This document shows positions 1 through 64,000 of a DNA stretch of 64,000 nucleotides, in pieces. The DNA lies in assembly GCF_004022485.1 (NCBI RefSeq), contig NZ_CP034951.1, positions 2,356,001-2,420,000 of the forward strand. Direction: 5' to 3'. Origin of the DNA: Aequorivita sp. H23M31. GTDB taxonomy: Bacteria; Bacteroidota; Bacteroidia; Flavobacteriales; Flavobacteriaceae. The notes beneath the pieces are model-generated. The model worked only from the letters and a program-made list of their open reading frames with translations, had not been told where the DNA came from and searched no databases. Every line of letters begins with the position of its first letter. Positions within the stretch are counted from its first letter, which is position 1. A program made the position numbers and the translations under genes.

Positions 1-13
1 AACCACAATAAAA

Positions 14-53
14 AAGACGAGCCGAGAAGAAGCTATCATGGGTTCTCGGCTCG
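14..53 (-). terminator. Rho-independent terminator of the first minus-strand gene
   Basis: An 11-bp perfect inverted repeat (18-28 pairing with 43-53, arm GAGCCGAGAA plus one G-C pair) has a 14-nt loop. Read on the minus strand it is followed by a T-rich run (the A-run at 11-15 on the plus strand). It lies about 65 nt past the stop of the 148-residue gene, which is transcribed towards it. Confidence 0.65.
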
Positions 54-117
54 GCTCGCACTATGTGAAAAAGATAATTCTTAATGTGAAATTAATGCGT
101 AGTGATCATCACAATCC

Positions 118-564
118 CTATTTTAATCTCTTTACACGAATATTTCTACCATTCACATGTAAAATATGGCAATCCCCAACTTTGGCGATAACTACGCTAG
201 GACGGTAGGAATAAAAATATTTAAATTCATATTGATCCTGTTTCCACCATTCTCCGTTTTCTAGCTCAAAAATGGTGTCACCTGACCAACCTCGGAAGTC
301 ATTCATGACTTTGCACCTAAATGCAGTTGTTTCCTGAATTTCAGTATAATCGTTTAAACCCTCGGGAACTAAAATTTGTTTTGTTCCATCTGTATAAATT
401 TTTAATACAGGATCGGGCATTTCGCAGTGATGGAATTTATCTTCTGTTTGATAATAAAAAGATCCATCGGTAAGTTCGTAAATTTTTGATTCATTAAAAC
501 CTTCAAAATCTCCAACGAGTTGACCGGTTTTTAAAAGTTTCCAATCTTTAAGCATTGTCTCCAT
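118..564 (-). CDS. Hypothetical protein with an internally duplicated domain
   Basis: I do not recognise a named family. The 148-residue product has no signal peptide or membrane segment and contains two related halves, at about residues 18-67 and 88-146. Both follow the pattern DF-x-G-(F/W)-x4-I-(Y/F)-EL-x-(D/N)-G followed by aromatic residues and a beta-rich stretch. Several Trp, Tyr and Phe residues per copy suggest a small beta-barrel or beta-sandwich repeat. The start could be Met1 or Met4. It stands alone, with a strong terminator-like hairpin downstream and 363 nt without a large gene upstream. Function unknown. Confidence 0.75.
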   Translation of the reverse strand: METMLKDWKLLKTGQLVGDFEGFNESKIYELTDGSFYYQTEDKFHHCEMPDPVLKIYTDGTKQILVPEGLNDYTEIQETTAFRCKVMNDFRGWSGDTIFELENGEWWKQDQYEFKYFYSYRPSVVIAKVGDCHILHVNGRNIRVKRLK

Positions 565-734
565 GATAATATTTGTTAAATAATTAAAATTCGTTCTAGG
601 GGAGATTTCTTAAAATGTTTCCTTTATTAAAGGAGTTGAGGAGTCAATAAAAGAGGAGAGGAGAATTTTTTATTGAGAAACAAATGTATTGAAAATTTTC
701 AGTATTTCTATTTTTTAATGTTAAAATTTTAACG

Positions 735-812
735 CTATTTCTTTTTAAGAAGAACCGAAAAAGGAAAAATCGTTGCAATTACCAGAATAATTCGGATAAA
801 ACCAACTTCCAT
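735..812 (-). CDS. Possible 25-residue membrane peptide
   Basis: A small open frame starts with ATG at 810-812 and stops with TAG at 735-737. It encodes one hydrophobic segment (residues about 3-21, rich in Ile, Val and Phe) followed by a lysine tail (KKK), the usual pattern of a small single-span membrane protein. A purine-rich stretch (AAGAGGAAG) lies just before the ATG and could be a ribosome binding site. The rest of the 565-927 gap is AT-rich and I see nothing else in it. A frame this short may be chance. Confidence 0.3.
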   Translation of the reverse strand: MEVGFIRIILVIATIFPFSVLLKKK

Positions 813-927
813 ATCTTCCTCTTACGAATATAGAAATTCAAATACCAATAATAAATTTTTCATATAGAAGATATTACTATATCTCATTTAACGTAATTAG
901 ATGGGCTAATTGCGACTACCGGATTTT

Positions 928-1395
928 CTAGCGCGGTCTTATTTCGCGAACTAATTCGTCGGACTTTTCAGTGCTAAATATGTATTTTTTGCTTTGCGTT
1001 GTAATTCCAATCATATTGTTTCTGTCTTTTACAAGACTAATGGAATCATCCATGGTATTACCGATAAAGCCGAAAACCCCTTTACTTCCATAAGTCATTG
1101 ATAAATTTGAATATCCGAATTTATTCACTTCAACAATTTCAGATTTTGGAATGGATATTTGTCCAATGTTTTTCTTTAGTAGAATCGAATCCTTATCCAC
1201 TATTATTTTATTTAAGGAGTTCGCGTAAAAATAAATTAAGGTTCCAAGAATTATTGCACCTACTATTAATCCGCCAATAATTCCGTAATCATCATTGGTC
1301 ATAACAAGAATTACTGCAATCATTATCACTAAAACCAAGGCTCCGCTTGTAGCAATTTTTACAAATAGTGAACTTTTACTTCTATAAACCTTCAT
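928..1395 (-). CDS. Two-TM membrane protein with PH-like domain
   Basis: The 155-residue protein has two membrane helices (about 12-33 and 38-58) close together, then a soluble beta-rich domain (about 62-152) with the alternating pattern of bacterial PH-like domains (for example the segment around I-V-D-K-D-S-I-L-L, then the Ile-Pro-x-Ser-Glu-Ile step and a final Glu/Leu-rich helix). Proteins of this layout are known as membrane-anchored bacterial PH domain proteins of unclear role. Assignment to the PH-like fold rests on pattern only. It is not obviously in an operon: the next gene ends 37 nt upstream. Confidence 0.65.
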   Translation of the reverse strand: MKVYRSKSSLFVKIATSGALVLVIMIAVILVMTNDDYGIIGGLIVGAIILGTLIYFYANSLNKIIVDKDSILLKKNIGQISIPKSEIVEVNKFGYSNLSMTYGSKGVFGFIGNTMDDSISLVKDRNNMIGITTQSKKYIFSTEKSDELVREIRPR

Positions 1396-1432
1396 TCCTA
1401 AGCTTTTATTAAACTGTTATTGTAAAAAGATT

Positions 1433-2074
1433 TTATGGGGTCTTTTTCAAGTTGGCGATCTTTTTTTCCAATTGCGTGATCTCCTTATAATATGCAAGTG
1501 CATTAATCTTTTTAAGATGTTCAATTTCCTTCCTATAATACTTTATTGCGTTTGGTAAATCCTTTTTCAATTCGAAAACCGTAGCCATATCAAAATTATA
1601 ATCTGAGTGGTATTCTGAGGCTTTTCGGAATTCCAACAACGCCTCGTCATACATTTCTAACTTAACCAATGCCCAACCCGAATATTGAAGCGCTCTTGGG
1701 TATTCCTTCCCATTTTTTTTCATTGATTTTTGAAATTTCTTATAAGCTATTTCAAAAGAATCAATCTTATAATATCCTATTCCCTGATATAATTCCAAAA
1801 AATATTCATCCGGATATATAGCCATAACCTTGTCGATATATTGAATCGCCAACTTAGGATTAACCTCTAAAAGACTGTCAATTTTAGGCTGGTAACAATA
1901 TTGATACTGTTCTGCAGCAAGGTAATCTTCATAGGGGACATCAGACTGGTGAGAACGCTTATTTTGCCATATTTCATTATAACCCCAGATATTGACTCCT
2001 ATCAATCCAATAAAATTTTTACCAATGGCGACCAGAAATACTAGAGCTATTATGTAGACTATTTTTCTTTTCAA
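1433..2074 (-). CDS. TPR protein with N-terminal membrane anchor
   Basis: The 213-residue product starts with a Lys/Arg-rich tip and a hydrophobic segment (about 5-27), which is either an uncleaved signal anchor or a signal peptide. The rest is helical with tetratricopeptide-like pairs: one around residues 88-116, another around 125-155 (alanine/leucine spacing ending in Y-x-E-A-L-L-E-F-R-K-A), and a third around 160-185. It probably acts as a protein-protein scaffold on the periplasmic side. The 66 nt between it and the Sel1-repeat gene suggest possible cotranscription of two repeat proteins. Confidence 0.65.
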   Translation of the reverse strand: MKRKIVYIIALVFLVAIGKNFIGLIGVNIWGYNEIWQNKRSHQSDVPYEDYLAAEQYQYCYQPKIDSLLEVNPKLAIQYIDKVMAIYPDEYFLELYQGIGYYKIDSFEIAYKKFQKSMKKNGKEYPRALQYSGWALVKLEMYDEALLEFRKASEYHSDYNFDMATVFELKKDLPNAIKYYRKEIEHLKKINALAYYKEITQLEKKIANLKKTP

Positions 2075-2139
2075 AATATATTATGTGTGAAATACGATTC
2101 ACCTCCGCAATGGTTTCAAACGGGTATTTTAAAAGGTTT

Positions 2140-2931
2140 TTATATTTCGGCTTTGAACAGATTTACCTTATTTCGCAAAGGTCTTCCCAGTAGTTTTTCC
2201 GCTTCCTTTTGTCCGTCCGCTTTTTGTTCGGTGGTCAGCTTATTTTCCAATTCTTGAATTTCTTCTACAATTTGCTGCTGCTGAATATAGGAGAAATCCT
2301 TCTTTGATTCATTGAAGATTAGGAACCAATGATAACTTTTAACTAAATCCTTCTCAACATCCGTTCCGTCCCTGTACATATAAGCAAGGTTTAACCTGGC
2401 AGAGGTGATGTATCCACTTTTTTGTAAATCTTCCGGCGTTTCAAGCTTTCCAAGACGGATTGCCCACTCCAACATCTTATCAAGGTCTTTGTCAGTTCCC
2501 AATCCTTCTTTATAACAATTAATTACATTGTACATACATGTTCCATCTTCATTTTCTGCACATTTCACGGCATACGCAAAGGCCTTATTGAAATCCTGCT
2601 TTACACCACTGCCATTTCCATAGGCCATCATCATAGCATATAAACCATCATTCCAACCTTGTTCGGCAGATTTACTATACCATTCCACTGCTTTCTCAGA
2701 ATCTTGCTCCACTCCAATCCCCGCCTGATAGCAATACCCTAAATTATACTGCGATTCAGCGCTTCCCAACTCCGCTGCCTTTTCTAAAAGCGGAACCGCC
2801 TTATCAAATTCCTGGGTTTCTATAAACTTTATTGCTTGTTCATTTAGTTCCGCGGCGTTTTGGCCGAAACTCGTTGAAGAGATAATAGTGAGAAGTAGAA
2901 AGATTATAATTTTGTTCATTGTTTCAGTCAA
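2140..2931 (-). CDS. Secreted Sel1-repeat (TPR-like) protein
   Basis: The 263-residue protein starts with a Sec signal peptide ending near residue 23 (core of Ile/Leu, then SSTSFG before Gln). Sel1-like repeats fill about residues 45-195: the hallmark A-A-x-x-G-x-x-x-A-Q-Y-x-L-G-x-x-Y-x-x-G-x-G-V-x-x-D appears clearly at residues 50-80, followed by weaker copies with Y-G-N-G-S-G-V-x-Q-D and Y-K-E-G-L-G-T-D-x-D. The C-terminal part is charged coiled helix. Sel1 proteins are adaptors in envelope complexes or signalling; no partner is evident. Met5 is an equally good start. Confidence 0.75.
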   Translation of the reverse strand: MTETMNKIIIFLLLTIISSTSFGQNAAELNEQAIKFIETQEFDKAVPLLEKAAELGSAESQYNLGYCYQAGIGVEQDSEKAVEWYSKSAEQGWNDGLYAMMMAYGNGSGVKQDFNKAFAYAVKCAENEDGTCMYNVINCYKEGLGTDKDLDKMLEWAIRLGKLETPEDLQKSGYITSARLNLAYMYRDGTDVEKDLVKSYHWFLIFNESKKDFSYIQQQQIVEEIQELENKLTTEQKADGQKEAEKLLGRPLRNKVNLFKAEI

Positions 2932-3012
2932 TTTTTTTTAGTTTCAAAAGAATTCGGAGGTTGTGCAATCCTTAATAGTTGGTTATTAGATTTTGTTTTT
3001 ATCGTCCAAATC

Positions 3013-3444
3013 TTATTCCTTTATAACAGTTATATTAGCTAAGGAATTCATCACATTTTCCAATTCATCGTAGAAATTTACCAATTTAGAAAGATTGACA
3101 TCTTTAGCGCTTCTAAATTACTCCATATCAAAGTAGTAAATATCGCCCAATTCAAATGTTTATTTTATATGATTCAATTCCCCATTCATAGCCGAGTTAG
3201 CTGAATGAATGATTAAATCTTCTCTCATCGAAAGCAAGAATTTGTAGGTGCTAATAATGTTTTCTCTGTAATGATCCATACCTGTAGTTGAGATAATTTT
3301 ATTATATCTGTTTGAAGATTGAAAAGACCAATATTCTAATGTGGGCAAATTCTCTGGGTTTAAGGAAAGAATTGTGGCCATAGGATTTAACTCAGTTTGA
3401 TAATTTCCAAATGTGACAATTGTTTTTGAAAAAATCAAAATAAA
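3013..3444 (-). pseudogene. Decayed reading frame with in-frame stops
   Basis: A minus-strand frame is open from 3444 to a TAA at 3160-3162 (about 93 residues, only a TTG start available). It then continues in the same frame through residues reading T-F-E-L-G-D-I-Y-Y-F-D-M-E to a second TAA (3118-3120), and through about 34 further plausible residues (ending T-V-I-K-E) to a third TAA at 3013-3015. The amphipathic, protein-like sequence on both sides of the stops suggests a gene remnant with two nonsense codons and a lost 5' end. I cannot name the family. Confidence 0.4.
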
Positions 3445-3518
3445 TTAATGAATTGTTGGAAACTTGTAACCTGGGAAAGACTCGAGGAAAAAACAGTGAT
3501 GTTTCCCGAAACAAATGC

Positions 3519-4496
3519 TCAAAGCGTTTGCTCCTCAGCTTCATATACATCCTCCCAATCCCATCCCGCACCTTGGAGAGCAGCGTGCAGACTGTGGTCC
3601 ATTTCGGAATGTGGGGAACAGGTTCGCCCCCACTTTTTCCAAAGTTGTCGTTCGCTAGCAATCTTTAATGGCTTACGTTCGTAATCCTCCTGGTCCTCCA
3701 ATCCCAAATCCAAATAATAGGAAATAGATTTCCGGAGGCCGTGGATTCTTTTATAATTATCACTGCTTTTGGGAAACTCATTTTGAAGGACCAAAAGAAC
3801 TTCGTGCAAACGTGCCAATTGCAGTTCGGTGGACGCTCTTTTTTCATCAATTAGAAAATATTGTACCACAGGAAAAAAGATGTAGGCACTGGAGGCAACA
3901 ATAATCATCTTCCTTATTTGGTGTGCATTTTCCTTTAGTAATTGTGAATTATCTTCAACACTTAAATAATTGTAGAGCTGTTTAACATCCGTACCCATGG
4001 AAGAAATGTACAATGCCAGTTGTTTCTTTTGCAATACAGCCTTAACAACAGACAAAAAGTAGGTTAGTGCTGTAGTGAGCAGTATAAAACCCGAAAAAGA
4101 GAAAATTCCAGTAAATATTCGATTCAGATTGTTGCCGGGAATAAAGTCGCCATTGCCAAGGGTGGAAACCACATAGCACATAAAGTAAAAGCGATCCAAA
4201 TAGGAAGCAGGCAGCCCAGTTTGGGCGTTTACCACCATTTCAGGACCGCTTAAGTTGATAAAATAGATTCCGGTTAATAACAACAGCAGCCAAACCACTG
4301 TGGTGGCGAGCACATGCACCAATCCCGAATATTTAAACAGCGTTTTGCTTTTATTTTTAAGAACTAAGACCGACAATCCCTTGTTAACAGCCGCAGAGAT
4401 TTTTCCGAAACCGTTTCCCGAAAGTGTGGTATGGAAAAAGTCGGCAAAGTTGAGGATCAATATGATGGCTCCGGTTATAATTAAAACGGTTTGCAT
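3519..4496 (-). CDS. Two-TM ion channel with atypical TLGNGD filter
   Basis: The protein (325 residues from the ATG at 4494-4496; a GTG three codons upstream is possible) has an N-terminal membrane helix, a second helix at about 63-83, a re-entrant pore segment containing T-L-G-N-G-D-F (about 115-121 counted from the GTG) and a following helix at about 127-150. This is the layout of the ion-channel family (PF07885), whose usual filter is TVGYGD. A helical cytoplasmic C-terminal region of about 175 residues has no RCK domain that I recognise. Pore location and Gly-Asp ending support a cation channel; Tyr replaced by Asn makes K+ selectivity uncertain. Confidence 0.7.
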   Translation of the reverse strand: MQTVLIITGAIILILNFADFFHTTLSGNGFGKISAAVNKGLSVLVLKNKSKTLFKYSGLVHVLATTVVWLLLLLTGIYFINLSGPEMVVNAQTGLPASYLDRFYFMCYVVSTLGNGDFIPGNNLNRIFTGIFSFSGFILLTTALTYFLSVVKAVLQKKQLALYISSMGTDVKQLYNYLSVEDNSQLLKENAHQIRKMIIVASSAYIFFPVVQYFLIDEKRASTELQLARLHEVLLVLQNEFPKSSDNYKRIHGLRKSISYYLDLGLEDQEDYERKPLKIASERQLWKKWGRTCSPHSEMDHSLHAALQGAGWDWEDVYEAEEQTL

Positions 4497-4649
4497 AATG
4501 CGCACTGGAAATTACTTTTTTCAGGTATCCGATATTTGGTCACCTCAAATTACAAAAATTCGGAGGAAATTATTTTCTTATGCGATTATTTTCCGATATA
4601 AACTGAACCTGATAGAAAGGTAATAACTTTGGATTAAGAAACAAAACCC

Positions 4650-5062
4650 TTATTGCTTATACAAAGTGTTAGCAACTGGGCATTCTTCTCGCTGATTCAG
4701 GAGTTTAATGGCTAAAATAAGTAAATACAAATAGAGGGAAGCAAATACAATTTGTTGTGATAACCCGGGAAAATTCTCTGGAACAAAAGACATTACTATT
4801 ATCATTACAAAAGGAATTAAAAATGTAATAATCGCTACGGTTTTCTACCCAGCAATTTTTTTCAATTGCCACCATAAAGTTAAAGCACATAATAACCAAA
4901 AACACCCGAACCACGTGCACCAATTAAATGTATTATGGTAAACAGAGATTGTTTATTTTCCATATCGGCAGGAAAAATACCTGAAAGGGCCAAAAATAAT
5001 CCAGTAAGAAATAAAAAGTAAAACGGGTATGATTTCACGAAATTTGAACGGAACTCTTTCAA
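4650..5062 (-). pseudogene. DUF998 family membrane protein, frameshift plus nonsense
   Basis: The frame beginning at 5062 reads a membrane segment, then G-I-F-P-A-D and H-L-I-G-A, both typical of DUF998 (PF06197) proteins. After V-F the frame is lost: deleting one base from the frame, that is restoring a sixth T in the T5 run of the minus strand near 4894-4900, restores W-L-L-C-A-L-T-L-W-W-Q-L-K-K-I-A-G. A TAG then interrupts where the sense would be Trp (TGG), followed by K-T-V-A-I-I-T-F and two further membrane segments down to a TAA at 4650. Two independent lesions and a missing N-terminal half indicate a dead gene. Confidence 0.65.
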
Positions 5063-5095
5063 AAGATTTAACTCGTTTTTTCTTAAATGCCATAT

Positions 5096-5232
5096 AACGT
5101 TTGGCTATGCGTAGTGCGGGATTTCAAGACACTTCACTTTCCGTTTAGCAGTTAATTTATTTGATGTAATTACTTTAATATCAGCACTATCACCCGCATT
5201 ATGTATAGCCATTGTTGTGCGGTCGTACTTTT
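5096..5232. repeat. Imperfect inverted-repeat element at the edge of the RM island
   Basis: A left arm at about 5096-5122 (ATAACGTTTGGCTATGCGTA then GTGCGGG) pairs with a right arm at about 5192-5218 (CCCGCATTATGTATAGCC then ATTGTTGTG), separated by about 70 nt. Arms match at most positions with a few mismatches. The layout of a long imperfect hairpin ending in GTTGTGCGG recalls integron attC sites, but the attC core sequences do not match well. It occupies most of the gap between the DUF998 remnant and hsdR; the rest of 5063-5385 holds no gene that I can see. Confidence 0.5.
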
Positions 5233-5385
5233 TTTTCGTTCGTCTGTCAGCGCTGGCAAAGACATACTCTTTTGCAATTTTTGGTTGCAGCGTTGGCTGG
5301 TGCGAAACGTAAGTTCACGAATACGAATAATCAAATTCAAAAAACCGTGAGTAATTGCAAATGTGTATGGCTTTTAGCCTTGGCA

Positions 5386-8300
5386 TTATTTCGTTATTAC
5401 TCTGTTTTTCTTAAAATTCTCTGCTTGTTCAAATATGTCTTTATACACCTCGTCTCTTTCTACTGGCGGATAACCGTGTTCGTCCAAGAGTATTATCAGT
5501 CCGACCTTTAAAGCAGATTTGATGTCTTCTCTTTTGCTCCAATCAGGATATTTGGCTTGTGAGTCTACCAAGTCTTTTACTGCCTGGGCTACCACAATCA
5601 GTTTGTTCTCTGGATATTTGAAGTCATATTTTATGCACAAGTCTTTCAAAATGTCGTAAAAGGCTTTTTCTTCAAAGTCAATTCCTAATTCGTCTCCTGC
5701 GGAAAATTCCTTTTGAACCTCCCAAATTAAGTTGGTTAGATGCTCCGCCATTTCTTCGTACACTTCGCTTCGCAAAACGTCATCTTCTTTTCGCTCGTTG
5801 TATCGTTCTACCAAGGTTTGCATTTTCTTAGAGAAGTCAATTCCTTTTACTTTATTGACTTTCTTCATCTCTCCAATGGCTTTGGCTAAAAGCTGCTGAA
5901 GCAATTTGATTTTGGTATGTGGTAACTTGATTTTATCAATCTTAGCTAAATAGTCTTCTGAAAAAAGGTCTTGTTCGCTTTGTTTTTCATCTCCAAGTTT
6001 GAAGATTCCCTGAACGCCATCACTTTCCAAAGCGTCTTTTATCATTTCCCGAACTTTAGCGTTCATTTGTGCCGTATCGGGTGCACTGCCTTTGGTTAGT
6101 TTGAAAACAATGGAACGAACTGCCAAATAGAAGTGAGTATAATCTCTTTCTTTCTGCGTTAAATGTTCACTACCTGCACAAATATCATAAGCTGCTTTCA
6201 AGCGTTTTACCAAGCCCATCAATCGGGTTTCCAAGTCTTTGGTCAACTGAACATATTCAGCGGCCATATTCAAAGTATTCAACTGTTCTAAAGTTGTACC
6301 ATCGAAATATTTTGAACTGTCGAACTTGTGGAAGACTTTGGCTAAAAGGTCTAAATGGTTTCTTACAACAATTAGCGATTCTTGAATGTCTTCAAAGTTT
6401 TCTCGTTCGCCTTTGTTGTATTTGGCAAGTGCCATATTCATAGCCTTTTTGATGCCAATGTAATCGACAACTAAGCCTTTGTTTTTGCCTTCAAACTTTC
6501 GGTTAACTCTCGAAATGGTTTGAATTAAATTGTGCTGTTGGATAGGTTTGTCAATGTAAATGGAATCCAAGAACGGCACATCAAAACCTGTGAGCCACAT
6601 ATCGACCACAATGGCAATCTTGAAATTGGATTTTTCATTTTTAAACTGCCTGTCTAATTCCTTGCGATACTCTTTTGTGCCGAGTAAGTCGTACATTTCT
6701 TTTGGGTCGTCTTTTCCTCTGGTCATTATCATTTTGATACGTTCCATTGGTTTGATTTCCCTTTTGTCCTTATCTGTTAAAACAGCTCCTTCCCTGTCTG
6801 CCGTGCCGGCACAGGCAGGTTCGGCAATTCGTATTTCAGACCATTCGGGTCTTAAAGCAATTACATTTTTGTAAAATTCATAGCCGATTTCACGGCTGCT
6901 GCATACGAACATTGCCTTTCCTTTAACAGTAGCTCCTTCGTTTACTCTGTTCTCATAGTGTTTTACAAAGTCTTCTGCCAATTTCAGCAAGCGGTCTGGG
7001 TCGCCCAAAATGGCGTTCATTGTAGCCGTTGCCTTTTTGCTTTCTTCTATTTGATATTCATTGGCTCCTGCTTCGGCTGCTTCTTCGTAGTATTTTTCAA
7101 TTTTCTCTAATTCGCTGTTATGCAAGGCAACTTTAGCTGCTCTGCCTTCATAGACTATACGAACTGTGATTTCATCTCTTACCGATTCAGTCATTGTGTA
7201 GGCATCAACCACTTTTCCAAAAACATCCAAAGTGGCATCTATTGGCGTTCCTGTAAAACCAACAAAAGTGGCATTAGGTAAAGAATCGTGTAGGTATTTT
7301 GCAAAACCGTACGTTTTCTTAACGCCATCCTTAGTGACTTTTACTTTTTGGTCGAGATTGGTCTGACTTCTGTGGGCTTCATCCGAAATGCAAATTACAT
7401 TGGTTCTTTCGGTGAGTAGTTCGGTGTCTTCGGTAAACTTGTGAATGGTGGTTAAAAATACGCCACCGCTGTTTCTGCCTTGCATCTTGGTCCTCAAATC
7501 GGCTCTGCTTTCAACACTTTCTACCGCATTGTCGCCAATGAATTGCTTGGCATTGGTAAATTGCCCTGAAAGTTGGTCGTCCAAATCAGTTCTATCGGTA
7601 ATGAGCACAATGGTCGGACTTTCAAAATGCTTGCTTTTCATCAACAAACGGGTGAGATAAAGCATTGTAAAACTCTTTCCGCTGCCTGTTGCTCCAAAGT
7701 ACGTTCCGCCTTTTCCGTCTCCATCTGGCTTCTCTGCTTTTTTGATGTTTTCGTATAAACTGCGTGCTGCGTAATACTGCGGATAGCGACAAACTATTTT
7801 CTCGTCTTTTTTGGATGAATCGGGAATGTAAATGAAGTTCTGAATAATATCTCGCAGGCGGTTTTTATGCAGCATTCCCTGAATCAAAGTGAACATACTG
7901 TCTATGCCGTCCACGTCTTTTGCCAAACCTGCAATTCTACGCCAAGCATAGTAAAACTCATAAGGGGCAAAGAACGAGCCTGCTTTGTTGTTAACGCCAT
8001 CACTGATGATGCAAAAGGCATTGTATTTAAACAGCTCGGGAATGTCTCGTTTGTAACGAGTGGTCAGTTGAACAAAAGCATTGTGAATGGTGGTGTTTTC
8101 CTGAATGGCTGTTTTAAACTCAAAAACCACCACAGGCAAACCATTGATGTATAAAATTCCGTCTGGAATACGTCTTTCTGTGCCAACAATTTCTAATTGG
8201 TTGACAAACTTGTAAATATTGGTATCAGGTGGATATTGTTCTTCAGATTCAGCAGCAATGATGTCTAAATTTTCACTTTGTCTTTGACGGTCTAAACCTG

Positions 8301-8631
8301 CATAATCAATGAGCGAAATATGTATGTCTTTTTGGTTGCGGTCTTCCCGTTTTAGAATAAAACCGTCTGCCAACCACTGCATTATTTTTTTGTTGCTTTC
8401 GTAAAGGTCTGCCGAAGAAAGTGTTTTGAGTTGAAGAATAATGGATTGGGCTTCTGTTTCGGTTAGCTTAGCATTTTGATAGCGAGTGAGCAAGTAGGTT
8501 TTTAGGTCTTTTTCAATGATTACTTCACTTTCATCAGTACGCACCAAACTATTGCCCACAAAATGCGGATAGCCTTCATTGCCTAAAAGCTCTATAAATG
8601 CTTGCTCTAATTTCGCTTCTGTGAATTTCAC
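5386..8631 (-). CDS. hsdR: Type I restriction enzyme, R subunit
   Basis: The 1081-residue subunit cleaves DNA after ATP-driven translocation by the HsdR2M2S complex. Visible landmarks: the PD-(D/E)xK nuclease core with D157, E171 and K173 (I-P-D-G-I-L-Y-I then F-E-F-K), Walker A G-A-T-G-S-G-K-S at 313-320, DEAH box at 417-420, and the motor motif G-F-T-G-T-P-I at 458-464. Helicase motif VI appears in the I-Q-T-I-S-R-V-N-R region. The length is normal for the family. It overlaps the rhuM stop by 4 nt (ATGA), so it is translationally coupled to the island operon. Codons 605-613 (PACAGTADR) coincide exactly with a palindromic repeat (6793-6819), apparently inserted in frame between motor motifs. 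Confidence 0.95.
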   Translation of the reverse strand: MKFTEAKLEQAFIELLGNEGYPHFVGNSLVRTDESEVIIEKDLKTYLLTRYQNAKLTETEAQSIILQLKTLSSADLYESNKKIMQWLADGFILKREDRNQKDIHISLIDYAGLDRQRQSENLDIIAAESEEQYPPDTNIYKFVNQLEIVGTERRIPDGILYINGLPVVVFEFKTAIQENTTIHNAFVQLTTRYKRDIPELFKYNAFCIISDGVNNKAGSFFAPYEFYYAWRRIAGLAKDVDGIDSMFTLIQGMLHKNRLRDIIQNFIYIPDSSKKDEKIVCRYPQYYAARSLYENIKKAEKPDGDGKGGTYFGATGSGKSFTMLYLTRLLMKSKHFESPTIVLITDRTDLDDQLSGQFTNAKQFIGDNAVESVESRADLRTKMQGRNSGGVFLTTIHKFTEDTELLTERTNVICISDEAHRSQTNLDQKVKVTKDGVKKTYGFAKYLHDSLPNATFVGFTGTPIDATLDVFGKVVDAYTMTESVRDEITVRIVYEGRAAKVALHNSELEKIEKYYEEAAEAGANEYQIEESKKATATMNAILGDPDRLLKLAEDFVKHYENRVNEGATVKGKAMFVCSSREIGYEFYKNVIALRPEWSEIRIAEPACAGTADREGAVLTDKDKREIKPMERIKMIMTRGKDDPKEMYDLLGTKEYRKELDRQFKNEKSNFKIAIVVDMWLTGFDVPFLDSIYIDKPIQQHNLIQTISRVNRKFEGKNKGLVVDYIGIKKAMNMALAKYNKGERENFEDIQESLIVVRNHLDLLAKVFHKFDSSKYFDGTTLEQLNTLNMAAEYVQLTKDLETRLMGLVKRLKAAYDICAGSEHLTQKERDYTHFYLAVRSIVFKLTKGSAPDTAQMNAKVREMIKDALESDGVQGIFKLGDEKQSEQDLFSEDYLAKIDKIKLPHTKIKLLQQLLAKAIGEMKKVNKVKGIDFSKKMQTLVERYNERKEDDVLRSEVYEEMAEHLTNLIWEVQKEFSAGDELGIDFEEKAFYDILKDLCIKYDFKYPENKLIVVAQAVKDLVDSQAKYPDWSKREDIKSALKVGLIILLDEHGYPPVERDEVYKDIFEQAENFKKNRVITK
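6793..6819. repeat. 27-bp palindromic repeat inside hsdR
   Basis: The sequence CCTGTCTGCCGTGCCGGCAC plus AGGCAGG is a near-perfect palindrome exactly 27 nt long, so it adds nine codons without changing the hsdR frame. A sister copy lies at 12046-12069 (central bases differ). It is GC-rich compared with the surrounding gene, which marks it as foreign to the reading frame. Confidence 0.7.
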
Positions 8632-9632
8632 TTTTTCGGTTTCTTTAATTTCTTAATATCTTCCTCTAACTCTTTCAAACTGGCTTCTTTTTCAATAGCT
8701 TTTTGATGTTGTTTGAATTTTTCATACTCTTCGCCCGATTTTTCTAATGCCATTTGGTGCGAAATTTTTCCTGCGTGGGTCAGCAATTCCCTCCCGTTTA
8801 GTTGCAGAATACTGTCCAATCGCTCAATCCAATCTTTCATATACATTGGTGTTTGTTGCTGTGCCATTGTCTCGGCAAATGCCAGATATTGCTCCACCAA
8901 CAAGCCCAAAAGTTTCATTTCGTCTTCTTCTAAATAGTTTTTGGCAATGCTTACTTCGGCTTTTTTTACCGACATCGCTTGTTTCTTATCATATGAAAGC
9001 ATTCCCATTAAAGGCAAACTGGCATCCGCTCGTCTGTAAACCAATTCTGCTGCGGTTTGCTGACTGATTGCCAAAAGCAATTTATTTTGCACGATTTTGA
9101 AAAACTCCATGGTTTTTTCATCTTTCGGGTCATAGTCGATACTGGTAGCGTAGATGTCTTTGATTTTCTGGTAGAAAAATTTCTCCGAAAGGCGTATTTC
9201 CCTAATACGGTTTTGCAGTTCGTTAAAATAGTTCATTGAGCTGCCCGACTTAAAGCGGTCATCATTGAGCGTAAAGCCTTTAATTATATATTCTTTTAAT
9301 CGCTGGGTTGCCCAAATACGGAATTGTGTACCTTGAACCGACTTTACCCGATAGCCTACTGATATGATAACATCTAAATTGTAGTGGTCTATTTCTCTTT
9401 CTACCTCTCTCTTACCTTCTGTTCGAACCTGTCGGAATTTCCGACTAGTTCGATTTTGCTCTAATTCACCTTCTTCGTAAACATTTTGGATATGCTCGGT
9501 AATCGTATTCCTTGCTTTGCCAAAAAGTGTAGCCATTTGGTCTTGCGTCAACCAAACGGTTTCTTCCTGCAAGCGAACATCTATTTTGATGTTGCCGTCT
9601 GGGTTTTGATATATGAGGATTTCGCTGTTCAT
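8628..9632 (-). CDS. rhuM: RhuM family protein
   Basis: The 334-residue product (ATG at 9630-9632, chosen because the family begins with a short strand like E-I-L-I-Y-Q-N; a longer frame to 9680 would overlap the upstream gene) carries the RhuM landmarks: V-W-L-T-Q-D-Q-M-A-x-L-F near residues 26-37, a T-I-x-E-H-I helix, then Y-N-L-D-V-I-I-S-V-G-Y-R-V and F-R-x-W-A-T. The N-terminal part resembles a winged or helix-turn-helix DNA-binding module; the C-terminal third is charged coiled helix. RhuM genes are often carried within type I RM loci and pathogenicity islands. Its biochemical role is unknown. Four-nt overlap with hsdR. Confidence 0.9.
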   Translation of the reverse strand: MNSEILIYQNPDGNIKIDVRLQEETVWLTQDQMATLFGKARNTITEHIQNVYEEGELEQNRTSRKFRQVRTEGKREVEREIDHYNLDVIISVGYRVKSVQGTQFRIWATQRLKEYIIKGFTLNDDRFKSGSSMNYFNELQNRIREIRLSEKFFYQKIKDIYATSIDYDPKDEKTMEFFKIVQNKLLLAISQQTAAELVYRRADASLPLMGMLSYDKKQAMSVKKAEVSIAKNYLEEDEMKLLGLLVEQYLAFAETMAQQQTPMYMKDWIERLDSILQLNGRELLTHAGKISHQMALEKSGEEYEKFKQHQKAIEKEASLKELEEDIKKLKKPKK

Positions 9633-9639
9633 AATTCGT

Positions 9640-10878
9640 TTAACGATGATTTGAACTATAAGAAATTGTATATCTGTCAAAAAGAATGATTTCTTTAGAA
9701 GGAAATAATTCTTTCAATTTTTCATTATGAGTGTCCATACTAGATAATGAAGAAGAATAGTAAATTTTACTAACCTCACTTTTGTTGATGTTTTGAAATA
9801 TGTGATTATCATTTTTGTCTAGTGAACTGCCTATAATGACGACTGCCCCTTTTAGCGTCAGTAACTTATCTAAACTATATTTCAAATATTTGTTTTCATT
9901 TATTTCGTCTAGTTTGTTTTTATCAGAAAACACACAGACAATATCTTGACTCTTTGAATCTACGATTTCTTCCAATCTTTCATAAAGTGCTTTGTCTTGT
10001 GTTTTGGTAATCTTATAAATACTTTTACCGTCTTTATATATGTGAAATGCACCGTGCAAAAAGAATACATTCTGAATGTATTTATCTATTTGAGGTTTAA
10101 TCTCAAATAATTGTCCCGAAGTAAAACCATCATTCAAAATTAGTTTTGTTTCATCCGCTTTTAATTCTTCGTATAGTAGGTCTAAATGTTCTTTTCTAAA
10201 TTTAATGTTTCTTTCTTTGCATATTTCCTTTAACTGTTTTTCAAAATCAGTTTTGCTCAATATTGAAAGAGGTTTATGAATCACTTTGTCACCCTTTTCA
10301 TCCACCAATTCTTTCGAATATGAATAGTAAATAGTTTTTATTTTTTTATAAGCATCTTCCTCTTTAATATTGATATCATCGATTTTAAACTTTAAAGAAT
10401 TTTGGAAAGTTAAAGATCTAGTTTCCTCTGCTTTTTTATACTTCATTAAAAGCAAATACAAAAAAGGGTCATAATTAAGTGTAAAAAAATTTGTAAAATT
10501 CTTAAATAGAAGTCCAATGTCCTGATTTTCTTTTTTGTAAAGATTCTTTATGCCATCTTTAGCTAAAGCGTAAGCGGCTTTCATAAAATCAGACTTAATT
10601 TTATTATTAATGAAGTTTCCTATAAAGTGTTCATCCGGACTATCGGCAGCAATCTGCTCCTTTAAATTTCCTATAATTGCTTCAATGTCATAATTTCCAT
10701 TTTTAATAGTTAAGCTTTCGTATTCATTGGAATTTTCTTTCATTTTATTAAAAATAGATTCATAGCCTAAATCAACTCCTAAACCTCTATTGAAACCATT
10801 AGCTAGTAATAAATGACTTTCGATGTTTTTTATTTCCTCAATTACTTGATTGTATTCTATTAAATTCAAGTTCTTCAT
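9640..10878 (-). CDS. DUF4917 family, SIR2-like protein
   Basis: The 412-residue protein resembles DUF4917 (PF16263). The motif order matches SIR2-like NAD-binding proteins: L-L-L-A-N-G-F-N (23-30, in place of the GAG loop), F-T-L-N-Y-D-P-F-L-Y (132-141, like the TxNYD motif), L-H-G-A-F-H (274-279) and V-I-I-G-S-S-L-D-K-N-D-N-H-I (347-360, like the GxSxxDxxxR/H strand-loop). If so it may hydrolyse NAD+ as an abortive-infection effector. It sits 4 nt after hsdS and 7 nt before rhuM in the same operon, which supports a defence role. The fold assignment is inference from motifs; enzymatic activity is not shown. Confidence 0.8.
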   Translation of the reverse strand: MKNLNLIEYNQVIEEIKNIESHLLLANGFNRGLGVDLGYESIFNKMKENSNEYESLTIKNGNYDIEAIIGNLKEQIAADSPDEHFIGNFINNKIKSDFMKAAYALAKDGIKNLYKKENQDIGLLFKNFTNFFTLNYDPFLYLLLMKYKKAEETRSLTFQNSLKFKIDDINIKEEDAYKKIKTIYYSYSKELVDEKGDKVIHKPLSILSKTDFEKQLKEICKERNIKFRKEHLDLLYEELKADETKLILNDGFTSGQLFEIKPQIDKYIQNVFFLHGAFHIYKDGKSIYKITKTQDKALYERLEEIVDSKSQDIVCVFSDKNKLDEINENKYLKYSLDKLLTLKGAVVIIGSSLDKNDNHIFQNINKSEVSKIYYSSSLSSMDTHNEKLKELFPSKEIILFDRYTISYSSNHR

Positions 10879-10882
10879 ATTC

Positions 10883-12013
10883 CTAACTTTCTACTGTTTC
10901 AACTTCCATACTCTCCACAACCCCTTTCATCAACACAGGGCAAAGCGGCTTGATGCTTTCTTTTAATTGTTCGTTGATGCGTTTTCGGGTTTCTAAAGTA
11001 TGGTAAATGGTTACAATGGCTTTTTGCACTTCAATATCTGGCACAGGAATTTCGATTTCTTGAAACCTTTCCCACTCCAAACTTGCTCGAACACTACTAT
11101 CACTAATGAACCATCCAAAACGATTAAATTCAGGACGGTAAAACCAAAGCATTAAAAATTCAGGTAAAATCTCTTTATCATCATTTACTTTGAAAACGTG
11201 GTATGCAGGTGAAATAATTGCAGGTTCATCATAAGGGTACAGAACAACTCTTACAGTTTCGTCTCTTCCAACTTGCATTGCCGAATATGCAAATTCACCC
11301 TTTTCAATCACCTTGTATTTTACAAGATTTGCTTTGGTAGTTTTAGCCTTTGATGGCATAAATACCTTGTCAACATTGATTCCAAGTAGATTTGAAATTT
11401 TACCTTCGGCATTTCTATTGTCAACTAATTCAACTAAACTCCCAAGTGGTTTTAAATCTTTTTCTTTCAAAGTGTCCATAAAGGAATTACAAATCAGCTG
11501 CAAATCGTCCAAGCTGTTTTCATACACTTTTTGATTGGTATGCAAGCCTTTGTAAAGGGCTACATATTTGCGTTGCTCGTTAAGGTCAGGAATGGGGATT
11601 TCTATTTCGCAGAAACGTTCCCAATCCAAACTGGCTCTTACGCTGCTATCACTAATAAACCAACCGTATCTGTCAGATTCAGGGCGTTGAAACCACATCA
11701 TCATATATTCAGGAATCAATTCGTTTTCATCTTTGCTTTCAATGACTAAATAGGCTGGTGAGATAATAGCAGGTTCATTATCTGTATAAAGTGCAAGCCG
11801 AATGGTTTCATCTCTGCCAACTTGCATAGCAGAATAGGCAAATTGCCCTTTTTCTATGATTTTATATTTGGACAAGTCAGTGCCTGAAACATTGGCAACC
11901 GAAGGCATAAAGTTCTTTGTAATGTTGATGCCCAAGAGATTTGTAACTTTCAAATCCTTGTTGCGGTTATCCACCAATTGTATGTAATCGCCCAAGCGTT
12001 TATAATTCATCAT
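10883..12013 (-). CDS. hsdS: Type I RM specificity subunit with two near-identical halves
   Basis: The 376-residue subunit binds DNA and dictates the target for HsdM and HsdR. It consists of two highly similar halves (about 7-147 and 190-328), each running from L-V-D-N-R-N through N-L-L-G-I-N, F-A-Y-S-A-M-Q-V-G-R-D-E-T, P-A-I-I-S-P-A-Y, G-W-F-I-S-D-S-S-V-R-A-S-L to E-I-E-I-P. Each half is a target recognition domain followed by a conserved helical spacer. HsdS normally has two unrelated recognition domains; here they are close paralogues, implying similar half-sites in inverted order. The product is slightly shorter than average for the family. It is 4 nt upstream of the DUF4917 gene. Confidence 0.95.
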   Translation of the reverse strand: MMNYKRLGDYIQLVDNRNKDLKVTNLLGINITKNFMPSVANVSGTDLSKYKIIEKGQFAYSAMQVGRDETIRLALYTDNEPAIISPAYLVIESKDENELIPEYMMMWFQRPESDRYGWFISDSSVRASLDWERFCEIEIPIPDLNEQRKYVALYKGLHTNQKVYENSLDDLQLICNSFMDTLKEKDLKPLGSLVELVDNRNAEGKISNLLGINVDKVFMPSKAKTTKANLVKYKVIEKGEFAYSAMQVGRDETVRVVLYPYDEPAIISPAYHVFKVNDDKEILPEFLMLWFYRPEFNRFGWFISDSSVRASLEWERFQEIEIPVPDIEVQKAIVTIYHTLETRKRINEQLKESIKPLCPVLMKGVVESMEVETVES

Positions 12014-12045
12014 CGGTATTTTTAGGGTTTAACAATTGGGTATGG

Positions 12046-12069
12046 CCTGCCTGTGCCTTGGCAGACAGG
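12046..12069. repeat. Second copy of the palindromic repeat
   Basis: CCTGCCTGTGCCTTGGCAGA plus CAGG is an imperfect palindrome sharing both arms with the element at 6793-6819. It lies in the tail of the kilA-N gene and, in the restored frame of that gene, would be read through without a stop (residues about L-S-A-K-A-Q-A-G). Confidence 0.65.
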
Positions 12070-12093
12070 CTTTGCAGTAAAATGCTCATTTGG

Positions 12094-12873
12094 CTAATGG
12101 CGATTTGATTGAGCTTTGCCAATCGTTCGCTTTTGTGGCAAACCATCGTTGATAAACACCGCATTCAGGTTTTCTAAATTGGCTAAGCAAATCAGTTGTG
12201 AAGCATTGGCATCATCTCTTATATTTCCTTTTTTATCAGGATTTTCATCTCGCCATTGTTTGGCTGTTTTTCCAAACAAGGCCATATTGAGGATGTCCGC
12301 TTCATTCGCATAGACATAAGAAATTTGCTTTTTGCTTAGGTGTTTTGGAATCAGGTTTTCTTTTATGGCATCGGTATGAATGCGGTAGTTGATTTTTGCC
12401 AATTCTCGCTTAGCAGACCAACCCAATTGCTTTTGCTCTTCTTCTTTAAGGCGTTGAAACTCTTTAATGACAAAGAGCTTAAACGTTGGATTGATGGCAG
12501 AGCAAAATTCCAAGGCAATATCTTTGTGGGCATAGGTGCCTCCATATTTCCCCTTTTTTACTATAAAACCAATTGCATTTGTTTTTTCAATCCATTTCCC
12601 GGGACTTAATACAAAACTGGGTAAGCCGGCATTCATTTTAAAGTGGTCAAATTCCACCACTTTAAAGTCTGGATTATACAATTGTTCCCAAGTGCCAATA
12701 AATTCTAAGGTGCTTCTGGTTCTAATCCAATTCTTGATAACATCTGCTGCCCTTGAATCATTTTCTTTGGTCTTAGCAATATCCGTTAGCGAAATGAAAT
12801 CATTTTCTTGAGAATGAAGCACTGTTATAGTGATACCCCTTACTTCAATGGTATTTTTTTTATTTTGAGTCAT
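12094..12873 (-). CDS. KilA-N domain protein with frameshifted C-terminus
   Basis: The N-terminal half carries a KilA-N domain (F-I-S-L-T-D-I-A at about 27-34, W-I-R near 49, G-K-Y-G-G-T-Y-A-H-K at 108-117, then I-A-L-E-F-C-S-A). KilA-N proteins bind DNA and are common in phages and in Bacteroidota RM loci between hsdM and hsdS. After residue 247 the sequence degrades. Removing one A of the A4 run (plus-strand T run 12131-12134) restores S-E-R-L-A-K-L-N-Q-I-A-I-S-Q-M and extends the frame to a TAA at 12000-12002, overlapping the hsdS start. So the annotated end is probably a frameshift product; a sequencing error in the homopolymer is possible. Confidence 0.85.
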   Translation of the reverse strand: MTQNKKNTIEVRGITITVLHSQENDFISLTDIAKTKENDSRAADVIKNWIRTRSTLEFIGTWEQLYNPDFKVVEFDHFKMNAGLPSFVLSPGKWIEKTNAIGFIVKKGKYGGTYAHKDIALEFCSAINPTFKLFVIKEFQRLKEEEQKQLGWSAKRELAKINYRIHTDAIKENLIPKHLSKKQISYVYANEADILNMALFGKTAKQWRDENPDKKGNIRDDANASQLICLANLENLNAVFINDGLPQKRTIGKAQSNRH

Positions 12874-12874
12874 T

Positions 12875-13081
12875 CTATGCTGCTAAATTGGTTTTTACGT
12901 TTCTAAACCCCTCGAATTCGATGGATTTAAAATTGGGGTTTCGCATCCAATTCCCAATGACCGCACTGTTGTCATCTGTTTTGTGTTTGGCAATATCTGT
13001 TAATGAAATATAGTCTTGTTCATTATTGCCAATAACGGTAATTTCATTTCCTTGGACTTCTATTTTTTTCTTCTTGCTCAT
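12875..13081 (-). pseudogene. Truncated KilA-N N-terminal copy
   Basis: This 68-residue frame matches the beginning of the adjacent KilA-N protein: K-K-K-I-E-V-x-G-x-E-I-T-V followed by D-Y-I-S-L-T-D-I-A-K, then a short I-G-N-W-M-R-N and P-N-F-K-S-I-E-F-E-G-F. It ends abruptly after about the first fifth of a normal KilA-N protein. It overlaps the hsdM stop by 4 nt and runs almost directly into the ATG of the full-length copy. It could be a remnant of a tandem duplication, or a small coupled protein that is still translated. Confidence 0.6.
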
Positions 13082-14646
13082 AACTCGTAGCCCAAGGTTT
13101 TAAAAGCGTTAATCAATTGAGCTTGCGATTCTTTTTCTTCTTGCAGCAGGGTTCTAAAATCTTGCTGAATTCGTTTCATCTCGGTGTCAAAGTCAATACC
13201 GCTGTCTTTGTCCACAAACTCAATGTATTTGCTTGGCACTAATGAAAAATCGTTGGCTTCCAAATCTTCAAAACTGGCAGATTTGCAAAACTCGGGTACG
13301 TCTTTGTAGGTAGTTTCATAATCGGCTTGCTGCCAATTGTGAAAGTTTAGTGCTACTTGCTGTATGTCGTCTTCGGTAAGTTCAATGTATTTTTTCTCGT
13401 ACTCGCTGCCCCAACGTCTTAAATCCATAAACAGGATTTCGCCTGTGCGGTCTCGGTAGTTTTTCGGCTTCTCTTTTGTGTTATCGATACATTGTTTTTT
13501 GTTTTTGTTCAGAATCCAAAGCGTAACGCTAATATCAGTCGTATAAAACGTATTTCGTGGAATGATGATAATGGCTTCAACCAAATCATTTTCAATCAAT
13601 TTCCTACGAATTTTGTACTCTTCTCCACCGCCTGAAAGTGCACCATTGGCAAGAATAAAACCTGCCACACCATTTTCAGAAAGTTTGCTCACCATATTCA
13701 AAATCCAACCGTAGTTGGCATTGCTTTTAGGTGGCACATCATAACCCATCCAACGTGGGTCGTCCAAGAGTTCATTTTCGCCTCGCCAATCTTTCAGGTT
13801 AAATGGCGGATTAGCCATAATGTAATCGGCTTTCAGGTCTTTGTGTTGGTCGTTGGAAAAAGTATCTGCGTGTTTGTCGCCAAGATTTGCCGCAATACCA
13901 CGAATAGCCAAATTCATTTTTGCCAATTTGTAAGTGGTTGGCGTATTTTCTTGTCCGTAAATGGAAACTTCCTTTTTGCTTCCCTGGTGGGCTTCTATGA
14001 ATTTGATAGACTGCACAAACATTCCGCCTGTTCCACAGCAAGGGTCATAAATGATTCCTTTGTAGGGTTCTATCAATTCTGCCATCAAGTTCACAATGGT
14101 TTTAGGCGTATAAAATTCGCCTTTCCCTTTTCCGCTGCTTTCTTTCAAGGCAAACTTGCCCAAGAAATATTCATATACACGTCCAATTACATCTTGTCCG
14201 TCATCTTTGAGTGTGTCAATGTCGTTGATGGTGTCGAGTAGGGAAGCGAGTTTGGTTTTGTCCAATGCTAAACGAGAAAAATAATTGTCTGGCAAAGCAC
14301 CTTTCAGAGCAGGGTTGTTTTTCTCAATAGTATTGAGAGCCGTGTCAATTTTTAAAGAAATATCGTTCTGCTTGGCATTTTTGATGAGGTAGCTCCACCG
14401 AGAAATTTCTTCCAAGTAGAACACATTTTTCATAGCGTAGAAATCTTTCATTTCCACGTATTTTTCTTTGCCTTCAGCAATCAGTTCTTTTCTGCGTTGT
14501 TCAAATTTGTCGCTGGCGAATTTCAGGAAAATCAGTCCGAGAACTACGTGTTTATATTCGGCAGGCTCTACCGAACCTCTCAACTTGTCGCAGGATTGCC
14601 ACAAGGTTTCTTCAATCGCTTTTTCCTTTACTTTCTGTTTGGCCAT
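13078..14646 (-). CDS. hsdM: Type I RM N6-adenine methyltransferase, M subunit
   Basis: The 522-residue methyltransferase modifies adenine in the host copies of the HsdS target. It has the N-terminal HsdM helical domain (about 8-150), then the G-E-F-Y-T-P-K region (176-182), motif I D-P-C-C-G-T-G-G at 201-208 (S-adenosylmethionine binding) and the catalytic motif IV N-P-P-F at 279-282. It is the first gene of the island operon (hsdM, kilA-N, hsdS, DUF4917, rhuM, hsdR); the preceding 283 nt must carry its promoter. All catalytic motifs are intact. Confidence 0.97.
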   Translation of the reverse strand: MAKQKVKEKAIEETLWQSCDKLRGSVEPAEYKHVVLGLIFLKFASDKFEQRRKELIAEGKEKYVEMKDFYAMKNVFYLEEISRWSYLIKNAKQNDISLKIDTALNTIEKNNPALKGALPDNYFSRLALDKTKLASLLDTINDIDTLKDDGQDVIGRVYEYFLGKFALKESSGKGKGEFYTPKTIVNLMAELIEPYKGIIYDPCCGTGGMFVQSIKFIEAHQGSKKEVSIYGQENTPTTYKLAKMNLAIRGIAANLGDKHADTFSNDQHKDLKADYIMANPPFNLKDWRGENELLDDPRWMGYDVPPKSNANYGWILNMVSKLSENGVAGFILANGALSGGGEEYKIRRKLIENDLVEAIIIIPRNTFYTTDISVTLWILNKNKKQCIDNTKEKPKNYRDRTGEILFMDLRRWGSEYEKKYIELTEDDIQQVALNFHNWQQADYETTYKDVPEFCKSASFEDLEANDFSLVPSKYIEFVDKDSGIDFDTEMKRIQQDFRTLLQEEKESQAQLINAFKTLGYEL

Positions 14647-14679
14647 TTATTTTAAGTTCTTTTTTATCGTTTTCAAATT

Positions 14680-14805
14680 TAGGTTATTCTGTCCGAGCGT
14701 TGGCAAAAAACAGCTCTTTTGGCTTCTTGAGCGTTTGCCTGTGTGTTGGCAAAAACCAAATGTGCTGTTTGTGCGTTGGCTTTTTTGAATGCCGCACAAC
14801 TCCCA
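14680..14805. repeat. Repeat-like boundary sequence upstream of hsdM
   Basis: This stretch holds several copies of GCGTTGGC or GTGTTGGCAAAAA and ends with GCCGCACAAC (14791-14800), the reverse complement of the GTTGTGCGG at 5214-5222 on the other side of the island. Comparable GCGCTGGC/GCGTTGGC words occur at 5249-5300. The remaining intergenic sequence between hsdM and the radical SAM gene (14806-14929) shows nothing distinctive. Confidence 0.4.
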
Positions 14806-14929
14806 AATGTGCGCAATAGTTTTATAAAATCAAAAATACTTGAAAGGAAAGTTAATTCTTTACGGTAAAGCGTAAAGAGCTAAAGCTAGTATTTCTAAAA
14901 ATTCAATTAAAGAAAGGCTGGAGAGAGAA

Positions 14930-16000
14930 TCAAAACATCCTAAGTTGCGGATCCTTCAACTGGATAAAATGGGACCTATCCAATACTGGCATCGTCCTTT
15001 GGGAAAGATATTTGTTTTTCGCAATAGCCATGGTATCTTTTACCTGCTGGGCGATGGTGCCCTCACCCCGCATTCTTCTGCCCCAATTACTGTCGTTGAG
15101 CTTGCCGCCATGACATTCGGCGATTTGGTTTAGGATGCGTTCGGCTCGGTCTGGAATGGTTTTGTGTGCCCAATCCTTGAAGATTTCGGCCACTTGTCCG
15201 TTTAAGCGGACCATAGTGTAGGCAACATCGCGAGCGCCGAGTTCTGCAACGGTTTTCACCAAGGGGAGAATTTCATGACTGTTTAAAGATGGAATAATCG
15301 GCGCCATCATTACCCGAACCGGGATTCCGTTTTCGGAAAGGGTTTCTACCGCCTTTAGTCGCTGCTTGATAGTTGCGGTTCTGGGTTCCAACAATCGTCG
15401 GGTATCTTCAGAGAGGGAAGTAATGGAAATGTTTACCGTGATGGTATTGAATTTTGCCATTTCCTTTAAAATATCCAGATCGCGGAGAATTAAAGAGTTT
15501 TTGGTAATGATTCCTGTGGGATGTTTCCACTTAAACATTACTTCCAGACATTTCCGGGTGATTTCCAATTTGCGTTCCAAAGGTTGGTAGCAATCCGTAT
15601 TTCCGGAAAAGACGATAGTTTTTCCCTGCCAATTTTTGGAGGTTATTTTTTCTTCAAGAAGCTTGGGAGCATTTTTTTTATAGAGGATATTTCGCTCAAA
15701 ATCCAATCCTGCACCATAACCCCAATATTCGTGGCTATTGCGGGCGTAACAATAAACACATCCGTGTTCGCAGCCTTGATAAGGATTGGCGGAATACATC
15801 ATTCCCACATCGGGACTGTCCACCTTGTTGACAAAGGTTTTGGGAAACACTTCAAGGTATTTGGTATTATTTTTGTCAGCTTCTTCTCCTTCCGCCTCAC
15901 AGAAATTGAGGTAATCATCCAACACTTCATGCTCATTTTCGGCGAAACGATTATGAACATTTTTTTGGGCACCGCGGCCTTTTAATACGTTATCGGGCAT
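14930..16000 (-). CDS. Radical SAM protein, PA0069/SplB-like family
   Basis: The 356-residue protein carries the cluster-binding motif C77-x3-C81-x2-C84 (C-E-H-G-C-V-Y-C), preceded by N-P-Y-Q-G and followed by Y-A-R, as in the PA0069 group of radical SAM proteins related to spore photoproduct lyase-like enzymes. The TIM-barrel positions V-F-S-G-N-T-D-C-Y-Q-P (about 130-140) and I-T-K-N-S-L-I-L are intact. The substrate of this group is not established. It is a single gene; a 470-nt repeat-bearing gap lies upstream. Confidence 0.85.
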   Translation of the reverse strand: MPDNVLKGRGAQKNVHNRFAENEHEVLDDYLNFCEAEGEEADKNNTKYLEVFPKTFVNKVDSPDVGMMYSANPYQGCEHGCVYCYARNSHEYWGYGAGLDFERNILYKKNAPKLLEEKITSKNWQGKTIVFSGNTDCYQPLERKLEITRKCLEVMFKWKHPTGIITKNSLILRDLDILKEMAKFNTITVNISITSLSEDTRRLLEPRTATIKQRLKAVETLSENGIPVRVMMAPIIPSLNSHEILPLVKTVAELGARDVAYTMVRLNGQVAEIFKDWAHKTIPDRAERILNQIAECHGGKLNDSNWGRRMRGEGTIAQQVKDTMAIAKNKYLSQRTMPVLDRSHFIQLKDPQLRMF

Positions 16001-16115
16001 TTATGGAATTGGATATTGGGAATTCTCAAAATTAATTGATTTTTGGATTAATTCCAAATTAAGGTGGAATAAATCCATCTATCCAGTTTGTGATTTTGAA
16101 TTAAATTTCCCACAA

Positions 16116-16223
16116 TGTCAGTCTGAGCGCAGTCGAAGATCATTTGCAACCTGCGCTTCGACACTTTACAACCCGCCCTTCGACCCTTCGACACGCTCAG
16201 GACAGGCAGGGTCAGCGTGACAT
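16116..16223. repeat. Dispersed intergenic inverted repeat, copy 1
   Basis: The element begins TGTCAGTCTGAGC and ends GGTCAGCGTGACA, which are inverted relatives. It contains CCCTTCGACACGCTCAGGAC followed by AGGCA, which recurs exactly in copy 2. Elements of this style are frequent between flavobacterial genes. It holds no reading frame of note. Confidence 0.65.
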
Positions 16224-16260
16224 AAATTTTTATCAGTTAATATTTAAATTAAATCATTCT

Positions 16261-16344
16261 TGTCAGTCTGAGCTTGTTGAAGATCTTTCGCAGACCACGC
16301 TTCGACCCTTCGACACGCTCAGGACAGGCAAGCTCAGCATGACA
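16261..16344. repeat. Dispersed intergenic inverted repeat, copy 2
   Basis: It shares the TGTCAGTCTGAGC start and the 25-nt CCCTTCGACACGCTCAGGAC... core with copy 1, and ends GCTCAGCATGACA. The centre is shorter than in copy 1. Both copies could fold into long RNA hairpins in the gap upstream of the radical SAM gene and downstream of hsp20. Confidence 0.65.
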
Positions 16345-16420
16345 CAGTTTTTACATTTAAATTTTGTTATTCTCTCATAAGACTACAGGAGTGAACAGTC
16401 TAAAAAAATATTTAAGAATA

Positions 16421-16444
16421 AAAAAAGGAGCCGTTCCCGACTCC
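16421..16444 (-). terminator. Terminator of the small heat-shock gene
   Basis: On the minus strand a 7-bp stem (GGAGTCG with CGGCTCC, one G-U pair) with a four-base loop is followed directly by a run of seven T. It lies 29 nt past the hsp20 stop, the classic form and position of an intrinsic terminator. Confidence 0.75.
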
Positions 16445-16472
16445 CTCAATAAATTCAAACTTTCTTTACCGT

Positions 16473-16952
16473 TTAGGATATCTTAATATTTCTAGGCGGT
16501 TTTTGTTTTGCCTCTTCTCGTTTTGGAAGTTGTAGGCTCAAAATTCCGTCCTGATATTCCGCTTTTATTTTATCCTCTTCAACTGTTTCTGGCAGGCTGA
16601 AACTTCTTTTAAAGGAAGAGTATCCAAATTCGCGTCGGGTGTAATTATCTTCTTTTGTTTCCTGCTCTTCCCTAGTTTCGTTGGAGATTATGAGCATCTT
16701 ATTATCCAATTCGATATTGAAATCGGATTTCTTCATCCCAGGTACAGCCATTTCAACAAAATAGGCATCTGCGGTTTCGCGGATATTGACTTTGGGAAGT
16801 GTAATTCCGGCATTAAAATTCTGCGAAAAGGCTGGCCAATCGCGGTTAAAGAATTCATCTATCCAAGAGGAAAAAGTTGGAACATTAGACTGTCGATCGG
16901 AGGTTGTTCGTGTCAAACCTCCATTTTTCGGAACATTCATTAGTGTGTTCAT
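16473..16952 (-). CDS. Small heat-shock protein, Hsp20 family
   Basis: The 159-residue chaperone prevents aggregation of unfolded proteins without ATP. The alpha-crystallin domain covers about residues 47-150, from P-K-V-N-I-R-E-T through V-P-G-M-K-K-S-D-F to the family signature Y-x-D-G-I-L-S-L-x-L-P-K. The N-terminal arm contains the W-I-D-E-F-F segment and a short C-terminal tail ends with an I-x-I/V-type motif (I-K-I-S). It is monocistronic, with its own terminator. Confidence 0.95.
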   Translation of the reverse strand: MNTLMNVPKNGGLTRTTSDRQSNVPTFSSWIDEFFNRDWPAFSQNFNAGITLPKVNIRETADAYFVEMAVPGMKKSDFNIELDNKMLIISNETREEQETKEDNYTRREFGYSSFKRSFSLPETVEEDKIKAEYQDGILSLQLPKREEAKQKPPRNIKIS

Positions 16953-17166
16953 AATAAATCAAGATTTAAGTTAAACATTTTTTCTCTTATTTCTACAAAA
17001 TAAATGCCATTGCCAAATAAAGTGCTTCTTTTGCTATTCAACCGTTAATCAAGCTATTATGGCGACAATTTGTCATCCTAGAGTGTCAAAAATTCAGAAA
17101 ATTGTCCATCAAAAAAATAAGTTGGTTTCGTAAAACGATACACTTCTATGAAAAATTTGCCGTCTC

Positions 17167-18738
17167 CTAGAAAAATAATTTAACTAGCACCGGCTTGCCA
17201 TCACTCGCAGCTTGTACCAAAGTATCCGATTGATTTATCAAAACACCAAACCTGAGTCCAAGATGCGCATTATAGATATTTGGATACAAAACCTTTTCAT
17301 GGGTAAATTCTCCTGTTTCAGAAACTTTCAAAAGGTAGAGACGCGGTCCATCCTTAAATTCAACTTGATCGTTTTTCAATCTTAAATCTGAAGCGGCATT
17401 TACAAAATAATAGGCAACGTTGTTTTTCACCGTGGAGGAAAATGAAAGAAAGGGAATGTTGTTCAATGTCAAGGCGCTCTGTCTTTTCTTAAAGTTTTTT
17501 GCCCACGTCAATCCTCCGTTATTACTTATTCTACAGGTGATGATGTCTCTATATATCCGATTTGCAATGGTAAAATCGTCCATAAAAGGCATTTCAAATT
17601 CTTCTGCATTTAGGAAAATATCGCCATTTTCCAACATAAAAATACTTCGATATGTAAGAAACGATTTTATATTCTCCTTAACCTTTCCGTATTTTTCGAT
17701 CATAAATTCCTCAGGAAATGGCTGGAAGGATTCTGAAAGCTTCTCCATAGTTCGGAGGTCCAAATCAAATCTGACTACGCCATCATAACGCTCACCTGTT
17801 GGCAAAGAAAAAAGCCCTATTTTGGCTGTTTCAGCATAAAGACCAACGGCAGCAAGATTATCGTCCGTTGTTACTAATTGAAGGGATCTAATAATATTGA
17901 TGCTTTCAACGGGAATAATTTCTTGTTTTTTTGAAACCACATCTCCGGAAAATAGGATAAAATAATAGTCGGGAATGTAGTTTTTTTCTAGTTTTTTATC
18001 GACGTTCTTAAAAACCCTGCCCAATAAGAAAACTTTACCGTTATTGTCCAAAACCATATTTTGGTATTCCAATGGCAGTTTTATATTTGCGGTTTCATTT
18101 GGAGAAATGACATTTTGAAATTCGTATTCGTAAACTTTCTCAAAATTTCTATTGAAAGTAATGACGAGAAGCGCATCGCTTTCCTTGGATTTGGTGAATA
18201 AATTAAGGGTTATAAATTCTCCATTTTGAGATTCCACGATGTCTCCAAGATTGTTACTTATGTGTTTATTATACTCAGGTTCACTGCGAATTCCGAAGTT
18301 TTCATATTTGTTAAGCCGATTACGATCAATGGAGTAAACTTCCTTTTCGGTAAAATTGAAATCGTTTTTTGGTGAAGTTAAAGTAGCAAATGCATAATTT
18401 TTCTGTTTGTAGTTGTATTGGAATTGCAACAAAACCACCGAATCATCAGTTAAAAACAGACCTTTTATTTCGTTTCGGTTAATTTCAACAGTTGTCCTTT
18501 TTAGTAGTTTTAATTCCCCATTGTAGTGTTCAACATAATAACCTTTTGGACTTGAAACACTTGAATAGTAATTTCTAACTACAAAAACGTCTCCGTTTTT
18601 ATCTTCTTTTGCGAACAGAAGGGTTGTCTTGTACTTTTCATCCTTAAAAATATCACTTACTGAAAATTTAAGTGAATCCGTTTGTGAATAAGCCATTGAG
18701 CTTAAAAAAATACCGAGTAGCAATAGCGTTTTTCCCAT
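17167..18738 (-). CDS. Secreted protein of unknown function
   Basis: I do not recognise a family. The 523-residue product has a signal peptide (about 1-18, ending A-Y-S before Q-T-D-S). The mature part is beta-rich, with repeating strand-turn units and segments such as L-P-T-G-E-R-Y-D-G-V-V-R-F-D-L and N-G-G-L-T-W-A-K-N-F, reminiscent of beta-propeller or sialidase-type repeats (a single S/N-x-x-G-G-x-x-W box). There is no T9SS sorting tail. It is likely exported to the periplasm or surface. No operon partner: the crotonase gene ends about 100 nt upstream. Confidence 0.65.
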   Translation of the reverse strand: MGKTLLLLGIFLSSMAYSQTDSLKFSVSDIFKDEKYKTTLLFAKEDKNGDVFVVRNYYSSVSSPKGYYVEHYNGELKLLKRTTVEINRNEIKGLFLTDDSVVLLQFQYNYKQKNYAFATLTSPKNDFNFTEKEVYSIDRNRLNKYENFGIRSEPEYNKHISNNLGDIVESQNGEFITLNLFTKSKESDALLVITFNRNFEKVYEYEFQNVISPNETANIKLPLEYQNMVLDNNGKVFLLGRVFKNVDKKLEKNYIPDYYFILFSGDVVSKKQEIIPVESINIIRSLQLVTTDDNLAAVGLYAETAKIGLFSLPTGERYDGVVRFDLDLRTMEKLSESFQPFPEEFMIEKYGKVKENIKSFLTYRSIFMLENGDIFLNAEEFEMPFMDDFTIANRIYRDIITCRISNNGGLTWAKNFKKRQSALTLNNIPFLSFSSTVKNNVAYYFVNAASDLRLKNDQVEFKDGPRLYLLKVSETGEFTHEKVLYPNIYNAHLGLRFGVLINQSDTLVQAASDGKPVLVKLFF

Positions 18739-18839
18739 GAATATAGAGTGGCTAAAATTTATTAAGTCCGCAAAAAAGAGCTTTCCAAAAAAAAAGGTTT
18801 CGTTTTAAAATAACATCGAATTTATCTTTTTAAAAACCA

Positions 18840-19622
18840 TTATTTCCCTGGAAAATCTGCCTTTCTCTTCTGAAGAAATGCCTGCGTGCCTTCTTCAAAA
18901 TCTTCGGTACCAAAGCAATTGCCGAATTCTTCGATTTCAACTTCAAAACCATTTTTGCCGTCTTCATAATTGGCATTGATCGCTCGTATTGCCGAAGAAA
19001 TAGCAACTGACGAATTTCTCATAATTTTTGAAGCGATTTTTTCCGTAAATTCCAATAACTCCTCTGCGGAGGTAACATGGTTTACCAACCCGTATTCCAG
19101 TGCCTGATGGGAGTCTATCATTCCAGCGGTCATAATCATTTCCATAGCACGGCCTTTTCCTACCAATTGTGGTAAACGCTGCGTTCCGCCATAACCTGGG
19201 ATTACACCTAAGGAAACTTCGGGCAAGCCCATTTTAGCATTTTCCGAAGCAATTCTGAAATGGGCCGCCATTGCCAATTCCAGTCCACCGCCAAGTGCAA
19301 ATCCGTTTATGGCAGCAATAACTGGCGTGGAAAGATTGGCGACAAAATTAAAAAGCAATGCCTGACCTTTTGCAGCCAGATTTGCGCCCTCTTCCTCCGA
19401 AAAATCTGCAAATTCACTAATGTCCGCACCGGCAACAAATGCTTTTTCACCTGATCCGGTAACTATTATTACTTTTGTTTTTGAGGAAGCATCAGCCTCT
19501 TTAAAGGCATCGTGTAATTCTTGGATAGTTTCCCGGTTAAGGGCATTTAATTTAGAAGGACGGTTAATGGTTAATGTAGTAATACCATTTTCCGTTACGG
19601 AAAGTATGTTGTTGTATTTCAT
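18840..19622 (-). CDS. Enoyl-CoA hydratase/isomerase (crotonase) family
   Basis: The 260-residue enzyme (start at ATG 19620-19622, because conservation begins at M-K-Y-N-N-I-L; the longer frame adds a non-conserved hydrophobic leader) hydrates or isomerises acyl-CoA double bonds. Seen are the crotonase oxyanion-hole regions A-G-A-D-I-S-E-F (about 66-73) and N-G-F-A-L-G-G-G-L-E-L-A-M-A (about 104-117), and the P-E-V-S-L-G-V-I-P-G-Y-G-G-T-Q-R-L segment with the usual catalytic Glu. It is most like short-chain enoyl-CoA hydratases of beta-oxidation; the precise substrate is unknown. Confidence 0.92.
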   Translation of the reverse strand: MKYNNILSVTENGITTLTINRPSKLNALNRETIQELHDAFKEADASSKTKVIIVTGSGEKAFVAGADISEFADFSEEEGANLAAKGQALLFNFVANLSTPVIAAINGFALGGGLELAMAAHFRIASENAKMGLPEVSLGVIPGYGGTQRLPQLVGKGRAMEMIMTAGMIDSHQALEYGLVNHVTSAEELLEFTEKIASKIMRNSSVAISSAIRAINANYEDGKNGFEVEIEEFGNCFGTEDFEEGTQAFLQKRKADFPGK

Positions 19623-19669
19623 AGATAAAGGATTCTTTAGTTCAAGTGAAAGGAGATTTTTGATAAATA

Positions 19670-19677
19670 CAAAACTA
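19670..19677 (-). promoter_or_regulatory. Putative -7 box for the crotonase gene
   Basis: On the minus strand the sequence TAGTTTTG fits the Bacteroidota -7 consensus TAnnTTTG and lies 48 nt upstream of the chosen ATG. I find no clear -33 TTG at the expected distance. Confidence 0.3.
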
Positions 19678-19804
19678 AGCAAGTTTTTAAACTTAACTGC
19701 TTTCGGCTTATAACGAAGGATGAAATGAAAGTAAAATTGAGAATATTAAGTTTTTCCCGGTCTTGAATTTACGCTGGCACAGCTTATAATCTGAATTGTA
19801 ATAT

Positions 19805-20242
19805 TTAGGGCAGTAAAAAAATCAGTACTTCAATAGGAATGTAACCTTCAATAGTATAAAGAACGGTATTGTAATCTCCTTTGCCCTGCCGGATGTATTT
19901 ATTGTCCCAAGTATAGAGAACGGTGTTGTAATCTCCCTTTCCCTGCCGGATATATTTTCCATCCCAAGTGAATAAAACAGTGTTATAATAACCTTTGCCC
20001 TCTCGCAAATATTTTCCGTCCCAAGTATATAAAACTGTATTGTAGTCACCCTTTCCCTGACGTATATATTTGTTATCTACCGTAAACAGAACCGTATTAT
20101 AGGCGCCTTTTCCTTGCCGTAGATATTTACCATCCCAAGTATAGAGCACTTGGTTATAATCTCCCTTGCCTTCGCGAATATAAGCTTGCGCATTCAAAGC
20201 GAAGGAAAATAAAACTGTTAGAGAAATAAGAATAGATTTCAT
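19805..20242 (-). CDS. Secreted protein of six 19-residue tandem repeats
   Basis: After a signal peptide (about 1-20) the 145-residue protein consists of six contiguous repeats, residues 21-39, 40-58, 59-77, 78-96, 97-115 and 116-133, with consensus Y-(I/L)-R-(Q/E)-G-K-G-x-Y-N-T-V-L-(Y/F)-T-W-D-G-K, then a hydrophobic tail (I-P-I-E-V-L-I-F-L-L-P). Repeat nucleotide period is 57. The alternating pattern suggests a beta-flower or beta-propeller-like closed fold, similar to flavobacterial proteins annotated as beta-flower proteins (tentative). The hydrophobic last 12 residues may be an altered C-terminus. Function unknown. It directly follows the histidine kinase gene (16 nt). Confidence 0.75.
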   Translation of the reverse strand: MKSILISLTVLFSFALNAQAYIREGKGDYNQVLYTWDGKYLRQGKGAYNTVLFTVDNKYIRQGKGDYNTVLYTWDGKYLREGKGYYNTVLFTWDGKYIRQGKGDYNTVLYTWDNKYIRQGKGDYNTVLYTIEGYIPIEVLIFLLP

Positions 20243-20258
20243 TAATCTTTTAAGATAA

Positions 20259-21716
20259 TTAGACCATTGCTGGAAAACAAACTGTAAACGACGTTTTTTC
20301 CGGTGATGAATCGAGGGTTACTTCGCCGCCATAGGCTTCCACAATATTTTTGACCATGCCCAAGCCAAGTCCCATACCACTTGTTTTGGTAGTAAATTGA
20401 GGTTCGAAAATACACTCCTTGTTATCTTCCGAAACGCCGATTCCGTTATCGGTAACTTCAATTTCAACAAAAGTTCCTTTCGATTTTACCCACACCTCCA
20501 CTCGCGGCTCGGTTGGTCTTTTTTGCTCAATGGACTGGATGCTGTTTTTTACCAAATTCGTTACAACTCTGATGAGCTGAGTACGATCAAAACGAGCACG
20601 GATTTCTTCTTCTTCGGAAAAGAAATAAATATAATCTTCGTTGAAAATATCCAGGGCCAACTTAGTAATCTTTACAACATTCAAGGTTTCGTCCTGTTGG
20701 GCCGGCATTTTGGCATAGGTTGAAAACGCCGAAGCGATAGAACTCAGCGTATCAATCTGCTGCAGGAGCGTATTGGTATATTCACTAACTTTTTGATAAA
20801 CATCCGGATCATGGCAGTCAAATTTTCGATGAAAACTTTGAACGGTTAATCGCATCGGTGTCAGCGGATTTTTGATTTCGTGTGCTACCTGCTTCGCCAT
20901 TTCACGCCAAGCAGTTTCACGCTCACTGGCAGCTAGTTGTGCTGCACTTTTTTCCAGTTCGTCTATCATTCCGTTATAGGAATTCACAAGGATTGCAATT
21001 TCACCAGGCATATCACGGATATGGATTTTCTTGTTTCGTGTGTGAAATCGGGTTTTCGAAAGTTTATCACTAATTTCCTTGAGTGATCGGGTAATGTATT
21101 TTGATAAGAAATAAGCCAAAGCAATAGCTACCAATAGCATAAAAAAGTAGGCAACTCCCAATCTATAGAGATACTCCGTGAGTTCCTTGGTAATAAATCC
21201 GTCATCTTCTATATACGGTAAATTGAGAATAGCCAACGGTTTAAAGTAGCTATCGGTTATATAGGTATAGGAAGACTGGTATTTTTGACCATCCTCCACA
21301 AATTCTTTTATATAACTTTTTGTAGGTGAATTCTGAAGCGATTCCAGAATGTGGTCAGGAATTTTAGGAATAACGGAATCCTTAAAAAATGAAGGTTTGG
21401 ACGATTTTAAAAGATTGCCTTTTAGATCGTACAAATAGAGCTCCAAACTATGTATATCCTTGATCTCATAGATCTTTTCCTTAAAAATCAAGGGAATCTG
21501 CTTTGTTTCAACAGGATACGTAGTGGTTTTTAAAACATAATTAATATTTTCACGAATGGCAGCTTCCTTTCGCAAAAGCCGGTCACGATGGTAATCCTCT
21601 GCTTCTTTTCGGTATTGATAAATAGTAACAATGGCAATCAGTACGGAAGCACCAATCACCAACAATAACATAGAAAGAAAAATTCGCGTACGAAGCGAGC
21701 GTTTGTAAAAATACAT
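20259..21716 (-). CDS. NtrY-like sensor histidine kinase
   Basis: The 485-residue membrane kinase has TM1 at about 12-32, a periplasmic sensor region (about 35-185), TM2 at about 186-206, a HAMP linker (about 207-260) and a kinase core. The H-box is V-A-H-E-I-K-N-P-L-T-P-M with phospho-acceptor His279; the NtrY-type N-P-L-T-P-M form is clear. The ATP-binding domain has N-box V-T-N-L-V-K-N-S-I-Q-S, G1 D-N-G-I-G-V and G2 G-M-G-L-G-L-G-M-V. No response regulator gene is adjacent, so it is an orphan here; the signal is unknown. Confidence 0.92.
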   Translation of the reverse strand: MYFYKRSLRTRIFLSMLLLVIGASVLIAIVTIYQYRKEAEDYHRDRLLRKEAAIRENINYVLKTTTYPVETKQIPLIFKEKIYEIKDIHSLELYLYDLKGNLLKSSKPSFFKDSVIPKIPDHILESLQNSPTKSYIKEFVEDGQKYQSSYTYITDSYFKPLAILNLPYIEDDGFITKELTEYLYRLGVAYFFMLLVAIALAYFLSKYITRSLKEISDKLSKTRFHTRNKKIHIRDMPGEIAILVNSYNGMIDELEKSAAQLAASERETAWREMAKQVAHEIKNPLTPMRLTVQSFHRKFDCHDPDVYQKVSEYTNTLLQQIDTLSSIASAFSTYAKMPAQQDETLNVVKITKLALDIFNEDYIYFFSEEEEIRARFDRTQLIRVVTNLVKNSIQSIEQKRPTEPRVEVWVKSKGTFVEIEVTDNGIGVSEDNKECIFEPQFTTKTSGMGLGLGMVKNIVEAYGGEVTLDSSPEKTSFTVCFPAMV

Positions 21717-21780
21717 TCACACTTTTTTGAGTAGAAAGATAGCAATAATCAAACCGTTTAATTCTGAATTCTGAATTGAT

Positions 21781-22329
21781 TCACTTTTCCCGAATTCGCT
21801 TATAAATTTTAAAGCCCATCATCAAAATAATGGCGAACACGAAAATTCCGACTGTTCCGTAAATCCAATTGACAGCGTTTTTTAGGATTACAAGAAAAAC
21901 TACCGCGAACAGAATGAGTGTGGGTACTTCATTAAAAAGTCGCATATAGTTTGAAGAATGTTTTACAACTCCGTTTTGAAGTTGCTTAAAGATTTGATGG
22001 CATTTGAATTGGTAGATAATCAATAAAACCACAAAACCCAATTTCACCTGCATCCAAGGTTGATGCAGCAAATTACTATTTATAAAGAGCAGCCAAATTC
22101 CGAAGAAAACAGCTAAGATCATCGATGGCCAAGTGATAATGTTCCAGAGACGGGAGGCCATTATCTTGAGCTGATTTCCTAAGATTTCCTTTTCCGGAGA
22201 AGGCTTTTGAAAGGCCTCAATTTGGTAAACAAACAATCGGACAATATAAAAAAGTCCCGCAAACCAAGTGACGATAAAAATGAGGTGAAGGGATTTTATA
22301 TAGAGGTAGGATTCCATTTCGATTTTCAA
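21781..22329 (-). CDS. hemJ: HemJ-type protoporphyrinogen IX oxidase (CopD-like)
   Basis: The 182-residue integral membrane protein has about four helices and begins with the HemJ/UPF0093 pattern Y-I-K-S-L-H-L-I-F-I-V-T-W-F-A-G-L-F-Y-I-V-R-L-F-V-Y, including the conserved His and the Arg. HemJ oxidises protoporphyrinogen IX to protoporphyrin IX, the step before ferrochelatase. It is often annotated as a CopD family protein. Placement about 3.8 kb from hemH and within a region rich in hem genes supports the HemJ call. Start may be Met1 or Met5. Confidence 0.85.
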   Translation of the reverse strand: MKIEMESYLYIKSLHLIFIVTWFAGLFYIVRLFVYQIEAFQKPSPEKEILGNQLKIMASRLWNIITWPSMILAVFFGIWLLFINSNLLHQPWMQVKLGFVVLLIIYQFKCHQIFKQLQNGVVKHSSNYMRLFNEVPTLILFAVVFLVILKNAVNWIYGTVGIFVFAIILMMGFKIYKRIREK

Positions 22330-22452
22330 AAAGACTTGGCAAAATTAGTCTTTTCGTTCCAAACCTTCTCGATTTGAAAAATATTGATTTATACGGCGGG
22401 AATTTTTATCAACCACCTGGTTTCCTCGATTAAAAGCATTCGAACAGTGCAA

Positions 22453-23538
22453 TTAATTCTTGATGAATTTCTTCACAGTATTTCCCGAAGCCGATTCAAC
22501 TCGGATAAAATACATTCCGGCTTTTAAGCCTGAAACGTCCACTACCTTTAAATTTTCATCTTCTTCAAAAATGACAGTTCTTCCATTAATATCCATAATC
22601 GAAATCAAATCCAATTCAACCATATTGGATTTAATACACAATTTATCTTCCACAGGGTTAGGAAAAATAGTCAGAGTATTTATTTGATGTTCTGGAGTTG
22701 AAAGAATCAGAACATTTCTAAAATAATAGGTGAAACCTGGGAAGTATTCATATTGAAAATAATCAATCCCATCGTTTCCTTGGTAAACCAAACTTCTCAA
22801 TGGCAATCCCCATTCCAATTCCCCTAATACATAGCTAGGAGAGCCATCAGTGCAATTGCTTTCATCCTTATTATAATTTCGGGATTGTAGTATGAACTCC
22901 TCGCCCAAATCTCCTTCGCTAAAAATAAGATTTCCATCTATAAGTGAACAGTCCTCAACACCGGTATAACTAAGATCCGAATTAATTGTAATCTGAGGTG
23001 GGTTGGGTCCGGTATAAAATGTGGGTTCGCCAAGATCTACGTCCGACTTATATAAATACCAGTTTTGAAATAGCAGCGGACTGGGGTCTTCATTTGGCGC
23101 TGTGCTAAAGTAAGCTTTGTTATAGTCTGCGTCGACAAGGGTTAAATATTTAAATCCGTTAGAGTGATTATATGTATACGTCAACGTCTTAGATTGCATA
23201 TTGTCGGCCTTCAACACCTCATAAAAATAGAGATTTTCATAATAACAATTTGGTTCAACACAATCGTGCTGCGTAATGCTGTATGAGTGAAGTGTTATTG
23301 TAGTTCCATCAAAATTTGCTCCTGCATTCAAAGTATTAAAAATACCGTCAGCATTTATAACGTGGCTTCCGGGAAGTTCATAGAAGGCCACATTTGGGTT
23401 TTCTCCATTTGGTGTATAATAAATATCACCAACTTGCAAATATTTCAGATTGAAAACTTCATTAAGTAAACCTGCTGGTTGGGTCCGGCCGATATTTATG
23501 AAGGAAATGAGCAATAAAGGAAGTAGTAGTCTCTTCAT
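22453..23538 (-). CDS. Secreted protein with T9SS type A sorting domain
   Basis: The 361-residue protein (ATG at 23536-23538 chosen because it starts a signal peptide: K-R-L-L-L-P-L-L-L-I-S-F) ends in a typical type A sorting domain of about 75 residues: I-F-P-N-P-V-E-D-K-L, then I-M-D-I-N-G-R-T-V, V-D-V-S-G-L-K-A-G-M-Y-F-I-R-V and K-K-F-I-K-N. That tail directs export by the type IX secretion system and cell-surface attachment or release. The passenger region (about 20-280) is beta-rich with Cys and aromatic residues; I do not recognise an enzyme domain. Confidence 0.85.
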   Translation of the reverse strand: MKRLLLPLLLISFINIGRTQPAGLLNEVFNLKYLQVGDIYYTPNGENPNVAFYELPGSHVINADGIFNTLNAGANFDGTTITLHSYSITQHDCVEPNCYYENLYFYEVLKADNMQSKTLTYTYNHSNGFKYLTLVDADYNKAYFSTAPNEDPSPLLFQNWYLYKSDVDLGEPTFYTGPNPPQITINSDLSYTGVEDCSLIDGNLIFSEGDLGEEFILQSRNYNKDESNCTDGSPSYVLGELEWGLPLRSLVYQGNDGIDYFQYEYFPGFTYYFRNVLILSTPEHQINTLTIFPNPVEDKLCIKSNMVELDLISIMDINGRTVIFEEDENLKVVDVSGLKAGMYFIRVESASGNTVKKFIKN

Positions 23539-23657
23539 AGTGAAAAGTTTAGAACTTAAATATAATGAAAAAATTCCCAGCATTTTTGATTCTCTATTTT
23601 CTTTCGAGAATTAAATTGAACCCAAAGAAACTCCAGTTCGATTTCACTATAAAAAAT

Positions 23658-24998
23658 TTAAACTTTCAAAGTCTTTCGAATCTCCCGATTTAGAAAATAT
23701 CCCGTTACAATAGTTGAAAGTACATCCGAAACAGGAAAGGAAATCCATACTCCCATTTCGCCAAAAAAGTGGGGGAGAATAAAAATCAGGGGAATAAAGA
23801 AAAAACCTTGTCGTGTAAGGGTAAGCAGTAGTGCTGGTACAGCTTTTCCGATAGCTTGAAAGTAGGCGGCACCGATCAATTGGATGGCAACAATGGGAGT
23901 GGCCGCAAAAACCCATCGCATATATTTTGGCGTTTGGGCAAGAATTTGCGCATCATCAGTAAACACAGATACAATTGCTTCGGGGAAGGACATGATTACA
24001 ATAAAAATGAGCAGACCCAACCCAGCAGCGTACAAAATAGCCCTGTTGATACTTTCCCGAACTCTTTCAAATTTATGTCCGCCATAATTATATCCTGCAA
24101 TTGGCAAAAATCCTTGTGTTACTCCCAAAACTGGAAATAGCGCAAACATGAGCATTCGCGCAATAATTCCGTAAGAGGCAATTGAAGATTCCCCACCCAT
24201 TTCGAATAGAATATTGTTCATAAAAAGGTAAGTAACACTAACAACGGACTGTCTCGCCAAAGTAACAAAACCAAGGGAAGACATTTCCTTTAGCACAGAC
24301 CAATTGAATCCTAAATGATGAAAACGTATCTTAATTTCGGATCTATCGCTTAAAAAGAAATACAGGATATAAAGAAAACTCAATCCGTACGAAATGGTGG
24401 TTGCCCAAGCCGCTCCGGCCATTCCCATATCCAACTGATAGATAAAAATGTAATCGAGGATCAAATTTCCGATAGAAGGAACAATCATCGAAATCATGGA
24501 GAATTTGGGTTTTCCCTCAGCGCGGATTACGTTGTTTCCCATCATACTTAGCGCCAACAATGGCACGCCATAGAGAACAATACGATAATAAACTTTTGCA
24601 GGTTCAAAAATATCGCCCTTTCCACCGAAAACTGGGATTAGATCATTGATAAAAAAGAGACCGAGAAACACCATAGTGCTCGTGAGGAGAATGGATATAC
24701 TTATTTGGTTTCCGAAGGTTCTGAGAGCTCGTTCCTTATTTCCTGAGCCCAGAGCACGCGAAATTATGGAAGCCCCACCAATGCCGATTGCCATTCCCAA
24801 AGCGGCAATAAAAAAGGAAATAGGAAGAACAACATTGATTGCAGCAATAGCGATGGGACCGATCCAGTTTCCCACAAATATGGTATCAACCAGAATATTG
24901 AGGGACATTACAAGAATCCCAATAGAAGCGGGAACTGCTTGTTTTATTAATAATTTACCAATGGGTTCGGTACCTAGAGCTTCAGATTTATTGCTCAT
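23658..24998 (-). CDS. MATE family efflux transporter
   Basis: The 446-residue protein has twelve predicted membrane helices in two similar six-helix halves, as in MATE Na+/H+-driven multidrug exporters (N-half begins I-G-K-L-L-I-K-Q-A-V-P-A-S-I-G; C-half L-G-V-T-Q-G-F-L-P-I-A-G-Y-N-Y-G-G). The G-x-x-x-I-S-R-A-L-G-x-G-N motif after TM2 is clear. Substrate cannot be told from sequence. It is a single gene between the T9SS protein and hemH. Confidence 0.92.
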   Translation of the reverse strand: MSNKSEALGTEPIGKLLIKQAVPASIGILVMSLNILVDTIFVGNWIGPIAIAAINVVLPISFFIAALGMAIGIGGASIISRALGSGNKERALRTFGNQISISILLTSTMVFLGLFFINDLIPVFGGKGDIFEPAKVYYRIVLYGVPLLALSMMGNNVIRAEGKPKFSMISMIVPSIGNLILDYIFIYQLDMGMAGAAWATTISYGLSFLYILYFFLSDRSEIKIRFHHLGFNWSVLKEMSSLGFVTLARQSVVSVTYLFMNNILFEMGGESSIASYGIIARMLMFALFPVLGVTQGFLPIAGYNYGGHKFERVRESINRAILYAAGLGLLIFIVIMSFPEAIVSVFTDDAQILAQTPKYMRWVFAATPIVAIQLIGAAYFQAIGKAVPALLLTLTRQGFFFIPLIFILPHFFGEMGVWISFPVSDVLSTIVTGYFLNREIRKTLKV

Positions 24999-25098
24999 CT
25001 ATTATTGTTATTATCCTTTTACTCAGTTTGGTTTCCCTTAGCTATCTAAATGAATCCAGCAGGTATCCAATAAAAAATAACAATTGAGAAAAATACTT

Positions 25099-26139
25099 TT
25101 AAGCTATAGCCGTCTTTACGTCCACAATTCGCCAATGATCAATCCATCCGGTTAGAACGTCCGCCCAGTCATCCCGAACATTCAGACAAGGAATAACGGT
25201 GAATTCCTTTCCTCCGGCTTCCAAGAAAATCTCCTTCCCTTCCATCGCTATTTCTTCTAGAGTTTCTAAACAGTCACTTACAAAAGCTGGGGTAACAACC
25301 ACCAACTTCTTAACTCCCTCCAATCCCATTCTTTCAATAGTTCGGTCTGTTGGTGGTTTTAGCCACGGATCAAATCCCAAACGCGATTGAAAACTATTGG
25401 TATAAGTTCCAGGTTTTAGGTTGAGTTTTGCAGCGACTAATTCGGTAGTTTTTAGACATTGGTGTCTGTAGCAAAATTCGTGAGCAGGAGAAGGGGTTAC
25501 ACAGCAACTGCCGTCTATTTTGCAATGGCTTTTGGTAATATCTCTTTTATAAATATGTCGTTCCGGAACTCCGTGATAACTGAAGATAATATGTTCATAA
25601 TCCACATTTTCCAAACCTTCGGCAATGCTTTTTGAAAGTACATCTATATATTCAGGCTTATTGTAAAAAGCAGGTAGGGAGGTAATTTCCATTTGTGGAA
25701 AATACTTTTTACGGAGCTGTTCTACTTTCACATCTATAGTTTCCGTAGTAGCCATGGCAAACTGTGGATAAAGAGGAATGGTCAACACCTCATCTACACC
25801 TTGATCCGCCAATTCCTGAAGTCCCTTTTGCAGCGTTAAACTGCCATAACGCATTGCCAATGCTACTGGAACGGTAGTTCTATCCTTTATTTTATCCTGA
25901 AGTTTTTCTGAAAGAACTATCAAAGGAGAACCTTCTGGCCACCAAATTTTTTCATAAGCTTCAGCTGATTTTTTAGGTCGGGTATTTAAAATGATTCCTC
26001 TTACTATGAAAGACCGAAGCCAAAAGGGAACATCGATTACTCTCGGATCCATAAGGAATTCATCGAGATATTTTTTAACGTCTTTCGGATCGGTACTATC
26101 GGGTGAGCCGAGATTGACAAGAAGAACTCCTTTGGACAT
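25099..26139 (-). CDS. hemH: Ferrochelatase
   Basis: The 346-residue enzyme inserts Fe2+ into protoporphyrin IX, the last step of haem b synthesis. The start at ATG 26137-26139 (M-S-K-G-V-L-L-V-N-L-G-S-P) is preferred to the frame that begins seven codons upstream. The family signature with the catalytic His, I-F-S-Y-H-G-V-P-E-R-H, lies near residues 186-196, and the Glu-containing V-S-D-C-L-E-T-L-E-E-I near 260-270. Several Cys residues (S-C-C-V-T-P, H-E-F-C-Y-R-H-Q-C) lie between these two motifs. Confidence 0.96.
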   Translation of the reverse strand: MSKGVLLVNLGSPDSTDPKDVKKYLDEFLMDPRVIDVPFWLRSFIVRGIILNTRPKKSAEAYEKIWWPEGSPLIVLSEKLQDKIKDRTTVPVALAMRYGSLTLQKGLQELADQGVDEVLTIPLYPQFAMATTETIDVKVEQLRKKYFPQMEITSLPAFYNKPEYIDVLSKSIAEGLENVDYEHIIFSYHGVPERHIYKRDITKSHCKIDGSCCVTPSPAHEFCYRHQCLKTTELVAAKLNLKPGTYTNSFQSRLGFDPWLKPPTDRTIERMGLEGVKKLVVVTPAFVSDCLETLEEIAMEGKEIFLEAGGKEFTVIPCLNVRDDWADVLTGWIDHWRIVDVKTAIA

Positions 26140-26157
26140 ATTGAAAAATTTAATTGG

Positions 26158-26165
26158 CAAAGATA
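26158..26165 (-). promoter_or_regulatory. Putative -7 box for hemH
   Basis: Minus-strand TATCTTTG fits TAnnTTTG and lies 19 nt upstream of the hemH ATG. A -33 TTG is not evident, so the call rests on the box alone. Confidence 0.35.
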
Positions 26166-26303
26166 CTAAGGGGATATAGATGAAGATGAAGTTTTATGAA
26201 TTAGTTAGGTCTTTCTGTTTGAGGTAGTGAAAAATAAATTTCGGCATTAAGGACTAAGGTTTTTGGATTAAGGATTAAGTAAATAACTATATTGAAATTC
26301 AAT

Positions 26304-26355
26304 TTTAAAACCCGAGACCTGGAACTTGGAACCTGAAACTTGGAACCTGCAACCC
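26304..26355. repeat. Short degenerate tandem repeat
   Basis: Units close to CTGGAACTTGGAAC and CTGAAACTTGGAACCTG repeat about four times with a period of roughly 14 nt, just past the stop of the araC-type gene. No function is apparent. Confidence 0.5.
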
Positions 26356-26356
26356 C

Positions 26357-27247
26357 TCACCCCTCCAAACTCATTAAAAACTTCTTTGGAGTGGTGCCAA
26401 ACTTCTTTTTAAATGCTGAAATAAAATGGCTGGAACCACTGTACCCAACTTTTAAACCAACTTCGTTCACATTATGGGCTCCAGTAGCCAAAAGCTGTCG
26501 CGCAACTTCCATTTTGTAATCGAACAAAAAGCTAAAAACCGAATCGCCATAAATTTGTTTAAATCCTTCCTTTAGCCTATTGATGGGGAGATTTATTTCA
26601 TCTGCCAATTCCTGTAAAGTTGGAGGTTCGGCCATTCTGGAAATAATAATCTGTTTCGCCTTTTTTATTTTGGATACATTGTCTTCATCAGCTAAAAACG
26701 GACATTGTTCAATATCCAAATCCGCAGGCCTGTTAAAGTAAAGACTCAATAATTCATAAGCCTTTCCTTTAAAGTACAAAGGTTTTATACTGGGATGAAG
26801 ACTGTAATTCATCAATTGATTTACCACAATTGCCATTGAAGGCGATATTTTTCCATCCTTGTAGTATTTTCGGTCCTTATTTTCCTCACTTAAAAACGTA
26901 ATATAACTCGCTTCGGTTGAAAATAAACCGTGAAATTTGGTAATCGGAATCAAAATAGATAAAACCCAGGAATCTTTTTGGAGGGCAAAATTTATAGGAA
27001 GATCTTTTTGGGGATTATACAATAACATAGTATTCCCTTCCTTTAAGGGCAAAACATAGTTTCCCTCATTAAAATTGAGCAGTGCCGTCCCTTTCACGCA
27101 AAAATGGAACTGAATAAAATTAGAGCTGACCTCTCTTCTAAAAGACTGATTTTCATCGGAATCATTCGTAAACTTCAATATAAAAAATCCCAATTCAATT
27201 AAAGTCTCCTCGTAAAATCCTTGAGCGATGTTTTCTTGTAGATTCAT
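26357..27247 (-). CDS. AraC family transcriptional regulator
   Basis: The 296-residue regulator has an N-terminal sensing domain (about 1-190) with cupin-like beta strands (F-H-F-C-V-K-G-T-A-L-L-N-F, then L-L-Y-N-P-Q) and a C-terminal AraC/XylS domain (about 200-293) with two helix-turn-helix units: the first around P-T-L-Q-E-L-A-D-E-I-N-L-P-I-N-R-L-K-E-G-F-K, and the second V-N-E-V-G-L-K-V-G-Y-S-G-S-S-H-F-I-S-A-F-K-K-K-F-G. It is divergent from hemA across 195 nt, which suggests (not proves) regulation of the hemA operon, perhaps in response to iron or haem, as with known Bacteroidota AraC regulators of this layout. Confidence 0.93.
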   Translation of the reverse strand: MNLQENIAQGFYEETLIELGFFILKFTNDSDENQSFRREVSSNFIQFHFCVKGTALLNFNEGNYVLPLKEGNTMLLYNPQKDLPINFALQKDSWVLSILIPITKFHGLFSTEASYITFLSEENKDRKYYKDGKISPSMAIVVNQLMNYSLHPSIKPLYFKGKAYELLSLYFNRPADLDIEQCPFLADEDNVSKIKKAKQIIISRMAEPPTLQELADEINLPINRLKEGFKQIYGDSVFSFLFDYKMEVARQLLATGAHNVNEVGLKVGYSGSSHFISAFKKKFGTTPKKFLMSLEG

Positions 27248-27420
27248 AGTTATAAATAAGAAATTCTATTTAGAATAATTCTAAATTAGATGTGGTCCAA
27301 AGGGGCCAAACATCGCGAATTTAAAGGTTTAGTATAAGATAAAATTTATTTTTATTCCAAATTTAACACGGAGCGTTATAAAAGATACCGCTAGCGTTAT
27401 TTTTTAAAAAACAATGCTCC

Positions 27421-27428
27421 TATTTTTG
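27421..27428 (+). promoter_or_regulatory. Putative -7 box of the hemA operon
   Basis: TATTTTTG matches TAnnTTTG and ends 14 nt before the hemA ATG, which would give a very short leader. No good -33 TTG is found. The gap 27248-27442 also contains a GCGTTA word repeated at 27373 and 27394, a conceivable regulator site. Confidence 0.35.
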
Positions 27429-27442
27429 TTTCTTATTAGGAT

Positions 27443-28705
27443 ATGCAAAACGATACTCTTCCATATTTTCAAATCACCAACGAAGGCAACTTTTACGCTA
27501 TTGGTTTAAACTATAAAAAAGCTGATGCTCATATACGCGGGCATTTCAGCATTGATGAGCTTGCTAAAGAAAAAATCATGGCAGAGGCCCAGGCTCTTGG
27601 GCTATCATCGTTAAGCATTATCTCTACTTGCAACCGAACCGAACTTTATGGTTTCGCCCAACATCCATATCAGCTTATAAAATTACTTTGCGATCATACA
27701 AAAGGCAGTATAGATGAGTTTGAAAAGGTAGCCTACGTTTATAAAAATCGCGAAGCTGTATCGCATTTGTTTAAAGTTGGTACCGGTCTTGACAGTCAGA
27801 TTTTAGGTGATTTCGAGATTATAAGCCAATTAAGAAACAGTTTTCGAGCTTCAAAAAAACTCGGTTTAATGAATCCGTTTATGGAGCGTCTTGCCAATGC
27901 TGTAATTCGAGCTAGCAAACGCATCAAAAACGAAACGGGGATTTCTTCAGGTATAACTTCGGTAAGTTTTGCCGCCGTTCAGTATATAATGGCCAATGTT
28001 CCGCAAGGTTCACAAAAGAACATCTTGCTTTTTGGCACGGGAAAAATAGGTAGAAATACCTGTGAAAATCTTATTAAGCATACCGAAAACAAACATATTA
28101 CACTAATAAACCGTACAAAAGAGAAGGCCCAGGACGTGGCCGGAAAATTCAATCTTATCGTAAAAGATTATGCCAACCTAGCCTACGAAATTTCCCAAGC
28201 AGATGTTCTGGTAGTTGCCACGGGCGCACACGAACCGACAATTAGCAAGGAAATTCTTGCGCTTAATAAACACTTACTGATTTTGGATCTGTCAATTCCA
28301 AAAAATGTTTCGGAAGATGTTATGGAAAATGAATTGGTAACCTTAATACATTTGGACGAACTCTCTTCACTTACTGACCAAACTTTGGAACAGCGCAATA
28401 AAGAACTTCCCCAAGCCAAGCAAATTATTGCCGAAATTGAAAACGAATTCCACCAATGGGCGGAAGATAGAAAATTTGCGCCGGTCATTAGAGCTTTGAA
28501 AATTAAGCTGGCGGATATAAAAGCTTCTGAAATAGACTTTCAAAGTAAAAAAATACAAGACTTCCATCACGAGCAAGCCGAGATAATCAGCAATAGGCTT
28601 ATCCAAAAAATTACAACCCACTTTGTCAACCATCTTAAAGGTGAAGAAGGTTCTGCGGAAAGCATCGAGCTTATAAAGCGGGTTTTTCAACTTGAAACTG
28701 CTTAA
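27443..28705 (+). CDS. hemA: Glutamyl-tRNA reductase
   Basis: The 420-residue enzyme reduces glutamyl-tRNA to glutamate-1-semialdehyde, the first committed step of C5-pathway tetrapyrrole synthesis. Catalytic C63 lies in the signature S-T-C-N-R-T-E-L-Y-G (61-70). The NADPH-binding domain has L-F-G-T-G-K-I-G-R near 196-204, and a helical dimerisation domain follows (about 320-420). It starts the plus-strand hem operon and is separated from hemC by 2 nt. Confidence 0.97.
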   Translation: MQNDTLPYFQITNEGNFYAIGLNYKKADAHIRGHFSIDELAKEKIMAEAQALGLSSLSIISTCNRTELYGFAQHPYQLIKLLCDHTKGSIDEFEKVAYVYKNREAVSHLFKVGTGLDSQILGDFEIISQLRNSFRASKKLGLMNPFMERLANAVIRASKRIKNETGISSGITSVSFAAVQYIMANVPQGSQKNILLFGTGKIGRNTCENLIKHTENKHITLINRTKEKAQDVAGKFNLIVKDYANLAYEISQADVLVVATGAHEPTISKEILALNKHLLILDLSIPKNVSEDVMENELVTLIHLDELSSLTDQTLEQRNKELPQAKQIIAEIENEFHQWAEDRKFAPVIRALKIKLADIKASEIDFQSKKIQDFHHEQAEIISNRLIQKITTHFVNHLKGEEGSAESIELIKRVFQLETA

Positions 28706-28707
28706 CC

Positions 28708-29619
28708 TTGAAAAAAACAATCCGAATTGGAACCCGCGATAGTGAACTTGCACTTTGGCAAGCAAATACTGTAAAGTCAAAACTCGAAGCCTTGGGATAT
28801 TCCACGGAACTGGTTCCCGTAAAATCCCAGGGAGATCTGGTTTTGGACAAACCGCTTTACGAAATGGGCATTGTCGGTATATTCACCAAGACTCTGGATA
28901 TCGCAATGATCAATGGCCAAGTGGATATTGTAGTACACAGTATGAAAGACGTGCCAACACTTTTACCAAAGGGAATTGTACAAGTTGCTGTTCTGGAACG
29001 GGCCACCTCGGAAGACATATTGGTGACAAACGGAGAAATAAACTTTGAAGAACCTTGCACTATTGCTTCCGGAAGTCTTAGAAGAAAAGCACAATGGCTG
29101 CACCGTTACCCTAACCATAACCTGGTAGATCTTCGTGGAAATGTAAATACCAGATTACAAAAATTGAAGGATAACCAATGGCAGGGAGCCATCTTTGCAA
29201 AGGCTGGTCTTGAGAGGATAAACGTTCTTCCCAAAAACTATATCACCCTCGACTGGATGCTTCCGGCACCGGCACAAGGAGCAATGGTAATTGTTGCCAT
29301 GAAAAATGATGAATATTCAAAAAATGCCGCTGCGCAATTAAGCCATAAAACTTCTGAAATCTGCACGCACGTTGAACGACAATTTTTACGTACCTTAGAG
29401 GGTGGATGCACCGCTCCTATAGGCGCTTATGCAGAAATTATGGAGGAACAAATCAATTTTAAAGGTTGTCTCTTTTCCTTGGATGGGAAGACTAATATCG
29501 ATATTGAAAGAACTGTTCCCACTTCTGAATATGAAGGATTTGGAGAAAAATGTGCCTCTTTAATCCTCCAAAATGGAGGCGATGCGTTGATGATTTCCAT
29601 TAAAAATGAAATGAAATGA
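28708..29619 (+). CDS. hemC: Porphobilinogen deaminase (hydroxymethylbilane synthase)
   Basis: The 303-residue enzyme joins four porphobilinogen units. It starts with TTG, the only start that keeps the conserved K-T-I-R-I-G-T-R-D-S-E-L-A-L-W-Q-A. C234 in L-E-G-G-C-T-A-P-I-G-A-Y holds the dipyrromethane cofactor; catalytic D81 is in H-S-M-K-D-V-P. S-G-S-L-R-R-K and D-L-R-G-N-V-N-T-R-L complete the active site. The stop overlaps the trkH start by 4 nt. Confidence 0.97.
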   Translation: MKKTIRIGTRDSELALWQANTVKSKLEALGYSTELVPVKSQGDLVLDKPLYEMGIVGIFTKTLDIAMINGQVDIVVHSMKDVPTLLPKGIVQVAVLERATSEDILVTNGEINFEEPCTIASGSLRRKAQWLHRYPNHNLVDLRGNVNTRLQKLKDNQWQGAIFAKAGLERINVLPKNYITLDWMLPAPAQGAMVIVAMKNDEYSKNAAAQLSHKTSEICTHVERQFLRTLEGGCTAPIGAYAEIMEEQINFKGCLFSLDGKTNIDIERTVPTSEYEGFGEKCASLILQNGGDALMISIKNEMK

Positions 29620-31367
29620 CGCTCTGGGAAAAGACGAAACCCGCAGATATCATCGTTGGATTTCTGGACATAGGTCTTCTGGCATTCCTAATTTTCGACT
29701 TCGGTTATAAAGAGTTTACAAGTATTTTTCATTACAAACTCATCGTTTTTCCCGCACTGTTATTGGCATTGATTGGATTTAATTTATACAAATTATTCAT
29801 TTCAAATCAAGAGGCAGAAAACAATCGGAATAATAAAATAAGTCTATTTATCCTGCTTTTTCTCATTCTTCTGGAAGCGGTGTTTATTATTTTTAATTAT
29901 AAAACATCGCTGTCAGAAACATTTCTAAGCACTAGATATGTTATCGAATACGGGTTGCTGTTTTACTTTTTTTTTAGGCTCTCATTCCTTCTTAGAAAAA
30001 TTTATACCATATACTTTAACCCCGCCATTCTTTTCGTGGGCAGTTTCGCAATAATAGCACTTGCCGGAACCTTTATGCTCCAGTTGCCCAGTTCTACAAC
30101 CTACGGCATCAGCTTTACCGACGCCCTTTTTACCGCTACCAGCGCAACTGCGGTCACTGGACTCATAGTTATGGACACAGCAAAAGATTTCACTCCTATG
30201 GGCCAGACAATAATAATGGTACTTTTCCAAATTGGCGGCTTGGGGATGTTGACATTCACTTCCTTTTTTGCATATTTTTTTAAAAGTGGAGCTTCTTTTA
30301 AAGAAAGCCTTTATATGAAGGATATTATCGGCCACGACAAATTGAACAGTGTAATGAAAACGGTCATGCAAATCGTTTTGTTCTCATTTATTCTAGAAGG
30401 TATTGGCGCTCTTTTAATTTACAATTCCCTTACTAGCAATCCATCCAATCATAGCAATGCATTCTTTGCTATTTTTCACGCTATTTCGGCATATTGCAAT
30501 GCAGGATTTTCATTGCTCTCAGACAATATGCACGATCCAAGTGTGAGGTTCAACTATTATATGCAGTGGGTGATAATGGCATTGATAATCTTTGGCGGAC
30601 TCGGTTATCACATTGCATACAACATAATCCAGTATTTCAAAAAATTGATGATAAATATTTTCAGGAAGAAAAACCGTGTTTTTATTTCACGGGTCATCAA
30701 CTTGAACACTAAAATTGTTTTATATACAACAATCATTCTAATTGTCGCCGGGACAACCTTTTTCTTTATTTCGGAACAACAAACCAATCTTTTAGGTCAC
30801 GATACGACCTTCGGAAAATTTACTACAGCAATGTTTTCCTCCGTTACAGCCCGTACGGCCGGCTTTAACACTGTAGATATGACCAACTTCACAATTCCAG
30901 GAATCTTGTTTATGATTTTCCTGATGTGGGTGGGAGCTTCTCCAGCATCGACTGGTGGAGGGATCAAAACCTCTACCTTTGCGTTGGCAACACTCAATAT
31001 TTTCGCCATTGCAAGAAATAAAAAATATATTGAAATAGGAACTAGAAGAATTGCTACCGAAGCAGTAAACAGGGCTTTTGCTATAATTACAATTTCATTG
31101 GCCAGTATTGGATTGGGAATTTTATTGTTGTTGATCTTTGATCCCGAATTCACTCTAATCCAAATTGCTTTTGAAGCATTTTCAGCTTTTGGTACCGTTG
31201 GACTGACCATGGGGATTACACCAGATCTTTCAGAACCTGGGAAATATGTGATAATATTTCTAATGTTCTTCGGAAGAATAGGTCTTTTAAACCTGATGAT
31301 CGGGATTTTAAAGAGTATGAATAAACCGGAATATACCTATCCAGAAGAAAACATATTGATAAACTAA
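29616..31367 (+). CDS. trkH: TrkH/KtrB family K+ uptake protein
   Basis: The 583-residue membrane protein is the pore of a Ktr/Trk potassium uptake system. It has about ten to twelve helices and the four pore loops with their filter glycines: A-T-S-A-T-A-V-T-G-L (170s), A-Y-C-N-A-G-F-S-L-L (290s), V-T-A-R-T-A-G-F-N-T (410s) and S-A-F-G-T-V-G-L-T-M (520s). It is about 100 residues longer than typical KtrB because of extra N-terminal membrane helices. It is coupled by an ATGA overlap to hemC and followed after about 85 nt by its RCK partner. Confidence 0.93.
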   Translation: MTLWEKTKPADIIVGFLDIGLLAFLIFDFGYKEFTSIFHYKLIVFPALLLALIGFNLYKLFISNQEAENNRNNKISLFILLFLILLEAVFIIFNYKTSLSETFLSTRYVIEYGLLFYFFFRLSFLLRKIYTIYFNPAILFVGSFAIIALAGTFMLQLPSSTTYGISFTDALFTATSATAVTGLIVMDTAKDFTPMGQTIIMVLFQIGGLGMLTFTSFFAYFFKSGASFKESLYMKDIIGHDKLNSVMKTVMQIVLFSFILEGIGALLIYNSLTSNPSNHSNAFFAIFHAISAYCNAGFSLLSDNMHDPSVRFNYYMQWVIMALIIFGGLGYHIAYNIIQYFKKLMINIFRKKNRVFISRVINLNTKIVLYTTIILIVAGTTFFFISEQQTNLLGHDTTFGKFTTAMFSSVTARTAGFNTVDMTNFTIPGILFMIFLMWVGASPASTGGGIKTSTFALATLNIFAIARNKKYIEIGTRRIATEAVNRAFAIITISLASIGLGILLLLIFDPEFTLIQIAFEAFSAFGTVGLTMGITPDLSEPGKYVIIFLMFFGRIGLLNLMIGILKSMNKPEYTYPEENILIN

Positions 31368-31452
31368 GAATTAGCTAAACCAAAAAAACATAATTCATTC
31401 GATCAAGGAGTAATAACCAATCCTAAAAAAAACCGTTTAGACGGGAAATAAT

Positions 31453-32157
31453 ATGAAAATAGTAATTATAGGCCTTGGTAATTTTGGAATGTCGCTTGCC
31501 ATCAACTTATCCAACTCTGGAAACGAGGTTATTACCGCCGACCATGATCCTGAAAAGGTAGATATGATTAAGGACAAGGTGGCCCATGCCGTAATTATGG
31601 ATGCCACTAATGAAAATGCATATAATGCCCTGCCCTTGAAAAACACGGATTTAGCGGTTATTGCCATCGGACAGCGCAATGGGGCAGGAATTATGAGTAC
31701 GGCAATCGTTAAGAAGCTTACAAAAGCAAGGATTATTTCGCGATCTGCTTCCGATTTGGAAGACACCATTTTGCAAGCCATGGGTGTGGACCAGATTATT
31801 CACCCCGAGCAAGAATATGCGGAGCGGTTTACCAAAAAGATAAACTTAAAAGGAAGTATCGATAACTTCGAAATAGACGATGATTATCTTGTTTCCGAGG
31901 TAGAAGTAAAACAATCGTTGGTCGGAAAAACAATATTACAAGCGAGTTTTAGAGAAACCTACAAGCTCAATATCATTACTGTAATAAGGAAAAAATACCA
32001 CACCAATTTATTGGGAAGGAATATCGAAAAACGGGAGGTTGTTGGATTGCCCAAGCCAGATTTAGTCTTTCAGGCAGGAGATATTCTGGCAGTTTTTGGA
32101 AAAGATGGTGATATTAAAAAATATTTAAAAACGAATAGTGACGATTCTATCGACTAA
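31453..32157 (+). CDS. trkA: TrkA/KtrA regulatory subunit
   Basis: The 234-residue cytoplasmic RCK protein gates the TrkH/KtrB pore in response to nucleotides. An N-terminal Rossmann domain has I-I-G-L-G-N-F-G-M-S-L-A (4-15) with acidic D-H-D-P-E-K for the ribose, and a C-terminal RCK-C domain follows (about 150-230, V-S-E-V-E-V-K-Q-S-L-V-G-K-T-I). It precedes hemD with a 20-nt overlap. Confidence 0.93.
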   Translation: MKIVIIGLGNFGMSLAINLSNSGNEVITADHDPEKVDMIKDKVAHAVIMDATNENAYNALPLKNTDLAVIAIGQRNGAGIMSTAIVKKLTKARIISRSASDLEDTILQAMGVDQIIHPEQEYAERFTKKINLKGSIDNFEIDDDYLVSEVEVKQSLVGKTILQASFRETYKLNIITVIRKKYHTNLLGRNIEKREVVGLPKPDLVFQAGDILAVFGKDGDIKKYLKTNSDDSID

Positions 32158-32827
32158 AAAATTATTGGAAAATCAGCGTTCCCTAATTCTGCATGCTGGA
32201 TTTTCATTGGTGGAATTTGATGCTATAAAGATCGAGTTCACATCTTTTGAATTTCCCCCTGAGGTTGAAAATGCTATTTTTACCAGCCAAAATGGAGTTT
32301 TGGCAATGCAGGATGGAGTCCCGATGAATGTCGGGAGCAAAATTCACAATTGCTTTTGCGTAGGTGAAAAAACAAAAGCATTGTTAGAAAAAAATGGCCA
32401 CAAGGTTATCCATTCTACAGAATATGCTTCAGAATTATCTGAGTATTTAGTGAAAAATCATAAAGCTGATTTCTTCCATTTTTTCTGCGGAAATATTCGC
32501 AGTGACGAAATCCCTACGAAATTAAAGGAAAACAATATTCAATTTGAGGAAATTGTGGTTTATAAAACGACCCTCAATCCCAAAAAATTTGATAGAAACT
32601 TCGATGCGATCCTATTTTTCAGTCCAAGTGGAGTGAGAAGTTATTTTGAAAATAACAATCCAGCAAACTTTTACAGTGTTTTGAATCCTGGAAGAGTTGA
32701 ACTTGCGGTATGCATAGGAACCACAACTGCTTCAGAAGCAAGAAATTTTACCCAAAACGTGGTGATTTCAAACACCACCACCGTGGAAAGTGTAATAGCT
32801 AAAGCGGTGAAATTATTAAAAGAATAA
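32138..32827 (+). CDS. hemD: Uroporphyrinogen-III synthase
   Basis: The 229-residue enzyme closes hydroxymethylbilane with ring D inversion. It begins with GTG inside the trkA 3' end. The family is poorly conserved, but typical pieces are present: S-T-K-K-L near the start, F-T-S-Q-N-G-V near 50, C-V-G-E-K-T near 75, F-F-C-G-N-I-R-S-D near 115, and F-F-S-P-S-G-V-R-S-Y and C-I-G-T-T-T-A-S-E-A in the second half. Its position in the hem operon supports the call. Confidence 0.9.
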   Translation: MTILSTKKLLENQRSLILHAGFSLVEFDAIKIEFTSFEFPPEVENAIFTSQNGVLAMQDGVPMNVGSKIHNCFCVGEKTKALLEKNGHKVIHSTEYASELSEYLVKNHKADFFHFFCGNIRSDEIPTKLKENNIQFEEIVVYKTTLNPKKFDRNFDAILFFSPSGVRSYFENNNPANFYSVLNPGRVELAVCIGTTTASEARNFTQNVVISNTTTVESVIAKAVKLLKE

Positions 32828-32833
32828 CAAATC

Positions 32834-32871
32834 CAAACCTGACAGGTTTTGAAAACCTGTTAGGTTTTTGC
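32834..32871 (+). repeat. Inverted repeat between hemD and hemE
   Basis: AACCTGACAGGTTTTGAAAA followed by CCTGTTAGGTTTTTG forms a hairpin with arms AACCTGaCAGGTTTT and AAAACCTGtTAGGTT followed by Ts. It is a very common type of flavobacterial intergenic repeat and could act as a weak terminator or mRNA stabiliser before hemE. Confidence 0.55.
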
Positions 32872-32882
32872 AATAAAAAACC

Positions 32883-33914
32883 ATGATAAAAAACGATTTA
32901 TTTTTAAAAGCACTCCGAGGAGAGACCGTGGAGCGACCACCCGTATGGATGATGCGCCAAGCAGGTAGATATTTACCGGAATTTCAGGAAATAAAAGCAA
33001 AATACGACTTTTTTACCCGTTGCCAAACTCCAGAATTAGCAAGTGAAATAACCGTTCAGCCCATTAGACGCTATGGAATGGATGCGGCAATTTTATTTAG
33101 CGATATTTTGGTAATTCCACAAGCAATGAATATTCACGTGGAAATGAAACCTAATTTTGGACCTTGGGTTCCAGAACCCATCCGTTCTGCAAAAGATCTG
33201 GAGCGTGTAGTTGTTCCGGATATTAATGAAACGCTAGGTTACGTTATGGACGCCATAGATATGACCAAGGAAAAACTCAATAATGAAGTTCCTTTAATCG
33301 GTTTTGCTGGAAGTCCGTGGACCATTCTGTGTTATTGCGTTCAGGGACAAGGGTCGAAGAACTTTGATTTAGCGAAGCAATTTTGTTTTACACAACCCGA
33401 AGCCGCACACCAACTTCTTCAAAAAATAACCGATACAACGATTTTATATTTAAAGGAAAAAGTAAAACACGGCGTCAATGCTGTCCAGGTATTTGATAGC
33501 TGGGGTGGAATGCTCTCTCCAACCGATTATCAGGAATTCAGTTGGAAATATATCCAACAGATTATTGATGCTTTAAAAGACGAAACGCCCGTGATCGCAT
33601 TTGGAAAAGGATGTTGGTTTGCTTTGGATGTGATGGCAAAAAGTGGCGCCTCAGCCTTAGGAATTGATTGGACTTGTTCTCCTGGAAATGCACGGTATTT
33701 AACCGGAGGAAATATTACCTTACAAGGAAACTTTGACCCAACCCGCCTTTTCAGTCCACCATCTGAAATAAAGAAAATGGTGAAGCAAATGATCGATGAA
33801 TTTGGAAAGGACCGATATATTGTAAACCTGGGCCATGGAATATTGCCCAACATTCCGTTGGAAAATGCAGGAGCCTTCATTGAAGCCGTAAAAGAATACA
33901 AAGCAGATAAATGA
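32883..33914 (+). CDS. hemE: Uroporphyrinogen decarboxylase
   Basis: The 343-residue TIM-barrel enzyme converts uroporphyrinogen III to coproporphyrinogen III. The N-terminal signature [14 protein letters not shown] (about 21-34) with the substrate-binding Arg is intact, as are F-S-D-I-L-V-I-P (70s, catalytic Asp), G-F-A-G-S-P-W-T (140s) and the C-terminal N-L-G-H-G-I-L-P (about 315-322). The stop overlaps the next start by 4 nt. Confidence 0.97.
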
Positions 33915-34399
33915 AAATCCTGTCGCGGATATGGGATCTGGAATTTTCCAAAATTTGGCGCTTGGTATGGATTGGCATAAAACATCCATTTCTGGTTATG
34001 CCAACAAATAAGGCAACAATCCAAACCATGCAAATCTGTGACAGAATTTATGGAGACGAACATCACGGCGATGGAAAAGCCAACGCCTTTCGTCATGCTC
34101 TCTGGAATATCTTGATTGCCCAGCGGGTGCTGAAGATTGTAAAAACCGAGGAAAAAGCAATTTCCTGGACAGAAGAAATAACCTCCTTGCATGAAGTATT
34201 AATGCCAAATCCTCCGTTAGAAAAAGAAATGGATTTGCACAATAATGAAATGGGTAGAAAATATTTTCCTGAACTGGAAGAAGCTTCTAAGGAAGAAATA
34301 ATCCATTTTCTAATGAAGGAAATAAAAAATGCCGTACAGATAAAAAAGGAGGGAGATACCGAGAATTTTAAAGATGTTATGGTCTATATGGACAAATAG
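33911..34399 (+). CDS. DUF6973-like protein coupled to hemE
   Basis: The 162-residue protein shows a central motif [16 protein letters not shown] (about 56-71), with three His and an Asn-Ala-Phe-Arg-His core, followed by a second His/Asn pair (D-L-H-N-N-E-M-G near 112-119). This fits DUF6973-type proteins, which may bind a metal. No signal peptide or membrane segment. The ATGA overlap with hemE argues for cotranslation. A role in haem metabolism is only inferred from position. Confidence 0.65.
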
Positions 34400-34504
34400 A
34401 GTTTGCGGAAGCATGAAAGTGAGGATAAGAAAAAACTAAAGCTAGTTTTAAATTTAAGATCACTCCAATAAAGATGAATTAACCACGAGGCACCACGATG
34501 GTAT

Positions 34505-35281
34505 ATGTTTAAAAACATTATAAAAGGCATAAAAGCCTACTCAGGAACCTTACACCTCATCAGCACTTTAAAGTTGTGGAAGTTTTTTGCAGTGCCAATG
34601 GCCATTAGCTTTTTGACTGCCGTTTTGATCGGTTTCTCTGCTTGGGGCTTAAGCGATAATTTGGGTAATTTCATTTCAAAAATTTGGTTTTGGGAATGGG
34701 GAGCAGAAACATTTCGCATTATCAGCGATTTTATTGGCGCCCTTATTATTATTGTCTTGGGATTAATGCTCTATCGCCATTTTGTTATGGCGTTAAGTGC
34801 CCCATTTATGAGCCCGGTTTCGGAAAAAATAGAACGGCATCTTTATGGCACAATCCCGAACCATCGCAACACATCGAATGCAGCGCAATTGTGGCGAGGT
34901 GTGAGGTTAAATGTTAGGAATTTGGTGAGAGAGTTCCTCTTAACCATCCCGATTCTTTTAATAGGTTTTATCCCTGTAATCGGAATTATATCCACCGTGC
35001 TTTTATTTCTGGTACAAAGCTATTATGCCGGCTTCGGGAATATGGATTATACGCTGGAAAGGCATTTCAAATATTCAGAAAGTATCCAGTTTGTAAGAAG
35101 AAATCGAGGTTTGGCCATCGGTAATGGCATTGTTTTTATGCTAATGCTCTTGATTCCCGTCGTGGGAATAATCCTAGTATTACCACTTTCCGTCACTGCC
35201 GCAAGCGTAGAAACGCTAAAGGTTTTAGAAGATAATAACTACTTAAAACCTAAATCTGACACAGTTTCGGCTGTGAACTAG
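34505..35281 (+). CDS. EI24/CysZ-like membrane protein
   Basis: The 258-residue protein has about four to five membrane helices (about 25-50, 70-95, 140-175, 205-235) and the EI24/CysZ pattern: M-F-K-N-I-I-K-G-I-K-A-Y at the start, a cytoplasmic F-M-S-P-V-S-E-K-I-E loop near 97-106, and Y-Y-A-G-F-G-N-M-D-Y-T-L-E-R near 176-189. CysZ members transport sulphate; the specificity of this branch is not known. It ends just before the tandem repeat at 35335-35420. Confidence 0.8.
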   Translation: MFKNIIKGIKAYSGTLHLISTLKLWKFFAVPMAISFLTAVLIGFSAWGLSDNLGNFISKIWFWEWGAETFRIISDFIGALIIIVLGLMLYRHFVMALSAPFMSPVSEKIERHLYGTIPNHRNTSNAAQLWRGVRLNVRNLVREFLLTIPILLIGFIPVIGIISTVLLFLVQSYYAGFGNMDYTLERHFKYSESIQFVRRNRGLAIGNGIVFMLMLLIPVVGIILVLPLSVTAASVETLKVLEDNNYLKPKSDTVSAVN

Positions 35282-35334
35282 GAATTCTAAATTATTTCAC
35301 GATTAATAGATTATTCTCGAAGAAACTTTTCTGT

Positions 35335-35420
35335 TCCTCCCCTTTTTTCAAGGGGAGGTGGCGAAGCCGGAGGGGTTACTTCCTCCCCTTTTTTCAAGGG
35401 GAGGTGGCGAAGCCGGAGGG
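35335..35420. repeat. Two identical 40-nt repeats between convergent genes
   Basis: Copies at 35335-35374 and 35381-35420 are identical and six nt apart. Each holds the hairpin CCTCCCC/GGGGAGG with loop TTTTTTCAA, followed by TGGCGAAGCCGGAGGG. They fill the junction between the EI24 gene (plus) and the reductase gene (minus), where they could serve as a bidirectional terminator. The last repeat abuts the reductase stop codon. Confidence 0.75.
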
Positions 35421-35421
35421 A

Positions 35422-36462
35422 TTATACGTCGTCATAATCCACGACCACCTTGGGCGTTGTAGGATGTGCCTGACATGTAAGTATCAATCCATCTGCAATT
35501 TCGGCCTCTGTCAAAATTTGATTTTTTCGCATTTCGGCCTTACCTTCTTTTAAGCGCGCAATACACGTACTGCAAATACCACCTTGACAGGAATAGGGAG
35601 CATCCAATCCTTGATCTAATGCCGCCTCGAGAATTGATTTTGTTTGTGGCATATCAAAGACTTCTTCCTCATCGTCCAAAATCACAGTAACACTTGTATT
35701 GCCATCGTGCTTTTGTACCAGCAGACCTTTTTCAGCAGTAGAAAATAATTCGTGATGTATTTGTTTTGAATTGATGCCGTGATGTTTCAAAGTTGCTGAA
35801 ACTTCATCAATCATTTCCTCAGGACCACATAAATAATAGGATTCATAAGAAGTTTTGCCATACTTGTTCTTCAGAAAAAAGTTTACTACTGACCGATCAA
35901 TTCTTCCAAACTTGGCATTCTCTTCTAATTTGCGACTGAAAACGAATTCCACAATAAACCGTTTCGGATATTGCTTCTGAAGTTCAACAATTTCATCATA
36001 GAACATGGTTTCTTCCAAAGAACGATTTCCATAGACCAAAAGAAATGCACTTTGCGGCATTTCTTCCAAAGCACTTTTTATAAGGGAAAGAACAGGAGTA
36101 ATTCCACTACCGGCAGCAAAGGCGGCGTAGTGTTTTAAATCTGGTTCCAAAAGAAATTTACCCGTTGGTGGCAATACCTCCAAAGTATCCCCAACTTTTA
36201 ATTTCTCGTTGGCAAATCTAGAAAATGCACCCTTTTCCACTTTCTTTACCCCTACCCGTAGCTGTCCGCTTTTGGGTGAAGAAGAAATGGAGTAAGCACG
36301 ACGTATTTCTTTATCGCCGTCAAAATATTTAATAGTTATATATTGCCCCGCCCGAAAGGCAAAAGTTTCCTTCAGATTATCTGGAATGTTAAAGGTAATG
36401 GAAACTGAATTTGGTGTTTCTTTTTTTACTTCAGAAATAACAAGCGCTTGAAATTCGCCCAT
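35422..36462 (-). CDS. PaaE-like ferredoxin/FAD oxidoreductase
   Basis: The 346-residue flavoprotein has an FAD-binding barrel (1-105, with R-A-Y-S-I-S-S-S-P), an NAD(P)-binding domain (about 106-235, G-S-G-I-T-P-V-L-S-L and Y-Y-L-C-G-P-E-E-M) and a C-terminal plant-type 2Fe-2S domain with ligands C292, C297, C300 and C330. This order matches PaaE and related oxygenase reductases. No phenylacetate pathway genes flank it, so the electron acceptor is open. It is convergent with the EI24 gene. Confidence 0.9.
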   Translation of the reverse strand: MGEFQALVISEVKKETPNSVSITFNIPDNLKETFAFRAGQYITIKYFDGDKEIRRAYSISSSPKSGQLRVGVKKVEKGAFSRFANEKLKVGDTLEVLPPTGKFLLEPDLKHYAAFAAGSGITPVLSLIKSALEEMPQSAFLLVYGNRSLEETMFYDEIVELQKQYPKRFIVEFVFSRKLEENAKFGRIDRSVVNFFLKNKYGKTSYESYYLCGPEEMIDEVSATLKHHGINSKQIHHELFSTAEKGLLVQKHDGNTSVTVILDDEEEVFDMPQTKSILEAALDQGLDAPYSCQGGICSTCIARLKEGKAEMRKNQILTEAEIADGLILTCQAHPTTPKVVVDYDDV

Positions 36463-36764
36463 GCCGTCAATTTTTTACAAAAGTACATAAGGTATTCAGG
36501 TAATTAAAGAAATTGAGACCTTTTTAAGAAGGTATTTTTTCAGGGTTTCCTTGAGCCAATATTAAAAAGAAACGTATTTTTACCGCTCCTTAACCGTTCT
36601 ATATACTAAAAGAGAAGCTTTTAAGTTAGAATATCAGCAAAACCATGTATTTGGAAAGGAGCCGCTGCCAACCCTAATTTGGAAACTGATATGAAGATTG
36701 GCGCTAGATCGAAGATTCACAAACTCCGAAACATTTTTAAGAGATATTGAATTAAAATAATTAG
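36463..36764 (+). promoter_or_regulatory. 302-nt intergenic region with putative sprE promoter
   Basis: The gap separates divergent genes. A TTG at 36551-36553 is followed after 21 nt by TATTTTTA (36575-36582), one mismatch from TAnnTTTG, a plausible plus-strand promoter about 180 nt upstream of sprE. I see no other feature. Confidence 0.3.
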
Positions 36765-39305
36765 ATGAAGAGCATATATAAAATTACCTTCTTTCTTTTG
36801 GCTGTTATTTTCTTGGCCGCCTGTTCGCGCAAAAAGAATACTTTCTTAAGCCGCAATTACCAGGCAGTTACAACAGAATACAACACCCTTTATAATGGCG
36901 ATGTTGCCTACCAGAATGGAAAACAACAATTGGCCCAAAGTTTCTACGATAATTTTTGGGAAATTCTCCCGGTAGAACGTATTTATGTTGAAGATACCGA
37001 GGCAAAAGCACCGGGAGCTTCCAAAAATGGTGACTTTAACCGTGCCGAGGAAAAAGCAGCGAAGGCTATCCAAAAACATTCCATGTACATTGATGGCCAA
37101 GAATATAATCCTCAGATAGACGAGGCTTATATGTTGTTGGGAAAGGCCCGCTATTATGACGGACGTTTTATACCAGCGCTGGACGCGTTTAACTTTATTC
37201 TGGACCGATTTCCTACCAGCAACAGTATCGATATAGCGAAGATATGGAAGGCCAAAACTAATATCCGTTTGAACAACGAGGAATTCGCAATTGAAAACTT
37301 GAAAAAAATGTTCGACCAAGCAGATTTGGAGGAGGAAGTTATTTCCGATGGCGCCGCAATGATGGCCCAGGCCTATATAAATCTGGATTCTTTGCCACAA
37401 GCCTTGGATTATATTAAACTCGCACTTGCAAATACCAAGGACAAGGAGTTATTAGGCCGCTATACTTTTATAGAAGGTCAGTTATACAATCGTTTGGAGG
37501 AGAAGGACAGTGCAAACTTGGCTTTCGATAGGGTAATTGAAATGAACCGAAAAACTTCTCGCTCCTATCTAATAAATGCCCATATAGAAAAAGCGAAGAA
37601 TTTTGATTACGACCAAGGAGATCGAATTGCATTTTTGGAACTACTCCAAGATTTGGAAAAGGATAGAGAAAACCGTCCTTACCTTGATAGAATTTACAAT
37701 CAAATTGGTGCGTATTACCAAAGTACCGATAGTCTGCCAGCTGCCATAAAGTACTATAACAAATCTATTAAGTCGTTTAAACAGGATCGCACTTTACAAT
37801 CCAAAAACTACAACACCTTGGCAGAAATCAATTTTGACGCTGCTGAGTATAAAAATGCCGGAGCCTACTATGATAGTACGCTAACCTATCTACCAGAAAA
37901 AACCAGAGAATGGCGCCGGATTAAAAAGAAGCGTGAAAACCTTGATGATGTTATTAAATATGAAGATATCGCCATTTCGCACGACAGCATCCTGAAATTG
38001 ACCAAGATGACCGAAGCTGAAAAACTCGCGTATTTTACAGATTATACCACAAAATTAAAAGAAAAAGCAGTTGCGGATTCCTTGGAAGCAGTTAAGAATG
38101 AGCGAAAAATTGCTGATAACGAATTTTATAAAAAAGACAAGAAATCATCCCCTGAAAAAGGTAGCAAATTTTATTTCTATAACCCAACGACGGTTGCTTA
38201 TGGAAAAGGAGAGTTCCGAAAAATCTGGGGAGAGAGAAGGCTTGAAGATAACTGGAGACTTTCTAGCAAACAATCCTCTTTAGAATCTTTTGATCATGAC
38301 GAAACAATGGAAGAAACACCAATAGCTGAAAATGAGCGTTTTGATCCTGAAACTTATATCGCGAGAATTCCAACGGACGAAAAAGTTATCGATAGTCTAA
38401 CGAAAGACCGCGATATGGCTTACTATCAATTGGGACTGATTTACAAGGAAAAATTTAAAGAATATAATCTGGCCGCAAATAGGTTGGAAAAACTGCTTAC
38501 TTATAACCCAGAAGACCGTTTGGTGGTACCGGCTGAATACAATCTTTACAAAATCTATGAAATTCTTGAGCGTCCTGCTGATGCGGAAAAATATAAGAAT
38601 GATATAATTAATAATCATCCTGAAACCCGTTATGCGGAAATCCTTCGGAATCCAAACTCACAGTTGCCAACGGATGAATCCAGTCCTGAATTTAAGTACA
38701 AACAACTGTACAAAAAGTTTGAAGCTTCTAAATATGCCGAGGTAATTGAGCAAAGTGATGAATATATTACCATTTATAATGGCACGGAGATAGTCCCAAA
38801 ACTTGAACTTCTTAAAGCAACCGCGCTGGCAAGAGAACAAGGTTTTGAAGCCTATAAGAAAGCCTTAAATTTTGTTGCTCTTAACTATCCAAATAGTGAA
38901 GAAGGAAAGCAAGCACAAGATATTTATACCAACGTTTTACCTACACTCGCATTTACTGATTTTGTTGGCGATGAAGATGACGATAACTGGAAGTTAGTCT
39001 ACAAATTCAATAGCGATCAAATTGAAGACGCACAGAAGTTGAAAGACTTGCTAGATAAAGCTATTCAAGAGCTTCACTATACAAATATGACAACCTCGCT
39101 GGACTATTATACGCCTGATACGCGATTTGTTATTGTCCACGGACTCAATTCCAAGATGGGAGCTCAGGGATTGGGGGAAATACTTAAGGAACGTAAAGGA
39201 TATAAAATTAAGAAACCATTTTTTGAGATTTCCAGACCTAATTATAAAATAATACAAATCCATAAAAACTTGGATAGTTATTTGAATAAAGAAGAAACAC
39301 CTTAA
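36765..39305 (+). CDS. sprE: T9SS/gliding lipoprotein SprE (PorW)
   Basis: The 846-residue lipoprotein has lipobox L-A-A-C with C20. Tetratricopeptide repeats cover much of residues 60-400 (for example A-Y-M-L-L-G-K-A-R-Y-Y-D-G-R-F and A-I-K-Y-Y-N-K-S-I-K) and resume at about 545-720; the centre (about 440-530) is charged. This layout and the start C-S-R-K-K-N-T-F-x-S-R-N-Y-Q match SprE of Flavobacterium johnsoniae and PorW of Porphyromonas, which are required for type IX secretion and gliding. It links to the T9SS cargo gene at 22.5-23.5 kb. Confidence 0.9.
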   Translation: MKSIYKITFFLLAVIFLAACSRKKNTFLSRNYQAVTTEYNTLYNGDVAYQNGKQQLAQSFYDNFWEILPVERIYVEDTEAKAPGASKNGDFNRAEEKAAKAIQKHSMYIDGQEYNPQIDEAYMLLGKARYYDGRFIPALDAFNFILDRFPTSNSIDIAKIWKAKTNIRLNNEEFAIENLKKMFDQADLEEEVISDGAAMMAQAYINLDSLPQALDYIKLALANTKDKELLGRYTFIEGQLYNRLEEKDSANLAFDRVIEMNRKTSRSYLINAHIEKAKNFDYDQGDRIAFLELLQDLEKDRENRPYLDRIYNQIGAYYQSTDSLPAAIKYYNKSIKSFKQDRTLQSKNYNTLAEINFDAAEYKNAGAYYDSTLTYLPEKTREWRRIKKKRENLDDVIKYEDIAISHDSILKLTKMTEAEKLAYFTDYTTKLKEKAVADSLEAVKNERKIADNEFYKKDKKSSPEKGSKFYFYNPTTVAYGKGEFRKIWGERRLEDNWRLSSKQSSLESFDHDETMEETPIAENERFDPETYIARIPTDEKVIDSLTKDRDMAYYQLGLIYKEKFKEYNLAANRLEKLLTYNPEDRLVVPAEYNLYKIYEILERPADAEKYKNDIINNHPETRYAEILRNPNSQLPTDESSPEFKYKQLYKKFEASKYAEVIEQSDEYITIYNGTEIVPKLELLKATALAREQGFEAYKKALNFVALNYPNSEEGKQAQDIYTNVLPTLAFTDFVGDEDDDNWKLVYKFNSDQIEDAQKLKDLLDKAIQELHYTNMTTSLDYYTPDTRFVIVHGLNSKMGAQGLGEILKERKGYKIKKPFFEISRPNYKIIQIHKNLDSYLNKEETP

Positions 39306-39357
39306 AAAATCCTCAAAAAGGCTAATGCCGAAGAACAACCTTTAAACCAATTAAGTT

Positions 39358-39846
39358 ATGTTTTCAGATAAGAAGAAAGAAAAGAAAAAAGATTTAGAGC
39401 CAAGCGCAACGCAGAACAGGATCAATGAGGGCACTAAATTAAAAGGCGATATTTCCTCTACTGGATTTTTTAGAATAGACGGATCGGTTGAAGGCAATGT
39501 TAAAACTCCTTCGAAGGTTGTCCTGGGAAAAATGGGCGTAATCGTTGGCACTTTAATTTGCGATAGTGCAGATATCGAAGGAAAATTTGAAGGAAACCTG
39601 CAGGTAACGGGAACTCTAACACTTCGTTCTACCGCCATAATAAATGGAGATGTAATTGTAGGTAAACTTGCCGTTGAACAAGGGGCTACTTTAAATGCTT
39701 CTTGCGTAATGCAAAATGGAACAAGTAAACCAAATACTGAAAGCCTCAACATTTCAAAAGAAAATGAGCCTAGTGGAAACTATCCCTTCGACCGACAACA
39801 ACGCGTTAAAAAATCCACTTCCGAAACTCAGGAAGCGAATCGCTAG
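39358..39846 (+). CDS. Bactofilin family protein
   Basis: The 162-residue cytoskeletal protein has the central bactofilin beta-helix (about 20-115) with repeating strand-turn units such as G-D-I-S-S-T-G-F-F-R-I-D-G-S-V-E-G-N-V, and disordered charged ends. Bactofilins polymerise without nucleotide at the membrane. The gene lies 52 nt after sprE and 11 nt before atpZ, an arrangement seen in several Bacteroidota. Confidence 0.93.
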   Translation: MFSDKKKEKKKDLEPSATQNRINEGTKLKGDISSTGFFRIDGSVEGNVKTPSKVVLGKMGVIVGTLICDSADIEGKFEGNLQVTGTLTLRSTAIINGDVIVGKLAVEQGATLNASCVMQNGTSKPNTESLNISKENEPSGNYPFDRQQRVKKSTSETQEANR

Positions 39847-39857
39847 AAGTAAATAAA

Positions 39858-40082
39858 ATGTCTGACGACGGTAAAAAAGGTCTAAAAAACTGGGCGGTCT
39901 TTTCAGGAATAGCAATTCAAATGGGAGTTACTATTGGATTGGCAGCCTTTATTGGGGTTAAACTTGATGAAAATTACCCGAATAAATATCCCATTTATAC
40001 TATAATTCTTTCCTTGTTTGGAGTTTTCATTTCACTTTATGCCTTAATAAAACAACTTCAGAAACTCAATAAGGATGAATAA
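39858..40082 (+). CDS. atpZ: AtpZ/AtpI family protein
   Basis: The 74-residue protein has two membrane helices (about 14-34 and 44-64) separated by a short D-E-N-Y-P-N-K-Y-P loop, typical of AtpZ. These small proteins assist assembly of the F-type c-ring or Mg2+ handling. Placed first in the atp cluster; its stop overlaps the next start by 8 nt. Confidence 0.85.
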   Translation: MSDDGKKGLKNWAVFSGIAIQMGVTIGLAAFIGVKLDENYPNKYPIYTIILSLFGVFISLYALIKQLQKLNKDE

Positions 40083-40476
40083 TGTGATAACATTGAAAAC
40101 TTGGCACTTAACTGTATATATAGCGTTAACCGCTATTTTTTATTTCCTTCAGAATATTATAGTTGACGCTTTAAAAGACTCTTATACATTCTATTATTCC
40201 GTTTTTAAAATCTATCTCTTCCATTTTCTGGTAACATTCATAATACTATCCTTCATTTATTTAGTCAGCAAAAAAGCTCCTAAATACATAGGGTACACCT
40301 TTATGGGATTTATTCTTTTTAAAATGGCAGCTGCGGTTATCTTCTTGATTCCACTTATTAAAATGCAGGGTGTTTCAAAAATCCCCGATTTTATCTCCTT
40401 TTTTATACCTTATTTCCTATTTCTTCTTTTCGAAATATTGGTTACTCTCCAACTTGTTAAACACTCCGATGCCTAA
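40075..40476 (+). CDS. Four-TM protein in the atp cluster (AtpI-like position)
   Basis: The 133-residue protein has four hydrophobic helices (about 8-27, 42-64, 70-92, 103-127) with few charged residues. Its location between atpZ and atpB is where atpI occurs in other phyla, and I recall related flavobacterial proteins as DUF6168. A chaperone role in c-ring assembly is a position-based inference. It overlaps atpZ by 8 nt, and a separate promoter precedes atpB. Confidence 0.75.
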   Translation: MNNVITLKTWHLTVYIALTAIFYFLQNIIVDALKDSYTFYYSVFKIYLFHFLVTFIILSFIYLVSKKAPKYIGYTFMGFILFKMAAAVIFLIPLIKMQGVSKIPDFISFFIPYFLFLLFEILVTLQLVKHSDA

Positions 40477-40544
40477 GCAATTAGCTGGAATTTCGATTGA
40501 AAAAACAAATATCGTCAACTGCTTTTTATTTTGGGTAAAAGTTG

Positions 40545-40552
40545 TACTTTTG
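40545..40552 (+). promoter_or_regulatory. Promoter -7 box upstream of atpB
   Basis: TACTTTTG (in the context GTTGTACTTTTGCACC) fits TAnnTTTG exactly and lies 42 nt before the atpB ATG. It would let atpB-atpG be transcribed separately from the sprE-bactofilin-atpZ genes. The -33 element is weak. Confidence 0.5.
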
Positions 40553-40594
40553 CACCACTTTTTAAGACCATAATATTTTATAGTTTTTAGCATT

Positions 40595-41683
40595 ATGAGG
40601 TTTACTCAAACACTAATCGGTACTTTGGCAATTATTGCCGTTCTTTTAATGCCTTTTTCAGGCTTTGCAACTACCCAGCACGAGGACGATACTGATGGGA
40701 AATTTGACCCAAAGGAATTAATAAATTCACACGTTTGGGATTCACACGAATTTCATATTGCCGATTGGAATGGACACCCCATCACTTTGGCGCTTCCCGT
40801 TATACTTTGGACGGATAATGGTCTTGTTACTTTTTCTTCATCTGAATTCCATCATGATAACAGCGGATCTACCGTTGTAGAAAAGAATGGCGAAAAGTTT
40901 ATACGTTATAAGGAGCATATCTTTTATGCCGACAAGTTTGACAAGCAAAAATTTGAAGAGACGAGCACAATGGGCCGTCCCTTTTTATATGAAGATAGAC
41001 CTTTGGATTTTTCTATTACCAAAACGGTTTTCTCAATGATTTTCGTTTCTCTTTTATTGGTTATAATCTTCGGATTTTCTGCGCGTCATTATAAAAAGAA
41101 CAAATTGGCACCAAGAGGAATGTCCGGTTGGTTAGAGCCGATTATTCTATTTGTAAGAGATGAAATTGCCATTCCAAACGTCGGTAACAAGTATCAAAAA
41201 TATATGCCGCTTTTGTTGACCATATTTTTCTTTATCTGGGTAAACAACCTTGTAGGGCTAATTCCATTTTTCCCATTTAGCGGAAACGTAACAGGAAACA
41301 TCATTTTCACAATGATTATGTCCGTTATCGTATTCATCGTAACGATATTCAGCGGAAATAAATATTATTGGAAACACATCCTTACACCAGATGTTCCAAA
41401 ATTATTATACCCTCTTATGATCCCGATTGAAATTATCGGAATGTTTACCAAGCCATTTGCACTGATGGTTCGTTTGTTTGCGAACATTACTGCTGGTCAC
41501 ATTATAGTATTGAGCCTTGTTGGTTTGATTTTTATTTTCGAAACCGCCTACGTATCACCAGTGTCCATCGCGTTCGTATTATTTATGAGTGTTTTGGAAT
41601 TATTGGTCGCAGCGCTTCAAGCTTATGTGTTTACACTACTTGCAGCATTGTTTATCGGCCAGGCGGTAGAGGAGCATCATTAA
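40595..41683 (+). CDS. atpB: F-type ATP synthase subunit a
   Basis: The 362-residue membrane subunit forms the proton half-channels. After a signal-like N-terminus (1-27) and a long hydrophilic periplasmic stretch (about 30-130, rich in His/Asp), the membrane domain begins near 148. The essential Arg is in P-F-A-L-M-V-R-L-F-A-N-I-T-A-G-H (about 286-301, R292). The long N-terminal extension is normal for Bacteroidota. It starts the Fo genes in the order a, c, b, delta. Confidence 0.95.
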   Translation: MRFTQTLIGTLAIIAVLLMPFSGFATTQHEDDTDGKFDPKELINSHVWDSHEFHIADWNGHPITLALPVILWTDNGLVTFSSSEFHHDNSGSTVVEKNGEKFIRYKEHIFYADKFDKQKFEETSTMGRPFLYEDRPLDFSITKTVFSMIFVSLLLVIIFGFSARHYKKNKLAPRGMSGWLEPIILFVRDEIAIPNVGNKYQKYMPLLLTIFFFIWVNNLVGLIPFFPFSGNVTGNIIFTMIMSVIVFIVTIFSGNKYYWKHILTPDVPKLLYPLMIPIEIIGMFTKPFALMVRLFANITAGHIIVLSLVGLIFIFETAYVSPVSIAFVLFMSVLELLVAALQAYVFTLLAALFIGQAVEEHH

Positions 41684-41705
41684 TTTGAGTTTAATTTTTG
41701 TTTAA

Positions 41706-41933
<228 letters not shown>

Positions 41934-41945
41934 TTTTTAGAAACC

Positions 41946-41983
41946 CAACATTCCGTAGCGGTTGGCTGCGGGATGTTGTTTTT
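41946..41983 (+). terminator. Intercistronic terminator-like hairpin after atpE
   Basis: A 14-bp stem (41946-41959 with 41965-41978, two G-U pairs, arm CAACATTCCGTAGC) has a GGTTG loop and is followed by TTTTT. It resembles an intrinsic terminator and lies inside the atp operon, 13 nt after the subunit c stop and 38 nt before the subunit b start. Confidence 0.7.
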
Positions 41984-42015
41984 AAACAAAAAATAATTCT
42001 TTAAGAAAACATCAA

Positions 42016-42507
42016 ATGAATATAGTAGCACCAGAGAGTTTAATATTATGGACAACCATCATATTTATATTGCTATTGTTTGTCCTAAGAAAGTTTGCTT
42101 GGAAGCCAATTCTAGGAGCTGTTAGAGGCCGTGAAGCAACTATAAACGATGCCTTGGCAGCAGCCGAAAAAGCTAAGATCGAAATGCAGAATATGCATGC
42201 CGACAACGAAAAATTGCTTCAAGAAGCTCGTGCTGAAAGAGAAGCGATGATGAAGGAAGCTCGCGAAATAAAAACCAAAATGATTTCCGACGCAAAAGAG
42301 GAAGCAAAGTCAGAAGCCAACAAAATGGTAGCTCAGGCTCAAGCTGCAATCGAAAGCGAAAAGAAATCTGCTATTGCCGAGTTAAAGCAACAAGTAGCCG
42401 AACTTTCAGTTGAAATTGCTGAAAAGGTTGTTAAACGTGAACTTTCCGACAAGAGCAAGCAATTGGAGCTTGTAGATCAAATGTTGGGCGAAGCTAAACT
42501 TAATTAA
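42016..42507 (+). CDS. atpF: F-type ATP synthase subunit b
   Basis: The 163-residue stator subunit has one membrane helix (about 8-25), then a long charged Ala/Glu/Lys-rich coiled coil (about 35-160) without prolines, as expected for the peripheral stalk. It lies between atpE and atpH in the usual order. Confidence 0.96.
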   Translation: MNIVAPESLILWTTIIFILLLFVLRKFAWKPILGAVRGREATINDALAAAEKAKIEMQNMHADNEKLLQEARAEREAMMKEAREIKTKMISDAKEEAKSEANKMVAQAQAAIESEKKSAIAELKQQVAELSVEIAEKVVKRELSDKSKQLELVDQMLGEAKLN

Positions 42508-42538
42508 GGTCGGCAACGTCAAACTAAATTTATAACCC

Positions 42539-43081
42539 ATGAGCAACAGAGCAGCAATAAGATACGCGAAAGCGATTTTGGAGAGCGCAAACGAAAATAA
42601 CACAGCCGCTGTTTTATTCGGTGATATGCAATCCGTTTATGGCACTATTGAAGGAAGTAGAGAATTGCAGACTGTTCTTCAGAGTCCCGTTATTAAGGCC
42701 GAAGACAAAAAAGAAGCCTTATTGAAAATATTCAGTGGCCAATCAGGAACTACCCATTCCCTGATAAAGGTTCTGGTTGCAAATAAACGAACTCCTCTAT
42801 TAGGAAAAGTAGCCAAAACCTATATAGACCTATATAATGAGGAACAAGGCATAAAAGTGGCAAATGTTATTACCGCTGTTCCACTTTCTTCGGAATTGGA
42901 AGCAAAAGTAATGGCCAAAATAAAGGAATTAACAGGTAGCGAAAAGGTGAGCCTGAAAAGTGAGATCGATCCTGAAATCATCGGAGGGTTTATCCTTCGA
43001 GTGGGAGATATCCAATATGACGCGAGCATCGTGAACCAATTCCGAATGTTAAAAAGAGAATTTAAAAATCAATATAATTAA
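42539..43081 (+). CDS. atpH: F-type ATP synthase subunit delta
   Basis: The 180-residue subunit ties the stalk to F1. It starts with the typical R-A-A-I-R-Y-A-K-A-I-L-E and ends with the OSCP-family C-terminal pattern D-P-E-I-I-G-G-F-I-L-R-V-G-D. Gene order and spacing (31 nt after atpF) support the call. Confidence 0.95.
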   Translation: MSNRAAIRYAKAILESANENNTAAVLFGDMQSVYGTIEGSRELQTVLQSPVIKAEDKKEALLKIFSGQSGTTHSLIKVLVANKRTPLLGKVAKTYIDLYNEEQGIKVANVITAVPLSSELEAKVMAKIKELTGSEKVSLKSEIDPEIIGGFILRVGDIQYDASIVNQFRMLKREFKNQYN

Positions 43082-43143
43082 AAATTGACTGGTGCGGGAC
43101 GTGGGATTCCATTTTCAAAACCTTCACCTAAAACCTTAATAAG

Positions 43144-44724
43144 ATGGCAGAAGTAAAACCAGCTGAAGTATCAGCAATATTGAAACAACAGCTTTCAGGC
43201 TTTGAGGCAACTGCTTCCCTGGATGAAGTAGGAACTGTTTTGACCGTGGGTGACGGGATTGTTCGTGCATACGGACTTTCCAACGCACAATACGGTGAAT
43301 TGGTGGCATTTGAAAGTGGCCTAGAAGGTATTGTATTGAACTTGGAAGAAGACAACGTCGGTATCGTTCTTTTAGGACCTTCAAAAGAAATTAAAGAAGG
43401 TTCTACCGTAAAACGTACCCAACGAATTGCTTCTCTTAAAGTTGGAGAAGGTATTGTAGGTCGTGTGGTGAATACATTGGGTGAACCAATAGATGGAAAA
43501 GGACCTATTACCGGTGAAACTTATGAGATGCCATTGGAGCGTAAAGCACCAGGGGTAATCTACCGTCAGCCAGTAACCGAACCGCTTCAAACCGGAATTA
43601 AATCTATTGATGCCATGATTCCTGTAGGTCGTGGACAGCGTGAGCTTGTTATTGGTGACCGTCAAACAGGTAAGTCAACTGTTTGTATCGATACCATCCT
43701 AAACCAAAAAGAATTTTACGATGCAGGTGAGCCTGTTTATTGTATATATGTTGCTATCGGACAAAAAGCTTCTACAGTTGCGAACATTGCAAGTGTACTG
43801 GAAGAAAAAGGTGCTTTGGCATATACCACAATCGTAGCTGCAAATGCTTCTGATCCTGCACCCATGCAGGTTTATGCTCCTTTCGCCGGTGCGGCAATTG
43901 GTGAGTATTTCCGCGATACAGGTCGTCCGGCATTAATCGTTTATGATGACCTTTCAAAACAAGCAGTAGCATATCGTGAGGTTTCGCTTTTGCTTCGTCG
44001 TCCACCGGGACGTGAGGCTTATCCTGGAGACGTTTTCTACCTTCACTCCCGTTTGTTGGAGCGTTCTGCAAAAATTATTGCCGACGACAACATCGCCAAG
44101 GAGATGAACGACCTTCCTGAAGTATTAAAAGGAATCGTAAAAGGTGGAGGTTCTCTTACCGCACTTCCTATTATTGAAACACAAGCGGGTGACGTTTCCG
44201 CCTATATCCCGACCAACGTAATTTCGATTACCGACGGACAGATATTCCTGGAATCCGATTTGTTCAACGCAGGGGTTCGTCCGGCGATTAACGTGGGTAT
44301 TTCAGTATCTCGTGTGGGTGGTAACGCTCAGATTAAGTCGATGAAGAAAGTTGCCGGTACCTTGAAACTTGACCAGGCCCAGTTCCGTGAATTGGAAGCC
44401 TTTGCCAAGTTCGGTTCCGATTTGGATGCTGCAACCATGAACGTAATTTCAAAAGGTCAGCGTAACGTTGAAATCTTGAAGCAAGCACAAAACGACCCTT
44501 ACACCGTAGAAGATCAGATCGCTATTATTTACGCAGGTTCTAAAAACCTATTGCGAAATGTTCCTATCGACAAAGTAAAAGAATTTGAAAGAGATTACCT
44601 GGAAATGCTTAACGTAAAGCACAGAGATACTCTTGATGCTCTTAAAGCAGGAAAGCTTACAGACGAGACAATTGATGTAATGACCAAGGTGGCGAAGGAT
44701 CTTTCGGCTAAGTATAAAAAATAA
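43144..44724 (+). CDS. atpA: F-type ATP synthase subunit alpha
   Basis: The 526-residue F1 subunit binds non-catalytic nucleotide and forms half of the alpha3beta3 ring. Walker [10 protein letters not shown] at 171-179, the L-I-V-Y-D-D-L strand (Walker B) near 260-266, and the [11 protein letters not shown] signature near 288 are intact; the sensor P-A-I-N-V-G-x-S-V-S-R-V-G is at about 380-392. Codon use is noticeably richer in C/G third positions than neighbouring genes, as expected for high expression. Confidence 0.98.
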
Positions 44725-44798
44725 TTCTGAATTCAGAATTATGAATTATGAATTACCCATTATTCATAATTTTGAATTCCTAATTCATAATTAAAAAA
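44725..44798. repeat. AT-rich repeats left of the inserted four-helix-bundle gene
   Basis: The stretch contains several copies of AATTCATAATT/AATTATGAATT words in both orientations, partly palindromic. Closely related words recur at 45144-45180 on the other side of the small gene. Confidence 0.7.
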
Positions 44799-45143
44799 AT
44801 GGCTTACAGATTTCGCAATAACGCAATTGTTGACAAGTCATTTTATTTTGCATGTAAGATTGTGTTATTTGCCGAGGAATTAAAGGCAAATCGATATTAT
44901 GAAATTGCAAATCAAGTATTAAAGTCGGGAACAAGTATTGGCGCGAATGTTAGGGAATCCCAACGAAGTGTCAGTACAAGAGATTTTAAAAACAAGTTAG
45001 GAATAGCTTTAAAAGAAGCTGAAGAGACGGAATATTGGTTAGATATTATTGATGAAACAAAAATTCATCCAATCCCAAAAGGGATGTATGAAGATTGCGA
45101 TGAATTGATAAGACTATTAGTAACGATTATAAAAAAATCATAA
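44799..45143 (+). CDS. Four-helix-bundle (S23/IVP-like) protein inside the atp operon
   Basis: The 114-residue protein matches the 23S rRNA intervening-sequence protein family (PF05635): Y-R-F-R-N-N-A-I-V-D-K-S-F-Y-F-A at the start, then E-I-A-N-Q-V-L-K-S-G-T-S-I-G-A-N-V-R-E-S-Q (the S-x-S-I-x-A-N-x-x-E-x signature) and L-G-I-A-L-K-E-A-E-E-T-E-Y-W-L (also typical). These proteins form pentamers of four-helix bundles and bind nucleic acid; the cellular role is unclear. It lies between atpA and atpG with AT-rich repeats on each side, so it is probably an insertion. Confidence 0.92.
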   Translation: MAYRFRNNAIVDKSFYFACKIVLFAEELKANRYYEIANQVLKSGTSIGANVRESQRSVSTRDFKNKLGIALKEAEETEYWLDIIDETKIHPIPKGMYEDCDELIRLLVTIIKKS

Positions 45144-45182
45144 TTCATAATTCATAATTCCGAATTCATAATTCATAATTGA
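45144..45182. repeat. AT-rich repeats right of the inserted gene
   Basis: Four near-copies of TTCATAATT separated by short spacers, including one interrupted by CCGAATT, lie between the small gene's stop and the atpG start. They mirror the words on the left side. Confidence 0.7.
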
Positions 45183-45186
45183 AAAA

Positions 45187-46059
45187 ATGGCCAATTTAAA
45201 AGAAATACGTAACAGAATATCCTCCGTAGGTTCTACGATGCAGATTACCAGTGCTATGAAAATGGTTTCTGCTGCAAAGCTGAAGAAGGCTCAGGATGCC
45301 ATTACGGCAATGCGTCCTTATTCTGAAAAACTTACTGAGTTGCTTCAAAATTTGAGTGCAACCCTAGAGGCGGATGCTGGTGGAAAATATTCAGTGCAGC
45401 GGGAAGTAAATAATGTACTGGTGGTTGCTATTACGAGTAACCGTGGTTTGGCGGGAGCTTTTAATACCAATGTTATTAAGGAAGCCCGACACTTGGTTCT
45501 TGATACGTACAATGGAAAAAAGGTCGATTTTATGACCTTAGGAAAGAAAGGGAATGACATTCTTAAAAAGAGTAATCCCATTTTTGAAAATAACAACGAT
45601 ATTTTCGATAACCTAACTTTTGAAACTATCTCTGATATTGCTGAAAAGCTAATGGCGTTGTATTCGGAAGGGAAGTATGATAAGATCGTTTTAGTTTATA
45701 ACAGTTTTAGAAATGCCGCAACCCAAATAGTTCAAGCGGAGCAGTTCTTGCCTATTCTTCCAGCTCAAAATGTTGAAGAAGGATCAAAATCAAGCGAGAC
45801 TTTCTATATTTTCGAGCCTTCCAAAGAAGAGATTGTTGAAGCCTTGATTCCGAAGAGTTTAAAAACTCAATTGTTTAAAGCTGTTCGCGATAGTGTAGCT
45901 AGTGAACACGGTGCCCGAATGACTGCAATGCACAAAGCAACCGATAACGCCACTGAACTTAGAGATGCCTTAAAACTGCAATACAACAAAGCACGTCAGG
46001 CAGCAATTACCAACGAAATCCTCGAGATTGTTGGTGGTGCTGAAGCATTGGCTGGATAG
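45187..46059 (+). CDS. atpG: F-type ATP synthase subunit gamma
   Basis: The 290-residue rotor shaft has the two long coiled-coil ends: N-terminal M-A-N-L-K-E-I-R-N-R-I-S-S-V and T-S-A-M-K-M-V-S-A-A-K, and C-terminal M-x-A-M-H-K-A-T-D-N-A-T-E-L followed by I-T-N-E-I-L-E-I-V-G-G-A-E-A-L, which is the family signature. It ends the operon; beta and epsilon genes are not in this window. Confidence 0.97.
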   Translation: MANLKEIRNRISSVGSTMQITSAMKMVSAAKLKKAQDAITAMRPYSEKLTELLQNLSATLEADAGGKYSVQREVNNVLVVAITSNRGLAGAFNTNVIKEARHLVLDTYNGKKVDFMTLGKKGNDILKKSNPIFENNNDIFDNLTFETISDIAEKLMALYSEGKYDKIVLVYNSFRNAATQIVQAEQFLPILPAQNVEEGSKSSETFYIFEPSKEEIVEALIPKSLKTQLFKAVRDSVASEHGARMTAMHKATDNATELRDALKLQYNKARQAAITNEILEIVGGAEALAG

Positions 46060-46118
46060 CTTCGATACAACCGCCGAAGGCGGCCACTCAGCTACCTTTG
46101 TTTGTTAACAAAATTAAT

Positions 46119-46160
46119 AAACCCTTCCAGAGTTTTTAACTATGGAAGGGTTTTATTTTT
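46119..46160 (+). terminator. Terminator of the atp operon
   Basis: An 11-bp stem (AAACCCTTCCA, 46119-46129, with 46143-46153) is followed by TATTTTT. It lies 60 nt after the atpG stop. An upstream CCGCCGAAGGCGG hairpin (46071-46083) may contribute. Confidence 0.8.
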
Positions 46161-46250
46161 AGAGAGATAGGTTCTGAAAAAGTTCTTTTCCGAAATTAAG
46201 ATTATTGAATCCATTAGCGTATAATAATGGATAATAATAATCCGAAAACC

Positions 46251-48140
46251 TCACTTTTCAATAAAAGACGAATTCAACTGCTTTTTAAAATTCTCATACA
46301 TTTGAGGTGCAATAAGATTCTTTTGAAGAAGAAGATCAATATAATAAGTGGTTTTAGAACCGAATTCAGCGATAGCCATTTTTTGACCGAGGGAAAAGGT
46401 ATTGCTCCTATTTTCGGGGAATGATCGGAACATCTCAAGGTTCGTTTTCATCGCATCCTCAAAATTATCGTCCTCAAACTGAATATTCATCAGGTTATAA
46501 TACACTTCATAATTCCCCTTATCCATCTCCAGGGATTTCTTGAGATTCTCAATAGCCTTCTTTCGGTCTCCCATTCCGCGGTAGGATAATCCCAGATTAA
46601 AATAGGTCTTAGCCTCAGGGTTTTCGTCTTGACTCGCTTTTAGAAAATGTTCGTGGGAACTTTCAATATCTCCCTTTAGATTGTAAAGCACCCCAAGATT
46701 ATTATGGGCAGGAGTGTGTTTTGGATAGATAGAAAGTGCTTTATTATAGAAATAGATACTTCTTTTCATCAGGGAATCCTTCTGTCTTTCTTCGAGCTTC
46801 TCTGTGGTTACTCTTTTAAATAAATCATTTGCCAAGAGCATATTCAACTTTACGGAATTCGGTGCTATTTCAAGATCTCGCTCCAATAGTGTAACCAAGT
46901 CGTGCCAATCCTGATTTCTACTAAATACTTTTACCGAACTTGCAATGATAAGAAGACCTGCGATTCCAAGGAACACAGGTTTCAGTTTTGGAAATCCATT
47001 TTCTTCTTTTGAACCGATATCAATTCTACTTAACTTCAATAGAAACCACCCAATTACAATGCAAAAACCCAAGGATGGAATATAGGCGAATCTTTCAGCA
47101 ATAATTCCCACGGCAGGTTTTACCAAATTGGCATACATTGAAATGGTAACAAAAAAGAAAACAAGTCCATAAGCCAAAACCGATTTGGTTCTGAACTTCC
47201 ATATCGTAAATACGAATAATGGAATTAGTACGATGACCCCTAGCCACACATATAGATTTTCCCACCCTACGATAGTTACATAGTCGTAGCCGTAATAACT
47301 TATTAAAGGATGTGGTACAAAAAGCAGTTTTATATAATAGAAAACAGAATAAAATGCCATTGGAATCTTTTCAAAAAAAGTAGCTCCATTGACGAACAAA
47401 GGATTTTCAATAAAAAGAAGATTCCTGCTCCCCGAAGTCTCGATAAGTTGGGTATTGATAAGCCTAAAAATAATAAGTGGCAGAAACAAGGCTCCTATCA
47501 GTTTAAGCATAACCTTTTTGGTGGCATTTTCAAAAAAGTAAACGGTCAACGGAATAACGGCCAAAAACGTTAGCGCCGATAATTTTGATAGAAACGAGAG
47601 CACCATAAAGCCTAAAACACCCACCAGCCATAATAGGCGTAAATTTCTGACATACTTAATAGCGCTACCTAATGCGAGCAAAGCAAATAGAAAAGCCAGA
47701 ATTTCATCCCTGGATTTCACGTTATCAACAACTTCTGTATGAATGGGATGTACAATAAAAAGTACCGTAATAAAAAGTGGAAGAAGCCAATGATAATTCT
47801 TAAAAAGTGAACGCAGAATTTTAAATATGAGCAAACACGTAAGAATATATAGGAAAAGATTGATAAAATGGCTTACAGTCGCATTGGCCCCAAAAAGCGA
47901 ATATTCAATAGCAAATGTAGAAAGAGTAATAGGTCTATACCCATAATTCTGTGTACTAGATTCAATATATCGTGATTTGAACAACGCAGGAATTCCGGAA
48001 ATTCCTTGGGAAACTTTTTTATTATTAACTATAACATATTCGTCATCAAAACCGTAATCATTCGAAAGAGAATTCCCATATATAAGCACGCATAACCCTA
48101 CAATTATGAATAAACTTATCTTAAAATATTTTTTCGGCAT
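46251..48140 (-). CDS. TMTC-like multi-TM protein with C-terminal TPRs
   Basis: The 629-residue protein has about ten to eleven membrane helices in residues 1-400 and tetratricopeptide repeats at about 470-600 (N-N-L-G-V-L-Y-N-L-K-G-D and Y-F-N-L-G-L-S-Y-R-G-M-G). The first extracytoplasmic loop has D32-D33 (N-D-Y-G-F-D-D-E), matching the acidic pair that lipid-sugar-dependent GT-C enzymes use. The architecture equals TMTC/DUF1736-type proteins, which are O-mannosyltransferases in animals; bacterial members are uncharacterised. Protein glycosylation is an inference. Confidence 0.75.
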   Translation of the reverse strand: MPKKYFKISLFIIVGLCVLIYGNSLSNDYGFDDEYVIVNNKKVSQGISGIPALFKSRYIESSTQNYGYRPITLSTFAIEYSLFGANATVSHFINLFLYILTCLLIFKILRSLFKNYHWLLPLFITVLFIVHPIHTEVVDNVKSRDEILAFLFALLALGSAIKYVRNLRLLWLVGVLGFMVLSFLSKLSALTFLAVIPLTVYFFENATKKVMLKLIGALFLPLIIFRLINTQLIETSGSRNLLFIENPLFVNGATFFEKIPMAFYSVFYYIKLLFVPHPLISYYGYDYVTIVGWENLYVWLGVIVLIPLFVFTIWKFRTKSVLAYGLVFFFVTISMYANLVKPAVGIIAERFAYIPSLGFCIVIGWFLLKLSRIDIGSKEENGFPKLKPVFLGIAGLLIIASSVKVFSRNQDWHDLVTLLERDLEIAPNSVKLNMLLANDLFKRVTTEKLEERQKDSLMKRSIYFYNKALSIYPKHTPAHNNLGVLYNLKGDIESSHEHFLKASQDENPEAKTYFNLGLSYRGMGDRKKAIENLKKSLEMDKGNYEVYYNLMNIQFEDDNFEDAMKTNLEMFRSFPENRSNTFSLGQKMAIAEFGSKTTYYIDLLLQKNLIAPQMYENFKKQLNSSFIEK

Positions 48141-48247
48141 TTGTAGGTTGCAGTTGATCGAGGTAAATATACACAGAAATTAAAAATACCACCTACCCGG
48201 CCTATTTTTACCCAATGAAAAACATTCGCTAAATAGGTTTGGTTTCT

Positions 48248-48255
48248 TATATTTG
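48248..48255 (+). promoter_or_regulatory. Promoter -7 box of the KASIII/ACP operon
   Basis: TATATTTG matches TAnnTTTG and lies 35 nt before the first start codon of the six-gene operon. No clear -33 TTG. Confidence 0.45.
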
Positions 48256-48290
48256 GGATTACCTTAACAAATAGGTTTAATTGCTAAATC

Positions 48291-49340
48291 TTGGTATATA
48301 TAAACGCCATATCCTATTACCTTCCTGAAAATTCTCTAGATAATGAAACAATCATTAAAGAGTTTTTTCAATATGGCGGCACGAGTGAAACTGAGATCAC
48401 TCCAAATTCCATTTCAGACAAATGTGGCATAAAAAATAGATTTATCGCAGATTTGGAGGACACCAATAAGGATCTTGGAAACCGAGCCGCGGTTAAGTTG
48501 TTTGAAGAATGGAACGTCGACAAATCAACCATAGATTATTTAATATTCGTGAGGGATGCTTCCGATTATAAAGGTCCAAATACCTCCTGCATTATGCAAC
48601 ACAATTTGGGCCTTGAACAATCTGTTGCTGCCATAGATGTTCAGCACGGATGCACGGGTTGGATTTATGGACTTAGCGTTGCAAAAGCAGTAATAATCGC
48701 CGGGATGGCGAAAAAAGTATTGATGGTCACGGCCGATGTACCCACACGAATTATCCATCCGGAGGATATAGACATCCGCGCAATATTTTCCGATGGCGCG
48801 GCAGCAACCTTAATAAGTGACGAACTCCTTGAAAATGGAATAAACACCACTATCGAGGATTTCACCTTTGGAACAGATGGAGAAGGCGAAAAAGTTTTAT
48901 ATACGGAAAGATCATCCGTAAAACATCCTGCAGATATAGCTTATTTAAAGCAATACGAACACTTGCCATCAAGACTGGAGGGCGGTCGAGTGCGAATGGA
49001 CAGCGCTAAAATTTTCCTTTTCGCGTTCAGGCTCGTACCAAAATTGATAAAGCAAGTTTTAGAGAAACATGAACTCAAGATGGAGGAAGTAGATTTCTTT
49101 ATATTCCACCAAGCCAATGGTGCAATGTTGGAATTTCTTCGAAAAAGGTTAAAAATACCCGAAGAAAAATTTATCAATACTGTAGAAAACATTGGCAATA
49201 CAATAGGTTCTACGCTACCAATTGCAATGCGGCAAATAGTAGATGAAGATAAAATAAAACCTGGAAATAAGATTATGGTTCTTGGCTTCGGAATTGGATT
49301 TTCCTGGGGCGGGACCATTTTAACCAAACAACCCAACTAA
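48291..49340 (+). CDS. FabH-like 3-oxoacyl-ACP synthase III (first copy)
   Basis: The 349-residue condensing enzyme starts with TTG (no earlier ATG keeps V-Y-I-N-A-I-S-Y-Y-L-P). The catalytic triad is complete: C121 (Q-H-G-C-T-G-W), H273 (F-I-F-H-Q-A-N) and N303 (I-G-N-T-I-G-S-T). It would condense an acyl-CoA or acyl-ACP with malonyl-ACP. It is not the housekeeping fabH context (no plsX/rpmF), and it shares a one-base stop/start overlap (TAATG) with the ACP gene, so it works with that carrier. Confidence 0.9.
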   Translation: MVYINAISYYLPENSLDNETIIKEFFQYGGTSETEITPNSISDKCGIKNRFIADLEDTNKDLGNRAAVKLFEEWNVDKSTIDYLIFVRDASDYKGPNTSCIMQHNLGLEQSVAAIDVQHGCTGWIYGLSVAKAVIIAGMAKKVLMVTADVPTRIIHPEDIDIRAIFSDGAAATLISDELLENGINTTIEDFTFGTDGEGEKVLYTERSSVKHPADIAYLKQYEHLPSRLEGGRVRMDSAKIFLFAFRLVPKLIKQVLEKHELKMEEVDFFIFHQANGAMLEFLRKRLKIPEEKFINTVENIGNTIGSTLPIAMRQIVDEDKIKPGNKIMVLGFGIGFSWGGTILTKQPN

Positions 49341-49579
49341 TGACAAATATTGAAGGATTTATAAGCACTCTGGAAACCGAATTTGACGAATTGGATCCAG
49401 GCACGCTAAGACCAGAAACAAAATTCACCGATCTGGATGAATGGAGTTCTATGCACTCCTTGATCATCATCGCTCTAATCGATACCGAATATGGAGTAAC
49501 CATAACCGGTGAAGACTTAATGAGCATAAGCAATGTGGAAGGACTTTATAACATTGTAAAATCAAGACAAACCCATTAA
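49340..49579 (+). CDS. Dedicated acyl carrier protein
   Basis: The 79-residue acidic protein has the ACP four-helix size and the prosthetic-group site D-E-W-S-S-M-H-S-L with S37 as the probable phosphopantetheine attachment (the usual D-S-L is changed to S-S-M). L-I-I-I-A-L-I-D-T-E-Y-G follows as helix II and G-E-D-L-M as the helix III region. It is coupled at both ends (TAATG with the first KASIII; stop directly followed by ATG of the second), suggesting a 1:1 working relation. Confidence 0.88.
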   Translation: MTNIEGFISTLETEFDELDPGTLRPETKFTDLDEWSSMHSLIIIALIDTEYGVTITGEDLMSISNVEGLYNIVKSRQTH

Positions 49580-50635
49580 ATGGCCTTTTTTTCAATTCAA
49601 GATATAGCCGTAAAAGGAATAGCTACGGCAGTACCGTCCAATATTGTTTCCAATTGGGATTACGATCTATTGACTGAAAGTGAAAAAAAGTTATTGGTCA
49701 AAACCACAGGTGTCGAACAACGCAGAATGGCGTTGCCAGGAATGACAACTTCCGATTTATGTTTTGAAGCAGGCGAAAAATTATTGAAAGACTTGGACTG
49801 GAAAAAAGAGGAAATTGATATTCTCATTTTCGTTTCCCAGTCCGCAGATTATTATTTGCCGGCCACTTCAATAATTTTACAGGACAGACTCGGCTTACCC
49901 AAGTCCTGTATGGCATTTGACATCGGTTTGGGCTGTTCTGGCTATGTTTACGGACTTTCTGTTATCGCAGGAATGCTGAAGGCTACAGGGCTCAAAAAAG
50001 GTTTGTTGATGGTGGGCGATATCTCAACAGTTACCTGTTCGAAAAAAGATAAAAGCACCTATCCGCTGTTTGGCGATGCGGGTACAGTTACGGCCTTGGA
50101 ATTTGAAGAAAATGCCCAACCCATCCAATTTGATCTCAGTAGTGACGGTTCAGGAAAAGATGCTATAATCATTCCTCATGGCGGGATCCGGAATTTGGCC
50201 TCACCAGAGTCATTTGTAAAAGAACAAATAGCTCCAGGCATTGTACGATCTAAAATGGAATTGGCATTAAACGGATTGGATGTATTCAATTTTTCCATCA
50301 AAGAAGTACCAAGTTCATTAAAGGAATTTCTAGAAAGGACCGAAACTACTCCTCACTCATACGATTATTTTGTGATGCACCAGGCCAATAAACTGATGAA
50401 CGAAACCATTCGAAAGAAAATGGGATTTCCACCTGAAAAAGTGCCTTATTCCATTTCAAAATATGGAAACACAAGCTCTGCTTCAATTCCCTTGACCATT
50501 GTAAGTGAATTATCCAGAAAGCTGGAAAATTCAGAAAAAAAACTTCTACTCGCTGGTTTTGGTGTAGGATTGTCCTGGGGCGCAGTATCTTTAAATTTGA
50601 AAAATGTGGTTTGCCCTGAAATATTAGAGTTATGA
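49580..50635 (+). CDS. FabH-like 3-oxoacyl-ACP synthase III (second copy)
   Basis: The 351-residue enzyme has C119 (G-L-G-C-S-G-Y), H267 (V-M-H-Q-A-N) and N297 (K-Y-G-N-T-S-S-A-S), the full KASIII triad. It is clearly diverged from the first copy, so the two probably differ in primer or perform successive or non-identical roles, perhaps as a heteromer. It overlaps the SDR gene by 4 nt (ATGA). Confidence 0.9.
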   Translation: MAFFSIQDIAVKGIATAVPSNIVSNWDYDLLTESEKKLLVKTTGVEQRRMALPGMTTSDLCFEAGEKLLKDLDWKKEEIDILIFVSQSADYYLPATSIILQDRLGLPKSCMAFDIGLGCSGYVYGLSVIAGMLKATGLKKGLLMVGDISTVTCSKKDKSTYPLFGDAGTVTALEFEENAQPIQFDLSSDGSGKDAIIIPHGGIRNLASPESFVKEQIAPGIVRSKMELALNGLDVFNFSIKEVPSSLKEFLERTETTPHSYDYFVMHQANKLMNETIRKKMGFPPEKVPYSISKYGNTSSASIPLTIVSELSRKLENSEKKLLLAGFGVGLSWGAVSLNLKNVVCPEILEL

Positions 50636-51378
50636 ATCCATTTTCTCTTGAAAATAAAACGATACTGATTACCGGAGCTTCCTCAGGGATTGGCGCGAAA
50701 ACAGCAGAAGTTGTGGCCAACCAAGGAGCGACCGTAATTTTAACAGCGAGGAATGAAGAACGATTGAATGAAGTTCTGAAAAAACTTCCAACAGGAAATC
50801 ATCAAATTATTCTGGCAGATTTAACCGATGAAGAAGCGATCAAGAAAATTGTAACCCAGATTCCAAATATTGACGGAATCGTGCATAGCAGTGGAATTGT
50901 AACGCACTTTCCCACCAAATTTATTGGAAAAAAACAAATCAGTGAAATGTTTGCGATAAATTATGAAGTTCCCGTTATCCTGACAAGTTCTCTTTTAAAA
51001 TCCAAAAAAGTAAACAAAGGTTCTTCAATTGTTTTTATGTCGTCGGTGGCATGTAATTTTCCCAATAAAGGTGGTGCCTTATATTCAGGAGCTAAAGCGG
51101 CAATCAACAGTTTCAGCAAAACTCTAGCTTTGGAACACGCACCCCAGAAAATACGAAGTAATGTGATTCTCGCTGCCATGGTAAAAACCCCACTTTTTGA
51201 TGAAGCGGAAAGAACCGTAACCAAGGAATTGATGGACAAACACGGAGCGCAATATCCATTGGGATTTGGGGAAACGGAAGACGTTGCCAACACCATTGCC
51301 TTTCTATTATCTCCCGCTTCAAAATGGATAACAGGCACGCATATAGTAATGGACGGCGGACTTACAGCAGGTATGTAA
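50632..51378 (+). CDS. SDR family reductase (FabG-like)
   Basis: The 248-residue Rossmann enzyme has the cofactor motif T-G-A-S-S-G-I-G (14-21) and the catalytic S138, Y151 and K155 (Y-S-G-A-K). An Arg after strand 2 (T-A-R-N) suggests NADP(H). In this operon it most likely reduces the 3-oxoacyl-ACP made by the KASIII enzymes to 3-hydroxyacyl-ACP. The next gene follows after 4 nt. Confidence 0.9.
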   Translation: MNPFSLENKTILITGASSGIGAKTAEVVANQGATVILTARNEERLNEVLKKLPTGNHQIILADLTDEEAIKKIVTQIPNIDGIVHSSGIVTHFPTKFIGKKQISEMFAINYEVPVILTSSLLKSKKVNKGSSIVFMSSVACNFPNKGGALYSGAKAAINSFSKTLALEHAPQKIRSNVILAAMVKTPLFDEAERTVTKELMDKHGAQYPLGFGETEDVANTIAFLLSPASKWITGTHIVMDGGLTAGM

Positions 51379-51382
51379 TAAC

Positions 51383-52294
51383 ATGGAATATTCTATAATA
51401 ATCCCGGTTTTCAACAGTGAACAATCCCTCCCGGAATTGAAGGAACGGATTATGACCGTTTTTAAGGATATTTCCGAAGAATTCGAAATTATTTTCGTCG
51501 ATGATTATTCTCAAGATAATAGCTGGAATGTATTGTTTGATTTGAAGTCCGAAAGTCCAAATAAGATACGACTTTTCCGATTAGGAAAAAACTTTGGGCA
51601 ACACAACGCCACCATCTGCGGCTTTCATCAAGCCAGAGGGAAATGGATAGTGACCATGGACGACGACCTGCAACAAGCTCCAGAGGATATTCCACTTCTT
51701 ATTGAAAGACAGAAGGAAACCGGCGCAAACGTTGTGTACGGAATTTCAAATGAAAATCATCCACTCCTTCGAAAAGTGGGAAGCAACGTCTATAAAAAAT
51801 CTACCAAACATCTTCATGGATCCTTTGGAAATGGTTCATCCTTTCGGCTTATTGATGCATCGCTGATAAACAAACTCAAAGGTCACAAACAGCAATTCAA
51901 TTTCATTGATGAAATATTGCATTGGCATACCAATTTTATTGAATGTGTCCGTGTTTCCCATGCGCCCAGAAAATATGGCAAATCCACTTATTCGGCCCAT
52001 AAACTTTGGATGCTTGCCAATAACAATACCTTAAATTATAGCAATTTGCCCCTTAAGTTAATGATGTATTTTGGAGGTGTTTTTTCCTTTATTTTTATAA
52101 TTATCGGCATGTATTTTATTGCTAAAAAGATGGTTTTTGGGGTTTCGGTTCCCGGTTTTACTGCGCTGATCGTATCCGTAAGTTTTTCGGCAAGTTTGAT
52201 GTTGTTGTGTTTTGGAATTTTGGGCTACTATCTGAAAAATATCCTTTCACGACTTAACAATCAGCCAGCGTATTTCATAAAAGAAGAATTATGA
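51383..52294 (+). CDS. Family 2 glycosyltransferase with two C-terminal TMs
   Basis: The 303-residue enzyme has a GT-A domain (S-I-I-I-P-V-F-N-S-E at 4-13, F-V-D-D-Y-S-Q-D at 38-45 and the D-D-D motif at 93-95) and two membrane helices near 220-242 and 252-280. That is the ArnC/GtrB/dolichyl-phosphate-mannose synthase layout, enzymes that move a sugar from a nucleotide onto a polyprenyl phosphate. It overlaps the GNAT gene by 4 nt. Confidence 0.9.
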   Translation: MEYSIIIPVFNSEQSLPELKERIMTVFKDISEEFEIIFVDDYSQDNSWNVLFDLKSESPNKIRLFRLGKNFGQHNATICGFHQARGKWIVTMDDDLQQAPEDIPLLIERQKETGANVVYGISNENHPLLRKVGSNVYKKSTKHLHGSFGNGSSFRLIDASLINKLKGHKQQFNFIDEILHWHTNFIECVRVSHAPRKYGKSTYSAHKLWMLANNNTLNYSNLPLKLMMYFGGVFSFIFIIIGMYFIAKKMVFGVSVPGFTALIVSVSFSASLMLLCFGILGYYLKNILSRLNNQPAYFIKEEL

Positions 52295-52935
52295 TTATCA
52301 GAAAATATGGAATCACTCTTGAAAGATTAAGGGAGGAAGATATAGAATTGGTCCGTCACCACCGTAATAGCGAACTTATAAGAAAGAGGATGTTCTATCA
52401 AAAGCTCATAACCGAGGAAGAACAAAAAAGGTGGTTCCAATCTATCAATAACGATCTCAATTATTACTTTATAATCCATCACAAAGAGAAGAAAATCGGT
52501 TTGATCCACGGCACGGTGGATTCTTTTGACAAGGGAATTTCCCGTGGTGGAATTTTTATTTGGGAACCTACCGCTATGCAATCCCACCTTCCTATTGTTG
52601 CTTCTGTTTGTGCTACGGATCTTATTTTCTTCCTTATGAAAATCAAAAAAAGTATTGCTGAAGTTCGGACAGACAATATAATTGCACTGGAATACAACCA
52701 AAAATTTGGTTATAAAATTGCAGAAGATCTTTCCGATTCCGAAAAATATGTCCTGGAACTCACTCCTGAAAACTATTTGGAAACCGCCAAACCCATTCGG
52801 GATATGGTAAAAAAACTGAGCGGAGATTTTTCGGAACTCTCTTGGGACGATATTGAATTCCCAAAGAAGAAACCGGTGGGACTTTATGAGAATTTACCTG
52901 ATTATTTGGCTGAGCATGTTTCGTTTGAATCATAA
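52291..52935 (+). CDS. GNAT acyltransferase, PseH-like
   Basis: The 214-residue protein starts with a GNAT pattern close to PseH-type amino-sugar N-acetyltransferases: L-R-E-E-D-I-E-L-V-R-H-H-R-N-S-E near residues 11-26, a W-F-Q-S-I then K-I-G-L-I-H-G strand, and N-x-x-A-L-E-Y-N-Q-K-F-G-Y (about 129-141) for the acyl-carrier side. A C-terminal extension of about 50 residues is unusual. As last gene of the KASIII/ACP operon it may transfer the ACP-bound acyl group to an amino sugar. Confidence 0.78.
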   Translation: MIIRKYGITLERLREEDIELVRHHRNSELIRKRMFYQKLITEEEQKRWFQSINNDLNYYFIIHHKEKKIGLIHGTVDSFDKGISRGGIFIWEPTAMQSHLPIVASVCATDLIFFLMKIKKSIAEVRTDNIIALEYNQKFGYKIAEDLSDSEKYVLELTPENYLETAKPIRDMVKKLSGDFSELSWDDIEFPKKKPVGLYENLPDYLAEHVSFES

Positions 52936-53038
52936 GCCTTCTCCATTCTATTGGAGAAGTCAGTAATAATATATTTTTCATTATTTTGAGAATGTTGTCT
53001 TTTTAGGCAACTTTGTTGTAAGCTTAATAAGATTTCAA

Positions 53039-53381
53039 TTGAAGGAATTTGAAAGAGATATAATCCCATTTTAAAATCACTTTTGGGATTTCTACAATAA
53101 TCTTGATCAAAAAGTTCAAGATAAGTTCGATTGGACAATTTCACTTATCGAGCGTACAAAGATAGTTCTGAAAAAATATTTCAAATATTTAGCCGGAACG
53201 GATGGGATTTGGGAGATTCGTGTTAGTTCAGGTGGGAATATTTTTCGGGGTATTCTGTTTCTTCGACCGAGGTAACATTATAATTCTTCTACATGGTTTT
53301 CAGAAAAATACTCAGAAAACACCAAGAATGGAAATCAAAAAAGCGGAAATGCTAAAAAAGAAATATTATGAAAACAAGTGA
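53039..53381 (+). pseudogene. RelE/HigB-type toxin broken by frameshift
   Basis: A frame ending in G-G-N-I-F-R resembles the Bacteroidota HigB/RelE toxins (F-W-D-F-Y-N-N-L-D-Q-K-V-Q, Y-L-A-G-T-D-G-I-W-E-I-R-V). After the R the frame stops early, but removing one G from the CGGGGT run near 53249-53254 continues V-F-C-F-F-D-R-G-N, I-I-I-L-L-H-G-F-Q-K-N-T-Q-K-T-P and ends K-K-K-Y-Y-E-N-K (TGA at 53379-53381), overlapping the antitoxin start as intact toxins do. A TAA at 53072-53074 cuts the N-terminal part. The toxin is therefore probably inactive. Confidence 0.7.
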
Positions 53382-53670
53382 AAACCCAAAAAATTGGAAA
53401 GAACACATCAATAAGAAATATGGAGAGAAAGGAACAGAGAGTAGGGAAAAATTTGAGGAGGAGTTCGATTCCTTCCGAATCGGAGTACTTATCCAAGAGG
53501 CAAGGAAAAGACAAAAATTGACCCAACTACAATTGGCCAATAAAGTAGGCACAACTAAGAATTACATATCTCGTGTGGAGAATGATGCAAGTGATATCCG
53601 ATTATCAACCTTAATGCGGATAATTCGCGAGGGGCTTGGAGGTAGTTTAAAGCTTTCAGTGGACATTTAA
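53368..53670 (+). CDS. XRE-family antitoxin
   Basis: The 100-residue protein has a C-terminal Cro/C1 helix-turn-helix: I-G-V-L-I-Q-E-A-R-K-R-Q-K-L-T-Q-L-Q-L-A, then V-G-T-T-K-N-Y-I-S-R-V-E-N (about 60-75) and an I-R-L-S-T-L-M-R-I-I strand. This is the HigA-type antitoxin layout found after RelE/HigB genes. It overlaps the broken toxin by 14 nt and is intact; it may still regulate its own promoter. Confidence 0.85.
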   Translation: MKTSENPKNWKEHINKKYGEKGTESREKFEEEFDSFRIGVLIQEARKRQKLTQLQLANKVGTTKNYISRVENDASDIRLSTLMRIIREGLGGSLKLSVDI

Positions 53671-53753
53671 TCCAATCAATACAAGATACCTAAACGAAGA
53701 TTCAAGAACGAGTAAAAACCAACAATATATAATGTAGAAACACTGATTAGTAG

Positions 53754-55544
53754 ATGATCCTTCAAATCAACATACAGTCAAAATTAACTAGAAGCTTACT
53801 TTTATTGTATGTCTTGTCATGTTTATTTACGGCATGCACTAATATTTCTGGGAAAAATGAATCAAATACTGCTTTTGACCCATCAACTCAACCAATCTCT
53901 GAGAAAATTATTGAAGCTCAAAAAGGAGTGGCTCTCAATAATCCTTTTGTTATTGCTGAACAGGATCCCGATGGTGTTTTTTGGGGATTAAGAGAAACTC
54001 TGTCCAGCAAATTAATACTAGGCTATACCTACCAAAATATCTGGGAATTCAGAGACGGTTTCGCAATCGTACAACTAAACGGCAAATTTGGACTGATTGA
54101 CAAAACAGGAAAGGAAATTATTGAACCTGCTTACAGCTATCCCAAAACGGGAATGAAATGCGGGTTTATTGCATTTGAGATAGGTTATGGTCCCACACTC
54201 ATTTTCGATTCTACCGGAAAATCCCTTATGCCCATGGTTTACGGTATGACAGGTTTTCTTCCGTGCGAAGAGCGTGTTACTTATGGACATTACAAATATG
54301 GAATGCTCAATTTTAATAGGGATACCATCTTACCTTTTAAATTCAAAAGTGCATATTTATTTCCAGAAGGATTCTGTGCTGCTTCCTTGGCGGATCAAAC
54401 AGGATATAATAGTTTATATGGTCTGTACGATCTTGATGGAAATCAGATTCTTCCTCATGTTTTTGAATATGTTGATGGTTTTTATAGTGGCCGGGCCATT
54501 GTGAAGAAAAACGGGAAGTATGGTATAATTGACGAAACCGGAAAAGAACTTTTCTACACTAATTATGGCCGCATCGACAGATTTTATAATGATTACGCAA
54601 TAGTTTATACGAAACCGGAAAATGGTGAAATAAAAGTTGGAATAATAGACAAGAACGGACATGAGGTGGTACCTGCCATTTACCAATGGTTTGAGCGTGT
54701 GTATAACTTTAGTGAAGGAATGGCTGCAATGGCCCAAAATAACAAATATGGATTTGTCGATACATCAGGAACAGTTGTTGTTCCATTTAAGTATGACAGG
54801 GTTGAATCCTTCATAAGCGGGATTGCGAAAGTTTGGGTTGGATGGCGTTACGTGGGTTACATTAACCGTAAGGGTGAAGAGATTATCTCTCCCGATTTCG
54901 AAGCGAGGGATCAAGCTAATCTCAGAAGATATCATAATAAATATATTATTGGCCTAAAAGATTCCATATACCATGTTTTCGATTATTCGGGAAAGGAGAT
55001 TACTTCTTTAAATTATGAGAGAGTTGGAGAGTTTGATACAAATGACAAATCATTTCTTGTCTCAACTAATGGAAAGTGCGGAACCTTAGACTCGAATTTT
55101 CAGGTTAAAATTCCGATTGAATATGAATCCCTTGAAATTATTTTTCCCGATAGAATTGCCGCCGGCAAAAACAACAAAATTGGTATTATAGACCGGGAAG
55201 GAAAAGTAATTTCATCTTTTATATTCGACTGGATAGCCCCATTTCAGGACGGATATAAGAATGGCTTGGCGTTAGTTGGAACAGCAGGAAAGACCGGGTT
55301 GATAAATGGATATGGCAACCTTATTATTCCAGCAGAATACGATGAAATTGGGGAGTTTTCTAATGGTCTGGCCATAGTTAGGAAAAACGATAAATATGGC
55401 TTTGCAAACCCCAAGGGGAGAGAAATCGTACCAACAATCTATGATAAGATTGAACCTTTTAACGGCTTCTCGGCAGAAGTTACTTTGAAGGGAGAAACAT
55501 ATCTCATTGATGGTTCAGGGCATCGGATTATAGAAGAATACTGA
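53754..55544 (+). CDS. WG-repeat lipoprotein
   Basis: The 596-residue protein has a lipobox F-T-A-C with C28. About ten WG repeats fill residues 80-590, each with the pattern G-(L/I)-I-(D/N)-x-x-G-x-x-(I/V)-(I/V)-P-x-x-Y-D, for example K-F-G-L-I-D-K-T-G-K-E-I-I-E-P-A-Y and K-Y-G-F-V-D-T-S-G-T-V-V-V-P. WG proteins are surface or periplasmic and of unclear role. There is no operon partner; a hairpin lies near 55595-55617 downstream. Confidence 0.85.
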   Translation: MILQINIQSKLTRSLLLLYVLSCLFTACTNISGKNESNTAFDPSTQPISEKIIEAQKGVALNNPFVIAEQDPDGVFWGLRETLSSKLILGYTYQNIWEFRDGFAIVQLNGKFGLIDKTGKEIIEPAYSYPKTGMKCGFIAFEIGYGPTLIFDSTGKSLMPMVYGMTGFLPCEERVTYGHYKYGMLNFNRDTILPFKFKSAYLFPEGFCAASLADQTGYNSLYGLYDLDGNQILPHVFEYVDGFYSGRAIVKKNGKYGIIDETGKELFYTNYGRIDRFYNDYAIVYTKPENGEIKVGIIDKNGHEVVPAIYQWFERVYNFSEGMAAMAQNNKYGFVDTSGTVVVPFKYDRVESFISGIAKVWVGWRYVGYINRKGEEIISPDFEARDQANLRRYHNKYIIGLKDSIYHVFDYSGKEITSLNYERVGEFDTNDKSFLVSTNGKCGTLDSNFQVKIPIEYESLEIIFPDRIAAGKNNKIGIIDREGKVISSFIFDWIAPFQDGYKNGLALVGTAGKTGLINGYGNLIIPAEYDEIGEFSNGLAIVRKNDKYGFANPKGREIVPTIYDKIEPFNGFSAEVTLKGETYLIDGSGHRIIEEY

Positions 55545-55676
55545 TTTACGTTTTACTTAACCAAAATTAAAAGATTGGTAAGAACTCGAAAAAACCAAAG
55601 GTCTCAGAGATCTTTGGGGTTTGGAGACGAAACGATTAAGAGTCGACAGTAATAAAATTCCGAAATTCCTCCCATC

Positions 55677-56684
55677 TCAATTCTTATAATTACGATCCAA
55701 AGCTATACTCTTAACGCTCAACACCAGTTTTCGGACTGCAAATGGAAAGTTGAAAAACAAGGTAATTATTCCCAAAATAGATTTCACTTTTAATTTCGAG
55801 AAAGGATATTTCATTTTAGCTGAAGAAGCAACTTCTGGTTTATTAAAATGATATCCCAGTTGCGATGCGACATCGTGAGTAGCAAATTCGATATGGTCAA
55901 TCTGTTTTGCGGTGAGTTTTGTTTTCCATCCTTCAATCATTTTAACATCGATGGGTTTCATAAGGCTTTCATGCTTTTTTGTAATGGCTTCAGCATAGTC
56001 GTCAAAACGCTTTACCATTCCCTTTCGATATTCCATCATTTTCTCATCAAATTCAATTTCCAGAAAACGACAGAGCGATTTTACAGTTTCCTTAGGGTGT
56101 AAAACCAGGTCTTCATATTTGAGCAGATAATAATTATTGGGGTACTGGATTTTTAGGTTTAGGAGATTTTTGTTGTATCTAGACCATAAATATCCTACCG
56201 CAAGTGCATCCTTTCTTTTAAAGGTATTTATCTGGCCACTACCTGCGCCACGTGGGTCGCGGACCATGTGGATTAATTTGGCTTCAGGATTTATTCGCAT
56301 CATCCGTTCACAGAAATTGGAATAAATTGGATGCTTATCGCCGATCAATTCAATGTTTTTCGTTGTAAAAGATGCATTATAGCTAACCCTAATCCGGTTA
56401 CAGGCTTCATTAAAATTTTTTATTACTGGTTCTTGGAGAAAAGACGCCTCAACCACTTTACGCGGAACTTTCCACATAAGACGAAAGGGACGATCCACAT
56501 AAACATCATCTATAAAATTTTTTACGGTTTTTTCGTCCCAAGTTGTTTTAAACCCATATTTACGTTCCAAATGTAGAACGAAAAATGATTCAGGAGGAAC
56601 GACAATATTTGGATGGGCATCAAGAATATTGGCCAGGAGTGTGGTTCCAGACCGGCCAAGCGCCATCACGTAAAAATTTCTCAT
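55677..56684 (-). CDS. Sulfotransferase family protein
   Basis: The 335-residue protein has the P-loop-like 5'-phosphosulphate site G-R-S-G-T-T-L-L at 10-17, followed by N-I-L-D-A-H-P-N-I, and the 3'-phosphate region M-V-R-D-P-R-G-A-G-S near 140-149, with Y-E-D-L later. It transfers sulphate from PAPS to an acceptor, probably a carbohydrate or lipid. It is coupled to the next gene upstream by TAATG. Confidence 0.88.
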   Translation of the reverse strand: MRNFYVMALGRSGTTLLANILDAHPNIVVPPESFFVLHLERKYGFKTTWDEKTVKNFIDDVYVDRPFRLMWKVPRKVVEASFLQEPVIKNFNEACNRIRVSYNASFTTKNIELIGDKHPIYSNFCERMMRINPEAKLIHMVRDPRGAGSGQINTFKRKDALAVGYLWSRYNKNLLNLKIQYPNNYYLLKYEDLVLHPKETVKSLCRFLEIEFDEKMMEYRKGMVKRFDDYAEAITKKHESLMKPIDVKMIEGWKTKLTAKQIDHIEFATHDVASQLGYHFNKPEVASSAKMKYPFSKLKVKSILGIITLFFNFPFAVRKLVLSVKSIALDRNYKN

Positions 56685-57736
56685 TATGAATCAATAAATG
56701 GCATACTCGGTTTGCTCTTTAGTTCGCGAAGCCAAATAGGCAATTTGTAATAAAGACGGAGCTTTGCCATTTCACACCGTAAACTTATGGGAATTACTTG
56801 ATTTTTGGTAAAAATTCCCGTTGTAAAGTAATATCCATATTTTTCTGCCAAACCTCCACTATAAGTTTCTAAGGTGCTTATTTCCTTGGAGGAAAGTGTC
56901 CTTTCCCATTTATTCTTAAATGTAGTATTAAGTGGTTTGGAAAGATTTTTATGAACTTTGGCAATTCCTATCTCCCTAATTTTTCTGATTTTTTCGTTTG
57001 GTGCACCATCCAAATATGTTGAGATAGCTTTTTCGATCCGCATGTGATAGGTAAGCATATCCGGATGAAATTCAAGATCGAAAAAATCGATTAAACGTTC
57101 CAGTTCTTCTTTTGGAGAGTCGAGTAAATCTTCATAACGGATGGTTATAAAGTTGTTGGGATTTTCATCTTTTGATTTCTCAATCTCCATATTGGTCATC
57201 ACCCAACTCATACCTAACTTTTTAACGCCTACTTTCTTATTAAGACTCCGTATGGAACTAACATTGCCCCTATAATCCCTAACAAGATGAATAAACTTTG
57301 CATTTGGATATACCTCTTGCAGCATCGGAATCATGATGGCATAAATAGGATTTTTATCCACGATTAGTTTTATAGTTTCCTTATTATGAAAGGACTTTGA
57401 AGAAACATAAACTTGTTTACAAATTTCTCCGTAGGTGGTGCTTTCTGGCAAAGCCGAAATACGCTCATTAAGGGCTTCCTTATCCAATTCCCAAAAGAGT
57501 TCTATTTTCTGTTCCTTAAACAAATCCTCTTGAAATTGAATTTTCAGTTTTTCATCCCAACAAACCTCATTTTTATATTTGCTCATTAAATGAAGAACAA
57601 ATCTGGATTCCAAAGGAGCACAAATATTGGGATGAGAGTCCAACATTGTTTGTAATAAAGTTGTTCCCGACCGATCTTTTGCTACCAAAAATGCAATAGG
57701 AGCTTGGGTGGGAGTTAATTTTTTCGATAAAGCCAT
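56684..57736 (-). CDS. Sulfotransferase family protein (second copy)
   Basis: The protein has 350 residues from the ATG at 57734-57736, which was chosen because the upstream part lacks family similarity. It carries K-D-R-S-G-T-T-L-L-Q-T-M-L-D-S-H-P-N-I and L-V-R-D-Y-R-G-N-V-S-S (PAPS 5' and 3' sites) and R-Y-E-D-L-L. It is a distinct paralogue of the downstream neighbour, and both are transcribed together leftwards, divergent from the aminotransferase. Confidence 0.88.
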   Translation of the reverse strand: MALSKKLTPTQAPIAFLVAKDRSGTTLLQTMLDSHPNICAPLESRFVLHLMSKYKNEVCWDEKLKIQFQEDLFKEQKIELFWELDKEALNERISALPESTTYGEICKQVYVSSKSFHNKETIKLIVDKNPIYAIMIPMLQEVYPNAKFIHLVRDYRGNVSSIRSLNKKVGVKKLGMSWVMTNMEIEKSKDENPNNFITIRYEDLLDSPKEELERLIDFFDLEFHPDMLTYHMRIEKAISTYLDGAPNEKIRKIREIGIAKVHKNLSKPLNTTFKNKWERTLSSKEISTLETYSGGLAEKYGYYFTTGIFTKNQVIPISLRCEMAKLRLYYKLPIWLRELKSKPSMPFIDS

Positions 57737-57867
57737 GCTAATTTTTAATTTTTTGGCAGGGATAATCAAATATATACCATTCTGTTTCGTCAATTACAAC
57801 TTTAAAGAAACTATTAGCATAAATAATCTTACATTTGAAAGTATAACCTACCTATCTGCCCCTAAAA

Positions 57868-58986
57868 ATGATTCCGCTTCACCAACCTTTTATTTCTGGG
57901 AATGAAATTAAATATATTGAGGAGGTCATTAAAAGTAGAAACCTTTCCGGAAATGGGAAGTTCACCAATCTATGCCATCAGTTTCTTCAACAAGAATTCA
58001 ATTTCGATTACGTAAAACTTACGGATAGCTGCACGGCGGCCCTGGATATGGTATCCATTCTTCTTAATATTTCTCCGGGAGATGAAGTTATTGTACCTTC
58101 CTATACTTACATTACCTCTGCCAATCCCTTTGTTTTAAAAGGAGCCAAAATTGTATACGCAGATTCACTATCGGATAACCCGAATATCGATCCCGCTCAA
58201 CTTCCAAAGCTTTTTACCGAAAAGACAAAAGTTATCGTCGTAATGCACTATGGCGGAATTGCTTGTGAAATGGATGAAATTATGGAAATTGCCAATTCCC
58301 ATAATATATATGTAGTGGAGGATGCCGCCCACAGTCTTGGAGCTACTTACAAAAATAGATTTTTGGGAAGCATTGGCCATTTTGGGGCTTTTTCTTTTCA
58401 CACCACTAAAAACGTGACATCCGGACACGGCGGATTATTGGTAATCAACGACGAGCAATTTTATGAGAGAGCGGAAATAATCTGGGAGAAAGGCACCAAC
58501 AGAAAAATGTTTCTTGATGGAGAAGTAAATAAATACGAATGGTATGATGTGGGACTCTCCTTTTATCCTTCTGAAATTACTGCCGCTTTCCTTTGGGCAC
58601 AACTTCAAAATTTGCTGATGATTAATGCCGAACGGCTAAAATCATGGGATTATTACTATGAAGTTTTAAAGAATATACCCCAAATAAAACTGCTGGAAGT
58701 CAAGGATTATTCTTTACACAACGCCCACCTCTTTTGCTTAAAAACTCCAAATAGGGAAAAAAGAAATATTTTGATTTGTGAGCTTAAAAACAATGGAATA
58801 ATGGCTACTTTTCATTATTTACCGTTGCATTTAAGTCCGTATGCAAAGACTGAAAACACTATAAAACTGAAAGAAGCGGAAGATTGGGCGGATAGTTTGG
58901 TACGAATTCCCTTATATTATGATATACGCACAGAAGATCAGGATTTTATTATCCAAAAAATAAAATCCATTGTACAAAACTGGTAG
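57868..58986 (+). CDS. DegT/DnrJ/EryC1/StrS sugar aminotransferase (RffA/WecE-like)
   Basis: The 372-residue PLP enzyme places an amino group on a 4-keto nucleotide sugar. It begins I-P-L-H-Q-P-F-I-S-G-N-E, characteristic of the RffA/WecE group (dTDP-4-amino-4,6-dideoxygalactose). K181 in S-F-H-T-T-K-N binds PLP; E-D-A-A-H-S-L-G (151-158) supplies the Asp for the pyridine N. It is followed by the ABC exporter (3 nt). The amino sugar could be an acceptor of the PseH-like GNAT 5 kb upstream. Confidence 0.92.
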   Translation: MIPLHQPFISGNEIKYIEEVIKSRNLSGNGKFTNLCHQFLQQEFNFDYVKLTDSCTAALDMVSILLNISPGDEVIVPSYTYITSANPFVLKGAKIVYADSLSDNPNIDPAQLPKLFTEKTKVIVVMHYGGIACEMDEIMEIANSHNIYVVEDAAHSLGATYKNRFLGSIGHFGAFSFHTTKNVTSGHGGLLVINDEQFYERAEIIWEKGTNRKMFLDGEVNKYEWYDVGLSFYPSEITAAFLWAQLQNLLMINAERLKSWDYYYEVLKNIPQIKLLEVKDYSLHNAHLFCLKTPNREKRNILICELKNNGIMATFHYLPLHLSPYAKTENTIKLKEAEDWADSLVRIPLYYDIRTEDQDFIIQKIKSIVQNW

Positions 58987-58989
58987 CTA

Positions 58990-60711
58990 TTGATATCACT
59001 TTCCAAAGTCATAAAATCCATTATCTGGCCCCAACGTAAAATTCTACTATTTGGGGTTATACTGATAATCCTAAACAAAGCAGCCACTTTGGTCTTACCC
59101 GGAGTCTTCAAATATTTTGTGGACGATGTGGTGATTCAAAAAGATCCTTCAATACTAAACAAAATATTGCTGGTAGCGGGGATTGCGGTAATCGTTCAGG
59201 CAATAACATCATATTTATTAACGAAGATTCTCAGTGTTCAGGCCTACAAAGCTATTGCGGAATTACGAGTCAAGGTACAGAAAAGAGTATTTCAGTTTCC
59301 CGTTGGATATTTTGAAAAACGGAAATCTGGTGAAACCGCCAAACGTGTAATGGACGATGTAGATGGCCTAAACGTAATTGTAGGTAACGGAATGGTACTT
59401 TTTATTGGCGGTATAATTACTTTCATTTTTGCATTTGCTATTTTGTTATATATAAATGTAAAGCTCACCATATATGTGCTAATTCCCCTTTTTGTTTTGG
59501 GTTTTGTAACACTCAAGGCCTACAAATATGTACGTCCTATTTTCAGGAAAAGAAGACAGATCGAGGCCGAAGTTCATGGAAGATTAATCGAATCCCTAAG
59601 CGGCATCCATATTATTAAAGCTTACAATGCCGAAAAGTATGAACTGAATATTTTCGAAATTGGGGTAAATCGAATTTATGAATACTACAATAAATCCCTG
59701 ACGGCGAAGGCATTGATTTTAGCTGGAGCCACCTTAATCTTTGGAATGTCTGCTTTAACGGTATTATGGATTGGCAATAGCATGATTGTAAATAATGAAC
59801 TGTCCATTGGGGAGTTTTTAAGCTTTGCACTTTATTTAGCTTTTTTAATTGCTCCGATAATACAGATTGGTAATGTGGGCAGTTTGTTGACCGAAGCATT
59901 TGCTGGCCTAGACAGAACGGAGGAGCTTCTTAAAACTGAAACCGAAATAGATACGAAGCGTAATTACCAATTAAAGGAGATCGCCGGTGATATAAAATTC
60001 CAAAATGTCTGCTTTAGCTATCCTGAAGGCGGCCAAGTGCTTTTTGATATAAATTTTGAAGCAAGCCCTGGGAGCATAACCGCGATAGTTGGAAGTTCGG
60101 GAGCAGGGAAAAGTACTATAGCAGCTCTCCTAACTTCGCTCATTACACCTCAAAAAGGATTAATTACGATAGATGGTATCGACTTGGCAACCGTAAACCT
60201 AGATAGCTATAGAAGTCATCTTGGAATTGTACTTCAGGACGATTTTCTTTTTGAAGGAACTATTAGAGAGAATATCCTTTTCTCACGACCGAATGCTTCT
60301 GAATTGGCACTTAAAGAAGCCGTCAAATCTGCATACGTAAATGAATTTACCGACCGGTTTGAAAATGGACTTGAAACCATCATTGGAGAACGGGGCGTAA
60401 AACTCTCGGGTGGGCAGAAACAGCGTATATCCATTGCAAGAGCACTGCTAGCAGATCCAAAGATTTTAATTTTGGATGAAGCGACTTCCAACCTAGATAT
60501 TAAAAGCGAACAAATGATCCAAAAATCATTAGCAACTTTAATCGCGGGAAGAACTACTTTTATTATTGCACATCGACTGAGCACGATTCAAAAAGCGGAT
60601 CAAATCTTGGTAATTGACGACGGCGCCATTGTGGAGCGCGGCAATCACCAAGATTTAATGGAGGCTAAAGGTTCTTATAGTGAATTGGTTACTTTACAAT
60701 CTCGGATTTAG
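58990..60711 (+). CDS. ABC transporter, MsbA-like half-exporter
   Basis: The 573-residue protein starts with TTG. Six membrane helices (about 17-40, 58-80, 132-155, 160-180, 240-265, 275-300) precede the nucleotide-binding domain: Walker A G-S-S-G-A-G-K-S-T at 368-376, Q-loop, signature L-S-G-G-Q-K-Q-R, Walker B I-L-I-L-D-E-A-T-S and H-switch I-A-H-R-L-S-T. It functions as a dimer, probably exporting lipid-linked or polar-lipid cargo. Its stop overlaps the convergent DUF3078 gene's stop by 4 nt. Confidence 0.95.
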   Translation: MISLSKVIKSIIWPQRKILLFGVILIILNKAATLVLPGVFKYFVDDVVIQKDPSILNKILLVAGIAVIVQAITSYLLTKILSVQAYKAIAELRVKVQKRVFQFPVGYFEKRKSGETAKRVMDDVDGLNVIVGNGMVLFIGGIITFIFAFAILLYINVKLTIYVLIPLFVLGFVTLKAYKYVRPIFRKRRQIEAEVHGRLIESLSGIHIIKAYNAEKYELNIFEIGVNRIYEYYNKSLTAKALILAGATLIFGMSALTVLWIGNSMIVNNELSIGEFLSFALYLAFLIAPIIQIGNVGSLLTEAFAGLDRTEELLKTETEIDTKRNYQLKEIAGDIKFQNVCFSYPEGGQVLFDINFEASPGSITAIVGSSGAGKSTIAALLTSLITPQKGLITIDGIDLATVNLDSYRSHLGIVLQDDFLFEGTIRENILFSRPNASELALKEAVKSAYVNEFTDRFENGLETIIGERGVKLSGGQKQRISIARALLADPKILILDEATSNLDIKSEQMIQKSLATLIAGRTTFIIAHRLSTIQKADQILVIDDGAIVERGNHQDLMEAKGSYSELVTLQSRI

Positions 60712-61637
60712 AATCCATAGGTCACCCCTACGCCCAAAGCTTCCCGAATCTGAAACCCTTGAGCAGCGTTATCATCGTATATAGCTTGGAAAGTAAGGTT
60801 GGTGGTAATATATTCATTCACTTTCATAACCAGATTCAGCGTATAATCGATATCGACGTTTTTGGTTTCTTCTAAATAATTTGCGTAAAGAGCCAAGATA
60901 TTTTCTGCGGTAACATTCGTCATTATGGCAAATTTGGCATAACCTGAAATGGAAGCTCCAAATTCGAAACGGCTTGTTTCATTCGCATCAACTCCATAAT
61001 ACTTCTTCTCATTGTAGGCATCCAAGGCGCCAGGAACACCTGTATCAACCGCAGTGAATTGCTCGTCAACAAAAACAAATTTAGCAGTTGCGGGTGCAAT
61101 ATTTACATAGAAATTATCATTCTTTTTCCATAGAATACCCGGTCCGAATTGCATATACCCTGGGGACATAAAATGGTTCTTTTCGGTGCGATATCCAGGA
61201 TCGGATTGGTCAAGATCCTTATTGAATTCATATCCTTTTGCCAACTGGGTTTTAAAGTTATAGAAGAAGGAAGCATACCATTCCGATTCCTTAATTTCTC
61301 TGCCTACAATGGAGTTAAATTCCAGTCGGTCATTAGTTTTTCTGGAATACTTATCATCTTTATTTCTAGTAATTCCATAATCCACCAAAAGTTTACTATC
61401 CCAACTTATCTTGTCGTGACGATAATTAAAATCGTAAGTGAGCGAAAGATTACCCGCATAATTGGAGGTACCGCCGCCCGTCCATTCTTGGTTAAATGCC
61501 GCTTGGTTGAACAATAAGGCAATATTTCCAGACCTTTTCCAGCCGTTTTTTACGGAGTCCTTTTGCTTTACTTCTTGGGCCGAAAGTATTAACGGTGTTA
61601 CAAAAAGGGTAAGGATAAGTAGAAGTCTTTTCATCAT
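60708..61637 (-). CDS. DUF3078 family outer-envelope protein
   Basis: The 309-residue protein (start at ATG 61635-61637, because it begins a signal peptide M-M-K-R-L-L-L-I-L-T-L-F ending L-S-A-Q; the longer frame is not conserved) is beta-rich. Conserved pieces such as G-W-K-R-S-G-N-I-A-L-L-F-N-Q-A-A-F-N-Q-E-W-T-G-G-G and the aromatic end V-G-V-T-Y-G-F fit an outer-membrane beta-barrel. It is the leftward end of the suf-linked gene series in flavobacteria. Function unknown. Confidence 0.88.
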   Translation of the reverse strand: MMKRLLLILTLFVTPLILSAQEVKQKDSVKNGWKRSGNIALLFNQAAFNQEWTGGGTSNYAGNLSLTYDFNYRHDKISWDSKLLVDYGITRNKDDKYSRKTNDRLEFNSIVGREIKESEWYASFFYNFKTQLAKGYEFNKDLDQSDPGYRTEKNHFMSPGYMQFGPGILWKKNDNFYVNIAPATAKFVFVDEQFTAVDTGVPGALDAYNEKKYYGVDANETSRFEFGASISGYAKFAIMTNVTAENILALYANYLEETKNVDIDYTLNLVMKVNEYITTNLTFQAIYDDNAAQGFQIREALGVGVTYGF

Positions 61638-61659
61638 TATATAGAAATTTATTTTCCCG

Positions 61660-61667
61660 CAAAGGTA
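61660..61667 (-). promoter_or_regulatory. Putative -7 box for the DUF3078 gene
   Basis: Minus-strand TACCTTTG fits TAnnTTTG and lies 22 nt upstream of the ATG. No -33 TTG at the right distance. Confidence 0.35.
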
Positions 61668-61743
61668 ATTACCCAGTTTCGATTTTGAAATGAAAACAAT
61701 AGAAGGATTGTAAGTTTTGACCAATTCATTTATAAAGGGAAGG

Positions 61744-62325
61744 CTACTCAATAATTCTGGATAAGAGAATATAAGCACCCTTATCCGATTGAATCTTAAT
61801 TTGGGCAGTGAGATTGGTTTTAATAATTAAAACCTCATTGGATTCAAGCATTACAGCTTCCTCTTCAAAGGTGATTTTGAATGTATTGTTATAGGAATAG
61901 AGAACATTTATCCCATAACTAAGGGATGTCCAGATTTCTTTTTCTTTGCCTACAAATAAACACTTCAGTTCACCTTCGGCCCCATTAGCCAACATAAGAT
62001 TGAAATCTCTTACTTTACCATAGCTCTTGGTCTCGATACTCCCATCAAATTCATAAATCTGAAATGGTTTTAAATCCGTAAAAGTTTTTCCATCGTGCGA
62101 AAGGCGCAGGTTTCCATCCAAAGGAGTAAGAAAACGATTGATTTTATCCAGTTTGGTGAAATTTGATTCTTCCAATTCAACTGTCGCAGAGCTTATACGA
62201 GCTTGAAAATCTCTTTTGTTAAAGGAGGAACCCTCGGGATAAATATATAGTTGGGTAGTCTCCCCACCAGACCAGAGGGAGATGGTAAAATCCGAATCGC
62301 TTAGCTTTTTAATTGAATTTTTCAT
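61744..62325 (-). CDS. HutD-like cupin protein
   Basis: The 193-residue protein follows the HutD/Ves family (PF05962): S-L-W-S-G-G-E-T-T-Q-L-Y-I-Y-P (18-32), F-Q-A-R-I-S-S-A-T-V (40s), then D-G-N-L-R-L and F-N-L-M-L-A (the D-F-N motif). HutD is a bicupin-like protein linked to histidine degradation regulation, but no hut genes are present, so the role here is open. It lies within the series of minus-strand genes behind the suf operon, 73 nt downstream of DUF2480. Confidence 0.88.
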   Translation of the reverse strand: MKNSIKKLSDSDFTISLWSGGETTQLYIYPEGSSFNKRDFQARISSATVELEESNFTKLDKINRFLTPLDGNLRLSHDGKTFTDLKPFQIYEFDGSIETKSYGKVRDFNLMLANGAEGELKCLFVGKEKEIWTSLSYGINVLYSYNNTFKITFEEEAVMLESNEVLIIKTNLTAQIKIQSDKGAYILLSRIIE

Positions 62326-62398
62326 TTTCCATTATCGCTAGTCCAATCCTAAATTTAAGAATCCTCAATGAAGTAAAGAGAATATAAGACGCGAACTT

Positions 62399-62905
62399 CT
62401 ACTTTCTTTTAAACAGCGGAACCGAAGAACAAGCTTCGCCATACATTATGCTTTTTGCCACAGGGTGAAGTTTTTGAGCAAGAAGAACATACGCATTCTG
62501 GGGGATCGGTTTATGCGCACAACCTTTTATTATTATCGGTTTATCGGTGTATTCTGAAAGATCAATATTCTGGAGGATTTCTGCATAGAGAATGCTTTCC
62601 ATATCCTCCAAACTACCAACCGTTACCTTTTTTGCAAAGGGTGATAAATGAAGCGAGAGCAACAAATACGCCCACCCCGGAACAATGGCATCGGTACCGC
62701 AATGTAAGGCAACGTAACAATCTGAATATCGGGACCAATCGTGAGAGTTGGCTTTTTCTCTAAAAACCCTTTCGCGCAAAACGATGCCTTCAAATAACCA
62801 ATCTGAAATATCAAAAAGCACCCTTTCACCTTTGGGATAAAAATCTTCTAGATCAAAGGTGACCAATTTACTATTCGCTACGCGATTTATTATTTCTCCA
62901 GACAT
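62399..62905 (-). CDS. DUF2480 family protein
   Basis: The 168-residue protein begins with the DUF2480 pattern I-I-N-R-V-A-N-S-K-L-V-T-F-D-L-E-D-F-Y-P-K-G and has W-L-F-E-G-I-V-L-R-E and Y-V-A-L-H-C-G-T-D-A-I-V-P-G-W-A-Y. The family is restricted to Bacteroidota and sits next to suf genes, but no activity is known. The conserved Cys/His (H-C-G, C-A-H-K) may bind metal. Confidence 0.88.
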   Translation of the reverse strand: MSGEIINRVANSKLVTFDLEDFYPKGERVLFDISDWLFEGIVLRERVFREKANSHDWSRYSDCYVALHCGTDAIVPGWAYLLLSLHLSPFAKKVTVGSLEDMESILYAEILQNIDLSEYTDKPIIIKGCAHKPIPQNAYVLLAQKLHPVAKSIMYGEACSSVPLFKRK

Positions 62906-62936
62906 GATAAAAAGCTTTTACTGTGGATACCTATTT

Positions 62937-62966
62937 GCCCCGATCCGCCCTAAGACAGATCGGGAT
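62937..62966. repeat. Short palindromic repeat
   Basis: CCCCGATCCGCCCTAAGACA followed by GATCGGGA has inverted CCCGATC/GATCGGG arms. It belongs to the same style of GC-rich palindrome found elsewhere between Bacteroidota genes. Confidence 0.5.
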
Positions 62967-63004
62967 GGTAAGGGATTTTTTACCTGAGGAGTAATTTATA
63001 GCGA

Positions 63005-63328
63005 CTACAACATTCCTAGTTCCAACTTGGCGACGTCGCTCATTAGTTCTTGGGTCCAAGGAGGATCAAAAGTGATTTCCACTTCCGCATCTTTGATCAT
63101 AGAAAAAGATTTTACTTTATCTTCTACTTCCAAAGGCAAGCTTTCGGCCACAGGACAGTTTGGAGAAGTTAAGGTCATTAAAATCTTAACCTCGCGATCT
63201 TCATTGATAAAAACATCATAGATCAATCCTAGCTCATAAATATCTACAGGGATTTCAGGGTCATATATTGTTTTTAATATTTCAACTATCTTCTCGCCGA
63301 GCTCGGCCATATTTATTTCTGGTTCCAT
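63005..63328 (-). CDS. MIP18/DUF59 family Fe-S assembly protein (SufT-like)
   Basis: The 107-residue protein shows the DUF59 core: I-Y-D-P-E-I-P-V-D-I-Y-E-L-G-L-I-Y (about 21-37), and S-P-N-C-P-V-A-E-S-L-P with the conserved Cys (about 54-64) and F-D-P-P-W (about 88-92). Such proteins deliver Fe-S clusters to targets in suf systems. It ends its upstream neighbour's spacing (4 nt from sufE), so the two are cotranscribed. Confidence 0.92.
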   Translation of the reverse strand: MEPEINMAELGEKIVEILKTIYDPEIPVDIYELGLIYDVFINEDREVKILMTLTSPNCPVAESLPLEVEDKVKSFSMIKDAEVEITFDPPWTQELMSDVAKLELGML

Positions 63329-63332
63329 TTAA

Positions 63333-63758
63333 TTAAGAATTAAGTTTAGTTTGGAATGCCATCGCATCCAGTTTCATTTGTTTTATCATTGAGACAAGGC
63401 CGTTGGCCCTTGTAGGCGAAAGATGTTCCTTAAGCCCTATTTCTTCGATAAATTTTGTATCCGACTTTAAGATTTCCTGTGGCGTTTGCCCAGAAAATAC
63501 CCTAACTAAAATCGCTACTATGCCCTTGGTAATAATTGCATCACTGTCTGCAGTGTAAATAACTTTTCCATCCTTTAGTTCAGAATGTAACCACACTTGG
63601 CTTTGACAACCATTAATAAGCCGATCTTTTGTTTTGTATTTAGGATCAATAAGATCAAGAGATTTACCCAGTTCAATCATATATTCGTACCGCTGCATCC
63701 AGTCGTCGAACATAGAAAATTCATCTATCAATTCATCTTGTATTTCCTCTATGGTCAT
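63333..63758 (-). CDS. sufE: SufE sulphur-transfer protein
   Basis: The 141-residue protein accepts persulphide from SufS and stimulates it. The acceptor C51 lies in R-L-I-N-G-C-Q-S-Q-V-W-L. The rest follows the SufE fold, ending in an alpha-helical A-M-A-F-Q-T-K. Downstream of the sufS gene, separated by about 80 nt. Confidence 0.95.
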   Translation of the reverse strand: MTIEEIQDELIDEFSMFDDWMQRYEYMIELGKSLDLIDPKYKTKDRLINGCQSQVWLHSELKDGKVIYTADSDAIITKGIVAILVRVFSGQTPQEILKSDTKFIEEIGLKEHLSPTRANGLVSMIKQMKLDAMAFQTKLNS

Positions 63759-63840
63759 AAATATTTTAATTTTTTGTAATAATTTTGGTGTCTAGGCAGG
63801 AAAGCCCTTCTGGTAATTGTTTCGTTTAAAAGAAATTACC

Positions 63841-64000
63841 TTAACTCAACATCATTTTAGCTTTCTTAACCGCTGAAACCAAGGAATCCACTTCTTCCAT
63901 CGTATTGTAAAAAGCAAATGAAGCCCGCACAGTTCCTGGAATGTTATAAAAATCCATTATGGGTTGTGTACAGTGATGGCCAGTTCTTACTGCAATTCCC
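63841..64000 (-). CDS. sufS: SufS cysteine desulfurase, C-terminal part (runs off the window)
   Basis: The frame reads [15 protein letters not shown], with the persulphide Cys of the SufS-type R-x-G-x-H-C, then A-S-F-A-F-Y-N-T and a final helix before TAA at 63841-63843. Only about 52 residues lie in the window; the start is beyond its right edge. It mobilises sulphur from cysteine for Fe-S assembly. Confidence 0.93.

Follow-up and report, generated by a model that had tools for sequence, protein, structure and literature searches.

What does a compact operon that combines two ketoacyl synthases with a glycosyltransferase make, and where does its product end up? The question is raised by six plus-strand genes in the window, that is, the whole 64,000-nt stretch of DNA analyzed here. 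They encode a KASIII (KS1; 48291..49340), a dedicated acyl carrier protein (ACP; 49340..49579), a second KASIII (KS2; 49580..50635), a FabG-like 3-oxoacyl-ACP reductase of the SDR type (50632..51378), a GT2 glycosyltransferase (51383..52294), and a GNAT acyltransferase with a PseH-like fold (52291..52935). A sequence-only reading had described them as an operon with tight junctions, and the ORF list bears this out: the junctions are, in order, a 1-nt overlap, no gap, a 4-nt overlap, a 4-nt gap, and a 4-nt overlap. No composition break was found, with a GC content of 0.357–0.403 across the block genes vs 0.376 for the window. We propose, at roughly even chances, that the product of a wider locus (46251..60711) is an N-acylated amino sugar, built on a lipid carrier and passed on outside the cytoplasm, most likely to an exported protein.

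This operon forms the core of a gene system that recurs in Bacteroidota. KS1, KS2, SDR, GT2, and GNAT were found together in 39 dereplicated Bacteroidota loci (type I), and the arrangement is more than chance, because the window's gene order recurred on one strand in 38 of them. ACP was detected in at least 33 of the 39, a lower bound because the ORF filter missed it in 6, the window's own included. A further 29 rows (type II) contain KS2, GT2, and GNAT without KS1 and SDR, with ACP detected in 27; two of these rows (L043 and L059) are really type I-like, their SDR being under the threshold or shadowed. One type II locus (L225, ACP-KS2-GT2-GNAT, no KS1 or SDR) adjoins ABC-2/ABC export genes. 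Neighbor counts for both types leave out GNAT matches below 120 bits and near-duplicates (5 groups, 7 loci) and are lower bounds, since loci on short contigs were counted unchanged. GNAT was carried by 76 of 395 sampled Bacteroidia genomes, including 4 weak matches whose loci are without KS2 and ACP. A single-sequence scan of genome contigs with KS1 confirmed no relative; the alignment-based scan did find relatives, and of the matches listed the best 80 loci were used.

Both KASIIIs matched Pfam ACP_syn_III and ACP_syn_III_C, and the TTG start of KS1 fits the family N-terminus MxYINAI. The Cys-His-Asn catalytic set (Cys121-His273-Asn303 in KS1, Cys119-His267-Asn297 in KS2) showed no variation in either KASIII alignment (31 and 16 rows), and the ACP serine (Ser37 in WSSM) was likewise invariant in an alignment of 15 rows. 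These residues substantiate the claim of a dedicated ACP between two complete KASIIIs. ACP itself had no Pfam match and a weak NCBIfam ACP match (19.7 bits vs the cut-off of 71). The SDR, assigned by Pfam (adh_short_C2) and NCBIfam models, shows TGASSGIG and YSGAK in its translation. Plain FabH identity of the KASIIIs was rejected on model scores, which were 214 and 200.8 bits vs the housekeeping FabH cut-off of 292.1 (TIGR00747). In a KASIII tree, built like the TMTC tree below by a quick method from a selected sample, 20 FabH rows formed their own clade, apart from KS1 and KS2; the latter shared clades with KASIII pairs from other sugar-type loci, these "sugar cluster" loci having been sorted by gene resemblance. 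By analogy with the wfp and vio genes discussed below, ACP, KASIII, and SDR appear to form a module of the type that supplies sugars with a hydroxyacyl group, in line with the acyl-building module claimed earlier. We infer this chemistry, and the operon probably builds a small sugar bearing a short fatty-acid-like group.

GT2 has a DDD motif and C-terminal hydrophobic stretches and matched Pfam Glycos_transf_2. Its nearest named models are ArnC and PgfS, and it scored below the ArnC cut-off (NF007986; 145.3 vs 529 bits). GNAT, assigned by model scores and a structure model, matched Pfam Acetyltransf_3 barely at the cut-off (25.4 bits). The earlier label "PseH-like" denotes no more than a resemblance: the PseH sequence model TIGR03585 gave 52 bits, short of its cut-off of 93.1, and Helicobacter pylori PseH is among the best structural matches.

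The boundaries of the sequence-only reading excluded the likely acceptor machinery. A main partner of the operon is a TMTC-like membrane glycosyltransferase gene on the minus strand (46251..48140), divergent from KS1, whose product has a GT-C membrane domain (residues 1 to ~440) followed by C-terminal TPR repeats, as in the TMTC family. Alignment of the structure model of the GT-C part (VIA-align) matched AglB, STT3, Pmt4, and ArnT. The matches of a Foldseek search with the GT-C/TPR model were filled by TPR proteins and did not resolve the GT-C part, the same was true of a profile search of PDB sequences, and searching PDB with the sequence of the GT-C half gave no match. D32, D33, and Y68-R69-P70 were invariant in 13 of 13 aligned TMTC-like proteins, and R350 was also invariant. 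Thus the strict DD of the first loop (TMTC motif M1) is present in all 13, YRP alone is kept of motif M2 (SHKSYRP), and the window protein has E349-R350-F-A-Y353 for ERxxY (M7). Read by eye, it lacks the glutamate of KE(T/Q) (M4), K186 being kept with Leu next, and has D-Y at the place of DW (M5). Pfam DUF1736 (PF08409) had no match in the window protein at E 0.1 and was matched in 8 of 13 relatives at this threshold (best E 4.7e-7). Judged by sequence and structure model, the gene resembles those of animal TMTC O-mannosyltransferases, with a predicted transfer from polyprenyl phosphate to Ser/Thr.

The TMTC-like gene is tied to the operon at the genome level. It was present in 76 of 76 GNAT-positive vs 132 of 319 GNAT-negative Bacteroidia genomes (395 sampled; Fisher test, 3e-25, uncorrected for shared ancestry), and it may be under-called in the GNAT-negative genomes because operon-linked copies were used to build the profile and no more than 3 candidates per genome were scored (4 in Flavobacteriaceae). 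Among 299 Flavobacteriaceae genomes, 8 had the gene, including all 3 operon genomes, in which it scored 801, 661, and 645 bits vs at most 193 in the others. One subclade of the TMTC tree comprised 28 of 29 operon-linked copies and 2 of 37 copies from GNAT-negative genomes; the exceptions were the copy of G127 (locus L035), which fell outside, and the GNAT-negative rows G311 and G355, which fell inside. The idea that TMTC is always adjacent to the operon was rejected: it lay within the fetched flanks of 23 of 39 type I loci and not within those of the other 16. In the class sample, for which GNAT rather than TMTC was the basis of selection, the count was 14 of 27 type I loci. TMTC was divergent and less than 250 nt from KS1 in 13 type I loci.

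Downstream of the operon lie genes for two sulfotransferase-like proteins on the minus strand, ST1 (55677..56684; Sulfotransfer_3) and ST2 (56684..57793; sequence models, conserved in genomes G194 and G692). They are followed on the plus strand by a WecE-type dTDP-4-amino-4,6-dideoxygalactose transaminase (57868..58986) and an MsbA-like ABC exporter, a possible flippase (58990..60711; 56.6% identity to the G194 copy). The two ST genes and the WecE-type gene are common to the block in the window, the congener G692, and G194. It had been suggested that this DegT aminotransferase and the exporter could supply and move the product. In this lineage the aminotransferase is indeed linked to the operon (G194 and G692), and it passes two WecE models (NF008687, 490.5 vs 375 bits; TIGR02379, 439.7 vs 434.85), but it and the exporter each adjoin just 2 of 39 type I loci (G692 is not among the 39). 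Because of this count, amino-sugar supply was rejected as a general feature of the loci. The earlier interpretation as a whole therefore stands for the hydroxyacyl-for-sugar module and not for DegT and the exporter as general parts. RmlB is present in the genome. ST genes were near 21 of 39 type I loci and LpxO/OlsC-like hydroxylases near 20 of 39; proteins with T9SS sorting domains occurred in at least 11 loci, a minority.

In the pathway that we propose, KS1 and KS2 would lengthen a short acyl chain carried by the dedicated ACP. Reduction of the keto group or groups by SDR would give 3-hydroxy- or 3,5-dihydroxyacyl-ACP. With this chain GNAT would acylate a sugar nucleotide at its 4-amino group; in the window the nucleotide is probably dTDP-Fuc4N, formed from the RmlB product by the WecE-type enzyme. 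The ArnC-like GT2 would load the sugar onto undecaprenyl phosphate, and the sugar-lipid would cross the membrane, with the ABC protein as a possible carrier. The TMTC-like GT-C would then transfer the sugar to its acceptor; Ser/Thr residues of exported proteins are the most likely target, and T9SS-sorted Ig/PKD-type proteins are candidates. The sulfotransferases, and in relatives also the LpxO/OlsC-like hydroxylases, may decorate the chain or the sugar. The full version, a widespread Bacteroidota system of protein modification in which a bacterial TMTC-like enzyme puts an ACP-built short hydroxyacyl amino sugar, possibly sulfated, on T9SS Ig/PKD-domain proteins, is tentative and rather doubtful as a whole.

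Several known systems share parts of this scheme. The Arn pathway (ArnB, ArnA, ArnC, ArnT) also runs from an aminotransferase through N-acylation and GT2 transfer to undecaprenyl phosphate to GT-C transfer, but its acyl group is a transient formyl, its acceptor is lipid A, and it is not known to include an ACP module. In Pseudomonas syringae, the viosamine island (vioA, vioB, vioT, vioS, vioR, acp; PMC3927599) is described as combining an aminotransferase, an acyltransferase, and KASIII, reductase, and ACP genes that serve N-(3-hydroxybutyryl)viosamine. This N-(3-hydroxy-1-oxobutyl) 4-amino-6-deoxy sugar is finally attached to a protein, flagellin. The island differs in having one KASIII and the 1,173-aa transferase VioT, and the paper's gene list has no polyprenyl GT2 or GT-C. 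For the Flavobacterium psychrophilum O-antigen, the predicted role of two KS, ACP, KR, and an acyltransferase is to build a 3,5-dihydroxyhexanoyl group and place it on a 4-amino sugar (PMC6519341). As described there, wfpC-wfpG share with our locus two 3-ketoacyl-ACP synthases, a dedicated ACP, a ketoreductase, and an N-acyltransferase; this acyltransferase is a PglD homologue in an O-antigen context, whereas ours is a GNAT, accompanied by an ArnC-like GT2 and a TMTC-like GT-C. No F. psychrophilum KASIII was named among the 120 matches listed in a protein search, most of which had no name, so this comparison rests on the published description and on Flavobacterium johnsoniae locus L075. Animal TMTC1-4, as reported (PMC7801869), share the GT-C fold, the C-terminal TPR, and the DD, YRP, and ERxxY motifs; the window protein differs by the missing KET glutamate and by D-Y for D-W, and its donor is probably not mannose. 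The general Bacteroidota O-glycosylation at D-S/T also acts on exported proteins of the same phylum, with an oligosaccharide likely assembled on undecaprenyl phosphate (PMC12871550), and a word-start search of the main text of that paper found no mention of "acyl", "sulf", or "TMTC".

The acceptor is the point at which other readings diverge. The same acyl-sugar might be placed by the GT-C on a lipid, be it lipid A, LPS core, or a glycolipid; ArnT, which acts on lipid A and is itself a structural match of the GT-C, works in this way. We consider this unlikely, but a serious contender: the protein shares its C-terminal TPR and its DD, YRP, and ERxxY motifs with TMTC O-mannosyltransferases, and secreted T9SS proteins occur in at least 11 loci. 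Decoration of a polysaccharide repeat unit (O-antigen or capsule) would share the two-KS, ACP, KR logic of wfpC-F (PMC6519341), and related KS1/KS2 pairs sit in loci resembling sugar clusters. In F. johnsoniae L075, the only one of these loci that was scanned for it, KS1 is followed by a PglD-like acyltransferase, whereas the window has GNAT, ArnC-like GT2, and GT-C, and no Wzx, Wzy, or polysaccharide GT set was found among the block's own genes; we consider a polysaccharide product improbable.

Other alternatives concern the acyl group itself. Many structural matches of the GNAT model are acetyl-CoA enzymes, and GNAT might merely acetylate while the ACP-bound hydroxyacyl has another destination, such as a sulfated small molecule or a lipid that the ABC protein exports; this would suit the frequent ST (21/39) and hydroxylase (20/39) neighbors. 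However, KS2, GT2, and GNAT stay together, with ACP in 27 of 29, in the type II rows (2 of which are threshold misses), and we regard this split as improbable. KASIII enzymes are common to DarB-type pathways, and an aryl-polyene, flexirubin, or dialkylresorcinol-type product had been named as one outcome that would refute the sequence-only reading. The DarB-type models scored 24–59 bits vs cut-offs of 450–550, and the scan of the block genes revealed no KASII-type, DarA, or aryl-precursor gene. The aryl-lipid reading was rejected on these scores, and its probability is close to nil.

Among the listed titles and abstract openings of open-licence PMC papers, none was on the present gene system; such absence is weak evidence, on which we regard the system as a variant, previously undescribed within the literature searched, of acyl-sugar and GT-C pathways that are already known. 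In it, an acyl-sugar module familiar from O-antigens and flagellin is joined to a GT-C enzyme that resembles the TMTC family of animals, and the modification can be predicted with exact masses. The calculated residue masses are 231.1 Da for an amino-deoxyhexose bearing 3-hydroxybutyryl, whose nominal value is described as a fragment loss from the demethylated mVio glycopeptide (PMC3927599), and 275.1 Da for one bearing 3,5-dihydroxyhexanoyl, with 80 Da more in each case if sulfated. If the proposal is right, TMTC relatives could be studied in a bacterial system, and nearly one in five of the sampled Bacteroidia genomes (76 of 395 with GNAT, 4 weak) would encode a new kind of surface-protein decoration. 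Such a system would echo the animal TMTCs, which O-mannosylate Ig-like cadherin domains.

The six-gene operon observed in the sequence-only reading was confirmed: six plus-strand open reading frames, each overlapping the next or separated from it by no more than 4 nt, encode KASIII-1 (KS1), ACP, KASIII-2 (KS2), SDR, GT2, and GNAT at 48291–52935 of the window. Its domain assignments were borne out by Pfam and NCBIfam except for the ACP, which gave only a weak NCBIfam match and no Pfam match. The ACP serine (WSSM) was invariant across 15 aligned rows, and Cys-His-Asn was invariant in KS1 (31-row alignment) and KS2 (16-row alignment). Both KASIII proteins scored under the FabH cut-off and were rejected as housekeeping FabH; in the tree they formed two clades separate from 20 FabH rows. 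The nearest named NCBIfam models for GT2 were ArnC and PgfS, and the best matches of the GNAT structure model (pLDDT 93) included H. pylori PseH.

The GNAT was rare in Flavobacteriaceae, where a search at E 1e-15 matched 4 of 299 genomes (G087 weakly), and was found in 76 of 395 genomes of the Bacteroidia class sample (E 1e-18); KS2 and ACP were not found near it in the four weakest class genomes (G678, G378, G366, and G401). We scored 94 loci, namely 76 class-sample stretches, 15 from a named-genome scan (among the matches listed), loci L031 and L035, and the window. After GNATs below 120 bits were left out and those ≥90% identical were merged, 79 loci remained: 39 type I (KS1, KS2, SDR, GT2, and GNAT all present), 3 partial, 29 type II (KS2, GT2, and GNAT present, no SDR over threshold), and 8 unresolved. 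All detected genes followed the window's order on a single strand in 38 of the 39 type I loci, the sole exception having GT2 and GNAT swapped, and ACP was detected in at least 33. The fetched flanks held sulfotransferase-like genes in 21, LpxO/OlsC-like genes of the Asp/Asn-hydroxylase family in 20, and Cupin_8 genes in 7 of these 39 loci. The proposal of an acyl-sugar operon helped by a DegT aminotransferase and an ABC exporter held in outline for the acyl module and not for which partners are general, since the WecE-type/DegT gene lay in the flanks of only 2 of the 39.

That interpretation was also incomplete, because it did not consider the gene at 46251–48140 (minus strand), which encodes a membrane GT-C glycosyltransferase with C-terminal TPR repeats resembling animal TMTC O-mannosyltransferases. 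This TMTC-like gene was present in 23 of the 39 type I loci. The class sample, selected on GNAT irrespective of TMTC, supplied 27 of these loci, of which 14 had the gene; in 13 loci it was divergent from KS1 and at most 250 nt away. TMTC matches numbered 1–11 per genome in 20 GNAT-negative genomes with TMTC and 1–16 in 12 other genomes, all GNAT-positive, so that the chance of one in a 20-kb stretch is about a few percent; the binomial p for co-location was 7e-15 at a chance rate of 3% and 6e-8 at 10%, both rates being our estimates. The gene occurred in all 76 GNAT-positive class genomes versus 132 of 319 GNAT-negative ones (Fisher 3e-25), and the 8 of 299 family genomes with TMTC included all 3 operon genomes (Fisher 1.3e-5), both tests ignoring shared ancestry; the same three had the highest TMTC scores in the family. 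TMTC was possibly under-called in GNAT-negative genomes, because operon-linked copies had been used to make the profile and no more than 3 or 4 candidates were scored per genome. In a 100-row TMTC tree, one subclade (SH-aLRT 98) contained 28 of 29 linked rows, 18 of 34 GNAT-positive rows not linked to type I, and 2 of 37 GNAT-negative rows, so that the sampled lineages lacking adjacency (class families f38 and f46) also own an operon-type copy. In G194, another member of the family, the TMTC-like gene (counted as linked) starts 61 bases from the end of a separate contig and the operon contig begins within KS1, which is compatible with a possible adjacency broken by assembly. The novelty lies in the combination of these parts; we found no description of it among the papers listed in our literature searches, which is weak evidence of absence.

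The locus extends past the six genes. The window, from a genome that is a single 3.68-Mb contig, also holds two sulfotransferase-like genes (ST1, 55677–56684; ST2, 56684–57793; both minus strand), a WecE-type gene (57868–58986, plus strand), and an MsbA-like ABC exporter gene (58990–60711, plus strand). One 9.9-kb contig of G194 carries all six operon genes (KS1 being cut) along with the WecE-type and MsbA-like ABC genes; its two sulfotransferase-like genes lie on the strand opposite to the operon. In the congener G692 (locus L333), the genes of the block, starting with the TMTC-like one and ending with WecE, sit after atpG and a few small ORFs, and there the contig stops. Only 2 of 14 congeners searched, the window's own genome included, carried the GNAT, and none of the block genes followed atpG in the 13–16-kb flanks of 9 GNAT-negative congeners. 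Between the window and its sister species G692, KS1 (64% identity), TMTC-like protein (69%), and ST2 (70%) diverge far more than GT2 (85%), SDR (87%), and KS2 (88%), with ST1 (77%), ACP (78%), GNAT (79%), and WecE (81%) in the middle, a pattern that would fit faster change in the choice of starter and on the acceptor side. An XRE-type helix-turn-helix gene, so assigned from its sequence, and a gene for a 596-aa WG-repeat protein (53368–55544, between GNAT and the sulfotransferase genes) are probably a later insertion, because they were not found in the G692 and G194 blocks.

Known analogues suggest a chemistry. In F. psychrophilum, synthesis and transfer of the 3,5-dihydroxyhexanoyl group found on Qui2NAc4N are predicted functions of wfpC (KS), wfpD (ACP), wfpE (KS), wfpF (reductase), and wfpG (PglD homologue) (PMC6519341); this product would take two condensations and two reductions, which could explain two KASIIIs. 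P. syringae VioS, VioR, and ACP serve N-(3-hydroxy-1-oxobutyl)viosamine on flagellin (PMC3927599). KS1 is followed by a PglD-like acyltransferase in F. johnsoniae (L075); the acyltransferase of the window is the GNAT. KS1 of type I and sugar-cluster-looking loci shared a clade (SH-aLRT 91), within which type I was not one single branch, and KS2 of type I, type II, and sugar-cluster-looking loci shared another (SH-aLRT 100); these shared clades point to a likely common origin of the acyl module, with two outlets. In the operon, a hydroxyacyl group would be built on the ACP and transferred by the GNAT to an amino sugar, which the ArnC/PgfS-like GT2 would load onto undecaprenyl phosphate. dTDP-Fuc4N is a plausible acyl acceptor in the window's genome, because the DegT enzyme scores over the WecE cut-offs and RmlB is encoded (475 bits against a cut-off of 365).

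Secreted proteins are candidate acceptors and no more, because a T9SS sorting-domain protein was present in no fewer than 11 of 43 loci (L043 and the 42 type I or partial ones), namely L035, L042, L043, L047, L048, L049, L172, L179, L190, L194, and L197, several of these proteins also having Ig_7 or PKD domains; the scan covered all 49 unassigned ORFs of ≥600 aa in the 42, as well as a few further ORFs, and many of the flanks were cut. None was among the window proteins scanned, and seven CHU_C matches over cut-off lay elsewhere in its genome. Lipid acceptors are possible.

ACP was found in 27 of the 29 type II loci, two of which were type I-like. Loci L202, L204, L206, L213, L215–L226, L228, and L230–L239, from several class families, have KS2-GT2-GNAT, mostly with ACP, and no KS1 or SDR. 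In L225, the one type II locus scanned, we found a DegT gene together with ABC-2/ABC export genes and PhyH dioxygenases. A WecE-type gene occurred in 6 of 29 type II rows, including L059, a MAG labelled Moraxellaceae (a bin label that may be wrong) with a similar operon, whose fetched flank holds a PMT-type GT-C (PF02366) and no TMTC-like gene. In f46, a gene of ~694 aa follows the operon (L173, L175, L176, L177, L179, and L185); E1 dehydrogenase/transketolase domains were matched by 6 of the 49 large neighbours, probably these genes. Genes of ~820–880 aa recur near the operon in L191–L195, L209, and L212, often with ~86-aa and 470–490-aa genes, and, judged from length alone, may be a candidate MBOAT/ACP/SGNH-type acyl-transfer set.
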